Part shown: positions 1 to 48,360 of the stretch, one piece after another
Position numbering within the stretch: position 1 is the first letter of the stretch
How the letters are laid out: the number at the start of each line of letters is the position of its first letter
DNA from: an uncultured Clostridia bacterium
GTDB lineage: Bacteria > Bacillota > Clostridia > Oscillospirales > Ruminococcaceae
Length of the DNA: 48,360 bases
Assembly: GCA_947626755.1 (NCBI GenBank)
Contig: CANQTP010000015.1
Span: forward strand, 1 to 48,360
Reading direction: 5' to 3'
Position numbers and translations under genes: made by a program
The notes under the pieces: generated by a model
Database searches by the model: none
What the model saw: only the letters and a program-made list of their open reading frames with translations
Told to the model about the DNA's origin: nothing

Positions 1-11
1 ATGGTGACTCT

Positions 12-40
12 GAGGGCAAGGCTTTCTTGCCCTCTTTTTT
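12..40 (+). terminator. Rho-independent terminator of a gene upstream of the window
   Basis: Perfect 9-bp stem GAGGGCAAG / CTTGCCCTC (12-20 and 26-34) with a 5-nt loop, followed by six T and a further T-rich stretch. It would end a plus-strand transcript that enters from outside the window. No coding sequence can be assigned in the first 11 bases. Confidence 0.8.
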
Positions 41-172
41 CTTTTCTCCCTCTGCCTACTTTTATTTTACACTAAGGGGAGCATTTCAGAAAGGCTGGCG
101 AACTTTTTGTACAGGCAAAGTTTTGTGATTCCTTACATAAATATATCGTGAATTGAGTAAAGCTGAATCTGC

Positions 173-223
173 AAAAAATTGAGAGTTGGGATATAAGCGT
201 TACTGCAATATCTCAACTCTCAA
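173..223 (-). terminator. Terminator of tyrS
   Basis: On the minus strand a 16-bp stem (arms 208-223 and 179-194, one G-U pair) closes a 13-nt loop and is followed by a run of T (A run at 173-178 on the plus strand). It lies 16 nt after the tyrS stop. The bases between 41 and 172 hold nothing recognisable. Confidence 0.85.
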
Positions 224-238
224 CTCTAAATAAAAGGC

Positions 239-1456
239 TCAGTCTGCAATTTTGGTTTTATGAAATACTTTCTTTCCCTTTTTGATAATTACTTCCGTTT
301 CAATTTTTATAAGCGCATTGGGATCGGCGATCTTTACATCATCAACGGAAATTCCTCCCTGCTGTACAAGGCGGCGTGCTTCGCTCTTGGAAGGCGCAAG
401 CGTGGTCTTTACAAGCAGATCAAGAATGTTTATCCCGTCAGCCGGGATCTCCGAAGCGGGGATCTCCGTGGACGGCATATCGTCCGTGTTTCCGCTGCCG
501 CCGAAAAGCACTTTCGCACTGTTCTGCGCCTTTATCGCTTCTTCCTCGCCGTGGACAAGCTTTGTAAGCTCAAATGCAAGTATCTCCTTTGCCTTGTTGA
601 GCTGACTTCCTTCCCAATCGGACATTGCTTCAATTTCTTCCATAGGCAGGAATGTGAGCATACGAATGCACTTCATAACGTCCGCGTCCGCAACGTTCCG
701 CCAGTATTGATAGAAGTCGTAAGGAGGCGTTTTCTCGGGATCGAGCCATACCGCGCCTTTTTCGGTCTTGCCCATCTTCTTGCCTTCGGAATTCAGAAGC
801 AGGGTAATGGTCATTGCATGAGCGTCCTTGCCAAGCTTTTTGCGGATAAGTTCCGTGCCGCCAAGCATATTTGCCCACTGATCGTCGCCGCCGAACTGCA
901 TATTGCAGCCGTACTTCTGAAACAGCATATAGAAGTCGTAACTCTGCATTATCATGTAGTTGAACTCAAGGAAGGTGAGTCCCCGCTCCATTCTCTGCTT
1001 GTAACACTCGAATGTGAGCATTTTGTTTACCGAAAAGCAGGCTCCCACTTCCCGCAGAACGTCGATATAATTCAGGTTCATGAGCCAGTCGGCGTTGTTT
1101 ACCATGATAGCTTTTCCGTCCGAAAAGTCGATAAAACGGCTCATCTGCTTCTTGAAACACTCGATATTATGGTCAATGTCCTCTTTGGTGAGCATCTTCC
1201 GCATATCGGATTTTCCCGAGGGATCGCCTATCATTCCCGTTCCGCCGCCAAGCAGGGCAATAGGACGGTTTCCTGCCATCTGCAAACGCTTCATAAGGCA
1301 AAGCGCCATAAAATGTCCTACATGGAGACTGTCCGCAGTGGGGTCAAAGCCGATGTAGAATGTGGCTTTCCCCTCGTTTATCATCTTTTTGATCTCTTCT
1401 TCGTCGGTTACCTGTGCAATAAGACCTCTTGCTACAAGTTCGTCATATAAAGTCAT
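239..1456 (-). CDS. tyrS: Tyrosyl-tRNA synthetase
   Basis: Charges tRNA-Tyr in the cytoplasm. The 405-residue protein is the usual bacterial TyrRS length. It has the class I HIGH-type motif as HVGH (residues 45-48), the KMSKS-type loop as KMGKT (227-231), the tyrosine-site region around QFGGDDQW (187-194), and a C-terminal S4 RNA-binding domain from about residue 340. An AGGAGGAT ribosome site sits 5 nt before the ATG at 1456. It is transcribed from its own promoter through a tyrosine T-box leader (separate entries) and ends in its own hairpin, so it is a monocistronic unit placed after rex. Identification rests on clear family motifs. Confidence 0.98.
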
Positions 1457-1572
1457 ACTTATCCTCCTGAAATTTTATTTTATAATGTTTTTTCCCGAAA
1501 TCTTTCCATAAGCCATGAAATCATATACTGATCTCACTTATATCACACCCTTTCATGATCCTGCGGTAAAAT

Positions 1573-1808
1573 AAAAAGCCCTCTGCAAATGTGCAGAGGG
1601 CGAAAAACCGCGGTACCACCTCAATTTATCGGGAAAATTCCCGACCTTGGAACGCTTTAACGGACGTTGCCCGCATACCCTTACTGCAAGTTCAGGGTAC
1701 AAGCTCCATGATGTATTCGCCGAAAGCTCCGTTATCCTTTTTCACCTGCCAAGGACTCTCTGAAACGGTTCAGATCCGGTTACTTCTTCACTTCACAGCA
1801 TTTTGATA
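1573..1808 (-). ncRNA. T-box leader (tyrosine) of tyrS
   Basis: About 235-nt leader on the minus strand. The conserved T-box sequence GGTGGTACCGCGG reads from 1620 to 1608, and the terminator (stem GCCCTCTGCA / TGCAGAGGGC, 1578-1601, then T5) follows directly. Stem I carries the AGAGAG...GGCAGGTGAAA type element (about 1739-1763) and a GAATACATC segment whose TAC at 1715-1713 fits a tyrosine specifier codon. Known T-box logic: uncharged tRNA-Tyr pairs with the specifier and the T-box bulge and prevents termination. The specifier assignment is inferred from position and from the downstream gene. Confidence 0.95.
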
Positions 1809-1815
1809 TGAAAAC

Positions 1816-1844
1816 ATTTTAACACAGTCAGAATGTTTTGTCAA
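1816..1844 (-). promoter_or_regulatory. Promoter of the tyrS T-box transcript
   Basis: TTGACA (1844-1839) and TAAAAT (1821-1816) on the minus strand, separated by exactly 17 nt. The predicted start lies just upstream of the T-box leader. Confidence 0.85.
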
Positions 1845-1870
1845 GGGCGATATCTGAATTTTTTGTAAAA

Positions 1871-2521
1871 TCATTCTTCGGAGCTGTGGTTCAGCCCATA
1901 GGAAAGCATCAGAAGGCTGTCGCCGAGATGGACGTTTTCCACAACAACATCTTTGTGGGAAATTTTTATGTCATAGTGGCTGAAATTCCAGAAAGCCTTC
2001 ACTCCCAGCTTTACAAGCCTGTCCGCGATCTGCTGCGCCGATGATTTTGGGATACAGAGAATGGCAATTTGCGGCGATTCGCGGCGGCAGAAGTTTTCCA
2101 GTTCGGAGATATCCAATATTTTAAGTTCCGCCGCTGTTTCTCCGATCTTGTCCTTGTCACTGTCGAAAAGCCCCGCAAGCTTACAGCCGTATTCCGCAAA
2201 ATCCATATGCGCGGCAATTGCCCTTCCCAGATTCCCGACGCCGATGAGAACGGCTTTCTTCACCTCGTGTACGCCGAGGATATTGCCTATTTCATTTTGC
2301 AGTTCGGTCAGATTGTATCCGTAACCCTGCTGTCCGAATCCTCCGAAACAGTTAAGATCCTGACGTATCTGCGAAGCGGTGAGAGACATTTTTTCCGCAA
2401 GCTTTCCCGAAGAGATCCTTACCGTTCCCTGCTTTAAAAGTTCGCCGATGAATCGGTAATATCGGGGCAGCCGCCTTATGACCGAATATGAAACATCATT
2501 TTTCTTTGTTTCTTTTGGCAT
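1871..2521 (-). CDS. rex: Redox-sensing transcriptional repressor Rex
   Basis: Rex binds NAD(H), and NADH releases it from operators of fermentation and respiration genes. The 216-residue protein has the N-terminal winged-helix (about 1-75, with the SSGKLAEKMSLTASQIRQDL recognition region and GQQGYGYN) and a Rossmann domain with GVGNLG (94-99). The C-terminal end supplies the domain-swapped helix. An AAAGGAG site precedes the ATG. It starts 33 nt after icd with no terminator between them, so it probably shares the acnA-icd transcript; that would couple a redox sensor to a TCA branch. I saw no clear Rex operator upstream of acnA. Confidence 0.96.
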   Translation of the reverse strand: MPKETKKNDVSYSVIRRLPRYYRFIGELLKQGTVRISSGKLAEKMSLTASQIRQDLNCFGGFGQQGYGYNLTELQNEIGNILGVHEVKKAVLIGVGNLGRAIAAHMDFAEYGCKLAGLFDSDKDKIGETAAELKILDISELENFCRRESPQIAILCIPKSSAQQIADRLVKLGVKAFWNFSHYDIKISHKDVVVENVHLGDSLLMLSYGLNHSSEE

Positions 2522-2554
2522 TTGACTGCTTCTCCTTTCGGGATAACGGTGGGA

Positions 2555-3778
2555 TCACTTCATAAGCGCGGCAAGTCTCTTGTTGATCTCGTTCAGGAAA
2601 GTTTCGGTATCAACGGGCTGTTTGTTTTCAAGCTTGGAAACTGCGGCAAGGTTCTTATCCATAATGCCGTCCTCCATTGTCTGAATGGAAGCTTTTTCAA
2701 GTTTGTCGGCATAGTCCGCAAGTGCGGGGAGGTTATCCATTTCGGCTCTCTTGCGGAAAGCGCCGCTCCATGCAAAAATCGTTGCAATGGGGTTGGTGGA
2801 AGTCTTTTCGCCTTTGAGATAGTTGTAATAATGGCGGGTAACTGTTCCGTGAGCGGCTTCGTATTCGTAAACGCCGTCGGGGGAAACAAGCACGGAAGTC
2901 ATAAGTCCGAGGCTTCCGAAAGCAGTTGCCAGCATATCGGACATAACATCGCCGTCATAGTTCTTGCAAGCCCAGATAAATCCGCCTTCGGAGCGGATAA
3001 CTCTTGCAATGACATCATCTATAAGTGTGTAGAAATACTCAATTCCCGCAGCTTCAAATTTTGCCTTGTATTCGTTCTCGTAGATCTCCGCAAAGATGTC
3101 CTTGAAACGGTGATCGTATATCTTGGAAATAGTATCCTTTGACGCGAACCATAAGTCTTCTTTTGCATCAAGAGCATAGTTGAAGCAGGCTCTTGCAAAG
3201 GAAGAAATAGAGTTGTCCATATTGTGAACGCCTTGGATAATTCCGTCGCTTGTCTTGAAATCATGTATCAGAGCGCGGGTCTCCTTGCCGTTTTCGTCTG
3301 TAACAACAAGCTCCGCCTTTGAACCCTTGGGAACTTTCAGTTCGGTGTTCTTGTAAATGTCTCCGTAAGCGTGACGGGCAATTGTGATAGGCTTTGTCCA
3401 TGTGGGAATATACGGAACTATTCCCTTGACAAGTATCGGTTTTCTGAACACTGTTCCGTCAAGTATCGCACGGATAGTTCCGTTAGGAGACTTCCACATT
3501 TCTTTCAGGTTGTATTCTGTCATTCTCTGGGCGTTTGGAGTGATAGTTGCGCACTTTACCGCAACGCCGTACTTCTTTGTAGCTTCCGCGGAATCAAAAG
3601 TAACGCGGTCATCGGTCTCGTTTCTGTGTTTCAGACCGAGATCATAGTATTCGGTCTTTAAGTCAACGTAAGGTCTGATAAGAATATCCTTTATCATTTT
3701 CCAGATAATTCTTGTCATTTCGTCCCCGTCCATTTCGACAAGGGGAGTGGTCATCTGTATTTTTTCAGTCTCAGCCAT
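2555..3778 (-). CDS. icd: NADP-dependent isocitrate dehydrogenase (eukaryotic-type subfamily)
   Basis: Oxidatively decarboxylates isocitrate to 2-oxoglutarate with NADP+, supplying carbon skeletons for ammonium assimilation. At 407 residues it matches the dimeric subfamily II type. The isocitrate-binding stretch [16 protein letters not shown] lies at 97-112, and the dimer and metal region [20 protein letters not shown] and the cofactor region GTVTRHYY are intact. AGGAGG sits before the ATG. It is third after acnA in a tight run (12 nt after the TraX-like gene), so citrate is taken to 2-oxoglutarate by one transcript; citrate synthase is not in the window. Cofactor choice is inferred from the subfamily. 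Confidence 0.95.
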
Positions 3779-3790
3779 TGTAAATTCCTC

Positions 3791-4519
3791 CTAAATAAGA
3801 ATGTTTATAATTCCGAGAATAAGCATATGCGCGGGATAGAAAATGTAAAAGAACCATTTTCCGAAACGTCCGCCCCGTCCTCTTTCGCCGCTGTAGAAAT
3901 AAAGCGGTATCAGCGATAGCAGGACTCCCAACTGGAAAAGAGATTCGGTCACCGGCTGCGATAAAACGAACCACAAATAGAACATCAGCAGGATAGAAAC
4001 TGCCGTGAAGCCCAGTGCCTGATTCAGGAAATTTCCCCTGAACATATCAAAGACAATTATCCACAGGACTGCAAACGCGAACCAGTCTCCCAGGAAAGAA
4101 AGCGGCAGTATAACTATCATGATAATAACTTTGAGAGGGATATTCAGTTTTTCGCTGTGTATCACCACCAGCGAAAGAAGTCCCAGAAACAGAGTGAAAA
4201 TAACGCTCTGATAGTAAATTACGCCTATTTTCCCATTGACGAAGTATATGGGGAAAGTTCCGTATTCCATAAATATGAACGGGAACCAGGATATTACCGC
4301 AAAGATCCCCAGCCGCAGCAGATATTTCCCGCGGCTTTTGGTGTAATGAAAACCTTCCGCAATGAAATAGCACATTATGGGAGCGGTCATTCTGCCGATG
4401 ATGTGCATTATCTGTCCGGGAACGGAGTAGGTGTCTGCAAAGCACCAAGCTATGTGGTCGATGAGCATTGCGGCGGCGGCAATAATTTTCAGGACGTTGG
4501 CGGAAAGGCATTTCTTCAT
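3791..4519 (-). CDS. TraX-family integral membrane protein
   Basis: 242 residues with the family opening LKIIAAAAMLIDHIAWCF and about seven or eight hydrophobic helices, including the MTAPIMCYFIAEGFHYTKSR segment seen in TraX-like proteins. F-plasmid TraX is linked to pilin N-terminal acetylation; chromosomal homologues of Clostridia are thought to be acyltransferase-3-like membrane enzymes, but their substrates are unknown. The ATG overlaps the stop of the preceding gene (ATGA), implying translational coupling. No plasmid transfer genes are nearby, so conjugation is unlikely. Its place between aconitase and isocitrate dehydrogenase genes is unexplained. Confidence 0.85.
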   Translation of the reverse strand: MKKCLSANVLKIIAAAAMLIDHIAWCFADTYSVPGQIMHIIGRMTAPIMCYFIAEGFHYTKSRGKYLLRLGIFAVISWFPFIFMEYGTFPIYFVNGKIGVIYYQSVIFTLFLGLLSLVVIHSEKLNIPLKVIIMIVILPLSFLGDWFAFAVLWIIVFDMFRGNFLNQALGFTAVSILLMFYLWFVLSQPVTESLFQLGVLLSLIPLYFYSGERGRGGRFGKWFFYIFYPAHMLILGIINILI

Positions 4520-4953
4520 TGTCTGTCTCCTTTGAAAATATTTACCATGATCCCTATTGCCGTGCCTGCCAGAACTCCCGCCACCGTTATGGGCAGGACG
4601 TTTCCCGAAAATGCTCCGAGCACCGCTCCGAGGACTGCTCCCACGAGGAAACCGACAACAACTCTCGTTGCAACGGTTTCCAGATGGGACGGCTCTTCTT
4701 CGGTGATGTGTTTCAGGTCGATGAGCCGTTCTCCGTCGTCGCCTTCCTCGGGATCAAATGCGGTATTCCGCAGCATATCACAGGGGAATGCGGGGCACTT
4801 TCCGCAGTGTGGGAGAAATTTCTGTTCGCAGCACTTTTTTATTTCACAGTTTCCCGCCCAGTTGCCCTCTTCAAGTTCGGTGCAGCCGGGACAGTCGCAT
4901 TCGCGGCGGTTGATACATTTTTCGCAGTCGATGCCGCATCTTGAAAGCAGCAT
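4516..4953 (-). CDS. Cys-rich DUF3795-like protein with C-terminal membrane hairpin
   Basis: 145 residues. The first 60 are rich in cysteine, in patterns such as CGIDCEKCINRRECDCPGC and CCEQKFLPHCGKCPAFPC, typical of DUF3795 proteins and suggesting a metal or Fe-S site. A central acidic linker follows, then two glycine-rich hydrophobic helices (about 95-138) and a short basic tail. Its ATG overlaps the aconitase stop by one base (TAATG) and its stop overlaps the TraX-like start. No function is established; the cysteine pattern could reflect assembly, sensing or redox, none of which is shown. The membrane hairpin is not part of the usual domain. Confidence 0.75.
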   Translation of the reverse strand: MLLSRCGIDCEKCINRRECDCPGCTELEEGNWAGNCEIKKCCEQKFLPHCGKCPAFPCDMLRNTAFDPEEGDDGERLIDLKHITEEEPSHLETVATRVVVGFLVGAVLGAVLGAFSGNVLPITVAGVLAGTAIGIMVNIFKGDRQ

Positions 4954-6890
4954 TATTTCAGGCTTTCGCGGGTGTAGTCAAGAAGTCCGCCCGCAAGTAT
5001 AATATCCTTTGTACGTCCCGAAAGTTCGCAAAGGACGGTTATCTTGTCGCCTGTGGTCTTGTTTTTAAGGGTAAGTTCGGTCTCGCCCTTTTCGATCGCT
5101 TCGCGGACGTTCTTAATAACAAGCTGATCGCCTTGGGAAATTTTGTCATAGTCCGCTTCGTTCTTGAATGTAAGGGGAAGTATTCCCGCGTTTATAAGGT
5201 TTGCGCGGTGTATTCTTGCAAAACTCTTTACAAGCACTGCTTTTACTCCAAGATGGAGCGGAGCAAGTGCCGCGTGTTCACGGGAAGAACCCTGTCCGTA
5301 GTTTGCGCCGCCGACAATAATGCTCTTTCCGAGACTTTCCGCGCGGGCAGGGAAGGATTCGTCACATACCGTAAAGCAGTATTTGGAAATTGCAGGGATA
5401 TTTGAACGCAGCGGAAGGATCTTCGCGCCTGCGGGCATGATGTGGTCGGTGGTGATGTTGTCTCCCACTTTAAGTGAGCAAGCCGCGTCTATAGTATCAA
5501 GAAGCGGGTGAGTTGCGGGAAACGGCTTTATGTTAGGACCGCGGAGAATCTCAACTTTGTCCATTTCCGACTCGGGAGCGGGAGGAGTTATCATATTGTC
5601 GTTGATGACAAATTCCTGCGGCATTTCAAATACAGGCATTTCGCCGAGACATCTCGGGTCGGTAAATACGCCGTTGATGGCGGAGATCGCCGCAACTTCG
5701 GGAGAAACAAGATAGATCTGTCCGTCCTTGGTTCCCGAGCGTCCTTCAAAGTTTCTGTTGAAAGTACGCAGGGAAATTCCCTTGGAATTAGGGGATTGTC
5801 CCATACCTATGCAGGGACCGCAGGCACTTTCCAGAATTCTCGCGCCCGCATCTATCATGATCGAAAGCGCGCCGTTCTGCGCAAGCATATTGAGAACTTG
5901 CTTTGAACCCGGGGCAATTGCAAGGGAAACGTCCGGGTGAACGGTCTTTCCTTTAAGGATATGAGCGACCTTCATCATGTCCATGAGCGAGCTGTTGGTG
6001 CAGGAACCTATGCAGACCTGATCTATCTTCATGCCTTCAAGTTCCTTGGCGGTCTTGATATTGTCGGGGGAATGAGGACAAGCCGCAAGTGGAGCAAGTT
6101 CGCTGAGGTCAATTTCTATAGTTTCATCGTAGATTGCATCGGGATCGGCGGAAAGTTCCGTCCAGACGTCTTCGCGCTTCTGGGCTTTCAGGAACTGCTT
6201 TGTAATTTCGTCCGAAGGGAAAATTGACGTTGTTGCGCCAAGTTCCGCGCCCATGTTGGTGATAGTTGCTCTTTCGGGAACGCTGAGAGTTTTTACTCCG
6301 TCGCCTGTGTATTCGATCACTTTTCCCACGCCGCCCTTGACGGACATTATGCGGAGAACTTCAAGGATAACGTCCTTGGCAGCGACCCAAGGGGAAAGTT
6401 TTCCCGTAAGTTTAACATTTACGATCTTAGGATATGTAATATAGTATGCGCCGCCGCCCATAGCAACGGCAACGTCCAGACCGCCTGCGCCGATAGCGAT
6501 CATTCCCAGACCGCCGCCTGTGGGGGTGTGGCTGTCGGAGCCGATAAGAGTTTTACCGGGAATGCCGAATCTTTCAAGGTGTACCTGATGGCAGATACCG
6601 TTTCCGGGACGGGAGAAGTAAATGCCGTGTTTTTTAGCGGCAGAGCCGATAAAGCGGTGATCGTCAGCGTTTTCAAAGCCTGACTGAAGGGTATTATGGT
6701 CGATATAAGCCACGGAACGTTCGGTTTTTACTCTGGGGACACCCATAGCTTCAAATTCAAGGTACGCCATTGTACCTGTAGCGTCCTGTGTTAAAGTCTG
6801 GTCGATCCTTATGCCAATTTCGCTGCCCTTGACGAATTCGCCGTCAACGAGATGAGCTTTCAGAATTTTTTCGGTCAAAGTAAGACCCAT
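4953..6890 (-). CDS. acnA: Aconitate hydratase
   Basis: Isomerises citrate to isocitrate with a 4Fe-4S cluster. The protein is about 645 residues, the length of the short aconitases common in Clostridia. Cluster ligands appear as SCTNSS (one Cys) and SACGPC (two Cys), and the C-terminal swivel domain carries YGQGSSREHAALAP. I chose the ATG at 6890 (MGLTLTEKIL): an AAAGGATTG site lies 8 nt upstream, whereas a start at 6908 would only add six residues without a site. It is the first gene of a run acnA-DUF3795-traX-icd-rex and has a consensus promoter at 6944-6972. Confidence 0.97.
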   Translation of the reverse strand: MGLTLTEKILKAHLVDGEFVKGSEIGIRIDQTLTQDATGTMAYLEFEAMGVPRVKTERSVAYIDHNTLQSGFENADDHRFIGSAAKKHGIYFSRPGNGICHQVHLERFGIPGKTLIGSDSHTPTGGGLGMIAIGAGGLDVAVAMGGGAYYITYPKIVNVKLTGKLSPWVAAKDVILEVLRIMSVKGGVGKVIEYTGDGVKTLSVPERATITNMGAELGATTSIFPSDEITKQFLKAQKREDVWTELSADPDAIYDETIEIDLSELAPLAACPHSPDNIKTAKELEGMKIDQVCIGSCTNSSLMDMMKVAHILKGKTVHPDVSLAIAPGSKQVLNMLAQNGALSIMIDAGARILESACGPCIGMGQSPNSKGISLRTFNRNFEGRSGTKDGQIYLVSPEVAAISAINGVFTDPRCLGEMPVFEMPQEFVINDNMITPPAPESEMDKVEILRGPNIKPFPATHPLLDTIDAACSLKVGDNITTDHIMPAGAKILPLRSNIPAISKYCFTVCDESFPARAESLGKSIIVGGANYGQGSSREHAALAPLHLGVKAVLVKSFARIHRANLINAGILPLTFKNEADYDKISQGDQLVIKNVREAIEKGETELTLKNKTTGDKITVLCELSGRTKDIILAGGLLDYTRESLK

Positions 6891-6943
6891 TCGTATCAAT
6901 CCTTTCAAGAAGTTATGAGCGGAGACACATCTCCTTATAGTAA

Positions 6944-6972
6944 ATTATAATCGTTTTTGCTCTGATTGTCAA
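6944..6972 (-). promoter_or_regulatory. Promoter of the acnA operon
   Basis: TTGACA (6972-6967) and TATAAT (6949-6944) with a 17-nt spacer on the minus strand. The leader contains a small GGAGA/TCTCC hairpin (6914-6932) that could cover part of the leader. Confidence 0.85.
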
Positions 6973-7011
6973 GAATTTATCAAAGCAGATAATGTTAATT
7001 TTTCCCCGACA

Positions 7012-7075
7012 AAAAATAAAAACAGCGCGCAGGGACAAACGGCGCCGCTGCACGTTGGAACGATGGTAATTTACA
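7012..7075 (-). ncRNA. Candidate short transcript upstream of acnA
   Basis: A second minus-strand promoter (see 7081-7109) would start near 7074. About 50 nt later a GC-rich stem (CAGCG-CGC against GCGCGCTG, arms 7042-7050 and 7023-7030) is followed by T5-A-T6 (plus A-rich 7012-7022), a strong intrinsic terminator. The product would be about 60 nt. No reading frame is apparent. It may be a small RNA or a terminated leader of acnA; the sequence alone does not decide. Confidence 0.5.
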
Positions 7076-7080
7076 GTTTT

Positions 7081-7109
7081 ATAATACACCATTTCTGTGA
7101 AATTGTCAA
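7081..7109 (-). promoter_or_regulatory. Promoter of the short transcript upstream of acnA
   Basis: TTGACA (7109-7104) and TATTAT (7086-7081) with a 17-nt spacer, minus strand, about 140 bp upstream of the acnA promoter. Confidence 0.75.
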
Positions 7110-7190
7110 GGGTTTTGGCAAAAATCTCTGCCAACATAAGTCTGTATAGTTTGCACAAATTGCAAATATGAATTTTGTGTAAAATATATA

Positions 7191-7218
7191 TTGCTTTTTT
7201 TTTTTTTTGTGATATAAT
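7191..7218 (+). promoter_or_regulatory. Promoter of the surface protein with a T14 tract in its spacer
   Basis: TATAAT at 7213-7218, preceded by TGTGA, and TTGCTT at 7191-7196, 16 nt apart. Positions 7195-7208 are 14 consecutive T, filling most of the spacer. Slippage in this tract would change the -35 to -10 distance. Confidence 0.65.
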
Positions 7219-7277
7219 GTATTTGTATCAAATATTGCAGTATGGACTGCAAAATTTTAGAAAAGAGGGAATATAAT

Positions 7278-9029
7278 ATGAAATTGAGGAAACTGCTTGC
7301 GGGCATAACCGCAGCGGCTTTGGCAGTGTCTGCCATGGCGTTTTCAAGCTTGTCCGTGAGTGCGGCAGAAGAGGCAGATGTTGTAACAGTAGCAAGCAAC
7401 GTTAAAGTGGAAGGCACTTTTGTAGCTAATGGTGAATGGGGTTCTGCTTGTAATGTTACATTTGAAGGTTATAGCTACAATACACCTTTAAAATGCGACG
7501 ATTACACAAAAATTGAGATGGACGTTAAAATAAGCAGTCTTGGAAATGCTGAGAGTATTAGTCTTTTTATTAATACCGGTGACAATGATAAAGAAAATCC
7601 TACCAAATGGGTTGCTACAGCCGGAACAGCTAAAGATGGAACTTTGACACTTGATTTAACTAAAGATGAGCTTAAAGGCAAAATATTTAGTGCTATTGGG
7701 TATCAGTTAAGCACATCGACAAATGATGTTACTGATGCTTTTAATGGTGATATTACAATTAATTCTGTAAAACTTTACAAGAAAGCTGCACAAGAACCTG
7801 AAAAGACCCCCGAAGAGGAAGAAGTTGAACCAATAAAAGGTACTTATGTGTTTTATGTTGTTAACGACAATAAAGACCCCAATGGTGAAGAGCTTAAAGA
7901 TGGCGACAAAATGTTGTGGAAATGGGTTGCCAGTGATCCGAAAGAAATAGAAATAGGCGGAGAAGCTGTATCAGCTGAATGGAGTGCTATTGGTGAAACT
8001 GAGGATATAAAGAAAGATAATTACCATGAGATCTGTAATGAAGGAATTCAGTTAAGCTCAGATGATACAACTCTTATAGGAAAAACAATCACTATTGAAG
8101 TTGCAGACCTTGAAGTCGGTGGCGAAAAAAGAACAGTAACAAATCCTTTGACCGCTGTAGCTGCTGAAGGAGAAAAAGATGACGGAACGAAAATTGCACA
8201 ATGCGCGTTCAGCATTAAGCTTCAGACAGCTGATTTAGGTAAATCTCTTAAGTGCAGCATAAAAGCATCTGTAAAGGCAGCAACTGAAAATCCTTCCACC
8301 GGCGGCGAAACTACCGACAACGGCGGCAGCAGCGGAGATAATACAACAGCTTCTGCTCCTACAGTAAGCAGCAACAAGCATCAGGGCGTTGGTATGCCTC
8401 CTGTTGTTATTGATCAGAAATCCGCACCCGCAGCGAGCGCAGGCGAAACAGCAGCTGCAAGCGGAAGCACTTCCGTTACACTCGGTGATTCAACTGTAGT
8501 TTCCAAGGACGTTATTGATTCCGTTTCGGGCAAGGACGCAGAGTTTAAACTCGCAAACGGTGCTTCATGGGAGATCGCAGCAGCTGACGCTGCAAAGGCT
8601 GAGGGCATGGATCTTGGTATCACTCTCAACACCACAGCAGCAACAGCAGATCAGATCAAAGAAGTTGCAAAGGATAACGATACATTCCAGTTCTCACTTG
8701 CGTACAGCGGTGACTTCGGATTCTCCGCAGTAGTAAACATTCCTGTTGACGCTAAGTACAACGGCAAGTATGCAAATCTCTACTGGCTCAACGGCGGCAA
8801 GCTCGAATTCATCGGCAGCTCCAAGGTTGAAGGCGGCATTGCAGACTTCACAATGAAGCACGCTTCCGATTACGTTATCGTATTTGACGATGAAGCTTAC
8901 GGCGAGGACGTTTCCTCAGGCGCAGGCATTTACGAAGAAAGCGAAACTTCTGCCGCTCCCGTTGCAGTAGTTGTAACATTTGCAGCACTTGCAGTATCGG
9001 CTGTAATTCTCAAGAAGAGAGTTTTCTGA
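7278..9029 (+). CDS. Secreted, C-terminally membrane-anchored surface protein
   Basis: 583 residues from the ATG at 7278, which follows an AGAGGGA site; the frame is open 36 nt further upstream but with no site there. A signal peptide (about 1-29, ending SVSA-AEE) is followed by a beta-rich region with DYTKIEMDVKIS resembling carbohydrate-binding or Ig-like folds, an acidic EPEKTPEEEEVEP linker, a second beta-rich region, a Gly/Ser/Thr linker and a conserved C-terminal domain (about 400-550). The end is a hydrophobic helix (VAVVVTFAALAVSAVILKK) and short basic tail, so the protein should stay in the membrane and face outside. No LPXTG or catalytic motif is seen. Codons in the first half are more AT-rich than in the second, suggesting domain replacement. 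Function unknown; adhesion or glycan binding is a guess. A broken copy of its tail lies at 19094. Confidence 0.85.
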   Translation: MKLRKLLAGITAAALAVSAMAFSSLSVSAAEEADVVTVASNVKVEGTFVANGEWGSACNVTFEGYSYNTPLKCDDYTKIEMDVKISSLGNAESISLFINTGDNDKENPTKWVATAGTAKDGTLTLDLTKDELKGKIFSAIGYQLSTSTNDVTDAFNGDITINSVKLYKKAAQEPEKTPEEEEVEPIKGTYVFYVVNDNKDPNGEELKDGDKMLWKWVASDPKEIEIGGEAVSAEWSAIGETEDIKKDNYHEICNEGIQLSSDDTTLIGKTITIEVADLEVGGEKRTVTNPLTAVAAEGEKDDGTKIAQCAFSIKLQTADLGKSLKCSIKASVKAATENPSTGGETTDNGGSSGDNTTASAPTVSSNKHQGVGMPPVVIDQKSAPAASAGETAAASGSTSVTLGDSTVVSKDVIDSVSGKDAEFKLANGASWEIAAADAAKAEGMDLGITLNTTAATADQIKEVAKDNDTFQFSLAYSGDFGFSAVVNIPVDAKYNGKYANLYWLNGGKLEFIGSSKVEGGIADFTMKHASDYVIVFDDEAYGEDVSSGAGIYEESETSAAPVAVVVTFAALAVSAVILKKRVF

Positions 9030-9081
9030 GATAGTTTATCCGATCAGGATTTGCTATAACCCCAATTCTCTAAAAACGCAG

Positions 9082-9114
9082 GATCCCTCCGAGCGATCGG
9101 GGGGATCTTGTGTT
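9082..9114 (+). terminator. Terminator of the surface protein gene
   Basis: Stem GATCCCTCCGA / TCGGGGGGATC (9082-9092, 9097-9107; one G-U pair) with a 4-nt loop, followed by TTGTGTT. The T-run is weak. Confidence 0.6.
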
Positions 9115-9124
9115 ATAAATATGC

Positions 9125-9159
9125 AAAAAAAGCGGCGTGAAGCAAAAACTTCACGCCGC
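9125..9159 (-). terminator. Terminator of rplJ-rplL
   Basis: Perfect 11-bp stem GCGGCGTGAAG / CTTCACGCCGC (9149-9159 and 9132-9142) with a 6-nt loop, then T7 on the minus strand. It lies 14 nt after the rplL stop. Confidence 0.92.
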
Positions 9160-9172
9160 GATCTTGTTTATC

Positions 9173-9544
9173 TTACTTGAGTTCAACAGTTGCGCCTGCA
9201 GCTTCGAGCTTGGTCTTGATTTCCTCAGCGTCAGCCTTGGAAGCGCCTTCCTTAACAGCCTTAGGAGCAGCTTCAACAAGCTCCTTAGCTTCCTTAAGGG
9301 ACAGACCGCAGATGTCCTTAACAGCCTTGATAACGTCCATCTTCTTCTCACCGAAGGAAGCAAGGATTACGTCAAATTCGGACTTCTCCTCAGCAGCGCC
9401 TGCTCCGCCTGCAGCGGGTGCAGCAGCTGCTACAACAGCAGATACGCCGTATTTTTCCTGAATGCCCTCAACCAGTTCGTTCAGTTCCAGAATGGAAAGA
9501 GCGTCGATAGAATCAAGAATGCTTGTAACTTTCTCAGATGCCAT
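9173..9544 (-). CDS. rplL: 50S ribosomal protein L7/L12
   Basis: Stalk protein that recruits translation factor GTPases. 123 residues: an N-terminal dimerisation helix pair, an Ala/Gly/Pro-rich hinge (about 38-52, [19 protein letters not shown]) and the globular C-terminal domain with [21 protein letters not shown], which is the usual order and length. An AAAGGAGAT site precedes the ATG. It lies 144 nt after rplJ, and this gap contains repeated short stems (GTCATGCCGCAAAAAG types at 9598-9668) but no clear terminator, so the two are read as one transcript under the L10 leader. Confidence 0.98.
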
Positions 9545-9688
9545 GATAATTATCTCCTTTTCAAATAAATAGTTTTTAACTTGTGGTTTGTGTGACGGTC
9601 ATGCCGCAAAAAGAGGTATGCCGCCATCGGTTTCCGAAACGGTCAAGCTGCAAAAATGATCATGCCGCTTGTTCCGCCTGTGCTGCAA

Positions 9689-10201
9689 TTAAGCGGATTC
9701 TTCCGCAGCCTTCTTCTCGGAAAGAGCCTGAAGTGTTGCAGCAAGGTTCTGCATAGGTGCTTTGAGTGAACCAAGAAGCTGTGCAAGAAGGGTCTCCTTG
9801 GAAGGGATCTTGGAAAGAGCCTTTACGCCCTTTGCATCGTAGATCTCGCTGCCGATAAATCCTGCTTTAAGGCTGAACTTGTCCTCGGAATCTTCGGCAA
9901 ATTTACCGAGGATACGCGCGGGAGCAGTTTCGTCGCCGTCTGTAACAGCAATGGCAGTTGTGCCTTTCAGAACGTCTGTAAGTCCGTCAAGACCGACATT
10001 CTTTACCGCAAAGCGGAGCATGGAGTTCTTCTCAACGAAATAATTAACGCCTGCTTCTCTCAGATCTTTTCTGAGCTTGGTGTCTTCCTCAACGGTAATT
10101 CCCTTGTAGTCAACAATGACACCTGCGGAAGCGTTCTTGAGCATTTCGGTGATAGCTTCAACTCTTGCTTTTTTGGTTTCGAGAATCTTTTCGCTTGGCA
10201 T
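9689..10201 (-). CDS. rplJ: 50S ribosomal protein L10
   Basis: Anchors the L7/L12 stalk to 23S rRNA. 170 residues, with the N-terminal KKARVEAITEMLKNASAGVIVDYKGITVEE rRNA-binding part (family-typical, given here as a domain at about 9-38), LRFAVKN, and a C-terminal helix that carries L7/L12 dimers. A GGAGGTG site precedes the ATG at 10201. The mRNA leader carries the L10 autoregulatory structure (10202-10417). rplK-rplA, often upstream, are not here: queF lies there instead. Confidence 0.97.
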   Translation of the reverse strand: MPSEKILETKKARVEAITEMLKNASAGVIVDYKGITVEEDTKLRKDLREAGVNYFVEKNSMLRFAVKNVGLDGLTDVLKGTTAIAVTDGDETAPARILGKFAEDSEDKFSLKAGFIGSEIYDAKGVKALSKIPSKETLLAQLLGSLKAPMQNLAATLQALSEKKAAEESA

Positions 10202-10417
10202 GAAATTTCACCTCCGAATATTGATTCTGCTATCCGGAATTCAAAAAGAAAACCTTTTCCGTGCAGGAAAAGGCGCAAGTACACGTTTATACTCACCATC
10301 TTTTCCTCGGCAGGAATTATGGCTCACGGACAAGGGAAACTCTCTTTCCACTCCTCGTCCGACTTTTGCCGCCTGCTGTCTTTAGAATTCGATAGCTTTG
10401 CCTGTTTTACAGGCAAC
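10202..10417 (-). ncRNA. L10 leader (autoregulatory element of rplJ-rplL)
   Basis: The roughly 215-nt leader of rplJ contains a first hairpin GCCTGT/ACAGGC, a central structured part with the CCTGCCGAGG element typical of L10 leaders (10303-10312), and a downstream stem CCTTTTCC/GGAAAAGG (10266-10273, 10253-10260) followed by TTTTCTTTTT, which is an attenuator-type terminator. In the known family, L10 with L7/L12 binds the leader and lowers expression. The fold was judged by eye. Confidence 0.8.
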
Positions 10418-10423
10418 TATTAA

Positions 10424-10452
10424 AGTATATCATATTGTCAAGTGTTTGTCAA
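10424..10452 (-). promoter_or_regulatory. Promoter of rplJ-rplL
   Basis: TTGACA (10452-10447) and TATACT (10429-10424) with a 17-nt spacer, minus strand, starting 26 nt after the queF stop. A second TTGACA overlaps the spacer. Confidence 0.85.
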
Positions 10453-10477
10453 GCATTTTTTTGAATTTTTCTGAAAA

Positions 10478-10969
10478 TTACCTGTTGTCGATCTTTTCGG
10501 GATAAAGATCGTGATGGGTGAGACGTTCCAGAGCAACTTTTTCCCATAAAGTTCCTTTTTTGCCGTAATTGCAGTAAGGGTCTATGGAAATTCCGCCGCG
10601 GGGGGTGAATTTTCCCCATACTTCAATATATTTCGGATCCATAAGCCTGATAAGATCCTTCATGATGATGTTCATGCAGTCCTCGTGAAAATCGCCGTGA
10701 TTTCTGAAGCTGTAAAGATAAAGTTTCAGAGACTTGCTTTCCACCATTCTTTCATTGGGAACATAGGAAATGTACACCGAGGCAAAATCAGGCTGCCCGG
10801 TTATGGGGCAAAGACTTGTGAACTCGGGACAGTTGAATTTTACAAAATAGTCGTTGTCGGGGTGCTTGTTCGCAAAAGTTTCCAGAACTTCCGGAGCGTA
10901 ATCGTCCGGATATTTTGTTTTCTGATTTCCCAGAAGCGTTATTCCTTCCGTTTCCTGCTGTGTTCGCAT
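10478..10969 (-). CDS. queF: NADPH-dependent 7-cyano-7-deazaguanine reductase (preQ0 to preQ1)
   Basis: Reduces the nitrile of preQ0 to the amine of preQ1, the base later inserted into tRNA. 163 residues, the short unimodular type. Catalytic Cys54 and Asp61 stand in [12 protein letters not shown], the substrate and NADPH region is [14 protein letters not shown] (78-91), and FHE lies at 94-96. AAGGAGG precedes the ATG. It is the last gene of the que operon, after X with a 12-nt gap. No terminator separates it from the rplJ promoter, so some read-through into rplJ is possible. Confidence 0.97.
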
Positions 10970-10981
10970 GGTTCTGCCTCC

Positions 10982-11680
10982 TTATATTATCCATTTTGTG
11001 GGATCTTCGCCGTATTTCATAACAAGAGCGTCAACAAGTTCCGCATATGCTGTGCCGCCGATCCCGCGGATACTGCGTATCTTTTCCGATCCTGCTCCGA
11101 TAACTTCTTCAATGTAACTGTAACCCGCCCTTTGCAGCGCGTTGGAAAGTCTTGCGGAGAAGCCTGCTTCCTCAATGAGAATTGTAGGTTCGGCGCTGAC
11201 TTCATCATCGGGGAAAACTGCCGCAATTATGCTTTCAAGATCAAAATTGCATTTCAGAGCCGCCTGCAAACCGTCCTGATAGCCTATCTGATAGCCTTCG
11301 TTCCTGCCGATGGTGTAACCGTCGTCGTAAGCGTCCTCATGACCTGTTTTATATCCTTCGTCAAACCCGCGGACGTATTCTTTGGAATAAAAACTGCCCT
11401 TTTCGGAAGTGCGGTATTTTGCAAATTTTTCGGATAATTTTATTTTGCCGCAAATATCCTTTTTGAGATTTTTCAGATATTTCGGCGTGTACAGATATTT
11501 CTTGGCTATATTGTCCAGCGATTCATTTGTAAAATAACAATCATAGAACGCAGACATATTTTTGCTTGAATAATTCAGGTCGGGAACAATATCCCGTATC
11601 ATGTTTTCAAAACCATCGGGAACTTTTTTCGGAACTTTAAGACCGAGATCGACCATTAAAGCTTTTGCGCCGTCCTGCAT
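10982..11680 (-). CDS. Uncharacterised protein: HTH-like, GX3 repeat, RNAP alpha-CTD-like domain
   Basis: 232 residues, not a known queuosine enzyme. Residues 52-80 (ESLDNIAKKYLYTPKYLKNL) look like a sigma-4 or HTH helix pair. Residues 105-137 have Gly every fourth position (105, 109, 113, 121, 125, 129, 133, 137; Ala at 117) with Tyr and acidic residues between, the deca-GX3 pattern known from Yae1. Residues 165-224 resemble the alpha-subunit C-terminal domain, with GFSARLSNALQRAG and IRSIRGIGGTAYAEL as the helix-hairpin-helix part. It lies 14 nt after queC and 12 nt before queF, with its own GGAG site, so it is co-translated with the pathway. A nucleic-acid or protein-protein role is inferred from the domains only. 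Confidence 0.8.
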   Translation of the reverse strand: MQDGAKALMVDLGLKVPKKVPDGFENMIRDIVPDLNYSSKNMSAFYDCYFTNESLDNIAKKYLYTPKYLKNLKKDICGKIKLSEKFAKYRTSEKGSFYSKEYVRGFDEGYKTGHEDAYDDGYTIGRNEGYQIGYQDGLQAALKCNFDLESIIAAVFPDDEVSAEPTILIEEAGFSARLSNALQRAGYSYIEEVIGAGSEKIRSIRGIGGTAYAELVDALVMKYGEDPTKWII

Positions 11681-11694
11681 AAGATCAGTCTCCT

Positions 11695-12375
11695 TTAATA
11701 TTTCAGCGGATCATGTACGCCGTTTGCTTCAAAAGCCGCTATTCTGTCGCGGCAAGTTCCGCAAACGCCGCAGGGTTTTTCCCCGCCTTCGTAACAGCTC
11801 CATGTAAGTTCATAGGGAACGCCAAGTTCAAGTCCTGTTTTTACCACTTGTGCTTTTGTCATTCCCACAAAGGGAGCTTCGATCTTTACCTGATTGCCGC
11901 TGCCAAGCCAAACGGCTTCGTTCATAGCCTTGTTGAAACTGTCCGAACAGTCGGGATAGGCGTTTCCTGCCGCATCGTCCGCGTGTGCGCCGTAGAAAAT
12001 TATCCCGCAGCCTTTGGAAATTGCCACGCTTGCCGCCGCGGAAATAAACAGTCCGTTTCTGAACGGCACATAGGTGGAAACGGGCGCGCCGTCCGTCTTT
12101 TCAAGCTGTTCCGCATAGCTTTCGTGGGGAATTTCCTCTTTCGAGCGGGAAAGCAGGGAACAGTCGCTGAAATCAAATATCAGGCTCAGATCAAGCTTGA
12201 TGTGTTCCACGCCGTAAAATTCTGCAACGGCGTCCGCGGCGGAAATTTCCCGATCGTGTTTCTGTCCGTAAAATATCGAAAGCGCGATCACATTTCCCGC
12301 GCCGTATTTTTTAACAGCCATGGCAAGGCAGGTGGAACTGTCCACCCCGCCGCTGAATAAAACAAGAGCTTTCAT
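11695..12375 (-). CDS. queC: 7-cyano-7-deazaguanine synthase
   Basis: Converts 7-carboxy-7-deazaguanine plus ammonia and ATP to preQ0. 226 residues with the PP-loop SGGVDSS (8-14) and a C-terminal zinc site CYEGGEKPCGVCGTC (CX7CX2CX2C). The GGAGGTAATTAT site precedes the ATG at 12375. It follows folE after 77 nt that contain a heptamer repeat (12401-12428). Product is used by queF two genes later. Confidence 0.97.
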   Translation of the reverse strand: MKALVLFSGGVDSSTCLAMAVKKYGAGNVIALSIFYGQKHDREISAADAVAEFYGVEHIKLDLSLIFDFSDCSLLSRSKEEIPHESYAEQLEKTDGAPVSTYVPFRNGLFISAAASVAISKGCGIIFYGAHADDAAGNAYPDCSDSFNKAMNEAVWLGSGNQVKIEAPFVGMTKAQVVKTGLELGVPYELTWSCYEGGEKPCGVCGTCRDRIAAFEANGVHDPLKY

Positions 12376-12400
12376 ATAATTACCTCCACTTCCCGGATAA

Positions 12401-12428
12401 TTCGTAATTCGTAATGCGTAATGCGTAA
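12401..12428. repeat. Four tandem heptamers between folE and queC
   Basis: TTCGTAA twice then TGCGTAA twice, head to tail without gaps, in the only long gap of the que operon. No role is known; number variation would change the folE-queC spacing. Confidence 0.85.
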
Positions 12429-12452
12429 TTTTAGAATCAAAAAATAAAAAAA

Positions 12453-13037
12453 TTATTTAATTTGGAAATATAATTTATCACGCAGATTATTGTCCGTTTC
12501 AAAACGTCCCCGAAGCGTGGAAGTGACCGTCTTTGCGGCGGGCTTTTTAATTCCGCGGGCGGTCATGCAGCTGTGATTTGCTTCAATGAAAACTGCCACG
12601 TCCTCAGAACCGCTTGCAAGGGTGATTATCTCAGCAATATCCGCGCCGAGACGTTCCTGCAATTGCAGACGTTTTGCCGCCATATCTGCGATTCGTGCGA
12701 TTTTGGAAAGCCCCAGCACTTTCCCTTTCGGAACATATGCAACAGTGACTTTCATATCGTACATAAGCGCAAGATGATGTTCGCAATAGGAAAATACCTC
12801 AATATCCTTTACAACTACAATATCGTTTTCGCTGTGGGAAAAGCCGTCCTCAAAGGATTTGTTGAACATCTCCGCAATTTCCGCGTTTGTATAGTTCATT
12901 CCCTCGAAAACTTCGCCGTACATTTTCGCGACACGCGCGGGAGTTTCGCGGAGTCCCTCGCGGTCGGGATCGTCGCCAAGGGCAATTAAAATTCCTCTGA
13001 TGTGCTTTTCGATTTCCGCATAATTTATTTTATCCAA
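12453..13037 (-). CDS. folE: GTP cyclohydrolase I (TTG start)
   Basis: Makes 7,8-dihydroneopterin triphosphate from GTP, the precursor for QueD here and for folate. About 194 residues. Zinc ligands are in [10 protein letters not shown] and NHSCMTARG; the [15 protein letters not shown] opening and [11 protein letters not shown] motif are typical. The frame is open back to an ATG at 13118, but that would overlap queE by 80 nt and add a non-homologous tail. AAAGAGGT lies 8 nt before a TTG at 13037, two bases past the queE stop, so I prefer that start (a GTG at 13046 sits too close to the site). Its place in the operon marks it as a pathway copy; another folE may exist elsewhere. Confidence 0.93.
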
Positions 13038-13038
13038 A

Positions 13039-13707
13039 TCAGACACCTCTTTTATCCGGATCCCAGATATATTTGTGTAATTGGAGCTGCAAATTAACTC
13101 CGTTAAGATTATTTTCAAGCATAAAATCCACCATATCTTCGGGAATTATTTTCCCGAAAACGGGACTTAAATAAACGTGACATTTATCCGTTAAATTATA
13201 TTCCGAAATTATTTCCGCGGCTTTTTCCAGATCGGAAATACTTCCCGAAACAAATTTTACCGTGTCGGTTTTTTCAAGAAAATTATAATTTTCCATGCGC
13301 ATGAATTTTTCCATTCCGCTGGACGGCAATTTATAATCAAGAGTAATTGACGGACGGTTCGGAAAAATTCCCGCCGCTTCGGAAATATCCGCCGCGCCGT
13401 TTGTTTCGATTTCCACGTTGAAATTATTTTCGCACAGCAATTTTAAAAGCGGAATGATCTCTTCCTGAATAAGCGGTTCGCCGCCCGTTACGGTAATATT
13501 TTTTATCCCACTTTTTTTTGCGGCTTCTAAAATTTTCTCCGCAGTCATGTGTATAAACGGCGCGTCTGCTTCATTTGCCCATTTTGTGTCGCAGTAGGAA
13601 CAGTTTAAATTGCAGCCTGTAAATCTTATAAAAAACGCAAGCTGTCCCGCTTTCACGCCCTCGCCGTTAATGCTTGAAAATGTTTCGGCAATTTTATATT
13701 CATGCAT
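13039..13707 (-). CDS. queE: 7-carboxy-7-deazaguanine synthase (radical SAM)
   Basis: Radical SAM ring contraction of 6-carboxytetrahydropterin to 7-carboxy-7-deazaguanine. 222 residues. SSINGEG near the N-terminus is the family signature, the cluster motif CNLNCSYC (CX3CX2C) follows at about 32-39, and TGGEP marks the SAM-binding strand. It starts 6 nt after queD, with AAAGGAATG inside the queD end as ribosome site, and its stop touches the folE start. Co-translation with folE is likely. Confidence 0.97.
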
Positions 13708-13713
13708 AAAATT

Positions 13714-14136
13714 TCATTCCTTTGTGTAAATTGCGCAGTTGTTCGGCGTTTCATAGACTGTTACCGCTTTTACGGAATAGCCTTTATTTTCAAGGCAATT
13801 AAAAAAATATTCCGCAAAATTTTCCGCAGTCGGTCGGAAATCCACTTCTATCAATTTAAAATTTTCACTTTTTAATGCGGAAACGGTCTCGCTTTTCAGG
13901 GAATTTTTTTCGTAAATAAAAGCGTGGTCGAAACTGTCTGCAAGATCTTTCAGATCTTTTTTTATATCTCCGAAATCCGTCACCATTCCCCGCAATTGTC
14001 CGCTTTGGTGAAGTTTTTCCGATTTGATCTCCGCAGAAATTATCCAGCGGTGTCCGTGAAGATTGCTGCATTTTCCGTCATAACCCGCAAGAAAGTGTGC
14101 GCTGTCAAAAGCGGCTTCGGTTTTAAGAATATACAT
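13714..14136 (-). CDS. queD: 6-carboxy-5,6,7,8-tetrahydropterin synthase
   Basis: Converts dihydroneopterin triphosphate to 6-carboxytetrahydropterin and acetaldehyde. 140 residues. Zinc ligands His14, His27 and His29 are in FDSAHF and NLHGHRW, catalytic Cys23 is in GKCSN, and DFGDIK and FDHAF follow, as in the family. First gene of the operon; GGAGATG precedes the ATG. Its leader holds a pseudoknot and an alternative terminator (14149-14239), the expected place for a preQ1 sensor. Confidence 0.96.
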   Translation of the reverse strand: MYILKTEAAFDSAHFLAGYDGKCSNLHGHRWIISAEIKSEKLHQSGQLRGMVTDFGDIKKDLKDLADSFDHAFIYEKNSLKSETVSALKSENFKLIEVDFRPTAENFAEYFFNCLENKGYSVKAVTVYETPNNCAIYTKE

Positions 14137-14148
14137 AAATTTTCATCT

Positions 14149-14239
14149 CCAAAATAAAAAGGCATGAACGGACTTCATGCCTGAAAGTCCCGGTTTTGAT
14201 TTGTCGGAATGCGCAGGAGGGTACAAATGAACTGCGCTG
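14149..14239 (-). promoter_or_regulatory. Probable preQ1 riboswitch of the que operon
   Basis: The minus-strand leader begins with stem GCGCAG/CTGCGC (14237-14232, 14216-14211). Its loop starts TTC, ends ACCCTC and holds ATTTGT (14228-14223), which pairs perfectly with ACAAAT downstream (14204-14199): an H-type pseudoknot. Next, GGACTT (14190-14185) can pair with AAGTCC (14175-14170), which overlaps the terminator GGCATGAA/TTCATGCC (14181-14161) followed by T5. This is a mutually exclusive switch in front of preQ1 genes. The loop resembles class I preQ1 aptamers, but I cannot assign the class with certainty. Confidence 0.75.
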
Positions 14240-14244
14240 TTAAA

Positions 14245-14273
14245 ATAATAACATATATTTTCCCGTATGTCAA
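14245..14273 (-). promoter_or_regulatory. Promoter of the que operon
   Basis: TTGACA (14273-14268) and TATTAT (14250-14245) with a 17-nt spacer on the minus strand. The predicted start falls at the first base of the aptamer stem. Confidence 0.88.
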
Positions 14274-14373
14274 TAGTTTTTATACACAAAATCATTGATT
14301 TTCTTTGATTTCTTATTTTTGCGAAAGACCCGAGGTGATGAAGAATGATCAAGTTATTTGAACACAATTTGAT

Positions 14374-14442
14374 GGTATAATTTACAAAAAATTTACACGA
14401 TATATATATATATATATATATATATATGGGTTATGGTATAAT
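14374..14442 (+). promoter_or_regulatory. Two extended -10 elements flanking an AT repeat
   Basis: TGGTATAAT occurs at 14373-14381 and again at 14434-14442, both extended -10 elements. Neither has a good -35. For the second, the -35 position falls inside the (AT)14 tract. Either could drive the FkbH-ACP-MBOAT-SGNH genes. Confidence 0.5.
14400..14427. repeat. (AT)14 dinucleotide repeat
   Basis: 28 bases of uninterrupted AT units, 74 nt before the chosen start of the FkbH-like gene and between two candidate -10 elements. Such tracts are prone to slippage. Confidence 0.9.
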
Positions 14443-14500
14443 TATTATGATTGTTTATTTTACACAGCAGAAAATTTTCTTGCAAATGGAGAGAATGTTG

Positions 14501-16228
14501 ATGTACACTTTCAAAGACCTGCGAAAAAATTCAAATCAAAAACCGACAGGAAATTCCCGCCGCCTTGCAATGCTGGGCAACGTGTCCACGCAGTTTTTGT
14601 CTGTTGCAATACGCGGATATGCAGTGCTTGAAAATCTTCCGCTGGAAGTTTTCGATACCGACTATAATCAGATAGAAGCACAGCTCTTAGATCCCGTGTC
14701 GGAAGTTTACGGTTTCTCTCCGGACAGCATACTTTTATGGCTCGGAACGGACAAGCTGTATGAGGAATTTCTCGATCTTCCTCTTGAAGCGCGTTCGGGA
14801 TTTGCAGAAACGATAATGTCAAAAATAACGATGTACTGGGAATTGATCTCAAAAAATTGCAAGGCAAATATTTTGCAGATGAATTTCACCGAAATTGACG
14901 ACAAGGCTCTGGGAAATTATTCTGCTAAGGCGGACACCGCTTTTGCATTTCAGATCAGAAAACTTAATTATCTGCTTGAAGGCGCTATGTCAAAGCAGAA
15001 TAATGTTTACCCGATAGATCTTTTGTCTGTGCAAATTCAGTTTGGGACCGAAAAATTTTATGATGCTCCGCTTTATTACAATGCTAAAATGACCATATCA
15101 ACGGACGCTTTACCGTTTGCTGCAAAAACGGTAATTGACGTTCTGAAAGCGCTTTCCGGAAGGATAAAGAAATGCGTTGTTCTTGATCTTGACAACACCC
15201 TCTGGGGCGGAGTTATCGGCGATGACGGAATGGAGAATATCGAAATAGGCGAACTGGGCAGGGGACACGTTTTTACGGATTTTCAGCGTTGGCTGAAACA
15301 GCTTAAAGAGTGCGGGATAATTCTTTGCATTTGCAGTAAAAACAATGAGGACACCGCCAAAAAGCCTTTTGAAGAACATGATGAAATGATACTGCGGCTT
15401 TCGGATATCGCGCTTTTTGTTGCCAACTGGGAAGATAAGGCTTCAAATATACGGCTTATACAAAAAACACTCAATATCGGAATGGATTCAATGGTATTTA
15501 TTGACGACAATCCTTTTGAAAGAAATCTTGTGCGGCAGATGATCCCCGAAATTGAAGTTCCTGAACTTCCTGAAGATCCCGCGCTGTATCTCGGATATTT
15601 GCAGCAGCAGAATTATTTTGAAACGGCATCATTTACGGGTGCGGGTTCGGACAGGACAAAACTTTATCAGGCGGAATTTGAACGCACTAAATTGATGATG
15701 TCCTTTGATTCCATTGACGGTTATCTTGAAAGCCTTGAAATGGAAGGCGAAGCAAAGCCTTTTGAAGAGTCGAAATATTCGCGTATAGCTCAGCTTACAC
15801 AGCGCTCGAACCAGTTCAATTTAAGAACGGTAAGATATACCGAATCGGATATTCAGAATATTGCAAATGATAAAGATTATCTGACAATTTACTATAATTT
15901 AAAGGATAAATTCGGAGATCACGGACTTGTGGGCGTGATAATAATGAAGAAAAGATCCGATACGGAGCTTTTTATAGATACATGGCTTATGAGCTGCCGC
16001 GTATTAAAAAGGGGAATGGAAGAATTCATAGTAAATCAGCTTATTAAAAGGGCAAAAGCAAACGGCTTTAAAAAAGTTTACGGCGAATATATCTCGACCC
16101 CGAAAAACAGCATGGTAAAGGATATTTACAAAACAATGGGATTTGAGGAAATTTCCGAAGATCAATATGTGACAGATGTTGATACATACAAAGAAAAGAA
16201 AATTTATATCAAGGAGATCGATCAATAA
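14501..16228 (+). CDS. FkbH-like HAD-IIIC protein (acyl carrier loading enzyme)
   Basis: About 575 residues. FkbH-type enzymes dephosphorylate 1,3-bisphosphoglycerate and load the glyceryl group on an acyl carrier protein. Seen here: an N-terminal SGNH-like domain opening LAMLGNVSTQFL, the HAD motif LDLDNTLWGGVIGDDG (Asp229 and Asp231), ICSKNNEDT, the acidic VFIDDNPFERNLV motif, and a C-terminal GNAT-like part with FGDHGLVGVI. I chose the ATG at 14501 because GGAGAG lies 7 nt upstream; the frame is open to 14426 inside the AT repeat. The stop overlaps the ACP start (TAATG). The acyl group is inferred; other FkbH substrates are possible. Confidence 0.88.
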   Translation: MYTFKDLRKNSNQKPTGNSRRLAMLGNVSTQFLSVAIRGYAVLENLPLEVFDTDYNQIEAQLLDPVSEVYGFSPDSILLWLGTDKLYEEFLDLPLEARSGFAETIMSKITMYWELISKNCKANILQMNFTEIDDKALGNYSAKADTAFAFQIRKLNYLLEGAMSKQNNVYPIDLLSVQIQFGTEKFYDAPLYYNAKMTISTDALPFAAKTVIDVLKALSGRIKKCVVLDLDNTLWGGVIGDDGMENIEIGELGRGHVFTDFQRWLKQLKECGIILCICSKNNEDTAKKPFEEHDEMILRLSDIALFVANWEDKASNIRLIQKTLNIGMDSMVFIDDNPFERNLVRQMIPEIEVPELPEDPALYLGYLQQQNYFETASFTGAGSDRTKLYQAEFERTKLMMSFDSIDGYLESLEMEGEAKPFEESKYSRIAQLTQRSNQFNLRTVRYTESDIQNIANDKDYLTIYYNLKDKFGDHGLVGVIIMKKRSDTELFIDTWLMSCRVLKRGMEEFIVNQLIKRAKANGFKKVYGEYISTPKNSMVKDIYKTMGFEEISEDQYVTDVDTYKEKKIYIKEIDQ

Positions 16229-16476
16229 TGGAAAGAAATGAAATACTTGCAAAATTTAATGAGATCGCAAGGGACGTATTTGACAACGATGAAGTAGAAC
16301 TTACCGAAGAGAGTACCGCCGCCGATGTTGAGGAATGGGACAGCCTTTCGCACCTGAGCCTTGTCAGCGACATTGAGGACGAATTCGGCATAAGATTCAC
16401 CCTTGCCGAAATTTCGGGTTCAAAAAATGTGGGTGAATTCCTTGATGCGCTTATCAGGCATATTGAGAAAAAGTAA
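16228..16476 (+). CDS. Acyl carrier protein
   Basis: 82 residues with the 4'-phosphopantetheine site DSLSHLSL (Ser39) and the acidic helix II of the ACP fold. Overlap with the stop of the FkbH-like gene points to coupled synthesis, as expected if FkbH loads this carrier. It is unlikely to be the fatty acid ACP: the sequence is closer to the small dedicated ACPs of dlt-like and FkbH clusters, with EEWDSLSHLSLV. Cytoplasmic; it would hand the acyl group to the MBOAT protein downstream. Confidence 0.92.
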   Translation: MERNEILAKFNEIARDVFDNDEVELTEESTAADVEEWDSLSHLSLVSDIEDEFGIRFTLAEISGSKNVGEFLDALIRHIEKK

Positions 16477-16554
16477 GCAGGTGTTGATCTTGATCATGCA
16501 GTTAAGAATATTGACAAGGCAATTACTGAGACGGTATTATGGGAGGAGTAATTT

Positions 16555-18063
16555 TTGGATATAACATCATTTTTATTTTTTGCATTTGTAGGAGTAAGCC
16601 TGTTGATCTACTGTCTTGTTCCACATAAATTTCAGTGGCTCGTACTTCTGGCGGACAGCCTTATTTTTTATTTTCTGACTGTTGAACCATATACTTTTAT
16701 TTACATAATTATCAGTGTATTTACAGTATGGGCAGCGGCGCTGTATTTCAGAAAAGTCGATGATATTAAGAAAAAACGGATCGTTCTGGCTCTGACTGTT
16801 ATTTTAAATGTGGGCATACTTGTTGCCCTTAAATATACAAATATGTTTATCGGAACATTCAACTATTGGACGGGCAAAAGTATTGCGGAGGTGAACTGGA
16901 TAGCTCCGCTTGCAATAAGTTATTATACGCTTTCACTGGTATCTTATCTTGTGGATTGTTACGGAGAAGCTTTTGAGCCGGAAAAGGATCCGTTAAAACT
17001 TCTTTTATTCACAATATATTTTCCTCAGATGGTCTCAGGTCCTATATGCAGGTATTCACAGACTGGAACGCAGCTTTTTGAAGAACATCGCTTTGATCAT
17101 GACCGCGTTCTTTCGGGAATAAGAAGAGTTTTATGGGGACTTTTAAAAAAGGTCGTTGTTGCCGATCGTATAGCTATGATAGTAAATGTTATGTTTGATT
17201 ATACGTATATTTTTTCAGGACTGTGGGTAATTGTTTCAGCGTGTTTGTTCATGATCCAGCTGTTTTTTGATTTTTCAGGCTGTATGGATATTGTAACAGG
17301 CATTTCAAAATGTTTCGGAATAATACTTCCGGAAAATTTCAACGTTCCGTTTCTTTCAAAGAGCGTTCAGGAATTCTGGAGCCGTTGGCACATAACGCTT
17401 GGCGCATGGCTCAAGGATTATGTGATGTTTCCGATCTCAAGAACAAATTCATTTAAAAGCACAAGTAAAAAACTGAAAAATAAGTGGGGCAAATGGGGAC
17501 AGAAAATACCATATTATGCCGCTATGTTTGTTGTATGGACATTAATGGGAATATGGCACGGCAGCTCATGGAAATATATGATAGGTCAGGGCTGGTTCTT
17601 CTGGATAGTGATAGTATCAGGACAAGTGTTTGAACCTGTTTTCAAAAAATTAAAAAGCAGACTTCATATCAATGAAAAAAGTCTGATCTGGAATGCATTT
17701 CAGGTCATAAGGACATTTTTGCTTGTAAGTATAGGAAATATAGCTTTCCGCGCTGAAAGCCTTGCGCAGACATTTATTATGTACAAACGCGCATTTGTAT
17801 GGAACAACGGAATAACGAAGCAGCTCCGCGCGATAAGAGAAGGCATTCCCGATTTCGGCGGTATTGAAGCACTTATCGTTGTTTGTGCATTAGGAATAAT
17901 ACAGATCGTTTGTGATTTCAGGCAATATGCAGGTAAAAACAATCAGGAACTTATAACAAAAAGACCGATAGTTATAAGGTGGGCAATATATTATCTCTCG
18001 GCTTTTATCGTGTTTTATTTTTCACTCAGTACAACATCCGAGTTCTTATATTTTCAATTCTGA
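16555..18063 (+). CDS. MBOAT-family membrane O-acyltransferase (AlgI/DltB-like, TTG start)
   Basis: 502 residues with about ten or more membrane helices. The two MBOAT histidines are present: His279 in FWSRWHITLGAWL and His335 in MGIWHGSSW, plus PQMVSGPICRY and SYYTLSLVSYLVD typical of AlgI. It should move an acyl group from the ACP across the membrane to a surface acceptor. Start: TTG at 16555 after GGGAGGAG; no ATG fits. It lies 78 nt after the ACP gene. Base composition here is more AT-rich than in the que or tyrS genes, which hints at transfer. The acceptor polymer is unknown. Confidence 0.93.
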   Translation: MDITSFLFFAFVGVSLLIYCLVPHKFQWLVLLADSLIFYFLTVEPYTFIYIIISVFTVWAAALYFRKVDDIKKKRIVLALTVILNVGILVALKYTNMFIGTFNYWTGKSIAEVNWIAPLAISYYTLSLVSYLVDCYGEAFEPEKDPLKLLLFTIYFPQMVSGPICRYSQTGTQLFEEHRFDHDRVLSGIRRVLWGLLKKVVVADRIAMIVNVMFDYTYIFSGLWVIVSACLFMIQLFFDFSGCMDIVTGISKCFGIILPENFNVPFLSKSVQEFWSRWHITLGAWLKDYVMFPISRTNSFKSTSKKLKNKWGKWGQKIPYYAAMFVVWTLMGIWHGSSWKYMIGQGWFFWIVIVSGQVFEPVFKKLKSRLHINEKSLIWNAFQVIRTFLLVSIGNIAFRAESLAQTFIMYKRAFVWNNGITKQLRAIREGIPDFGGIEALIVVCALGIIQIVCDFRQYAGKNNQELITKRPIVIRWAIYYLSAFIVFYFSLSTTSEFLYFQF

Positions 18064-18073
18064 GGTGATTTAA

Positions 18074-19063
18074 ATGAAGACTAAACTTTCAAAATTTATT
18101 TTAGGATCCGCAATATTCATAATGCCTGTACTTTTATTCTTTATATCGATATATGTTGCGTTTGCAATATTTCCGATGTATTTTTTTGACGGTGAATATG
18201 CAATGTATAAGCAGCAAAAGGATTATATATACAATAATACAGATTACAATAAAGTAATAATATTGGGAGATTCAAAAGCAAAAGCTGCATATTCTCCGCT
18301 GCTTTTATCGGACGAAACATATAACCTTTCACTTGGAGGAACATCATTTGTTGAAGGTTATTATAGTCTGAAAGAATATCTGGATCATAATAAAGCTCCG
18401 GAGACCGTATTTATTTCTTTTACGTCGATTCATTTTATGGATTTTGATCGTTTCTGGACAAGGAGCGTATATTTTCACAGATTATCAGATGCGGATATTA
18501 AAGAAATATATAATACGGCGTTATTGTATGGTGAATCGGATGAGATCGCTGAAAATTATAACGAATTGAGATTACAGTACAAATATTATTCTGTTGAGAA
18601 ATACGGAAAACCGTTTTTGAATGCGCTCGATGGAAACAGGTATGAAATGAATTCCGAAACATACCGTGATCTGAATGATTCAAAAGGACAAGTTAATTTC
18701 GGGGACAAGGAATATTGCGATGCATTAGGACCGGAACGGGAATATAGTGATTTTGAACCTTTAGATATTATGGATCATTATCTGCGGATCACAATTGATA
18801 TGTGTATTGAAAATGATATTGATGTTATTGTTGATACTTTGCCTATGAATGAAGCTACATATAATTTTTGTGAAGAAAGTTATCTGCAGGGATATTCCGA
18901 TTACATGAATAAACTGCAGTCAGATTATCCGCAGATAATCGTTAATACGGATCTGTGTTATTATGGCAATGAATATTTCGGCGATGCAACGCATTTTAAT
19001 TCAAAAGGTACAGAAAAGTATTCCGAATACATAAAAAATAAATATTCTTATGTTTTTGAATAA
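18074..19063 (+). CDS. Membrane-anchored SGNH-fold protein (DltD/AlgX-like role)
   Basis: 329 residues. One N-terminal membrane helix (about 9-36), then an outside SGNH domain with the nucleophile block GDSKAKAAY (Ser67), a Gly in SLGGTSF, and the C-terminal DATHFNSKG block supplying the Asp-x-x-His dyad. Partners of MBOAT enzymes often have this layout and complete the transfer to the surface polymer. It starts 10 nt after the MBOAT stop with TGAGGTGA as site. The coding sequence is markedly AT-rich. The role in transfer is inferred from gene order and family. Confidence 0.85.
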   Translation: MKTKLSKFILGSAIFIMPVLLFFISIYVAFAIFPMYFFDGEYAMYKQQKDYIYNNTDYNKVIILGDSKAKAAYSPLLLSDETYNLSLGGTSFVEGYYSLKEYLDHNKAPETVFISFTSIHFMDFDRFWTRSVYFHRLSDADIKEIYNTALLYGESDEIAENYNELRLQYKYYSVEKYGKPFLNALDGNRYEMNSETYRDLNDSKGQVNFGDKEYCDALGPEREYSDFEPLDIMDHYLRITIDMCIENDIDVIVDTLPMNEATYNFCEESYLQGYSDYMNKLQSDYPQIIVNTDLCYYGNEYFGDATHFNSKGTEKYSEYIKNKYSYVFE

Positions 19064-19093
19064 ATAAAACTTATTTGTTATGACTTATCATTT

Positions 19094-19279
19094 TATGTTA
19101 TAGTATTTGATGATGAAGCTTACGGCGAGGACGTTTCTTCGGGAGCGACCATGTTCTGCGGAGCAGAACGCATTGCTGCAAAGACTGATCCGTTTACAAT
19201 TACAGCTGCGCTGTTATCTGCGATCCTTGCAATTGCAGCAGATGTGGTTATCATTAAAAAACGTGTTTTTAAAAAGTAA
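19094..19279 (+). pseudogene. Broken C-terminal tail of a surface protein like the one at 7278
   Basis: Reads YVIVFDDEAYGEDVSSGA, the same residues as the 7278-9029 protein (DNA 8871-8927), and the DNA agrees at most positions. It then diverges and ends in a hydrophobic helix and IIKKRVFKK before TAA at 19277. The upstream 400 or more residues and any start are missing. The frame happens to run on from the SGNH stop codon at 19061-19063, but no read-through signal is seen, so I call it a remnant of a paralogue. Confidence 0.8.
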
Positions 19280-19486
19280 GATATTCTGAAACAAAATGAC
19301 CTGTCATTTAAAGCGGCAGACCATTTTTTATAATATAACGATTTTCAATGTCATATAAATACAAAATGTCAGATCCTGAAATTTGCAGAGAGATATAATT
19401 GTTTTTACAAATGAATTTTAATAAACGTGTTTGGCTTGTGATATTATAAATATTAATTGTATTTAAATTTAAGATAAACTATTACA

Positions 19487-20563
19487 TTATTGCTTCTGTT
19501 CTCTGAATCCGAGACGGAATTCCGCTCCCTTTCCGGGTTCGCCGAATGCTTCAATTTTTCCGCCGTGACGTTCCATAATTCTTTTGCAAAGTGCAAGTCC
19601 CACGCCGCTGCCTTCAAATTCTTCTTCGGTGTGAAGCCTTTGGAATACGCTGAACAATTTGTCAATGTATTTCATGTCAAATCCGACTCCGTTGTCTTTA
19701 ATGGATATTACGGTATATCCTTCGGCATATTCTGCTTTTATATCTATGACCGCATCGGATCTGTTACGGGTAAATTTGAATGCGTTTGACATTATATTTT
19801 TTATTACCGACTGCACAAGAACACTGTCGCCGTAAATTTTCGGAAGTTTCTGCATATTAAGTTCAATTTTTCTTTCAGGTTCAAGAGAACGTAATTCTGC
19901 AAATTGTCCCGCAATTATTTTTTCAATATTCAGTTTTTCAATGTTCGGAACAATATTGCACATCCGCGAAAATTCCAGCAGCCTTTCTGTCATTGTAACG
20001 GTCTGCCTGCATTTGCTTTTTAACATTTCCAATATTTTTAAAGGATCACCGCCTGCATTTTCCCCAAGTTCACTTTGCAATGTGTCGGCAAGCATTTCAA
20101 TAACATTTAACGGCGATCTCAGATCATGGGAAACAGCAGATACGAACATCTCCAGTTCACTGTTGGCTGAAGCAAGTGCTTTTGTCTTTCGCGAAATTTC
20201 AAGGTGCGTTCTTATCCTTGCAACATATTCCTCACGGAAAAAAGGTTTTACAACATAATCCCGACAGCCTGCTTCAAAGCCTTTCCGAAGAACGTCTCTG
20301 CTGCCTTCGGAAGTAACGAAAATTATCGGAATATCCGCCGTCTCGGGAGATGAGTGTATCATACCGCACAATTCCAGACCGTTCATTCCTTCCATTTTAA
20401 TATCAAGAACAATGAGATCGGGAGTCGCTTTTTTCAGGAAATTCAAAGCCGCTTCACCGCTTGTAACAGCATGGACACGGTACCCCTCTTTTTTCAGTAT
20501 CGCTCCCGCGTAGGCAATATGTTCCGGCAGATCATCAACTATCAGAATTTCAGCCTGTTCCAT
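19487..20563 (-). CDS. Soluble receiver-histidine kinase, last gene of the urt run
   Basis: 358 residues from the ATG at 20563, which follows CAGGAGAG; an earlier ATG at 20584 overlaps the urtE stop without a site. Order: receiver domain (about 4-120, phospho-Asp54 in IVLDIKMEGMNG, Lys106 in VVKPF), HisKA (His146 in AVSHDLRSPLN), then HATPase with NIMSNAFKF, DNGVGFD and GSGVGLALCK. No membrane helix, so it is cytoplasmic and probably takes phosphate or a signal from another protein. Being 17 nt after urtE, it is likely transcribed with the urea transporter. Its partner is not adjacent; the HK/AraC pair at 26.4-29.9 kb is a candidate. Confidence 0.92.
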   Translation of the reverse strand: MEQAEILIVDDLPEHIAYAGAILKKEGYRVHAVTSGEAALNFLKKATPDLIVLDIKMEGMNGLELCGMIHSSPETADIPIIFVTSEGSRDVLRKGFEAGCRDYVVKPFFREEYVARIRTHLEISRKTKALASANSELEMFVSAVSHDLRSPLNVIEMLADTLQSELGENAGGDPLKILEMLKSKCRQTVTMTERLLEFSRMCNIVPNIEKLNIEKIIAGQFAELRSLEPERKIELNMQKLPKIYGDSVLVQSVIKNIMSNAFKFTRNRSDAVIDIKAEYAEGYTVISIKDNGVGFDMKYIDKLFSVFQRLHTEEEFEGSGVGLALCKRIMERHGGKIEAFGEPGKGAEFRLGFREQKQ

Positions 20564-20580
20564 AAAAATACTCTCCTGTA

Positions 20581-21273
20581 TCATTCGGTCATAAGCCGCT
20601 GTATTTCGCTGCCGTCCGATTCGGCAGTAATTCCGCTGTAAATTATTCTGCCCTTTTCCATAACATTTACCGTATCCGTATTTTTCAGGACAAAATCCAG
20701 ATACTGTTCCACAAGAAGAACACTTATCCCCAGTTCGCTGTTTACACGCCTGATGGCTTTTCCTATATCGTTTATTATTGACGGCTGAATACCTTCCGTG
20801 GGTTCGTCAAGTATCAGAATTTTCGGTTTTGCCGCAAGGGCGCGGGCTACTGCAAGCTGTTGCTGCTGTCCTCCCGAAAGATCGCCGCCCTTTCTTTTTG
20901 CAAACTTGGGAAGTATAGGGAAAAGTTCAAAAATATAATCGGGGATCGTTCCCTTTCCGCCCACAGGCTGAAGTCCGAGATCAAGATTTTCCTGCACCGT
21001 CATCTGCGGGAAAATATCACGTCCCTGCGGAACATATCCTATGCCGAGCTTTACACGTTCATATGCGGGCTTTTTTGAAATATCCTCGCCGTCAAAAATA
21101 ATTTCTCCGCCCCGCGTTCTGACGATGCCCATAATACTTTTAAGCGTGGTGCTTTTTCCAACGCCGTTTCTTCCGATAAGACCGACAATTTTTCCATCGG
21201 GAACTGTCAGTGAAAGTCCCTCTATTACCTTGCTTTCACCGTAATAGGAATCAATGTTTCTGATCTCAAGCAT
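20581..21273 (-). CDS. urtE: Urea ABC transporter ATP-binding protein UrtE
   Basis: 230 residues, LivF-type ATPase. Walker A GRNGVGKST (34-42), Q-loop in GYVPQGRDIFPQMTV, signature LSGGQQQQLAVARAL, Walker B ILILDEPTEGIQPS and His switch region VLLVEQ. The EGIQPSII stretch is typical of UrtE. Ribosome site GGGGGAG just before it, 2 nt after urtD. Works with UrtD at the inner face of the membrane to power import bound by UrtA. Confidence 0.95.
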   Translation of the reverse strand: MLEIRNIDSYYGESKVIEGLSLTVPDGKIVGLIGRNGVGKSTTLKSIMGIVRTRGGEIIFDGEDISKKPAYERVKLGIGYVPQGRDIFPQMTVQENLDLGLQPVGGKGTIPDYIFELFPILPKFAKRKGGDLSGGQQQQLAVARALAAKPKILILDEPTEGIQPSIINDIGKAIRRVNSELGISVLLVEQYLDFVLKNTDTVNVMEKGRIIYSGITAESDGSEIQRLMTE

Positions 21274-21275
21274 TG

Positions 21276-22043
21276 TTATTCTCCCCCTCTGCCAAGGTAT
21301 ACCGCCTGAACGGTCTTATCCGCGAGAACATCGCTTACGCTGCCTTCGGTAAGAAGTTTCCCTTCATGCAGAACTGTAACAACGTCAGCGCACTGTTTTA
21401 CGAAATCCATATCATGTTCAATTACTATAACTGTGCATTCCGATTTGATCTCTTTCAGGATCTCTCCTGTCCTGAATGTTTCAGGCTTTCCCATTCCCGC
21501 AGCGGGTTCGTCCAGCATGATTATCTCGGGCTTCTGCAAAAGCTGCATGGCGATCTCCAGCCATTGTTTTTCGCCGTGAGCAAGACTTCCCGCGCGGATC
21601 GGCGCTCTGTCTTTCAGACCTACTCTTTCAAGCGTCCGACTGATATTTTCTTTTTCGTCTTTGGAAATTCTGCGGAAAATGGAATCTGCTATCCCTTTGT
21701 GACCTTTCAGGGAAAGCATCATATTTTCCTCTACGGTAAGATTTACAAATACCGACGGGACCTGAAATTTACGTCCTACGCCCTCGGTTACGATCTTATA
21801 TTCTTTCATTCCCGTAAGACGGACAGGTTCTCTGTCTTTCGGATAAAATATCACCGTTCCCGATGTGGGCAAAGTTTTTGCACATATAATATCCAGAAGC
21901 GTAGTTTTCCCTGCGCCGTTGGGACCTATGAAAAAATGTATCGTATTCCGCTTGACCGATGTTTTTACTTCTGTAAGAGCGTAAAATCCGTCAAAGCATA
22001 CGGAAATGCTGTTTATCTCCAGAACATTCTGATTTGCAGACAT
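21276..22043 (-). CDS. urtD: Urea ABC transporter ATP-binding protein UrtD
   Basis: 255 residues, LivG-type ATPase. N-terminal VLEINSISVCFDGF, Walker A GPNGAGKTT, the GVGRKFQVPSVF Q-loop region typical of UrtD, signature LAHGEKQWLEIAM, Walker B IIMLDEPAAGM and switch His in VIEHDMDFV. It starts 3 nt after urtC with GGAGGC as site. Pairs with UrtE. Confidence 0.95.
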   Translation of the reverse strand: MSANQNVLEINSISVCFDGFYALTEVKTSVKRNTIHFFIGPNGAGKTTLLDIICAKTLPTSGTVIFYPKDREPVRLTGMKEYKIVTEGVGRKFQVPSVFVNLTVEENMMLSLKGHKGIADSIFRRISKDEKENISRTLERVGLKDRAPIRAGSLAHGEKQWLEIAMQLLQKPEIIMLDEPAAGMGKPETFRTGEILKEIKSECTVIVIEHDMDFVKQCADVVTVLHEGKLLTEGSVSDVLADKTVQAVYLGRGGE

Positions 22044-22046
22044 GAT

Positions 22047-23129
22047 CTACGCCTCCTTTGCAGCTTTTTTCTTTGAAATAAGCGCGGGGATCTGTTCTTT
22101 TACTATTCCCACAATGCCGCCTTTAAAGAAAAGTATCGTCAGGCAGAATACCGCTCCTATGATATATTGCCATATCTCAACCATACTGCCGGAACTTAAA
22201 TTATATTCGCAAAGATTTATCAGGAATGCACCTACAACTGCGCCTATGATCGTTCCTCTGCCGCCTATTGCGACCCATATCACCATTGTTATGGAATAGG
22301 AAATAGTCATTTGCGATGGGGTAATAGAACCGTTAAAATTTACAAATACCGCTCCTGCGATACCTGCAATTATTGCAGAAAGAACGTAAATAAAAGTTTT
22401 GTATGCGCTGACATTATATCCTGAAAAGTAAGTCCTGTTTTCGCCGTCACGGATAGCAACCAGAAGTTTTCCGAATTTCCGTCCCATAAGGAATTTTGCT
22501 CCCGCATATATCAGGATAAGGATACCAAGTGAGATGTAGAAAAGCAGGAACATATTTCCCCTGTTGGAATCGCCTTTTATACTTCCGAAAACAGTTTTTA
22601 TCTCGGTAATACCTACATTTCCGTTTGTGTAAGGAGAAAGTGCGATAAATATCGAATATGCCGCCCATGTGAGCGCTTGCGAGATTATAGAAAAATATAC
22701 TCCTTTTACGCGTTTTTTGAATATGAAATATCCGATAACGAACGCTACCGCGGCAGGTACAAGGATAATAAGCAGGATCGTTGCCGCAAAGGAATTAAAC
22801 GGTCTCCACACAAGAGGAAGTTTTTCAATTCCGCCTATGTGCATAAAATCGGTTATCTGACCGCCTGTCTGCTGCAATTTCAGGTACATTGCCATGCAAT
22901 ATCAGCCCAGTGAAAAATACAATCCGTGACCAAGACTTAAGATCCCCGTATATCCCCATATCATATCAAGACCTATTGCCACAGCCGCAAATGCAATACA
23001 TTTTCCCAGAAAAAGAATTGTTGAGGAGCTGCCGATAACTCCCGCATTAAGAAGCATCGGCATAATTGCCAGAGCCGCCGCAATAAGGGCAAAGCAGATG
23101 TTGTCCCCTTGCTTTTTTATAAATTTCAT
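22047..23129 (-). pseudogene. urtC: urtC permease gene interrupted by an in-frame TGA
   Basis: LivM-type permease of the urea transporter, usual length about 360 residues. From the ATG at 23129 (after GGAGGGAG) the frame reads 75 residues to GLYFSLG, meets TGA at 22904-22902, and continues in the same frame as YCMAMYLKLQQ to a stop at 22047 with no shift. Homologues have LGG-Y at this place, so TGA replaces a Gly GGA codon by one base. The second part could restart at ATG 22895, but no convincing ribosome site precedes it. Neighbouring genes use TGA as stop, so a changed code is unlikely. All downstream helices and the GSITPSQMTISYSI permease motif are intact. Either a recent nonsense mutation, a sequence error, or two half-proteins. 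Confidence 0.85.
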
Positions 23130-23140
23130 ATGCTCCCTCC

Positions 23141-24046
23141 TCACTCATCAAGGCTTCTGCTTTTAATAACGAACAATCCCTGCGGACGTCTTTGCAGAAA
23201 GATTATAACTATCAGCAGAACGATGGCTTTTGCAATTGTAGACGAAGTATAATTTTCGGTAAAAATACTTGCCGAACCGATGATCGCCGAGCCGATGACC
23301 GTTCCAAGAAGTTTTCCCACGCCGCCCAGAACTACCGCCATGAACGAATTTACAATGTAACTTTGTCCGACGGTGGAATCTATCGAACCAAGCAGCGCGA
23401 TCGAACAGCCTGCGATCCCCGCAAGTCCCGAACCTATGGAAAATGTTATATTGTCTACTTTCCGCGAATTTATTCCCATGCATTGTGCCATTGTCCTGTT
23501 CTGCATAACGGCACGCATTTGTTTTCCGAAATTTGATCTGTACATTATTGCCCATACAATAAAAAGGCAAAGCGCGACCATAAAAATTATAAAGAGACGA
23601 TTATAGGAAAATGTGCAGCCGCCTATGGTGATTCCTCCGTTCAGAAATGACGGAGCGGTAACATTTACTCCCTGCGCCCCGAAAATATTTCTTGCCGCCT
23701 GCTGAAGAATAAGACTTATTCCCCATGTTGCAAGCAGACTGTCTATCTCACGTCCGTAAAGACGTCTGATAATAAATCTTTCAAGCAGACTTCCCATAAG
23801 GAACGTCACAAGAAATGCAAAAGGTATTGCCGCAAAATAGTAAATATCGCGGATATTTTCAGGGAAAAATTTTACGAATATCTGCTGCATTACATATGTC
23901 ATATATGCGCCGATCATAACAAATTCGCCGTGCGCCATATTTATGACTTTCATTAAACCAAATGTAATTGCAAGTCCCAGTGATGTAAGAAGGATTATAG
24001 AACTGAGACTTATGCCGTTAAATAAAGTATTTATAAACTGAGCCAT
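23141..24046 (-). CDS. urtB: Urea ABC transporter permease UrtB
   Basis: 301 residues, LivH-type, about eight membrane helices. Family stretches are seen: GLAITFGLMKVINMAHGEF near the N-terminus, TWGISLILQQAARNIFGAQG in the middle, and MAVVLGGVGKLLGTV toward the end. AAAGGAG precedes the ATG at 24046. It begins about 100 nt after urtA and lies next to urtC, where a GTG overlaps its stop. Forms the channel with UrtC. Confidence 0.95.
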   Translation of the reverse strand: MAQFINTLFNGISLSSIILLTSLGLAITFGLMKVINMAHGEFVMIGAYMTYVMQQIFVKFFPENIRDIYYFAAIPFAFLVTFLMGSLLERFIIRRLYGREIDSLLATWGISLILQQAARNIFGAQGVNVTAPSFLNGGITIGGCTFSYNRLFIIFMVALCLFIVWAIMYRSNFGKQMRAVMQNRTMAQCMGINSRKVDNITFSIGSGLAGIAGCSIALLGSIDSTVGQSYIVNSFMAVVLGGVGKLLGTVIGSAIIGSASIFTENYTSSTIAKAIVLLIVIIFLQRRPQGLFVIKSRSLDE

Positions 24047-24079
24047 AATAACGCTCCTTTAAGATAACATACGGCATAT

Positions 24080-24106
24080 GCGCCTGCTCTTTTTATGAAC
24101 AGGCGC
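24080..24106 (-). other. Stem-loop between urtA and urtB
   Basis: GCGCCTG/CAGGCGC (arms 24106-24100 and 24086-24080) with a 13-nt loop and no T-run. Such intergenic stems after binding-protein genes often protect the upstream mRNA and raise the level of the binding protein relative to the permeases; that role is inferred. Confidence 0.6.
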
Positions 24107-24147
24107 AAAGCCTTTCAGGGGGGGTACGGATATAGGTGCTGTCAGAA

Positions 24148-25413
24148 TTATTCAAGAGGCTGAATGCCTGCTGCTACCGCCCAGTCATAAGTAGAAAGGT
24201 AAGGATCGGGTTCAACGGGATCTGTGGCGTAAATTTCATTGATAAGACCGTCATCACCCACCTGACCTATTCTTACAGGCTTTACAAGGTGATGATTTTC
24301 GCCGTTGAGGACAACTGTTCCTTCAGGCGCATCAAATGTGATGCCGCCCGCTTCAATAGCAGAGATAACATCGGCGGCTTCAAAACTTCCTGCTTTTTCG
24401 CAGGCAGCTTTCCAAAGGTAAACAGCATCGTAAGCAGCTTCGGCAGGGTCGCTGGTAACACGATTTTCACCGTATTTTGCTTTATAAGCGGCTACAAAAG
24501 CTTCATTCTTTTCTCCTGCCGTTGTCTGATAATAGTTCCATGATACCATATGTCCTTTCAGGATAGAAGCACCGATAGCGGCAACTTCTTCTTCTGCAAT
24601 GGAGAATGACATGGTCATATAATCGCTGCTTGTATAATTCTTTTCGGACATCTGCTTGAAGAATGAAACATTACCTGTTCCGTTAAGAGTATTTATTATA
24701 ACATCGGGCTGAGCAGCTTCGATCTTGGCAATTATCGCCGCAAAATCGGTCTGATCCATATCTGCATATTCTTCCCCCACAACTTCAAGGCCCGCATTTG
24801 CAACCTGCGCATTTATTATCATGTTTGCAGTTCTCGGGAATACATAATCCGAACCGAGCAGGAAGAATTTTTTATATCCCTGATCTATAAGATAATCAAT
24901 TGCGGGAACTATCTGCTGATTCGGAGCGGCGCCTGTATAAACGATATTGGGCGAGGACTCCATTCCCTCATACTGAACGGGATACCAGAGCAGTGAACCG
25001 TATTCCTCAAAAATCGGCTTTACGGCTTTTCTTGAAGAAGATGTCCAGCAGCCGAAAACTGTAGCTACTTTTTCGCTGTCTATAAGTTTTTCAGCCTTTG
25101 TGGCAAATGTGGAAGGCTCGGACGCTCCGTCCTCTTCAACGTAAACTATCTGTTTTCCGAGAACACCGCCTGCTGCGTTGATCTCATCAATTGCAAGTTT
25201 TTCCGCATCGCTTACGGACTTTTCGCTTATTGCCATTGATCCCGTCAGAGAGTGAAGAAGTCCGACTTTGACGGTATCTTCTCCCGCACTTTCGGAAGAG
25301 CCGTTTGCAGCCGCTTCACCGCTTCCCGAACTTCCGCCGCAGCCCGCAAAGGAAACTGTCATTGCCGCCGCTGCTGCAATTGCGGCAAGCTTTTTCAAAT
25401 TTAATTTTTTCAT
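24148..25413 (-). CDS. urtA: Urea ABC transporter substrate-binding lipoprotein
   Basis: 421 residues from the ATG at 25413 (site GGAGG, 9 nt upstream). The frame is open 147 nt further up but those codons have no signal. Signal peptide of type II: basic MKKLNLKK, alanine-rich core, lipobox FAGC, then a Ser/Gly linker. The mature part has VKVGLLHSLTGSMAISEKSV and the amide-binding-protein pattern with GCWTSSSRKAVKPIFEE and LLWYPVQYEGMESSPNIVYTG, which are UrtA-type. Anchored outside the membrane; delivers urea to UrtB-UrtC. Confidence 0.96.
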   Translation of the reverse strand: MKKLNLKKLAAIAAAAAMTVSFAGCGGSSGSGEAAANGSSESAGEDTVKVGLLHSLTGSMAISEKSVSDAEKLAIDEINAAGGVLGKQIVYVEEDGASEPSTFATKAEKLIDSEKVATVFGCWTSSSRKAVKPIFEEYGSLLWYPVQYEGMESSPNIVYTGAAPNQQIVPAIDYLIDQGYKKFFLLGSDYVFPRTANMIINAQVANAGLEVVGEEYADMDQTDFAAIIAKIEAAQPDVIINTLNGTGNVSFFKQMSEKNYTSSDYMTMSFSIAEEEVAAIGASILKGHMVSWNYYQTTAGEKNEAFVAAYKAKYGENRVTSDPAEAAYDAVYLWKAACEKAGSFEAADVISAIEAGGITFDAPEGTVVLNGENHHLVKPVRIGQVGDDGLINEIYATDPVEPDPYLSTYDWAVAAGIQPLE

Positions 25414-25454
25414 AATAAAACCTCCGTTTTTATCGGGGAACATATCCCCCTGAG

Positions 25455-25499
25455 AAATAATAAAACCGCAGACGTTTTGATTTAAAAAACGTTCCGCGG
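25455..25499 (-). terminator. Terminator or attenuator between the kinase-like gene and urtA
   Basis: Stem CCGCGGAACGTTTT / AAAACGTCTGCGG (25499-25486, 25478-25466) with one small bulge, followed by TTTTATTATTT on the minus strand. I found no strong promoter between this and urtA, so urtA may depend on partial read-through. Confidence 0.75.
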
Positions 25500-25516
25500 C
25501 TCCATTGCCAAATAAA

Positions 25517-26218
25517 TTATTGATCTGTGAGTATTCCAAGCTGACGGAGTGCTTTTTCATTTTCCTCCGTACCTTTTTTAGTGATTATATCATCACCAAG
25601 TTTTATTTTCAGATACTCAATGATAAGTTCCGCGCATTTGTCTCTGCCTATACGCGCACTGTTAAGCGTCATGTCATAAAGTACAGGATTTGTCCAGTTG
25701 TCACCGCCTGTATAATATTTGTAATAATCGGCGCGGTAACGATCCGTCCGATAGATCATGTTGTGTGCTTCTTCTTCGGTACAGCCCAATTTTGACATAA
25801 TGCTTTTCACGCAGTCTGCCCGGGGCGCTTCGATATAAACGCTTACAACGTTGTCATAATCCCGCAGCAGATGATTTGCACATTTTCCGATAATAATGCA
25901 GGACTGATTTTTCCCCAGTTCCTTTATGATCTTTGCCTGAATATTGTAAAGATTTATGTCGGAAATAAAACTCCGCTCGGTAGGCTCTACAATATCATCG
26001 GAATTATATGCTTTCATAAGACGTTTTATCATATGATAGCCGCGGAGTTTTTCGTCGACCTGAAAAAACAGATCTTTATTTATCCCGCTGTAATTTGACG
26101 CCATGGAAAGTATCTGGCTTTCGTAGCAGGGGATCCCGAGCCTTTTTGAAAGATCGAGACCTATTTGTTTTCCGCCGCTGCCAAAACCTCTTGCGATCGT
26201 AATAACGTAATTGTCCAT
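25517..26218 (-). CDS. Cytidylate-kinase-like (AAA/P-loop) protein
   Basis: 233 residues. P-loop GFGSGGKQIG near the N-terminus (about 9-18) follows the ITIAR strand, then IIIGKCANHLLRDYDNVVSVYIEAP and MTLNSARIG, as in the cytidylate kinase-like family (Cytidylate_kin2) common in Clostridia. The true substrate of that family is not known. Start ATG 26218 lies 7 nt after AAGGAGGT; an upstream in-frame start at 26227 is inside the site. Sits in front of urtA with a terminator between, and downstream of a two-component unit. Confidence 0.85.
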   Translation of the reverse strand: MDNYVITIARGFGSGGKQIGLDLSKRLGIPCYESQILSMASNYSGINKDLFFQVDEKLRGYHMIKRLMKAYNSDDIVEPTERSFISDINLYNIQAKIIKELGKNQSCIIIGKCANHLLRDYDNVVSVYIEAPRADCVKSIMSKLGCTEEEAHNMIYRTDRYRADYYKYYTGGDNWTNPVLYDMTLNSARIGRDKCAELIIEYLKIKLGDDIITKKGTEENEKALRQLGILTDQ

Positions 26219-26244
26219 CGGTAACACCTCCTTAACTGCTTTTC

Positions 26245-26253
26245 AGTATATCA
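26245..26253 (-). promoter_or_regulatory. Extended -10 promoter of the kinase-like gene
   Basis: TGATATACT on the minus strand, 28 nt before the start codon. No good -35 is seen because the terminator of the upstream operon occupies that place. Confidence 0.45.
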
Positions 26254-26256
26254 CCG

Positions 26257-26309
26257 AAAAAAGCTGATTTGTACCGCAAAAAACAGAGAAAAAGCGGTAA
26301 AAATCAGCT
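26257..26309 (-). terminator. Terminator of the HK-RR operon
   Basis: 16-bp stem with one mismatch (arms 26309-26294 and 26277-26262, AGCTGATTTTTACCGC against GCGGTACAAATCAGCT), loop rich in T, then T6 on the minus strand. 26310-26410 is AT-rich with no further feature. Confidence 0.88.
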
Positions 26310-26410
26310 GTGATTTGAATAATATTAAATTTTAAAATTCATTTTTATTGATTTTTTGTCTAAATTAGCTATAAATTTAATCAAGTATGAATTTTATTAA
26401 CAAAATTATT

Positions 26411-27175
26411 TCATTCGGGATCGTTCTTAAATTCCGTGGGAGTTTTGCCCGTAAATTCCTTGAATACCTTGGTGAAATAATCTGCGGAGGAATATCCAAG
26501 CATTTCGCTTATGTCGTAATTTTTATAATTTCCTGTTCTGATAAGTTCCTTGGCATATTCGATTTTCACGGAAGTGTAAAAATTCACGAAAGAGATATTC
26601 ATTGACTGCCTGAAAATTTTCCCGAAATAATCCTTATTGAATCCGAAATATTCAGCCGGTTCTTCCATGGTAAAAATTCTTTCGTAATTGTCGGAAAAAT
26701 ATTTTATGAATTTATATACGCGGTCGTTTTCCGAAAGTTCAGAAGTATCTATACCGTAATTTTTTGCGGCTTTTATTACTGTTTCGGAAAGAGTTGACTT
26801 TTCGGAAATATTTTTCTTTACGCGCTTGAGAAGTTCCGTGATCTTTTTATCATCGGCAGGTTTCAGAATGTAGTCAAATGCGCCCAGAACAAGTCCCTGA
26901 CGCGCATATTCAAAATCATCGTATGAACTTACAAACGCAACGCAAACATTTATCCCGCGGTCTTTTATCTCGCGCAGAAGCTCGATGCCGTCCATAAACG
27001 GCATACGAATATCCGTCAGGACAAGATCGTAATTATTTTTTTCAAGCATCAGAAGAGCGTCTCTGCCGTTTGAAACAGCATCGGCTATCACAAAACCGCA
27101 GTCGTTCCAGACTTTTTTCTTTGAATAAACAAAACGCAGGGCGGAATCGTCCTCCGCAAGCAGAATTTTATACAT
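26411..27175 (-). CDS. AraC-type response regulator
   Basis: 254 residues. Receiver domain (1-120) with acidic pair Asp9-Asp10, phospho-Asp55 in LTDIRMPFMDG and KPAD; a short linker; then an AraC/XylS helix-turn-helix domain (about 150-254) with YFGFNKDYFGKIFRQSMNISF and GYSSADYFTKVFKEFTGKTP. YesN-like. Starts inside the 3' end of the sensor kinase gene (8-nt overlap), so the two are a pair. Lying between urt and ure, it is a candidate regulator of urea use; target sites are not known. Confidence 0.94.
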   Translation of the reverse strand: MYKILLAEDDSALRFVYSKKKVWNDCGFVIADAVSNGRDALLMLEKNNYDLVLTDIRMPFMDGIELLREIKDRGINVCVAFVSSYDDFEYARQGLVLGAFDYILKPADDKKITELLKRVKKNISEKSTLSETVIKAAKNYGIDTSELSENDRVYKFIKYFSDNYERIFTMEEPAEYFGFNKDYFGKIFRQSMNISFVNFYTSVKIEYAKELIRTGNYKNYDISEMLGYSSADYFTKVFKEFTGKTPTEFKNDPE

Positions 27176-29882
27176 TTCGCTCCTCCTTGATAAAATTCAG
27201 TATTTTTTCAAAATCATACCGCTTTAAATTATCTTCTATAAATTTATATTCTTTCCCCGTCAGATTATTTCGGAACAGATCACGGTAATTGCTGAAACAG
27301 TCCTCCGCACCAATGTCGTAATCCGCACATTTTTTTATAAATTCATCAAATATTTCTTCAAATCCCAAATTATTTTTTTCGGAATTCCAAGACGGATCGT
27401 TTTCCGAAAATGCGGCAAGCTCCGCCATTGTTTTTTCAAATACGTCAGAAAAATCGTCATAATTCACGGTATTTCCGCTGTCAATATCGGAGATCATTTC
27501 AGACGCCGCATCACTTAATTTAAAGCAGCACAAATTTCCTGCCGATCCTTTTATATCGTGAAGGATCGAACGCGCATTTCCGTAATTGCCGTTTTCAATA
27601 TGTGAAATTATATATTTAACGCTGTTTTTGTTTGTATCGGAAAATCGTCTTACAATATCGGCAAGAAGTTTTTTATCGCCGCCGATGTTCAGCAGCACTT
27701 CGCTGACTTTAAAATACAGATCGCTGCCGTCCTCTGCGGTCATAGGAAATTCTGCGATTATATCAAGATATTTTTCAATTTCTTCATGAAGTTTTGCAGG
27801 CTTGAAAGGCTTTGTAATATATCCGTTTATTTCCGATGAAGCTATTTTTTCAGCCGTTCCCGAAATTACGTCTGCTGTCAATGCTATGATCGGGATATTT
27901 TTAAAAGAATTTATTTTCCGCAGCCTGTGTGCCGTTTCAAATCCGTCCATATCGGGCATATGCAGATCAAGAAGAATTATATCGGGAAGTGAATTTTCCG
28001 CAGCGGATCTTTCGGCTGTTTCAATTGCTTCCGCGCCGCTTCCGGCAGTTATTACTTCAAGTCCGAAAGTCCTGAGTATACGCTTTTCAATTTCAAGATT
28101 TGTGATATTATCATCAACGAGCAGGATCTTTCCGCTTCCGCTGTCGGAAGTCTTTTCGGGCGCATTTTTCCTCGGGATCGCCCTTCCTCTTTTTAATTCA
28201 TATTTAAAATGAAAGTATGAACCCGCTCCCGTTTCAGATTCAAGTTCAATGTGATATTTCCCGCCGCTTGCTTCGCGGACGATCCTGTCAGCTATGGGAA
28301 GTCCAAGACCCGTTCCGCCGAACTTTCCCGCAATTCCCCCATCTGACTGAACGAACGGCTCAAATATTTTTTCTCTGTTTTCCGAGGAAATACCTATCCC
28401 GCTGTCACGGATACCGAATTCAATGACTGTGATCCCGTCATGTTCTCCCGCAAATTCCACGGACAGTCTTACGCTGCCTTCGGAAGTGAATTTTACCGCA
28501 TTCCCCGCAAGATTTATAAGTACCTGCTTTAAACGCAAAGGATCGCCCCGCACAAATTCAGGCAGCTTTCCGAAACGTTCCAAGCGGAATTCCAATCCTT
28601 TGCGGCGGGCGGAAATTTCTGTGATCTCCACCACGTCGTCAATAAGTTCATCAAGGATAAAATCTGTTTCTTCAAAGATCAGATTTCCCGATTCGATCTT
28701 TGAAAAGTCAAGAACATTGTTTATAAGCCCGAGAAGATTTTCCGATGAAGCTTCAATTCCGCTGCATAACTTCTTTTGCTCATCGTCAAGGGACGTTTCC
28801 TTCAAAAGATACAGATAGCCAGTTATCGCATTTAAAGGCGTGCGCAGATCGTGGCTCATTGAAGCAATGAAATTTGTTTTTGCGTCATTTGCGCGGTCGG
28901 CTTCATCGCGTGCAGAACGCATTTTCTCTTCGGCTTCGGCATGGTTTTTTAGTTCTCTGTAAAGCATTACCGACATATGATTGAAAATTTCTCCGAACCT
29001 GTAAAGTTCATATGCTCCGTCGGGAGAAACTCTTACCTTTGAAAAATCCTTATCGGAAATGCTGTTTCTGATATTGATGTCGGTAAGCGACGCGGCGTAA
29101 TGATTTATCGGACGGATATAAAGCAGATTCATTCCCACAACAAGTATACCCGTAAGGATCAGGACTGCGGCTGAACCTACTATCTGCATTGCAGAAGCAA
29201 ATTTTCTGCCTTCCTCAGCTTCGGAGACGCGTTCGTCAAGACGTCCGTTCATTGCCGATCGGAAATCTCCGATAGGTGTCATTATCAGCGATTTGGATTC
29301 GTTATAAAAAGCATCGAAAAGTATTTCCACCGAACGTCTGCTCATTTCGTCGGGCGGCATATTTTCGTATTCTTTCGGAAGTTCACAGCTTTCCACATCT
29401 TCCACATATCCGTAAAGCTCGTCATTGTAAAAATAGTCAACGGTCGTTTTTCCCATTGACATGAGCTTTAATTTCATTGAGATGGTCTCCGTTCCGATAA
29501 GCATATCGGAATACTGCTTTGCACCGCTGAGAAGATCCCGTTCATTCTGCGGCGGATCCAAGGAAGAAAGTTCGTCGATAACATTATCCCTTGTTCTTTC
29601 AACGCATACCTCGTGCCAGTAATTATATAAATGCGTAATATCTCCCGTAACGGCAAACCGTCTTGCTTCACTTGTAAGATAGTCCGATGTGTCCGCAAGA
29701 TCGTCTCCCAATTCCGAAAGTCGGGCGGCATTCTGTCTTGCATCGGATTCGCGGGCAATGCAGAGATCCATATAACGGTTGCTGAGAAAAATTATCATAA
29801 GCGCTCCGATAAACAACAATACCGATGCGGCAGAAACTGTCCTGCCTGTCATTTTCCGTATGTTACGTAAGGATCTGCGCAT
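27168..29882 (-). CDS. Hybrid sensor histidine kinase (HK-REC-HPt)
   Basis: 904 residues from the ATG at 29882; a GTG at 29891 is part of the GAGGTG site. N-terminal membrane helix (about 16-36), an extracellular helical sensor of about 200 residues, a second helix (about 220-245), a HAMP-like stretch, HisKA (His344 in SMSHDLRTPLN), HATPase (NLAGNAVKF, DSGIGIS, GTGLGLPIA), receiver (Asp639 in LLDLHMPDMDG) and HPt (His775 in LHDIKGSAGN). A full phosphorelay ending, most likely, on the AraC-type regulator. The ligand is unknown; the sensor region looks like a four-helix bundle of chemoreceptor type. Confidence 0.94.
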   Translation of the reverse strand: MRRSLRNIRKMTGRTVSAASVLLFIGALMIIFLSNRYMDLCIARESDARQNAARLSELGDDLADTSDYLTSEARRFAVTGDITHLYNYWHEVCVERTRDNVIDELSSLDPPQNERDLLSGAKQYSDMLIGTETISMKLKLMSMGKTTVDYFYNDELYGYVEDVESCELPKEYENMPPDEMSRRSVEILFDAFYNESKSLIMTPIGDFRSAMNGRLDERVSEAEEGRKFASAMQIVGSAAVLILTGILVVGMNLLYIRPINHYAASLTDINIRNSISDKDFSKVRVSPDGAYELYRFGEIFNHMSVMLYRELKNHAEAEEKMRSARDEADRANDAKTNFIASMSHDLRTPLNAITGYLYLLKETSLDDEQKKLCSGIEASSENLLGLINNVLDFSKIESGNLIFEETDFILDELIDDVVEITEISARRKGLEFRLERFGKLPEFVRGDPLRLKQVLINLAGNAVKFTSEGSVRLSVEFAGEHDGITVIEFGIRDSGIGISSENREKIFEPFVQSDGGIAGKFGGTGLGLPIADRIVREASGGKYHIELESETGAGSYFHFKYELKRGRAIPRKNAPEKTSDSGSGKILLVDDNITNLEIEKRILRTFGLEVITAGSGAEAIETAERSAAENSLPDIILLDLHMPDMDGFETAHRLRKINSFKNIPIIALTADVISGTAEKIASSEINGYITKPFKPAKLHEEIEKYLDIIAEFPMTAEDGSDLYFKVSEVLLNIGGDKKLLADIVRRFSDTNKNSVKYIISHIENGNYGNARSILHDIKGSAGNLCCFKLSDAASEMISDIDSGNTVNYDDFSDVFEKTMAELAAFSENDPSWNSEKNNLGFEEIFDEFIKKCADYDIGAEDCFSNYRDLFRNNLTGKEYKFIEDNLKRYDFEKILNFIKEERNV

Positions 29883-29938
29883 GTATATCACCTCAAAAAT
29901 GCAGGATTAAGAGCGTAAAATTTCATTTTTACAGCTTA

Positions 29939-29967
29939 ATTATACATCTTTGAAAAATTCAAGTCAA
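29939..29967 (-). promoter_or_regulatory. Promoter of the HK-RR operon
   Basis: TTGACT (29967-29962) and TATAAT (29944-29939), 17 nt apart, minus strand. The remaining 29968-30118 is AT-rich; a plus-strand TTGATA at 29989 with TAAAAT at 30014 could serve ureAB but the spacing (19) is poor. Confidence 0.8.
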
Positions 29968-30118
29968 TGGCAATTTTGAAAATATTGGTTGATAATTTTA
30001 CTGATTTTTTATGTAAAATGTCTGAAAAATAGGGTTTTCTAAATATACAGGCAGGTGTTATCATATATTTGTGAAGATAAAAAGCAAGTTTTTCATTTGG
30101 TTTTCAAAAAATAATTTA

Positions 30119-30155
30119 ATGAATTTTTGCAATTGTGTTAATTGCAAAAATTCAT
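30119..30155 (+). promoter_or_regulatory. Perfect 16-bp inverted repeat in front of ureAB
   Basis: ATGAATTTTTGCAATT, a 5-nt spacer, and its exact complement, ending 16 nt before the ureAB start. No T-run follows, so it is not a plain terminator. It could be an operator or an RNA hairpin near the ribosome site. Confidence 0.75.
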
Positions 30156-30171
30156 CTGTGGGAGTGATATT

Positions 30172-30852
30172 ATGCACCTTACACCAAGAGAGCAGGAACG
30201 TCTGCTTATACACTGTGCGGGCGAACTTGCAAAGCAGCGAAGATACAGAGGACTGAAACTGAATTACCCCGAAGCGGTGGCGTTCATAACCTCGGAACTG
30301 CTTGAAAAAGCGCGGGACGGTCTTTCCGTTACCGAACTCATGAGTATGGGAAGAAAACTGCTGACGGCGGAGGACGTCATGGACGGAGTTCCGGAAATGC
30401 TTCACGAGATCCAGTTTGAAGCTACTTTTCCCGACGGCACAAAGCTTGTTACCGTTCATGAACCTATTATTCCCACAGAGAAAATTATTCCCGGCGAAAT
30501 AATTACGGAAAGCGGAGAAATAACAATAAACGAGGGAAAAAGATCGGTAGAAATGACCGTTGCAAACACTGCCGACAGACCGATACAAGTGGGCTCGCAC
30601 TTTCATTTCTTTGAAGTAAACAAAGCTCTTGAATTTGACAGAAAGACTGCTTTTGGAAAGCGTCTTGACATTCCCGCCGGAACGGCAGTGCGTTTTGAAC
30701 CGGGCGAAAAAAAGACGGTAAGCCTTATCGACATTGGCGGAAAGCGTATCGGAGCAGGACTTAACGATCTTACGCAGGGATGTTTTGATGATGAAAACGT
30801 CAGAAATTCCGCATTTGAAAAAGCCAAAAGGCTTGGATTCAAGGGAGTGTGA
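30172..30852 (+). CDS. ureAB: Urease gamma-beta fused subunit
   Basis: 226 residues joining gamma (1-100, [20 protein letters not shown] and [15 protein letters not shown]) to beta (about 100-226, [32 protein letters not shown]). Fused small subunits are known in Helicobacter and in several Clostridia. ATG at 30172 follows GGGAGTGAT; the frame is open 30 nt more but without a site. First gene of the urease operon, with a large inverted repeat in its leader. Structural part of the Ni enzyme that splits urea to ammonia and carbamate in the cytoplasm. Confidence 0.97.
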
Positions 30853-30855
30853 ATC

Positions 30856-32568
30856 GTGCTTAAAATGACAAGAAAACAATATGCCGATATGTACGGTCCG
30901 ACTGTAGGAGACAGAGTTCGCCTTGCGGACACGTCACTAATTATAGAAGTTGAAAAGGACTATACCGTTTACGGCGATGAAGCTAAATTCGGCGGTGGGA
31001 AATCGCTTCGTGACGGCATGGGACAGTCCTGCACCGTTCCCGACAGAGATTGCCCCGATACCGTGATAACTTCCGCACTTGTGGTGGACAGCACAGGGAT
31101 CTACAAAGCCGACATCGGCATAAAGGACGGTAAGATCTGCGGAATAGGCAAAGCTGGGAATCCCGACATCATGGACGGCGTTGATCCTGCGTTGGTGTTC
31201 GACGCGGGAACAGAAGCAATTGCAGGCGAAGGACTGATCCTGACCGCAGGAGGAATTGATACACATATCCATTTTATAAGTCCCACACAGATCGAAACGG
31301 CTCTTTATTCGGGGATAACCACCATGATAGGCGGCGGAACGGGACCTGCCGACGGCACGAATGCAACCACCTGCACTCCCGGAAAGTTCAATATTGAAAA
31401 GATGATCGAAGCTTCGGAAGAATATCCCATGAACCTCGGCTATCTTGGAAAAGGCAACAGTTCTGATATAAAAACTCTGACCGAGCAGATCGAAGCGGGA
31501 GCCTGCGGATTGAAGATCCACGAGGACTGGGGTTCTACTCCAGCGGTAATAGACAGGGCGCTTTCGGCAGCGGATAAATATGATGTGCAGGTCTCTATCC
31601 ACACCGACACACTTAATGAAGGCGGTTTTGTCGAGGACACGATAAATGCGGTAAACGGACGGACTATCCATACATATCACACCGAGGGTGCGGGCGGCGG
31701 TCATGCTCCCGATATTATAAAAGCCGCAGCTATGGAAAATATCCTGCCTTCCTCAACAAATCCCACAATGCCGTTTACCGTAAACACCATTGACGAACAT
31801 CTTGATATGCTTATGGTCTGCCATCATCTTGACAGCAAAGTGCCTGAGGACATTGCATTTGCGGATTCAAGAATACGTCCCGAAACCATAGCCGCCGAAG
31901 ATGTTCTTCACGATATGGGAATTTTCAGCATGATGAGTTCTGATTCACAAGCAATGGGCAGAGTGGGAGAAGTTATTACCCGCACATGGCAGACGGCTTC
32001 AAAAATGAAGGATCAGCGCGGAATTCTTCCCGAGGACAATGACAGAAATGATAATTTCCGTGTTAAAAGATACCTTTCAAAATATACGATCAACCCCGCC
32101 ATAACTCACGGCATTTCGGAATATGTAGGTTCGGTCGAAGTGGGAAAAATGGCTGATCTTGTTTTGTGGAAACCTGCAATGTTCGGCGTCAAACCCGAAA
32201 TGATAATAAAAGGCGGATTTATCTGCGCTTCAAAAATGGGCGATGCAAACGCTTCTATCCCGACTCCGCAGCCTGTTGTCTACACAAAAATGTTCGGTGC
32301 GCACGGTCTTGCTGTCAAACGCTGCTGTGCAACGTTCGTTTCAGGATTTGCAAAGGATAACGGCATTGCAGAAAAACTTTCACTTCAGAAAATTATTTTG
32401 CCGGTAAAAAATTGCCGCAATATCGGGAAAAAGGATATGCTTTTCAACGACAGAACGGGCGATATAAAAGTTGATCCCGAAAATTATCGGGTAACTGTTG
32501 ACGGTGAAATAATTACCTGCCAAGCAGCCGAAACTTTGCCGCTTACGCAGAAATATTTCTTATTTTAA
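30856..32568 (+). CDS. ureC: Urease alpha (catalytic) subunit (GTG start)
   Basis: 570 residues, the usual length. Nickel and catalytic residues are all present: His137 and His139 in DTHIHF, carbamylated Lys220 in [16 protein letters not shown], the flap His323 in MVCHHLD, and [12 protein letters not shown] at 30856 is preceded by AAGGGAG. Starts 3 nt after ureAB. Active after nickel loading by the UreEFGD proteins encoded downstream. Confidence 0.98.
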
Positions 32569-32589
32569 TTAAACAGGAGGAAAATTATT

Positions 32590-32973
32590 ATGGCTTGTTT
32601 TATAGTTCCTATGACAGAAGCTGTTATAACGACAATAGCTTCAAAAGTAATTGCAAAAAAAGAAATTTCAAATGAAAATGCCGCGGAAATAAAGTTTTCC
32701 GATAAAATGAAAAATTTAAATAAAATGCTCTGGGGAGGTTCGGCGCTGCTTGCGTTTGAACATCTCTGGCATGGTGAGATCTCGCCGTTTTTCCCGTTCC
32801 TGACGGCTTTATCGGATCCTGAAAATACGGCTGCAATGTTCCATGAAATGCTCACATCGGGAACTGCAATGGCAGGACTTGTAACTCTTGTCTGGGCGGT
32901 AATTACTGTTATCGGTTTACGGCTGAAAAACAAAAATAAACTATCAGAAAATGCCTTGGGAGATGCGGGATAA
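32590..32973 (+). CDS. Small membrane protein of the urease operon (first of a pair)
   Basis: 127 residues. I do not recognise the family. N-terminal hydrophobic stretch (about 3-20, VPMTEAVITTIASKVIAKK), an amphipathic part, then two strong membrane helices (about 45-75 and 92-112). Between them are His57 and His60 (EHLWHG) and ISPFFPF, with MFHEMLTSG later, so histidines near the membrane face are notable in a nickel enzyme operon. AACAGGAGGAAAATTATT gives a strong site, 21 nt after ureC. No UreI, NikM or UreJ/HupE signature was seen. A permease or regulator of nickel, ammonia or urea is a guess. Confidence 0.8.
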   Translation: MACFIVPMTEAVITTIASKVIAKKEISNENAAEIKFSDKMKNLNKMLWGGSALLAFEHLWHGEISPFFPFLTALSDPENTAAMFHEMLTSGTAMAGLVTLVWAVITVIGLRLKNKNKLSENALGDAG

Positions 32974-33284
32974 TGACGCTTTTGATCGTGATACTTGCGG
33001 CAATAATTTGCACAATGATATTTTACTTCAATGAAAAAGCAAGGAAAATGCACACCAGCACCCTTTGCTTTGTATATTGGGGAGCGTCATTGATGTGGTC
33101 AGTAGATGCAGTTTCGGAATATATCGGAACAGGAGCGGGATATTTTATCCCATCGGGCGCAGATATGCTGAACGACGGATTTCTCGGATTTTCTGCAATA
33201 GCATTGGGACTTCTGATATGGCTTGCGGAAGTTATCATCAAAGATCCTCTCCATGTTTTCAAAAATTCTCCGAAAGGAAAATAA
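32973..33284 (+). CDS. Small membrane protein of the urease operon (second of a pair)
   Basis: 103 residues, three predicted membrane helices (about 2-18, 28-48 and 68-88). ATG overlaps the previous stop (TAATG), so both are made together and probably form one complex. The middle has FVYWGASLMWSVDAVSEYIGTG and a conserved-looking acidic pair, the end a basic KNSPKGK tail. No family recognised. It ends 3 nt before ureE, in the middle of the accessory genes, so a link to urease is likely by position. Confidence 0.8.
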   Translation: MTLLIVILAAIICTMIFYFNEKARKMHTSTLCFVYWGASLMWSVDAVSEYIGTGAGYFIPSGADMLNDGFLGFSAIALGLLIWLAEVIIKDPLHVFKNSPKGK

Positions 33285-33287
33285 TTT

Positions 33288-33734
33288 ATGCTCTGTGAAA
33301 AAATTATAAAAAAGCCGCTTGATGATAATAAGCGCACCGATATTGTTACAATTGACTGGTTTGAACGTGACAAGAAATTATTGCGGAAAACCACTTCCGC
33401 AGGAGATGAGATCGGAATAATGTCCGATGAGCCGCTGTGCAGCGGGGATATTCTGTATGAGGACGATGAAAAACAAGTTGTAGTCAGAATTTCTCCCTGC
33501 GATCTTATAAGTGTAAAAATAAAATCACTTAAATGTATGGGACGTCTTTGCTTTGAACTGGGAAATCGTCATCTTTCAATTTCAATTTCCGATGATACGG
33601 TAAAAGCTCCTTATGACGAGCCGACTTTTGAATATCTGAAAAAGCTCGGATTTGATGTATCAAAAGTAAATGAAGAATTTACGGATTTTATTGAATGCAA
33701 AGCACATTCTCATGTACACGATCATCATGGATAA
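33288..33734 (+). CDS. ureE: Urease accessory protein UreE (nickel carrier)
   Basis: 148 residues. Nickel metallochaperone with an N-terminal domain and a C-terminal fold containing MGRLCFELGNRHL. The tail HSHVHDHH is a nickel-binding histidine cluster. CGAAAGGAAA precedes the ATG. Its stop overlaps the ureF start by 8 nt. Delivers Ni2+ to the UreG-UreF-UreD complex. Confidence 0.95.
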   Translation: MLCEKIIKKPLDDNKRTDIVTIDWFERDKKLLRKTTSAGDEIGIMSDEPLCSGDILYEDDEKQVVVRISPCDLISVKIKSLKCMGRLCFELGNRHLSISISDDTVKAPYDEPTFEYLKKLGFDVSKVNEEFTDFIECKAHSHVHDHHG

Positions 33735-34395
33735 TATCGGTTTTTTAACATTAATGCAGGCGTTTGACAGTTTGTTCCCTATCGGCGCGTATGCTTTTTC
33801 AAACGGAATGGAGACTTATGTTCAGCGCGGTATCGTCACGGATAAAAACACTCTTTCCGAATTTCTTGACGGCTATCTGCACATTCTCCCCACGACCGAT
33901 CTCGGCTTTGCCGCAAAGGCGGCATTGGGAGAAAATATTGAATTTCTGGACGAATTATGTTCGGCTTCAAAAACACCTTATGAACTAAGAAATTGCAGTG
34001 AAAAATTATCTACTGCTTTCTTGAAAGCAGAAAATTTCCTTGGAAATTATCCGCTTTTAGAAAAATATTCGCAAAGTATTTCAATGGGAAAATGCAAAGG
34101 AAATCATTCTATTGCCGTCGGAATTTTTATATCGGAAACACGCTCTGATATTCGAACAGGTTTGCAGATGTATTGCTACAATCTGCTTTCGGCAATGGTG
34201 AACCACGCGGTAAAATCAGTACCTTTAAGGCAGCTGGACGGGCAAAAAGCACTTTCGGAAGCAATAAGAAAAATTCCGTCAGCAGCAGAAAAGGCAATTG
34301 GAATTGATATTGATCTGTTGGGAACAAGCGGTTTCGGCTTTGATCTGCGTTCTATGCAGCATGAAAAATTATATTCAAGGATCTATATTTCATAA
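33727..34395 (+). CDS. ureF: Urease accessory protein UreF
   Basis: 222 residues from ATG 33727, inside the end of ureE; the frame is open from 33670 but the family begins at [24 protein letters not shown], which fits this start. All-helical activation factor that joins UreD and controls UreG GTPase. HSIAVGIF and [12 protein letters not shown] are typical. 26 nt before ureG. Confidence 0.95.
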
Positions 34396-34421
34396 CGGGA
34401 AATATCGGGGAGGAAAATTTT

Positions 34422-35033
34422 ATGTCATATGTAAAGATCGGAGTAGGAGGTCCCGTAGGTTCGGGAAAAACCGCTCTTATAGAACGTCTCACACGGAAAA
34501 TGTCCGAAGAATACAGTATTTGCGTTGTAACAAACGATATTTATACAAAGGAAGATGCGGAATTTCTTATAAAAAATTCCGCACTTCCGCCCGAAAGAAT
34601 AGTCGGCGTTGAAACAGGCGGCTGTCCGCATACAGCAATACGCGAAGATTGTACAATGAATCTTGAAGCCGTGGAAGAAATGGCAAAAAAATTCCCCGAC
34701 GTCCGTGTAATTTTTATCGAAAGCGGCGGGGATAATTTATCTGCAACATTTTCTCCCGACCTTGCAGATGCGGCAATTTACGTCATTGACGTTGCACAAG
34801 GCGAAAAGATCCCGCGGAAAGGCGGTCCCGGCGTGACCCGTTCGGATCTTCTTGTTATCAACAAGACCGATCTTGCTCCGATGGTAGGTGCGGATCTTGG
34901 CGTTATGGCACGGGATTCCAAAAGAATGAGAAACGGCAGACCGTTTATTTTTACAAACCTTATGTCCCTTGACGGCGTTGACAAGGTAATTGATTGGATA
35001 AAAAAGAATGTGCTTTTTGAGGATCTGACATGA
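34422..35033 (+). CDS. ureG: Urease accessory GTPase UreG
   Basis: 203 residues. SIMIBI GTPase with P-loop GGPVGSGKT (9-17), the metal-binding CPH of [28 protein letters not shown], and NKTDLAP as base-recognition motif. GGGGAGGAAAATTTT precedes the ATG. GTP hydrolysis drives nickel insertion in UreC. Its stop overlaps ureD (ATGA). Confidence 0.98.
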
Positions 35034-35758
35034 GCAGATTGTTTATACGCGCGGAAAACGAAAACGGAAAAACCGTTATTTCCGACTGTGAATTTACTTC
35101 GCCGATAAAAATTGCAAAACCTTTTTACCGTGAGAATTTTACGGAAATAATAATGATGACTGCAAGCGCGGGAATGTTGGACGGCGATATTTACGATATT
35201 GAAATTAAAGTATGTTCGGGCGCAAAATTAAAATTTACGGGACAATCGTTTACAAAAATATTTAAATCGGGAGAAAAAGGCGGAGTATTTCAAAAAGTAA
35301 AAATTCATGTTGAAAACGGCGGAACTCTTTTTTATTTACCGAAACCGATAATTCCGTTTGCAGAAAGTTGCTTTGAAAATCGGGCGGAAATATTCCTTGA
35401 AAATTCATCACATTTTGTCATGGGAGATATAATTTCCTGCGGACGAACGGCAATGAATGAAGAATTTCTTTTTAATGAATATCGTTCAAGAACAGCGGTC
35501 TGCATTGACGGAAAACTCGATTTTCTTGATAATATCCGTTTTGCTCCGAAAGAATTTTCTCCGCTCGGGATCGGATTTTTTGAGGGATATTCTCATATCG
35601 GAACATATTATTTTTACGGCGTTGATGTTCCGAAACTGTCCGATATTACGGGAGCAGAATTTGCGGCAACAAAGACTTATCGGGGAAATTGTATCAGAAT
35701 TGCCGCCGATTCTGCGGAGAAGATCTTTTCAAGCGAAGCTGCGATACGTTTCCGATAA
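35030..35758 (+). CDS. ureD: Urease accessory protein UreD (UreH)
   Basis: 242 residues, somewhat shorter than typical UreD. Scaffold for the activation complex, with [30 protein letters not shown] and [12 protein letters not shown] as family stretches. Overlaps ureG by 4 nt. Last gene of the operon; a terminator follows 44 nt later. The C-terminus ends early, but the core appears whole. Confidence 0.93.
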
Positions 35759-35802
35759 ATATCTTACATTCGTTTTTCAAGAAACGATCAGACTAAATAT
35801 GA

Positions 35803-35846
35803 CCCCTTTAGAGTGTACACGCAAAAACTCTAAAGGGGTTATTATA
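35803..35846 (+). terminator. Terminator of the urease operon
   Basis: Perfect 12-bp stem CCCCTTTAGAGT / ACTCTAAAGGGG (35803-35814, 35827-35838), 12-nt loop, then TTATTATAT. Confidence 0.8.
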
Positions 35847-35847
35847 T

Positions 35848-35984
35848 GTCAAGGCAAAAAGTCAAAAGATCGAGAACTCAAAACTGCCGAGAAAGAAAAA
35901 CTTGAACTTGCCGAGCGTGAAGAACGGGCAGAGGAAAACCCCGGAACAGGCGGAAATGCGGTACTTTACAAGATGAACTATTAA
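35848..35984 (+). pseudogene. Charged ORF fragment without a start
   Basis: In one frame the DNA after the urease terminator reads KDRELKTAEKEKLELAERE and then NPGTGGNAVLYKMNY before TAA at 35982. It is Lys/Glu-rich, has no start codon or ribosome site, and no recognised family. It may be the end of a lost gene. Codon-like content is the only support, so this is weak. Confidence 0.3.
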
Positions 35985-35999
35985 ATTTTTCACAAAGCC

Positions 36000-36042
36000 T
36001 TGATTTTGAAAGCGGGTTGTGGTAAAATAAAGATAGTATAAT
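36000..36042 (+). promoter_or_regulatory. Promoter of the membrane ORF at 36041
   Basis: TTGATT (36000-36005) and TAAAAT (36023-36028) are 17 nt apart; a second TATAAT at 36037-36042 overlaps the first ATG. Transcription would start close to or after 36041, which favours a translation start further down. Confidence 0.5.
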
Positions 36043-36652
36043 GAGCGGAAACCATTGTTTCGGGGGGGGGTATTATGATGATCAAAAAAATTTAAAGACA
36101 ATTTTAAGGTATTTTAAAAGAATAAGCTATATTTATGTGTTATACCGAATACTGAATATTTTAATTATAAGTGCTATAGGAAGCATGAATATATCAAGCC
36201 TTTATGTCAATTCACGGGAAGATAACACGACTTATTATGTTGATTTTGAATGGCCGGCTCCAAATTTAAACAAAGTAATTACATATGAAACTCTCGCATG
36301 GTGTCATAAGTGCCTGATAAGTGAGAATGATTTCTATAATTACTCTGATTACAGAAGTATCGAAAGAAAAATTATTATTTCATTTGTTTTACTTCCTTGG
36401 ACAATACCAATAGATCTATCACGTCCGGCTAATGAGGAGTACAGACATCAGTATAATGACTATTACGATATTGATGTCTGGTGCGGACACAATGTGTTTT
36501 CCGGCAAATATGAGCAAATCTTTTTCTACTATGGTGACTGGATACTTCTATGTTACATATGGATAATTTATGTTATTGTAAGTTTTATCATTGATCTATG
36601 TAAAATAATTAAAAATGCGGTTTATAAAATACATAAACATTTTTCCGCTTAA
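36041..36652 (+). CDS. Membrane protein of unknown function, probably frameshifted near its start
   Basis: Up to 203 residues with an N-terminal membrane helix (about 30-50), an outside part rich in Tyr, Asp and Trp, and a C-terminal helix pair (about 120-135 and 170-195). No family recognised. As given, it starts MSGNHCFGGGYYDDQKN, where GGG comes from a G9 run. A better start would be the ATG at 36075 (MMIKK), next to the G-rich run as ribosome site, but that frame stops after six codons; one extra A in the A7 run at 36084-36090 would join it to NLKTILRYFKR. So it may be off by a one-base slip. Strongly AT-rich, like the region after it. Confidence 0.5.
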   Translation: MSGNHCFGGGYYDDQKNLKTILRYFKRISYIYVLYRILNILIISAIGSMNISSLYVNSREDNTTYYVDFEWPAPNLNKVITYETLAWCHKCLISENDFYNYSDYRSIERKIIISFVLLPWTIPIDLSRPANEEYRHQYNDYYDIDVWCGHNVFSGKYEQIFFYYGDWILLCYIWIIYVIVSFIIDLCKIIKNAVYKIHKHFSA

Positions 36653-36696
36653 AAAATTGTCATTTGAAAATAAGTCAATGCTGAATGTAAACACAA

Positions 36697-36915
36697 CTCA
36701 GACTGCGGGATAATATGCAGAAAAACAGCGGTATAAAAATATTATCTGTTCAAGGCATTAATGTCAATGTTTCCGCAGATGATGTTTATATGGATCATAT
36801 CAGAGATTTTGATATTGCGGCTATTTTTGCAAATTCGCGGGACAACGCCATTGATGCCTGCGACAAAGTAGATGAAAACAAATATATCACAATGGATACT
36901 TTATTTTTAACATAA
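36697..36915 (+). pseudogene. Remnant of a GHKL-type (AgrC/VirS-like) sensor kinase
   Basis: From about 36715 the frame reads NSGIKILSVQGIN, then DFDIAAIFANSRDNAIDACDKV, which is the N-box region of GHKL ATPases of peptide-sensing kinases, and NKYITM. It stops at 36913, before the G-boxes, and the membrane part and dimerisation helix are missing. A broken quorum-type kinase next to an ABC exporter suggests loss of a signalling partner. Confidence 0.65.
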
Positions 36916-36942
36916 AATGGAATTAAAATATTAAATTTAAAC

Positions 36943-36972
36943 GAACGGGCGTTGATAGCCCGTTCATTTTTT
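36943..36972 (+). terminator. Intrinsic terminator after the GHKL remnant
   Basis: Perfect 8-bp stem GAACGGGC / GCCCGTTC (36943-36950, 36958-36965) with a 7-nt loop, then A-T6. Confidence 0.88.
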
Positions 36973-37052
36973 ATTACTTTACTGCAAATGGAGAGTATTT
37001 CATTTTCGGCAGCCTTTTTATTAGCGGATAATTGCCATTTAATGGCGAAAAT

Positions 37053-37122
37053 GGTTACAAAACGGCTACAAAGGTTACAGAATTATTACAATTTCGCCTA
37101 AAAAGGTTATAATTTGGTTACA
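37053..37122. promoter_or_regulatory. Helically phased GGTTACA repeat array (PhoB/OmpR-type operator)
   Basis: GGTTACA or close variants start at 37053, 37064 (GGCTACA), 37073, 37084 (TATTACA), 37105 (GGTTATA) and 37116. Four of the five steps are 9 or 11 bp and one is 21, that is about one or two helical turns. The last copy ends 4 bp before the -35. Seven-base direct repeats with 11-bp period are how PhoB/OmpR-family regulators bind. Confidence 0.65.
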
Positions 37123-37126
37123 TTTG

Positions 37127-37155
37127 TTGAATTGCATTTTTTCATATGGTATACT
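37127..37155 (+). promoter_or_regulatory. Promoter of the ABC exporter operon
   Basis: TTGAAT (37127-37132) and TATACT (37150-37155), 17 nt apart, with TGG before the -10 (extended). Lies directly after the repeat array, as for an activated promoter. Confidence 0.8.
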
Positions 37156-37185
37156 TGATTTATCAAATTAAAAGGAAGTGTTCGG

Positions 37186-38337
37186 ATGAATTTGATATTT
37201 AAAAATATAATGAAACTTTTTAAATATGAAAAACTGGTGTTTTTTGTAATGCTGATATGCGTTTTCTTTTCGGCATTAATATTAAATTTTTCATACGGAC
37301 TATATCAGAATTATCGTGTTCAGAAAAGCGAATCTGAAATTTCACTTAACGAAATCCGCCCTGAAATTTCGGAAAATTCTACGCTTTCACGCGGACTTCT
37401 TGAAAATTATCTCAGCGTGATAAGTGATGAAACGCTTAATAAAATGAACATCATATACTGCGCTGCCGAATTTGACGGATTTAATCCTGAAAATTATGCT
37501 TATTCCATGATGAGATTCTGCATTAAAGACGGAGAGTATTGTTCATCAAAATATGTGGCAGACATTTGGGACAAGCAGGGCTTGATGGTATCGGGAAGAT
37601 TTTTTAACAACGAAGAAGAAAAGAACGGCAAAGATGTTGCAATTGTAGGCAATTACGGAAGCGGTTGGAATGAGCAAACGTTAAGCATAAAAAACGGTGA
37701 AAACAGCATAGAGCTTTTTGGACGAAGTTTTCAAGTGATAGGTGAACAGAGAAGCGTCGGAACGCCGATAGTTCCGTTTTTAGCAGTTCCGGCAGATACA
37801 GAGATCGTTCAATTAGCATTTTCATTTGAATCAAATATAACAAAAAGTGATTATGATGAACTTAAAATGGCAGCCGAGAAAAGCATACCGGGCATACTTA
37901 TATTTGAAGATATTGAATTTCCCGATACAGAAGCAATTTATTTATATAACAACATTATGTTGATCTCAGTGTTTATTGCAGTATTGTCGGTAATGAATTT
38001 TGCAATGCTTTATCATTTTATTCTCCAAGAACGAAGCAGAGATATTGCGATCTTCAGAATTTGCGGCTGCAAAATTTCAAAAGCTGTTATGATCTATCTG
38101 GGCGAATGTTTTGTTTTAAGCGTACCGATTTATATTATCGGAATGATCTTGTATTCATATATTATGCACAATGTTTTAGCAGGCTTATTCCCGTATATGG
38201 AAGCTGCATACAGCAAAATAATTTATGCGGTCATTTTCTTGATTTATTTTATAATAATGGCAATAATTTTAAGTATATTAATATATAGCTGCGTAAGAAA
38301 AAGTATTATTGATGAATGGAAAGAAGGCGGCAGATAA
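37186..38337 (+). CDS. FtsX-type ABC transporter permease (first)
   Basis: 383 residues. N-terminal helix (about 17-40), a large outside domain (about 45-250), then three C-terminal helices (about 260-285, 305-335 and 345-370), the MacB/FtsX layout. FYCAAEF-like and GRFFNNEE in the outside part are seen but not diagnostic. AAAAGGAAG precedes the ATG. The stop overlaps the second permease start (TAATG). Export or mechanical release of a peptide is the usual job of such systems; the substrate is unknown. Confidence 0.88.
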   Translation: MNLIFKNIMKLFKYEKLVFFVMLICVFFSALILNFSYGLYQNYRVQKSESEISLNEIRPEISENSTLSRGLLENYLSVISDETLNKMNIIYCAAEFDGFNPENYAYSMMRFCIKDGEYCSSKYVADIWDKQGLMVSGRFFNNEEEKNGKDVAIVGNYGSGWNEQTLSIKNGENSIELFGRSFQVIGEQRSVGTPIVPFLAVPADTEIVQLAFSFESNITKSDYDELKMAAEKSIPGILIFEDIEFPDTEAIYLYNNIMLISVFIAVLSVMNFAMLYHFILQERSRDIAIFRICGCKISKAVMIYLGECFVLSVPIYIIGMILYSYIMHNVLAGLFPYMEAAYSKIIYAVIFLIYFIIMAIILSILIYSCVRKSIIDEWKEGGR

Positions 38338-39572
38338 TGGGTGCATTTATAAGAACAGCTGTAAATACGATCAAAAAGAATATTACAATGAATATAATTA
38401 CCACATTGCAAATTTCAGCAGTATTTGTCATAACGGTAATTATGGTTTCCGCAGTGTGCGTCAGATACCGATGTTATACTCCGTTCAGGGATTATTTTGA
38501 AGGTAACGGTTTGTTTTGTATATTTTCGGTAGAGGCTTACACAGGTAATATTGATAAAGTATATGATGTTATTGAAGATACAAATGAACTTATGTCATAC
38601 TTGCATGGGCCTGAAAAAATTGTCGCTTGTCACCATTTAAGTGCATATGCGGAAGTAAACGATCAGATCTGCGACATTCAAGGTCTTAGCTATGATGATG
38701 AAATTATAGACCGATATGAACCTGAATTGAGCTCCGGCAGGTGGATAAGCACAGATAAAGAAGCAGATATGATCGAAGCAGTCGTTTCTGAAAATGATTA
38801 CGGCTGGAATGTCGGAGATATTATTCAGATCGTAATGCTCAATACAGAAACATCTGTAAAAAGAGATGTAAAGATCGTCGGGATCTTAAAGGAAAATACA
38901 AAAATACCCGGATTGTTTTCAGCGCGTATCGGAACGGATACATATAATTTATTTTATTATCCTTACAGCTATGAATATGAGGGAAAGCCTTTACTTCTTT
39001 TTTCATATTCGCAGCTTGCCGGCTTGGAAAACGCTCCTTTGCAGGGAATATATTCAAGTACTTTGATCCGTTATGATGATTCCGTAAGCGCGGAAGAGAT
39101 AAAACAGGATCAGCGGCTCATGTCAACAATGGGATGTGTATTTTCAACCGATCTGAAAGAACTTGATAAAAACAGCAAAGACTATCTTCACAGGCATATA
39201 TATGATCTCTTGCCGATCATAATTGTATTGCTTATTTTAGTTGTTGTCAGCAGTATAAGCAGTTCGGCTCTTTCTACAAGAAAAAGATTAAGAGATTACG
39301 CAATATATTATGTAACAGGACTGCAATGGCGGCAATGTATTCTTATTAATTTATTGCAGTCGGTGATAATTATTATATCCGCGTTTATTTTATCGATCGT
39401 TTGCGTGGCAGTTCTCAGATATACAAATTTAAGCGATATGTTTTATATTTCGTGGAATAAATATATTTTATTTTCATTTGCTGGAATAACAGTTTTTTAT
39501 ATTATAATATCCATGATAATGCCATTAATAATGATATTTAATGTTACACCAAAACAAATTCTTACAAAGTGA
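38337..39572 (+). CDS. FtsX-type ABC transporter permease (second)
   Basis: 411 residues from ATG 38337, which overlaps the previous stop; the frame is open 21 nt upstream but inside the first gene. Same layout: N-terminal helix (about 22-42), outside domain with YEPELSSGRWIS and GDIIQIV, and three C-terminal helices (about 290-315, 338-365 and 378-400). Together with the first permease it makes a heterodimer around the ATPase encoded next. Confidence 0.88.
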   Translation: MGAFIRTAVNTIKKNITMNIITTLQISAVFVITVIMVSAVCVRYRCYTPFRDYFEGNGLFCIFSVEAYTGNIDKVYDVIEDTNELMSYLHGPEKIVACHHLSAYAEVNDQICDIQGLSYDDEIIDRYEPELSSGRWISTDKEADMIEAVVSENDYGWNVGDIIQIVMLNTETSVKRDVKIVGILKENTKIPGLFSARIGTDTYNLFYYPYSYEYEGKPLLLFSYSQLAGLENAPLQGIYSSTLIRYDDSVSAEEIKQDQRLMSTMGCVFSTDLKELDKNSKDYLHRHIYDLLPIIIVLLILVVVSSISSSALSTRKRLRDYAIYYVTGLQWRQCILINLLQSVIIIISAFILSIVCVAVLRYTNLSDMFYISWNKYILFSFAGITVFYIIISMIMPLIMIFNVTPKQILTK

Positions 39573-39584
39573 GGAGAGTAAATA

Positions 39585-40247
39585 ATGATACAAGTAAAAA
39601 ATATTTCTAAAATATATAATAAAGGAAAATCCAACGCTTTTCAGGCATTGGATAATATCAGCTTTTCCGTAGAAAAAGGCGAATTAGTTTCAATAGTCGG
39701 AACGTCAGGAGCAGGAAAATCCACGCTTCTTCATATTCTCGCCTGTATTGATAATTATGACGCGGGAGAATATTATATAGATAATGTTCTCATAAAAAAT
39801 ATAAGCGAAAAAAGGCTTGCGGAAATACGCAACATGAAAATCGGGCTGGTCATGCAGGATTTTGCCTTGGTCGATGATTTTACCGCAATTCAGAATGTAA
39901 TGCTTCCGCTGGATTTTTCAAAAGAAAAACGCTCTGACAAAAAAGAAAAAGCTATGGCGGCTTTAAGATCTGTCGGCATGGATAAGTTTGCAAATAACCT
40001 TTCAAATAAACTTTCGGGAGGTCAGAAACAGCGTACTGCAATTGCAAGGGCAATTGTAAACGATCCTGATGTTATTTTAGCCGATGAGCCGACAGGTGCG
40101 CTTGACAGCAAGACCGCGTCTGAAATAATGGAGCTGTTTAAAATGCTTCATAATGACGGCAAAACAATTATAATCGTTACACACGATAAGGAAATTGCCG
40201 CACAATGTGAGCGGATCATTGAAATTTCCGATGGAAAGATAGTATAA
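39585..40247 (+). CDS. ABC transporter ATP-binding protein (MacB/LolD type)
   Basis: 220 residues. Walker A GTSGAGKST (about 39-47), Q-loop in GLVMQDFALVDDFTA, signature LSGGQKQRTAIARA, Walker B VILADEPTGALDS, and the His in IIVTHDKE. GAGGAGAG precedes the ATG, 12 nt after the second permease. LADEPTGALDS is typical of the MacB/LolCDE and BceA exporters. No peptide precursor gene is seen nearby. Confidence 0.95.
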   Translation: MIQVKNISKIYNKGKSNAFQALDNISFSVEKGELVSIVGTSGAGKSTLLHILACIDNYDAGEYYIDNVLIKNISEKRLAEIRNMKIGLVMQDFALVDDFTAIQNVMLPLDFSKEKRSDKKEKAMAALRSVGMDKFANNLSNKLSGGQKQRTAIARAIVNDPDVILADEPTGALDSKTASEIMELFKMLHNDGKTIIIVTHDKEIAAQCERIIEISDGKIV

Positions 40248-40259
40248 AATTATATACTT

Positions 40260-40298
40260 ACAGCCCTTGAAAAATTATTTCGAGGGCTGTAAAATTTT
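40260..40298 (+). terminator. Terminator of the ABC exporter operon
   Basis: 15-bp-class stem, ACAGCCCTTGAAA against TTTCGAGGGCTGT (40260-40272, 40278-40290; one G-U), 5-nt loop, then AAAATTTTT. 40299-40440 is AT-rich with nothing recognised. Confidence 0.82.
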
Positions 40299-40440
40299 TA
40301 TATGTTTTCTGCTGAACAGTTTTTCATATGTATTGACAGCATTATGATTTTACACAAAAATATCAATATAATTTTAATTACTTGTCTAAAACTGAATTTA
40401 TTTGTTTATAGTTGTACTCATAAAGCTGTTTATTCGATGA

Positions 40441-41070
40441 TCAGAATAATTGCGCCAACATTTTATAATACTTTCCTGTCTTTTCATATTTTCCTGTTAA
40501 GCTGAACACAGCCTTATGCTTTCCCGGGATCTGATAATTTCCGTAATTTTCATACCTGTTTCTGAGAACAATATCACCAACACTTATATTGTTATATTTA
40601 TGACCTTTATATTCAAAATTTACTCTCCACTTTTTTTGATCGTGTTCATTAACTATGCTGATAATGATATGATCGATCTCAGCTAAGATCAATGATTCTC
40701 CTGTTATTTCATTATCGTAAAGTGATCTTTCATTGTTTACAAATAAGAATTGAGAAGTACTTAACGGACACTTGGCAAATGCTTCTTCATCACTCATGGA
40801 TCTGATCTTTTCCCAGCAATATTTCTTATCATATAAGTAGTTTTCTGATTGTACATCTGTAGGCGCAGGCGTGCATTCAACAGCTGCTAAATCAAATATT
40901 TCTGCTTGTGTTCCGTTCCGGAATGTCAGATCAGATTTTGATACAGCTCCCTCGCCTGATCTGTCATCAGAAACCAATCGTATCCATTTACCGTTGCTGA
41001 TATCAATTCCTGCAACACAAAAGCCGTTGATCTTAGCACTTTTTGTCATAATAATTATTTCCTTTTTCAT
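40441..41070 (-). CDS. Dual OB-fold domain protein (last gene of the DUF488 cassette)
   Basis: 209 residues from ATG 41070 (site AAAGGACG); the frame is open to 41112 without need. N-terminal KKEIIIMTKSAKINGFCVAGI and NGKWIRLVS, and later VGDIVLRNRYENYG and GKHKAVFSLTGKY, match what I know of the dual OB-containing (DuOB) proteins found near conflict-system genes. OB folds bind nucleic acids or nucleotides; the role here is unknown. It follows the second DUF488 gene by 16 nt and is convergent with the ABC operon. No catalytic motif is apparent. Confidence 0.65.
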   Translation of the reverse strand: MKKEIIIMTKSAKINGFCVAGIDISNGKWIRLVSDDRSGEGAVSKSDLTFRNGTQAEIFDLAAVECTPAPTDVQSENYLYDKKYCWEKIRSMSDEEAFAKCPLSTSQFLFVNNERSLYDNEITGESLILAEIDHIIISIVNEHDQKKWRVNFEYKGHKYNNISVGDIVLRNRYENYGNYQIPGKHKAVFSLTGKYEKTGKYYKMLAQLF

Positions 41071-41086
41071 ATATAACGTCCTTTCT

Positions 41087-41530
41087 TTATAAATGAATGA
41101 TCCTGACTTCATTGAATGCGTCTTTAAAATAATCAGCTATCAATCTCCGATGGCATTTTTCCGGAGTCGGTTCGCTGCACAATAAACATATTGAAATATT
41201 ATCATTGTAGGCTGATTTTATATATTCTGTAATTTTTCTGCCCTGCATAGTCTGAGCGAACTCGGCTTCATATTCTTCCCAATTGATCTGTTTCTTTTTA
41301 TATCTTGTTAATGTAGATCCGTTCGGCGCAAAATTCAGATCGTGTTTGTATCTGATATGACATATTTTATCCAGAAAAAACTCAATATCGGGATACTTGG
41401 AAAAGCCTGCAAGCTGTGATGAGTTATTTAATCTTACATCGACAACAACGTCGATATTATTATCATTAAGAATTGAAAAAAACTGTTTGGCTGTTTTTTG
41501 GGTAAATCCGATTGTATAAACATTAATCAT
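41087..41530 (-). CDS. DUF488 family protein (second)
   Basis: 147 residues. Starts INVYTIGFTQKTAKQFF, then VDVRLNNSSQL, and near the end the family's paired-cysteine block LLCSEPTPEKCHRRLIA. GAGGAT is 4-5 nt before the ATG at 41530, which overlaps the stop of the first DUF488 gene by 8 nt. The fold and chemistry of DUF488 are not settled; the conserved Cys, Arg and His suggest an enzyme. It is shorter than its neighbour and differs strongly, so this is an old pair, not a recent duplication. Confidence 0.85.
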   Translation of the reverse strand: MINVYTIGFTQKTAKQFFSILNDNNIDVVVDVRLNNSSQLAGFSKYPDIEFFLDKICHIRYKHDLNFAPNGSTLTRYKKKQINWEEYEAEFAQTMQGRKITEYIKSAYNDNISICLLCSEPTPEKCHRRLIADYFKDAFNEVRIIHL

Positions 41531-42140
41531 AGTTATCCTCCTCGTTATTGTCGATCCTGTAGCCAATTTTTTCGTTTTGAAATTTGTAACTGTTTTCGAT
41601 CATTTCCTCGGCAGACAATTGTTCGCCAAACAAAGCCAATTGATCACGGTCAGGATAATACATATCAAGAAGTCTTGCTTCAATATCGGATTGTGTGATG
41701 ATATGCCCGTCTGATAAGATATGTCTGACTGAAATTCCGTTATCAGAAAAAGCCTTACCGACCATTATGGTTCTATGACAATTTATAGGATCTTTCTCGG
41801 AACACATAAGTACAAATTTATATCCTAAAGGAATGGCATTTATTATTTTTTGCATTCCATCCAGAAAAGCCTTTGATCTTGTAAACATAGAAAAATCAAG
41901 GTATCCGTTTGGATAATAGGTTTTATCATCCTGTCTTGCTCCGAATTCGCTGTTATAATTCCGATATATTATTCCGTTTTTTTGTAAAGTATCGCATAAT
42001 AACGGTTTATTATAATCCTGATAAAATTTTGAGAACGGCGAACTCCTTACATCGATCAAGCTGTTTATATTGTGCTTTTTTAAATCTTTAATAAAATCAT
42101 CTATTGCAAAGCCTGCGTAGCCTATTGTAAATATTTCCAT
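41523..42140 (-). CDS. DUF488 family protein (first)
   Basis: 205 residues from ATG 42140 with GAGGT 10 nt upstream. Opens MEIFTIGYAGFAIDDF, with LIDVRSSPFSKF, then the block LMCSEKDPINCHRT, as in DUF488, and a C-terminal extension (about 150-205) with GHIITQSDIEARLLDMY. Reads GARQDDKTYYPNG in the middle, the usual DUF488 sequence around the second active-site loop. First gene of the three-gene cassette, with its own promoter and a leader of about 100 nt. Function unknown. Confidence 0.88.
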   Translation of the reverse strand: MEIFTIGYAGFAIDDFIKDLKKHNINSLIDVRSSPFSKFYQDYNKPLLCDTLQKNGIIYRNYNSEFGARQDDKTYYPNGYLDFSMFTRSKAFLDGMQKIINAIPLGYKFVLMCSEKDPINCHRTIMVGKAFSDNGISVRHILSDGHIITQSDIEARLLDMYYPDRDQLALFGEQLSAEEMIENSYKFQNEKIGYRIDNNEEDNYD

Positions 42141-42247
42141 TTTGATATATACCTCGATCTGAAATAAACTGTATATCACTTTCTCTGCACGAAAAATTTA
42201 TTTCTATTAAAATGTATCATATGCTCCGATATATTTTTTGTAATTGC

Positions 42248-42276
42248 ATTATATCATATTTTGTTTAAAATGTCAA
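42248..42276 (-). promoter_or_regulatory. Promoter of the DUF488-DUF488-dual-OB operon
   Basis: TTGACA (42276-42271) and TATAAT (42253-42248), 17 nt apart, minus strand. Confidence 0.9.
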
Positions 42277-42362
42277 TAGCTGTTCAAATTTTCCAAAGCT
42301 TTCCCGCAATAAAGTTTGCACTGTTTTATCGATTTTCCGAAAATCAAATTGATCCATAAAAT

Positions 42363-42530
42363 AAAAAACATCGGGATCCGATCAAAGACTGATGCTTCGG
42401 ATCGGATCCCGATGTAAGAAAGAAAGAATGTATATGGATCTGCTGTAAAGCAGCTTGCGGTTGGGCGCCGCCCCGCTTTCGGGACGGCATATAAAATCAT
42501 ATCTCCGTTATTTTTTTCGGGAGATCTTAT
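42363..42530 (-). ncRNA. Structured RNA or 3' UTR between the HD gene and the DUF488 operon
   Basis: On the minus strand, three successive stems: ATCTCC-G/CGGAGAT (about 42527-42503), GCCGTCCCG/CGGGGCGGC with an AAAG loop (42488-42467), and CTGCT/AGCAG (42456-42443). Last comes a perfect 15-bp stem (42414-42400 with 42383-42369) followed by T6, an intrinsic terminator. It can be the 3' UTR of the HD-domain gene or a separate small RNA; no strong promoter decides. 42531-42615 holds nothing clear. Confidence 0.5.
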
Positions 42531-42615
42531 AAAGCTTTACTGCTTTATCTTATGTAAATAGTATAGCTCCGCTTTGTGATAATAATATGAAAAATCGCTG
42601 AAAGAAACAGGAAAT

Positions 42616-43200
42616 CTATTTCTTTCCGTCAATGTAGTACGTGGCTTCCATGTCCGCAGTGCTGAGCGCAAAAGCAAGAGGGAACATTTCAAACGCCTTT
42701 CCGACCTGTCCCTTTTCTTCTACAGAGGAAAATCCCATATGATACCTTATTGCAAAAGCCTCTTCTCTGCTGAGACGCATGAACCCTGTTATTATGTATA
42801 CGGATTTTTCACCATGTCCGTAAGGAAGCTTGTCGTCTGTAGTGTAATAGGGAACTTTCTCCCAGACGCCCTGTTCGTTTTTGGCGTTGCGGTAGTCCGT
42901 CTTGTACAGATTGACCTTGCATATGTCGTGCAAGAGCGCGCATATGGCAATAGTTTCTTCCGATGCGGTAAGTCCGTAAACGCTTTTTACCCTTTCGCGG
43001 GAAAGATAATCTTTCAGACAATGATAAACATTCAGGCTGTGTTCCAGAAGTCCGCCTTCATATGAACCGTGGAACCTTGTGCTTGCAGGCGCTGTGAAGA
43101 AATCACTATGCGGCGAAAGAAGATATTCAAGCAGTTTGTCCGCTCCGTCGCGGGTGATATTTTCCTTGTATATATCCAGAAATTCCTGTTTAAGATCCAT
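42616..43200 (-). CDS. HD-domain hydrolase
   Basis: 194 residues. Metal-binding HD pattern: His in GGLLEHSLNVYHC, HD in CALLHDICKVN, and Asp in LSTADMEA. This is the phosphohydrolase fold of the YfbR/HDIG type. GGCGGG lies before the ATG. It starts 2 nt after the beta-mannosidase stop, so the two are co-transcribed. Substrate unknown; a nucleotide phosphohydrolase is most usual for such a size. Confidence 0.85.
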   Translation of the reverse strand: MDLKQEFLDIYKENITRDGADKLLEYLLSPHSDFFTAPASTRFHGSYEGGLLEHSLNVYHCLKDYLSRERVKSVYGLTASEETIAICALLHDICKVNLYKTDYRNAKNEQGVWEKVPYYTTDDKLPYGHGEKSVYIITGFMRLSREEAFAIRYHMGFSSVEEKGQVGKAFEMFPLAFALSTADMEATYYIDGKK

Positions 43201-43202
43201 TT

Positions 43203-45665
43203 TTACCCGCCTTTCACAAGATCGTAATAGCTCTTTACCTTGATATTTTTTTCAAGTTCGCGCACGGTAAGATTTGCGGGAACGCCCGCCTTGCTTACAA
43301 GAACTGAATGAAGCTGTCCGTGGAGATCGAACCAGTTGTCCCTGAACGGACAGTCAAAGTCGTCAAAATCAAGATAAACGCCCTTTGCAAAGTTCTTGCT
43401 CGTTACGGAAAATCTGTAGAGTTCTCCTACCTGATCCGCTTTTACCTCTATTTCGGGAGGGAGAAATCTGAACTCCTTAGGCGGTACGAACATATACGTT
43501 CCGCCTGATATAACAGCGTTATTCTTTACGAGCGAATATTCTATATAGCAGTTCCTGTACATTTCGGGAGTAACTTTTGTAAGCTCGGGAGTGAGTTCCA
43601 GAAAGCTTGCGGCAATTGTCGGCGGAACGGCAATATCCAGTGCGCCGTGAGAAATTATCGTGGTATCGTTCTTTCTTACGCGCCAGCGTATGCTTCCCGA
43701 GAAACCTTCGGTATTTTCATTTGTGATGCAAACCATCAGCTTTTCCTTGTCGCGGTCGTCTATGGAGCAGAGTATGGGAGCATAGAATCTTTTTGCATAG
43801 TAATGCAGTGCCTTCCAGCGTCCGAAATAGTCTATTGACGACCATGAGATCACAGGATTGCTGTCGTTGAGCTGCCAGTAAAGCGAACCCATGCAGACGC
43901 CTCTGTTGCGGCGGAGATGTTCAACGCATATTTTCACCGAGTCCGCCTGAACGAGCTGCGATGCGTATACAAGATCTTCAAAAGTATACGGATAATGAAC
44001 GTTCTGCGCAAGATAGTAAAGCAGCTTTTCATTTCCCGCATTGCATTTCTGATGCGCTTCCATAACGGGCGACATAAGATTAAGATCGTCCTTTCCCGCA
44101 AAGCTGCGGACAGTTTTCATGCAGGGGATCGACTCAAATCCGAACTCGGAACAGAATCTGAACCTGTAGTTAATGAAATCGGACGCAGGACGGAAGTTGT
44201 GCCACATTGCCCAGTAATGCGTATCTCCCTTTACGTCCGAGCTGGGATCGGAGAATCCGCCGCCCGATGACGGTGAGGACGGGTGATAATATCTTTGCGG
44301 ATCGTAATGTTTTACAACATTCGGGATAAGTTTTTCAAATATCCGCAGATAGCCCTGCTTCTGTTCTTCTGTGACAGGAATCCCCCAGTACATTATTGCG
44401 GATTCGATCTCATTGTTGCCGCACCACATTGCAAGTGAAGGGTGATTTCTTAGCCGCTTCACGTTGTCTATGAATTCCTGCCTGATATTTTTGGAAAAAT
44501 CGGTATTTGCATCGTATACCGCGCAGGCAAAGGCAAAATCCTGCCATACAAGAATGCCCAGCCTGTCGCAGATGTCGTAAAAGCTGTCATCGGGGTAGAT
44601 ACCGCCGCCCCAGACGCGGATCATATTGAAATTCGCCGCCGCGCAGCTTTGCAGCAGACGTTTTGTGCGTTCAAGCGAACGGTTCGGAAGAATATTATCC
44701 TCGGGGATATAGTTCGCTCCCATAGCAAATATTTTAATGCCGTTTACCTTGAAGCAGAATTCTTCCCCGACCGCATCGGGAGCACGGCAGACTTCCACCG
44801 TTCTGAGACCTATGTTGAATTCCTTTATATCAACGGGTTCGCCGTCACTATAAAGCATGGCGCGTATCATATAAAGCGCCTGCTTGCCGTATCCTCTTAC
44901 GTTCCACAGTACGGGCGAGGAGATAACGCATTCATTGGTGATGGTGTCTCCGCTGCAATCAACGGACATAAGCGCTTCTTCGCCGTCGGGGGAAGTGATG
45001 TTTATGTCAAGTTTCAGCTTATCGGAGCTTATGTCGGTCAGCTTGGTCTCAAAGCTGAGACGGACATTCCCGCCGTAATGGTTCTGACGGACATAAACGC
45101 TGTCTATCCGTCCGCCTTTTACGCATACAAGTTCCGCGCCGCGCCATATGCCGATGTCGGGGATCGCAGGTCCCCAGTCCCAGCCGAACATATAGTGCGC
45201 TTTACGTATATGCGGGAAGCCGTCAAGGGTGGAATCCACGCCCCAGAGGTGATTTTTTTCCTGCTGCTCCTCAATATATTTTGTAGGAGAAAAGATCCTG
45301 ATCGTTACTTTGTTTATCGGAGCGATAAGATCCGTAACGTCAAATTCATAGGTGCGGTGCATATTTTCGGTATGTCCCACAAGATTTCCGTTAAAGTACA
45401 CCTGCGAAACGGTATCAATGCCGTTGAATCTGAGAAGGAACCTGTCATAATTTTCTATGCTTTCGTCAAAATTGAGATCGTATTCAAAAATATAGTCGGA
45501 ATCGGCTATTTTAAGTAAGTTGTACTGATTTTCCCCGAAGTACGGGTCGGGGATCTTCTTTGCTTTGATGAGAACGTCATACACGGACACGGGCAGATGT
45601 GACGAAAAGGTTTCCTCGCCGTCCGCTTTTCTGACGTTCCAGTTTCCGTCCAGTTTGATTATCAT
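43203..45665 (-). CDS. Beta-mannosidase, glycoside hydrolase family 2
   Basis: 820 residues from ATG 45665 (site GAGGAGG, 9 nt upstream). Cleaves terminal beta-mannose from manno-oligosaccharides or N-glycan cores. Layout: sugar-binding jelly-roll (about 1-180, with the beta-mannosidase stretch FGWDWGPAIPDIGIWR), Ig-like domain, TIM barrel with acid/base Glu419 in WCGNNEIE and nucleophile Glu507 in CSEFGFES, and C-terminal Ig-like domains. No signal peptide, so it acts in the cytoplasm on imported sugars. Own promoter at 45701-45729. Confidence 0.95.
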   Translation of the reverse strand: MIIKLDGNWNVRKADGEETFSSHLPVSVYDVLIKAKKIPDPYFGENQYNLLKIADSDYIFEYDLNFDESIENYDRFLLRFNGIDTVSQVYFNGNLVGHTENMHRTYEFDVTDLIAPINKVTIRIFSPTKYIEEQQEKNHLWGVDSTLDGFPHIRKAHYMFGWDWGPAIPDIGIWRGAELVCVKGGRIDSVYVRQNHYGGNVRLSFETKLTDISSDKLKLDINITSPDGEEALMSVDCSGDTITNECVISSPVLWNVRGYGKQALYMIRAMLYSDGEPVDIKEFNIGLRTVEVCRAPDAVGEEFCFKVNGIKIFAMGANYIPEDNILPNRSLERTKRLLQSCAAANFNMIRVWGGGIYPDDSFYDICDRLGILVWQDFAFACAVYDANTDFSKNIRQEFIDNVKRLRNHPSLAMWCGNNEIESAIMYWGIPVTEEQKQGYLRIFEKLIPNVVKHYDPQRYYHPSSPSSGGGFSDPSSDVKGDTHYWAMWHNFRPASDFINYRFRFCSEFGFESIPCMKTVRSFAGKDDLNLMSPVMEAHQKCNAGNEKLLYYLAQNVHYPYTFEDLVYASQLVQADSVKICVEHLRRNRGVCMGSLYWQLNDSNPVISWSSIDYFGRWKALHYYAKRFYAPILCSIDDRDKEKLMVCITNENTEGFSGSIRWRVRKNDTTIISHGALDIAVPPTIAASFLELTPELTKVTPEMYRNCYIEYSLVKNNAVISGGTYMFVPPKEFRFLPPEIEVKADQVGELYRFSVTSKNFAKGVYLDFDDFDCPFRDNWFDLHGQLHSVLVSKAGVPANLTVRELEKNIKVKSYYDLVKGG

Positions 45666-45700
45666 TAAGCTGTTCCTCCTCTGCAAAGTTTTACAATTAA

Positions 45701-45729
45701 ATTATAAACCTTTTTGGAGCTTTTGTCAA
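45701..45729 (-). promoter_or_regulatory. Promoter of the beta-mannosidase operon
   Basis: TTGACA (45729-45724) and TATAAT (45706-45701), 17 nt apart on the minus strand, 36 nt before the start codon. Confidence 0.9.
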
Positions 45730-45840
45730 CAATTTATGTATCAGTACGCCGTTCCGCAGCCGCATTTTGTAATATTTTTCAAAAAATCTCCCGTATTTTT
45801 GCAATATAGGAAAATATTCTGACAATATCGGGAAAAACAC

Positions 45841-45869
45841 TTGACAAATCATGAATTTTGTACAATAAT
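45841..45869 (+). promoter_or_regulatory. Promoter of the GH4 gene
   Basis: TTGACA at 45841-45846 and AATAAT at 45864-45869, 17 nt apart; a TACAAT at 45861 would give a 14-nt spacer. Divergent from the beta-mannosidase promoter. Confidence 0.65.
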
Positions 45870-45913
45870 AATAGTAGTAATGTATATTTATTCTGAAAGG
45901 AACTTTTATTGGT

Positions 45914-47284
45914 ATGTTCAGCAAGGATAAACGAACTAATATTGCCTATATCGGCGGAGGTTCATTCAATTTCGGCTGGAAACTCTTTTCCGAACTTGCC
46001 GCCGAGGAGATCTATGCCACCGTTCAGCTTTACGATCCCGATAAGCAGCTGTCTTTGTCAAATGAAGCCATAGGCAACAAGCTCAGAGAAGCTCCCGACT
46101 GTAAAAGCGATATAATCTATGTTGCTTCGGATACTCCCGAAGAAGCTCTCAGGAATGCGGAGATAGTTATTCTCTCCTTTACTCAGGGAACAGTTGAGGA
46201 AGCCGTTACGGAAATGCATCTTCCCGAAACATATAATATCTATCAGTCGGTAGGGGAACATACCGGACCTTCGGGAGTCATCAAGTCGCTGAAAACGCTG
46301 CCCGTCTACATAAAATATACCGAAATGATAAAGAACGTATGTCCCGATGCGTGGGTGATAAACCTTACAGATCCCATGCCGGAATGTATGCTGATGATGT
46401 ACGAAGTTTTCCCCGAAATAAAGCTTTTCGGCTCAACGGACGAGCTTTACCCGGCGCTTGACCTGCTGGCGGAACTCTGCGCCAAGGAGTTCGGCGCTAA
46501 GAACGTAAGACGGCGGGACGTCAAGTACAATCTTCTGGGAATAAGCGGGTTCTGCTTCTTTGACGAGGTAAGTTATAACGGCGAAGATCTTATGCCGATA
46601 TTCAGGAAATATGCCGAACAGTATTACGAAAACGGTTACGAGGCGAAGCAGGGAGAATTCAAGCTGAATCCTTTCGTCTCCGCAAACAAGATAAAATTTG
46701 ATATGTTCCTGAGATACGGCTGCATACCTGCCGTTTCGGACAGGATAATCGCGGATTTCTGTCCGCCTTGGTATCTTAAGTCTCCGAAAACCATGTCAAG
46801 CTGGAAATTCAGCCAGACAACGGTGAACTATCTTAAAAAGATGAAACTGGACAAGCTTAGCAGAGTCCGTCCGCTTATGAACGGGGACGAGTTCCTGCCT
46901 GTGGGCGGGGGAACTACGGACTGCGCCTTGCAGATACGCGCTCTTATGGGTCTGGGAAATCTTATAACAAATGTCTGCATGAGGAATAAAGGACAGGTGG
47001 AGAATCTTCCTATCGGGGCGATAGTCCACACAAATGCCCTTATAAGCAGGAATTCCGTAAAGCCTGTTGCAGCGGGACGGCTGAACGATGAACTTTACGG
47101 ACTTGCAATACGCCATATAGTAAATCAGGGAACGATAGTGAAAGCTGTCAAGGAGCGCGATCTTGATGTGGCGTTCAACGCTTTCCTGAATGATCCGCTT
47201 ATGACGGCGGATCTTAACAGCGCGGCAGAACTTTATAAGGAAATGCTTGCCGCTGTCAGAATGCATCTGCTGTATTACTGCTGA
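45914..47284 (+). CDS. Divergent glycoside hydrolase family 4-like protein
   Basis: 456 residues. N-terminal Rossmann fold with IAYIGGGSFNFG, then a long helical part, as in GH4, which uses NAD+ and usually a metal. LKLNPFVSANKIKFD, NLPIGAIVHTNALIS and VEAVKERD-like stretches fit the family. However the NxxNP motif is NLTDP, and the metal ligands Cys (in NICDxP) and His (in GLNH) are replaced by LFGSTDEL and GISGFCF. It may lack the usual metal or be a non-hydrolytic relative. GAAAGG lies 13 nt before the ATG, which is long. Next to a beta-mannosidase, a sugar substrate is likely. Confidence 0.82.
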   Translation: MFSKDKRTNIAYIGGGSFNFGWKLFSELAAEEIYATVQLYDPDKQLSLSNEAIGNKLREAPDCKSDIIYVASDTPEEALRNAEIVILSFTQGTVEEAVTEMHLPETYNIYQSVGEHTGPSGVIKSLKTLPVYIKYTEMIKNVCPDAWVINLTDPMPECMLMMYEVFPEIKLFGSTDELYPALDLLAELCAKEFGAKNVRRRDVKYNLLGISGFCFFDEVSYNGEDLMPIFRKYAEQYYENGYEAKQGEFKLNPFVSANKIKFDMFLRYGCIPAVSDRIIADFCPPWYLKSPKTMSSWKFSQTTVNYLKKMKLDKLSRVRPLMNGDEFLPVGGGTTDCALQIRALMGLGNLITNVCMRNKGQVENLPIGAIVHTNALISRNSVKPVAAGRLNDELYGLAIRHIVNQGTIVKAVKERDLDVAFNAFLNDPLMTADLNSAAELYKEMLAAVRMHLLYYC

Positions 47285-47364
47285 TAATAATGATCGGAAA
47301 ACGGCTGCACGTTATGAATTGTCCCAAAAAGTCAGACAAAGATAAAAAGAAAAATTATGCAAAG

Positions 47365-47392
47365 CGGTTAAGAGAGATCTTGACCGTTTTTT
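47365..47392 (+). terminator. Terminator of the GH4 gene
   Basis: 9-bp stem CGGTTAAGA / TCTTGACCG (47365-47373, 47378-47386; one G-U) with a GAGA tetraloop, followed by T6. It shows that short frames spanning this stretch are not genes. Confidence 0.85.
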
Positions 47393-47522
47393 GTTATGCA
47401 GCATTGAGCCTGTACTATATGCTTTTATTTTACAACAACAATGCCGTCCCGTGGGGGCGGCACAGCAAAATTATGATTCAAAAAGAACTGTATTTCCTTT
47501 GACTTTAAAATTGCCCGGTATA

Positions 47523-48260
47523 TCTCCTTTTACCATTGTAAGTGCGTTCGTTGCGGAAAATCAGATAACGCTTGGTGAAATAACAGTTGAAGAAAAATCC
47601 AATGAGATAACGGCAGTACCTGAATTGCTTGATCTTATGTGCATTGAAGATACGATCATAACTGCTGATTCGATGAGCTGTCAGAAAAAAATCGTACAGA
47701 AAATAACCGATGGCAATGCTGATTATTGCATTGCACTAAAAGAAAATCAACTGAATCTTTTCAAAGATACCGAAGATTATTTCAATGAATTTGCATCTGA
47801 AAGCGATAAAACCATAACTTCAGAAAAAGGTCACGGAAGAATTGAAATCAGGGAATATTATCTTACAACGGATATTGATTGGCTTGAACAGCGTGATGAT
47901 TGGACGCACTTGAACGCATTGGGAATGGTTCGTTCAAAAATAATTGAGGGCGAAAATGTAAGTAATTTCACACGATATTTTATTACATCGCTGACGGATA
48001 TTAATGAATTTGCATATGCTGTACGAAAACATTGGTCTATTGAAAATCAGCTGCATTGGTGTCTTGATGTTATTTTCAGAGAAGATGCTTCAAGGGCAAG
48101 AAAAGATAATTCTCCGTTAAATTTGAATATTCTGCGTAAAACTGCACTTTCTCTTTTAAATCAGGCTAAATATGGTCGCCTTAGTAAGAAAAGAATGAGA
48201 TTTAAGGCTTCTCTTAACCCCGATGTCTTACTTTCTGTTCTTTTTGCTCATAAAAAGTAA
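47523..48260 (+). pseudogene. N-terminally truncated ISAs1-type transposase
   Basis: About 245 residues from PFTIVSAFVAENQITLGEI to the stop at 48258. VEEKSNEITAVPELLDLM, ITADSMSCQKKIV, the middle GHGRIEIREYY, and HWSIENQLHWCLDVIFRED are the DDE transposase blocks of ISAs1 elements. The first part, with the DGK block that carries the first catalytic Asp, is absent; the open frame to 47391 upstream is not homologous. So the element is dead unless complemented. The left inverted end was not found. Confidence 0.88.
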
Positions 48261-48307
48261 ATGCTGTTGCCGTGTCAGTACAGGCACGGCAACAGCATTT
48301 ACTTTTT
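48252..48307. terminator. Perfect 23-bp inverted repeat after the transposase
   Basis: Arms 48252-48274 and 48285-48307 are exact complements with a 10-nt loop, and each arm ends in five A or T, so it works as a terminator in both directions. It overlaps the last three codons of the transposase. Confidence 0.88.
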
Positions 48308-48332
48308 AGAAAAGATATGGTAAAATAGGAAT

Positions 48333-48360
48333 ATGAAAATAGAAAAATTAATAGAACGGC
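48333..48360 (+). CDS. Possible start of a gene leaving the window
   Basis: ATG at 48333 opens MKIEKLIER to the window edge. TGGTAAAAT at 48318-48326 is an extended -10-like element just before it, with AGGA 2 nt from the ATG, too close for a normal site. Only nine codons are visible, so this is a weak call. Confidence 0.3.

Follow-up and report, generated by a model that had tools for sequence, protein, structure and literature searches.

A widespread three-gene unit of two DUF488 proteins and a dual OB-fold protein, catalogued as the phage defence candidate PDC-M45, in an uncultured Clostridia bacterium

The described system closest to the locus reported here is PDC-M45 of PADLOC-DB v2.0.0, where PDC stands for phage defence candidate (excerpt of PMC11514479). 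Two of the three proteins of our locus share the DUF488 domain, and a loop with a leading cysteine and a His-Arg pair, with the Rhodanese-phosphatase superfamily. The corresponding loop of PTPs is C-x5-R, whereas that of the DUF488 proteins studied here is C-x9-R. The third protein, DuOB, has two OB folds per chain, as do RPA70 DBD-AB, POT1, the telomere end-binding protein and the HIN-200 sensors; it differs from these tandem OB binders of ssDNA and from HIN-200 in an invariant cysteine and arginine and a near-invariant glutamate, and a phmmer search of solved chains with DuOB returned no match. The abstract of Burroughs and Aravind (2023) reportedly predicts DNA-end processing in conflict systems.

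The window, meaning the whole stretch of 48,360 nucleotides that was analysed, carries the cassette as three minus-strand genes in the order DUF488 (gene 1), DUF488 (gene 2) and DuOB (gene 3), with the following features:

42248..42276, minus strand: promoter TTGACA-17-TATAAT, sigma-70-type, 12/12 consensus, with an extended -10 TG
41523..42140, minus strand: gene 1, DUF488 of type PDC-M45B, 205 aa (Pfam PF04343, PADLOC)
41087..41530, minus strand: gene 2, DUF488 of type PDC-M45C, 147 aa (Pfam PF04343, PADLOC, AF2 model)
40441..41070, minus strand: gene 3, DuOB of type PDC-M45A, 209 aa (Pfam PF22557, PADLOC, AF2 model)
40258..40292, plus strand: terminator-like hairpin, a 15-pair stem and then a T run, which ends the exporter operon and marks the downstream border of the cassette

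Genes 1 and 2 share 8 nt (41523-41530), a spacer of 16 nt (41071-41086) separates genes 2 and 3, and AGGAGG precedes gene 2. The gene order, overlap and spacing proposed in the initial annotation are thus borne out by the coordinates 40441-42140, as is its clean promoter by the full consensus score; the next-best promoter-like sites in 40200-42620 score at most 10/12, and the AT-rich stretch is full of weak promoter matches (28 seen vs 12.2 expected).

Each of the three genes matches one PADLOC model, gene 1 PDC-M45B (E 4.8e-50), gene 2 PDC-M45C (E 1.5e-53) and gene 3 PDC-M45A (E 4e-26). M45A, M45B and M45C are each represented by a single gene, and the three lie side by side on one strand, the gene content expected of PDC-M45; no tested feature separates the window's unit from that system. 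Both DUF488 proteins also match PDC-M19A more weakly (E 1.4e-17 and 1.9e-16). The three-gene unit is already catalogued as a candidate anti-phage system, and the Pfam DuOB family also pre-exists; we therefore dropped the designation of an undescribed system under which the cassette had first been presented. Phage protection by PDC-M45 has the status of a candidate function, plausible but unproven. NCBIfam gave zero matches for any of the three proteins, and in the open-licence literature we found neither the name PDC-M45 nor a paper pairing DUF488 with an OB fold. As far as excerpts of the following two papers go, a DUF488 protein made up 27% of a culture-supernatant fraction that raised 5-hydroxytryptophan secretion, the protein alone being untested there (PMC9740157), and an archaeal ParB-fold protein fused to DUF488-HTH binds CTP, as reported in a 2025 study (PMC12704722).

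Searches with gene 2 as bait confirmed at least 571 relatives in contigs of genomes, and a further 37 in contigs labelled as viral. The genome set consists of the best 80 of these at least 571 relatives, those most like the window's, and the composition of each unit was read by profiles built in this analysis and applied to reading frames; three of the entries (L001, L002 and L003) represent the cassette of the window itself. Complete three-gene sets occupy 69 of these best 80 loci, with the order gene1-gene2-DuOB in 55, DuOB-gene1-gene2 in 7 and other arrangements in 7; in this last group two loci end with a diverged DuOB, two begin with one, and three have odd orders. The incomplete loci among the best 80 hold gene2-DuOB (4), gene1-gene2 (3) or gene 2 alone (4), and some of them (L032, L052, L094) run into the contig end. 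Complete sets were likewise found in 32 of the 37 virus-labelled loci, a 33rd being L115, where genes 1 and 2 are fused. Across the 117 loci of both sets (80 genome, 37 virus-labelled), 101 have at least three parts, all 101 on a single strand, and 191 of 203 gaps measure 60 nt or less.

The reverse search carries more weight, because gene 2 served as bait in the first and the 80 loci are those closest to the window's. When DuOB was used as bait in genomes from the phyla of one Calothrix and one Prevotella genome, 37 of the 45 match rows were taken up as loci and examined, and both DUF488 genes adjoin DuOB in 35 of these 37, gene 2 only in one and neither in one. These counts include G447 and G442, picked as centres for carrying DuOB, and L178, which is the same locus as L030; without L178 the result is 34 of 36. 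The DuOB locus without DUF488 neighbours scores below the Pfam cut-off, and by eye a serine replaces its otherwise invariant cysteine. A named phylum is available for 79 of the best 80 of the at least 571 relatives, and these represent 18 phyla, one of them archaeal. The three-gene set is a real and widespread unit, and the conserved system proposed in the initial annotation is supported. At one locus titled Acholeplasmatales (L017, 8584-11155), the DUF488 pair is flanked by two DuOB genes.

The unit varies in its parts. A DUF4326 protein occupies the gene 1 slot in 24 of the 37 virus-labelled loci, no locus has both, and the same form is found in plasmids of Acinetobacter, Leclercia and Moraxella, accounting for 3 of the 5 plasmid loci opened. 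All three DUF4326 proteins that were scanned proved to be DUF4326 with an mSLOG (minimal SLOG) domain ahead, one mSLOG match lying just below its cut-off. The motif C-x-C-x-P-x2-C-H-G-D is kept in 24 of 24 and resembles the DUF488 motif. Comparison of the DUF4326 and DUF488 profiles gave no significant join between the two families; one DUF4326 protein has a weak match to DUF488-N3a (E 0.0042), under the cut-off of that model. Neither a DUF4326 query of viral contigs, in which nothing was confirmed, nor a search of E. coli genomes with the DuOB-DUF488-DUF4326 cassette of the Leclercia plasmid, in which no near match was found, extended this set. In eight loci DuOB is replaced by a diverged DuOB, seven examples of which align to DuOB in hhalign with probability 98.1 and E 1.2e-13; when two were scanned, one lay above and one below the Pfam cut-off.

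DuOB frames longer than 290 aa number 16 of 101 in the 117 loci, and 15 of these (all but L077) were scanned for further domains. They carry a PIF1-type helicase in four cases, a RecQ helicase with RQC and HRDC in one, DUF1351 in one, WD40 repeats in one and Sipho_Gp157 in three (one above cut-off); five hold DuOB alone. In L115 (7308-8441), genes 1 and 2 occupy a single frame with both motifs intact.

Both members of the DUF488 pair match PF04343 above its curated cut-off of 22.2, gene 1 with E 3.5e-15 and 57.1 bits and gene 2 with E 4.4e-20 and 73 bits. Each has a DVR motif and, as the initial annotation noted, a CSE-x5-CHR block; that of gene 1 reads CSEKDPINCHR and that of gene 2 CSEPTPEKCHR. 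The pattern C-x-E-x5-C-H-R is present in 82 of 82 gene 1 copies and in 115 of 117 gene 2 copies, the exceptions being one cut short and one with CQR. In the gene 1 alignment the D-V-R, C, E and C-H-R columns are invariant in 86 of 86 rows, one place being counted twice (L005 and L018 are the same place) and L002, L003, L007 and L009 being omitted. We read C-x-E-x5-C-H-R together with D-x-R as the family-defining signature of DUF488. Judged by these kept motifs, both proteins are probably active, in line with the earlier suggestion that both could be. The CQR copy is one of the lone gene 2 copies (L065, 9965-10441), a change which suggests that activity may be lost in the absence of partners; the three other lone copies retain the motif.

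The AF2 model of gene 2 (pLDDT 94.1) has as its closest structural neighbours, at modest scores, PTP-type phosphatases (PRL/PTP) and tetrapyrrole-type, diphthine-synthase-like methylases, a likeness that may place it with the Rhodanese-phosphatase superfamily. In the model C118 ends the strand 113-118 and R128 starts the helix 127-138, and gene 2 as modelled thus displays the cysteine at a strand end, the loop and the arginine at a helix start that are typical of the superfamily. The gene 2 profile found chance-level matches only among solved chains, and gene 1 is without a sequence relative of solved structure.

The DuOB assignment stands in profile search, with a match to PF22557 at E 2.4e-41 and 142.5 bits (cut-off 27) over profile positions 5-209 of 210. 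Its AF2 model (pLDDT 97.0) consists of two OB-fold barrels in one chain, whose neighbours are the telomere-end-binding protein, RPA and HIN domains, mostly DNA binders, with RNA-binding OB folds also among the structural matches. Across an alignment of 97 rows, seven of them of the diverged form, Cys18 and Arg31 are each kept in 97, and Glu76 and Gly21 in 96. On alignment evidence, the invariant Cys18 and Arg31 and the near-invariant Glu76 appear to exceed the needs of a plain binding module. We found no earlier description of this conservation in the open-licence literature, a scope outside which the likeliest place for one, Burroughs and Aravind (2023), falls.

The surroundings of the cassette in the window agree with those first described. 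GC content in 1-kb bins is 0.31-0.38 over 36-43 kb and 0.38-0.50 in the remaining bins of 30-48 kb, and an exporter adjoins the cassette convergently (37186-40247), comprising an FtsX-type permease pair, the second of which scores below the Pfam cut-off, and an ABC ATPase. Upstream of the exporter and about 3.5 kb from the cassette lies a GHKL ATPase fragment of 66 aa (36715-36915, PF14501), consistent with the broken sensor kinase of the initial annotation. A DDE_Tnp_1 transposase is encoded at 47391-48260, close to the contig end. On the other side of the cassette, an HD-domain gene and a GH2 mannosidase-like gene (42616-45686) are arranged as in five of the six relatives from the genus that were compared. 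Similarity to all six breaks off where the HD gene ends (42617-42629), which is also where the AT-rich stretch begins; the cassette therefore lies in a variable stretch and may have been gained there recently. The genome itself holds no second DuOB and no further DUF488 gene.

We tentatively favour, at somewhat under even confidence, the reading that the cassette encodes one multi-protein nucleic-acid machine, most likely for ssDNA or DNA ends, whose likely purpose is to counter phages or other mobile DNA. DuOB would bind the substrate, ssDNA or a DNA end, via its two OB folds. Its DUF488 partners would be PTP/rhodanese-like thiol enzymes, probably paired as a heteromer, which may act on phosphoryl or sugar groups of the end that DuOB holds, using the C-x-E-x5-C-H-R loop together with D-x-R. 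In relatives, the helicase fused to DuOB may supply unwound strands, and the DUF4326 enzyme may substitute for one DUF488. A nucleic-acid direction is suggested because the neighbours of DuOB are mostly DNA binders and its fusion partners are helicases and phage-type proteins; of the original proposal of a nucleic-acid- or nucleotide-directed function, the first half thus gains from the DuOB fold and the Pif1 and RecQ fusions, and the second is kept as a rival below. The defence purpose is proposed because the unit is listed in PADLOC, is carried on mobile elements and is patchily distributed.

A bolder form of this proposal makes all three proteins thiol enzymes: Cys18, Arg31 and Glu76 of DuOB would form an active site that captures covalently, or opens, a sugar at the DNA end, which would then pass to the heteromeric DUF488 pair for phosphate removal or transfer. 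The capture would be comparable in manner to that of the unrelated SRAP/HMCES proteins. We put it forward as speculation and consider it rather improbable.

DNA repair is the main alternative. The same machine would then act as a repair or genome-maintenance accessory that trims or mends damaged ends, and helicases would be its natural partners. We hold this to be unlikely, although the flank test and the gene 2 tree leave scope for it. In the flank test, 93 PADLOC families were matched in 134 flanking genes, against 91 in 133 control genes, a count of families, not genes, at E 1e-20 that shows no clear excess; it covered 16 loci out of the 80, selected because their contigs are long, with farther-off genes of the same contigs as controls. 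The idea that the cassette sits in defence islands beyond chance was not borne out in this small test. A more detailed comparison, gene by gene, might yet give another result, because the names on the two sides differ: among the 25 names listed per side, the flanks show PDC-M11A, PDC-M22A/B, PDC-S01, PDC-S02, RmrA and reverse-transcriptase models, and the controls GlgB, MkoA, type II methyltransferases and PD-T4-6. Flanking Pfam families, of which 25 of 116 were listed, are mostly housekeeping, with two McrBC matches. A quick tree of gene 2 largely follows phylum, requiring 19 changes of phylum label vs a minimum possible 17, and the RecQ and Pif1 fusion partners are helicases of repair type.

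Against repair, and for the conflict reading, speaks first the PADLOC listing of the unit as a defence candidate. Its occurrence is patchy, as of an accessory system: among 21 genomes of the genus to which the window belongs, DuOB is found in that of the window alone, and it matches in 4 of 291 genomes of its class, own included and one spurious (the match in G220, E 7e-4, is not DuOB, judged from its reading frames). Of 15 records with plasmid copies 5 were opened, and 3 of the 5 copies lie near defence genes, namely cas1/csx16/csm6, a viperin gene and a CBASS set with HORMA; the other two are without CRISPR, viperin or CBASS genes nearby. Around the virus-labelled copies (L095-L131), 12 of 129 genes match the terminase large subunit family, and capH and capP have three matches each; such terminase-rich flanks are possibly a prophage cargo site. 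In phage records no DuOB was found by tblastn at E 0.001, and viral contigs queried with a single DuOB gave nothing confirmed.

An improbable reading is that the unit is a defence system directed at nucleotides or NAD derivatives, in which DUF488 and DUF4326 would have small phosphorylated ribose compounds as substrates, with DuOB serving as sensor or regulator. SLOG domains handle nucleotides, and the mSLOG domain ahead of DUF4326 in the three proteins scanned would suit such a role. It would also fit a proposal in an excerpt of PMC9503650, in which the terminal phosphates of ADP-ribose, or of what it breaks down to, are the target of DUF4326. The DNA-binding neighbours and the helicase and phage-type fusions of DuOB argue against it, however, and the window's version is without an mSLOG domain.

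We consider it very improbable that the cassette is a RapZ-like, RNA-directed regulator whose DUF488 proteins bind ligand and RNA without catalysis while DuOB binds RNA. RapZ does appear at rank 12 in the Foldseek list for gene 2 (E 0.078), its absence from the 50 VIA rows listed excludes nothing, and the RNA-binding OB folds among the DuOB matches would fit. However, the near-universal retention of the loop Cys, Glu, Cys, His and Arg in both genes goes beyond the needs of binding, and the helicases that DuOB is fused to belong to DNA types. Finally, that the genes are chance neighbours in one strain and form no system, for which the single DuOB among the 21 genomes of the genus might speak, is refuted by their adjacency in loci of 18 named phyla and from both search directions.

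At least 571 relatives of gene 2 are present in the scanned genome contigs, and in the phylum of a Calothrix genome DuOB is matched in 36 of the 292 genomes sampled, the Calothrix genome among them, yet the partial texts available from the open-licence literature yielded no functional test of DUF488 or DuOB. If all three proteins were thiol enzymes, the unit would tag or eliminate the ends of foreign DNA in a novel manner, helicases being loaders that it can do without, and the Cys, Arg and Glu of DuOB are a direct first target for mutagenesis. Should the reading as a DNA-end machine prove correct, these families would be enzymes with an unassigned nucleic-acid chemistry that is approachable with three small proteins.
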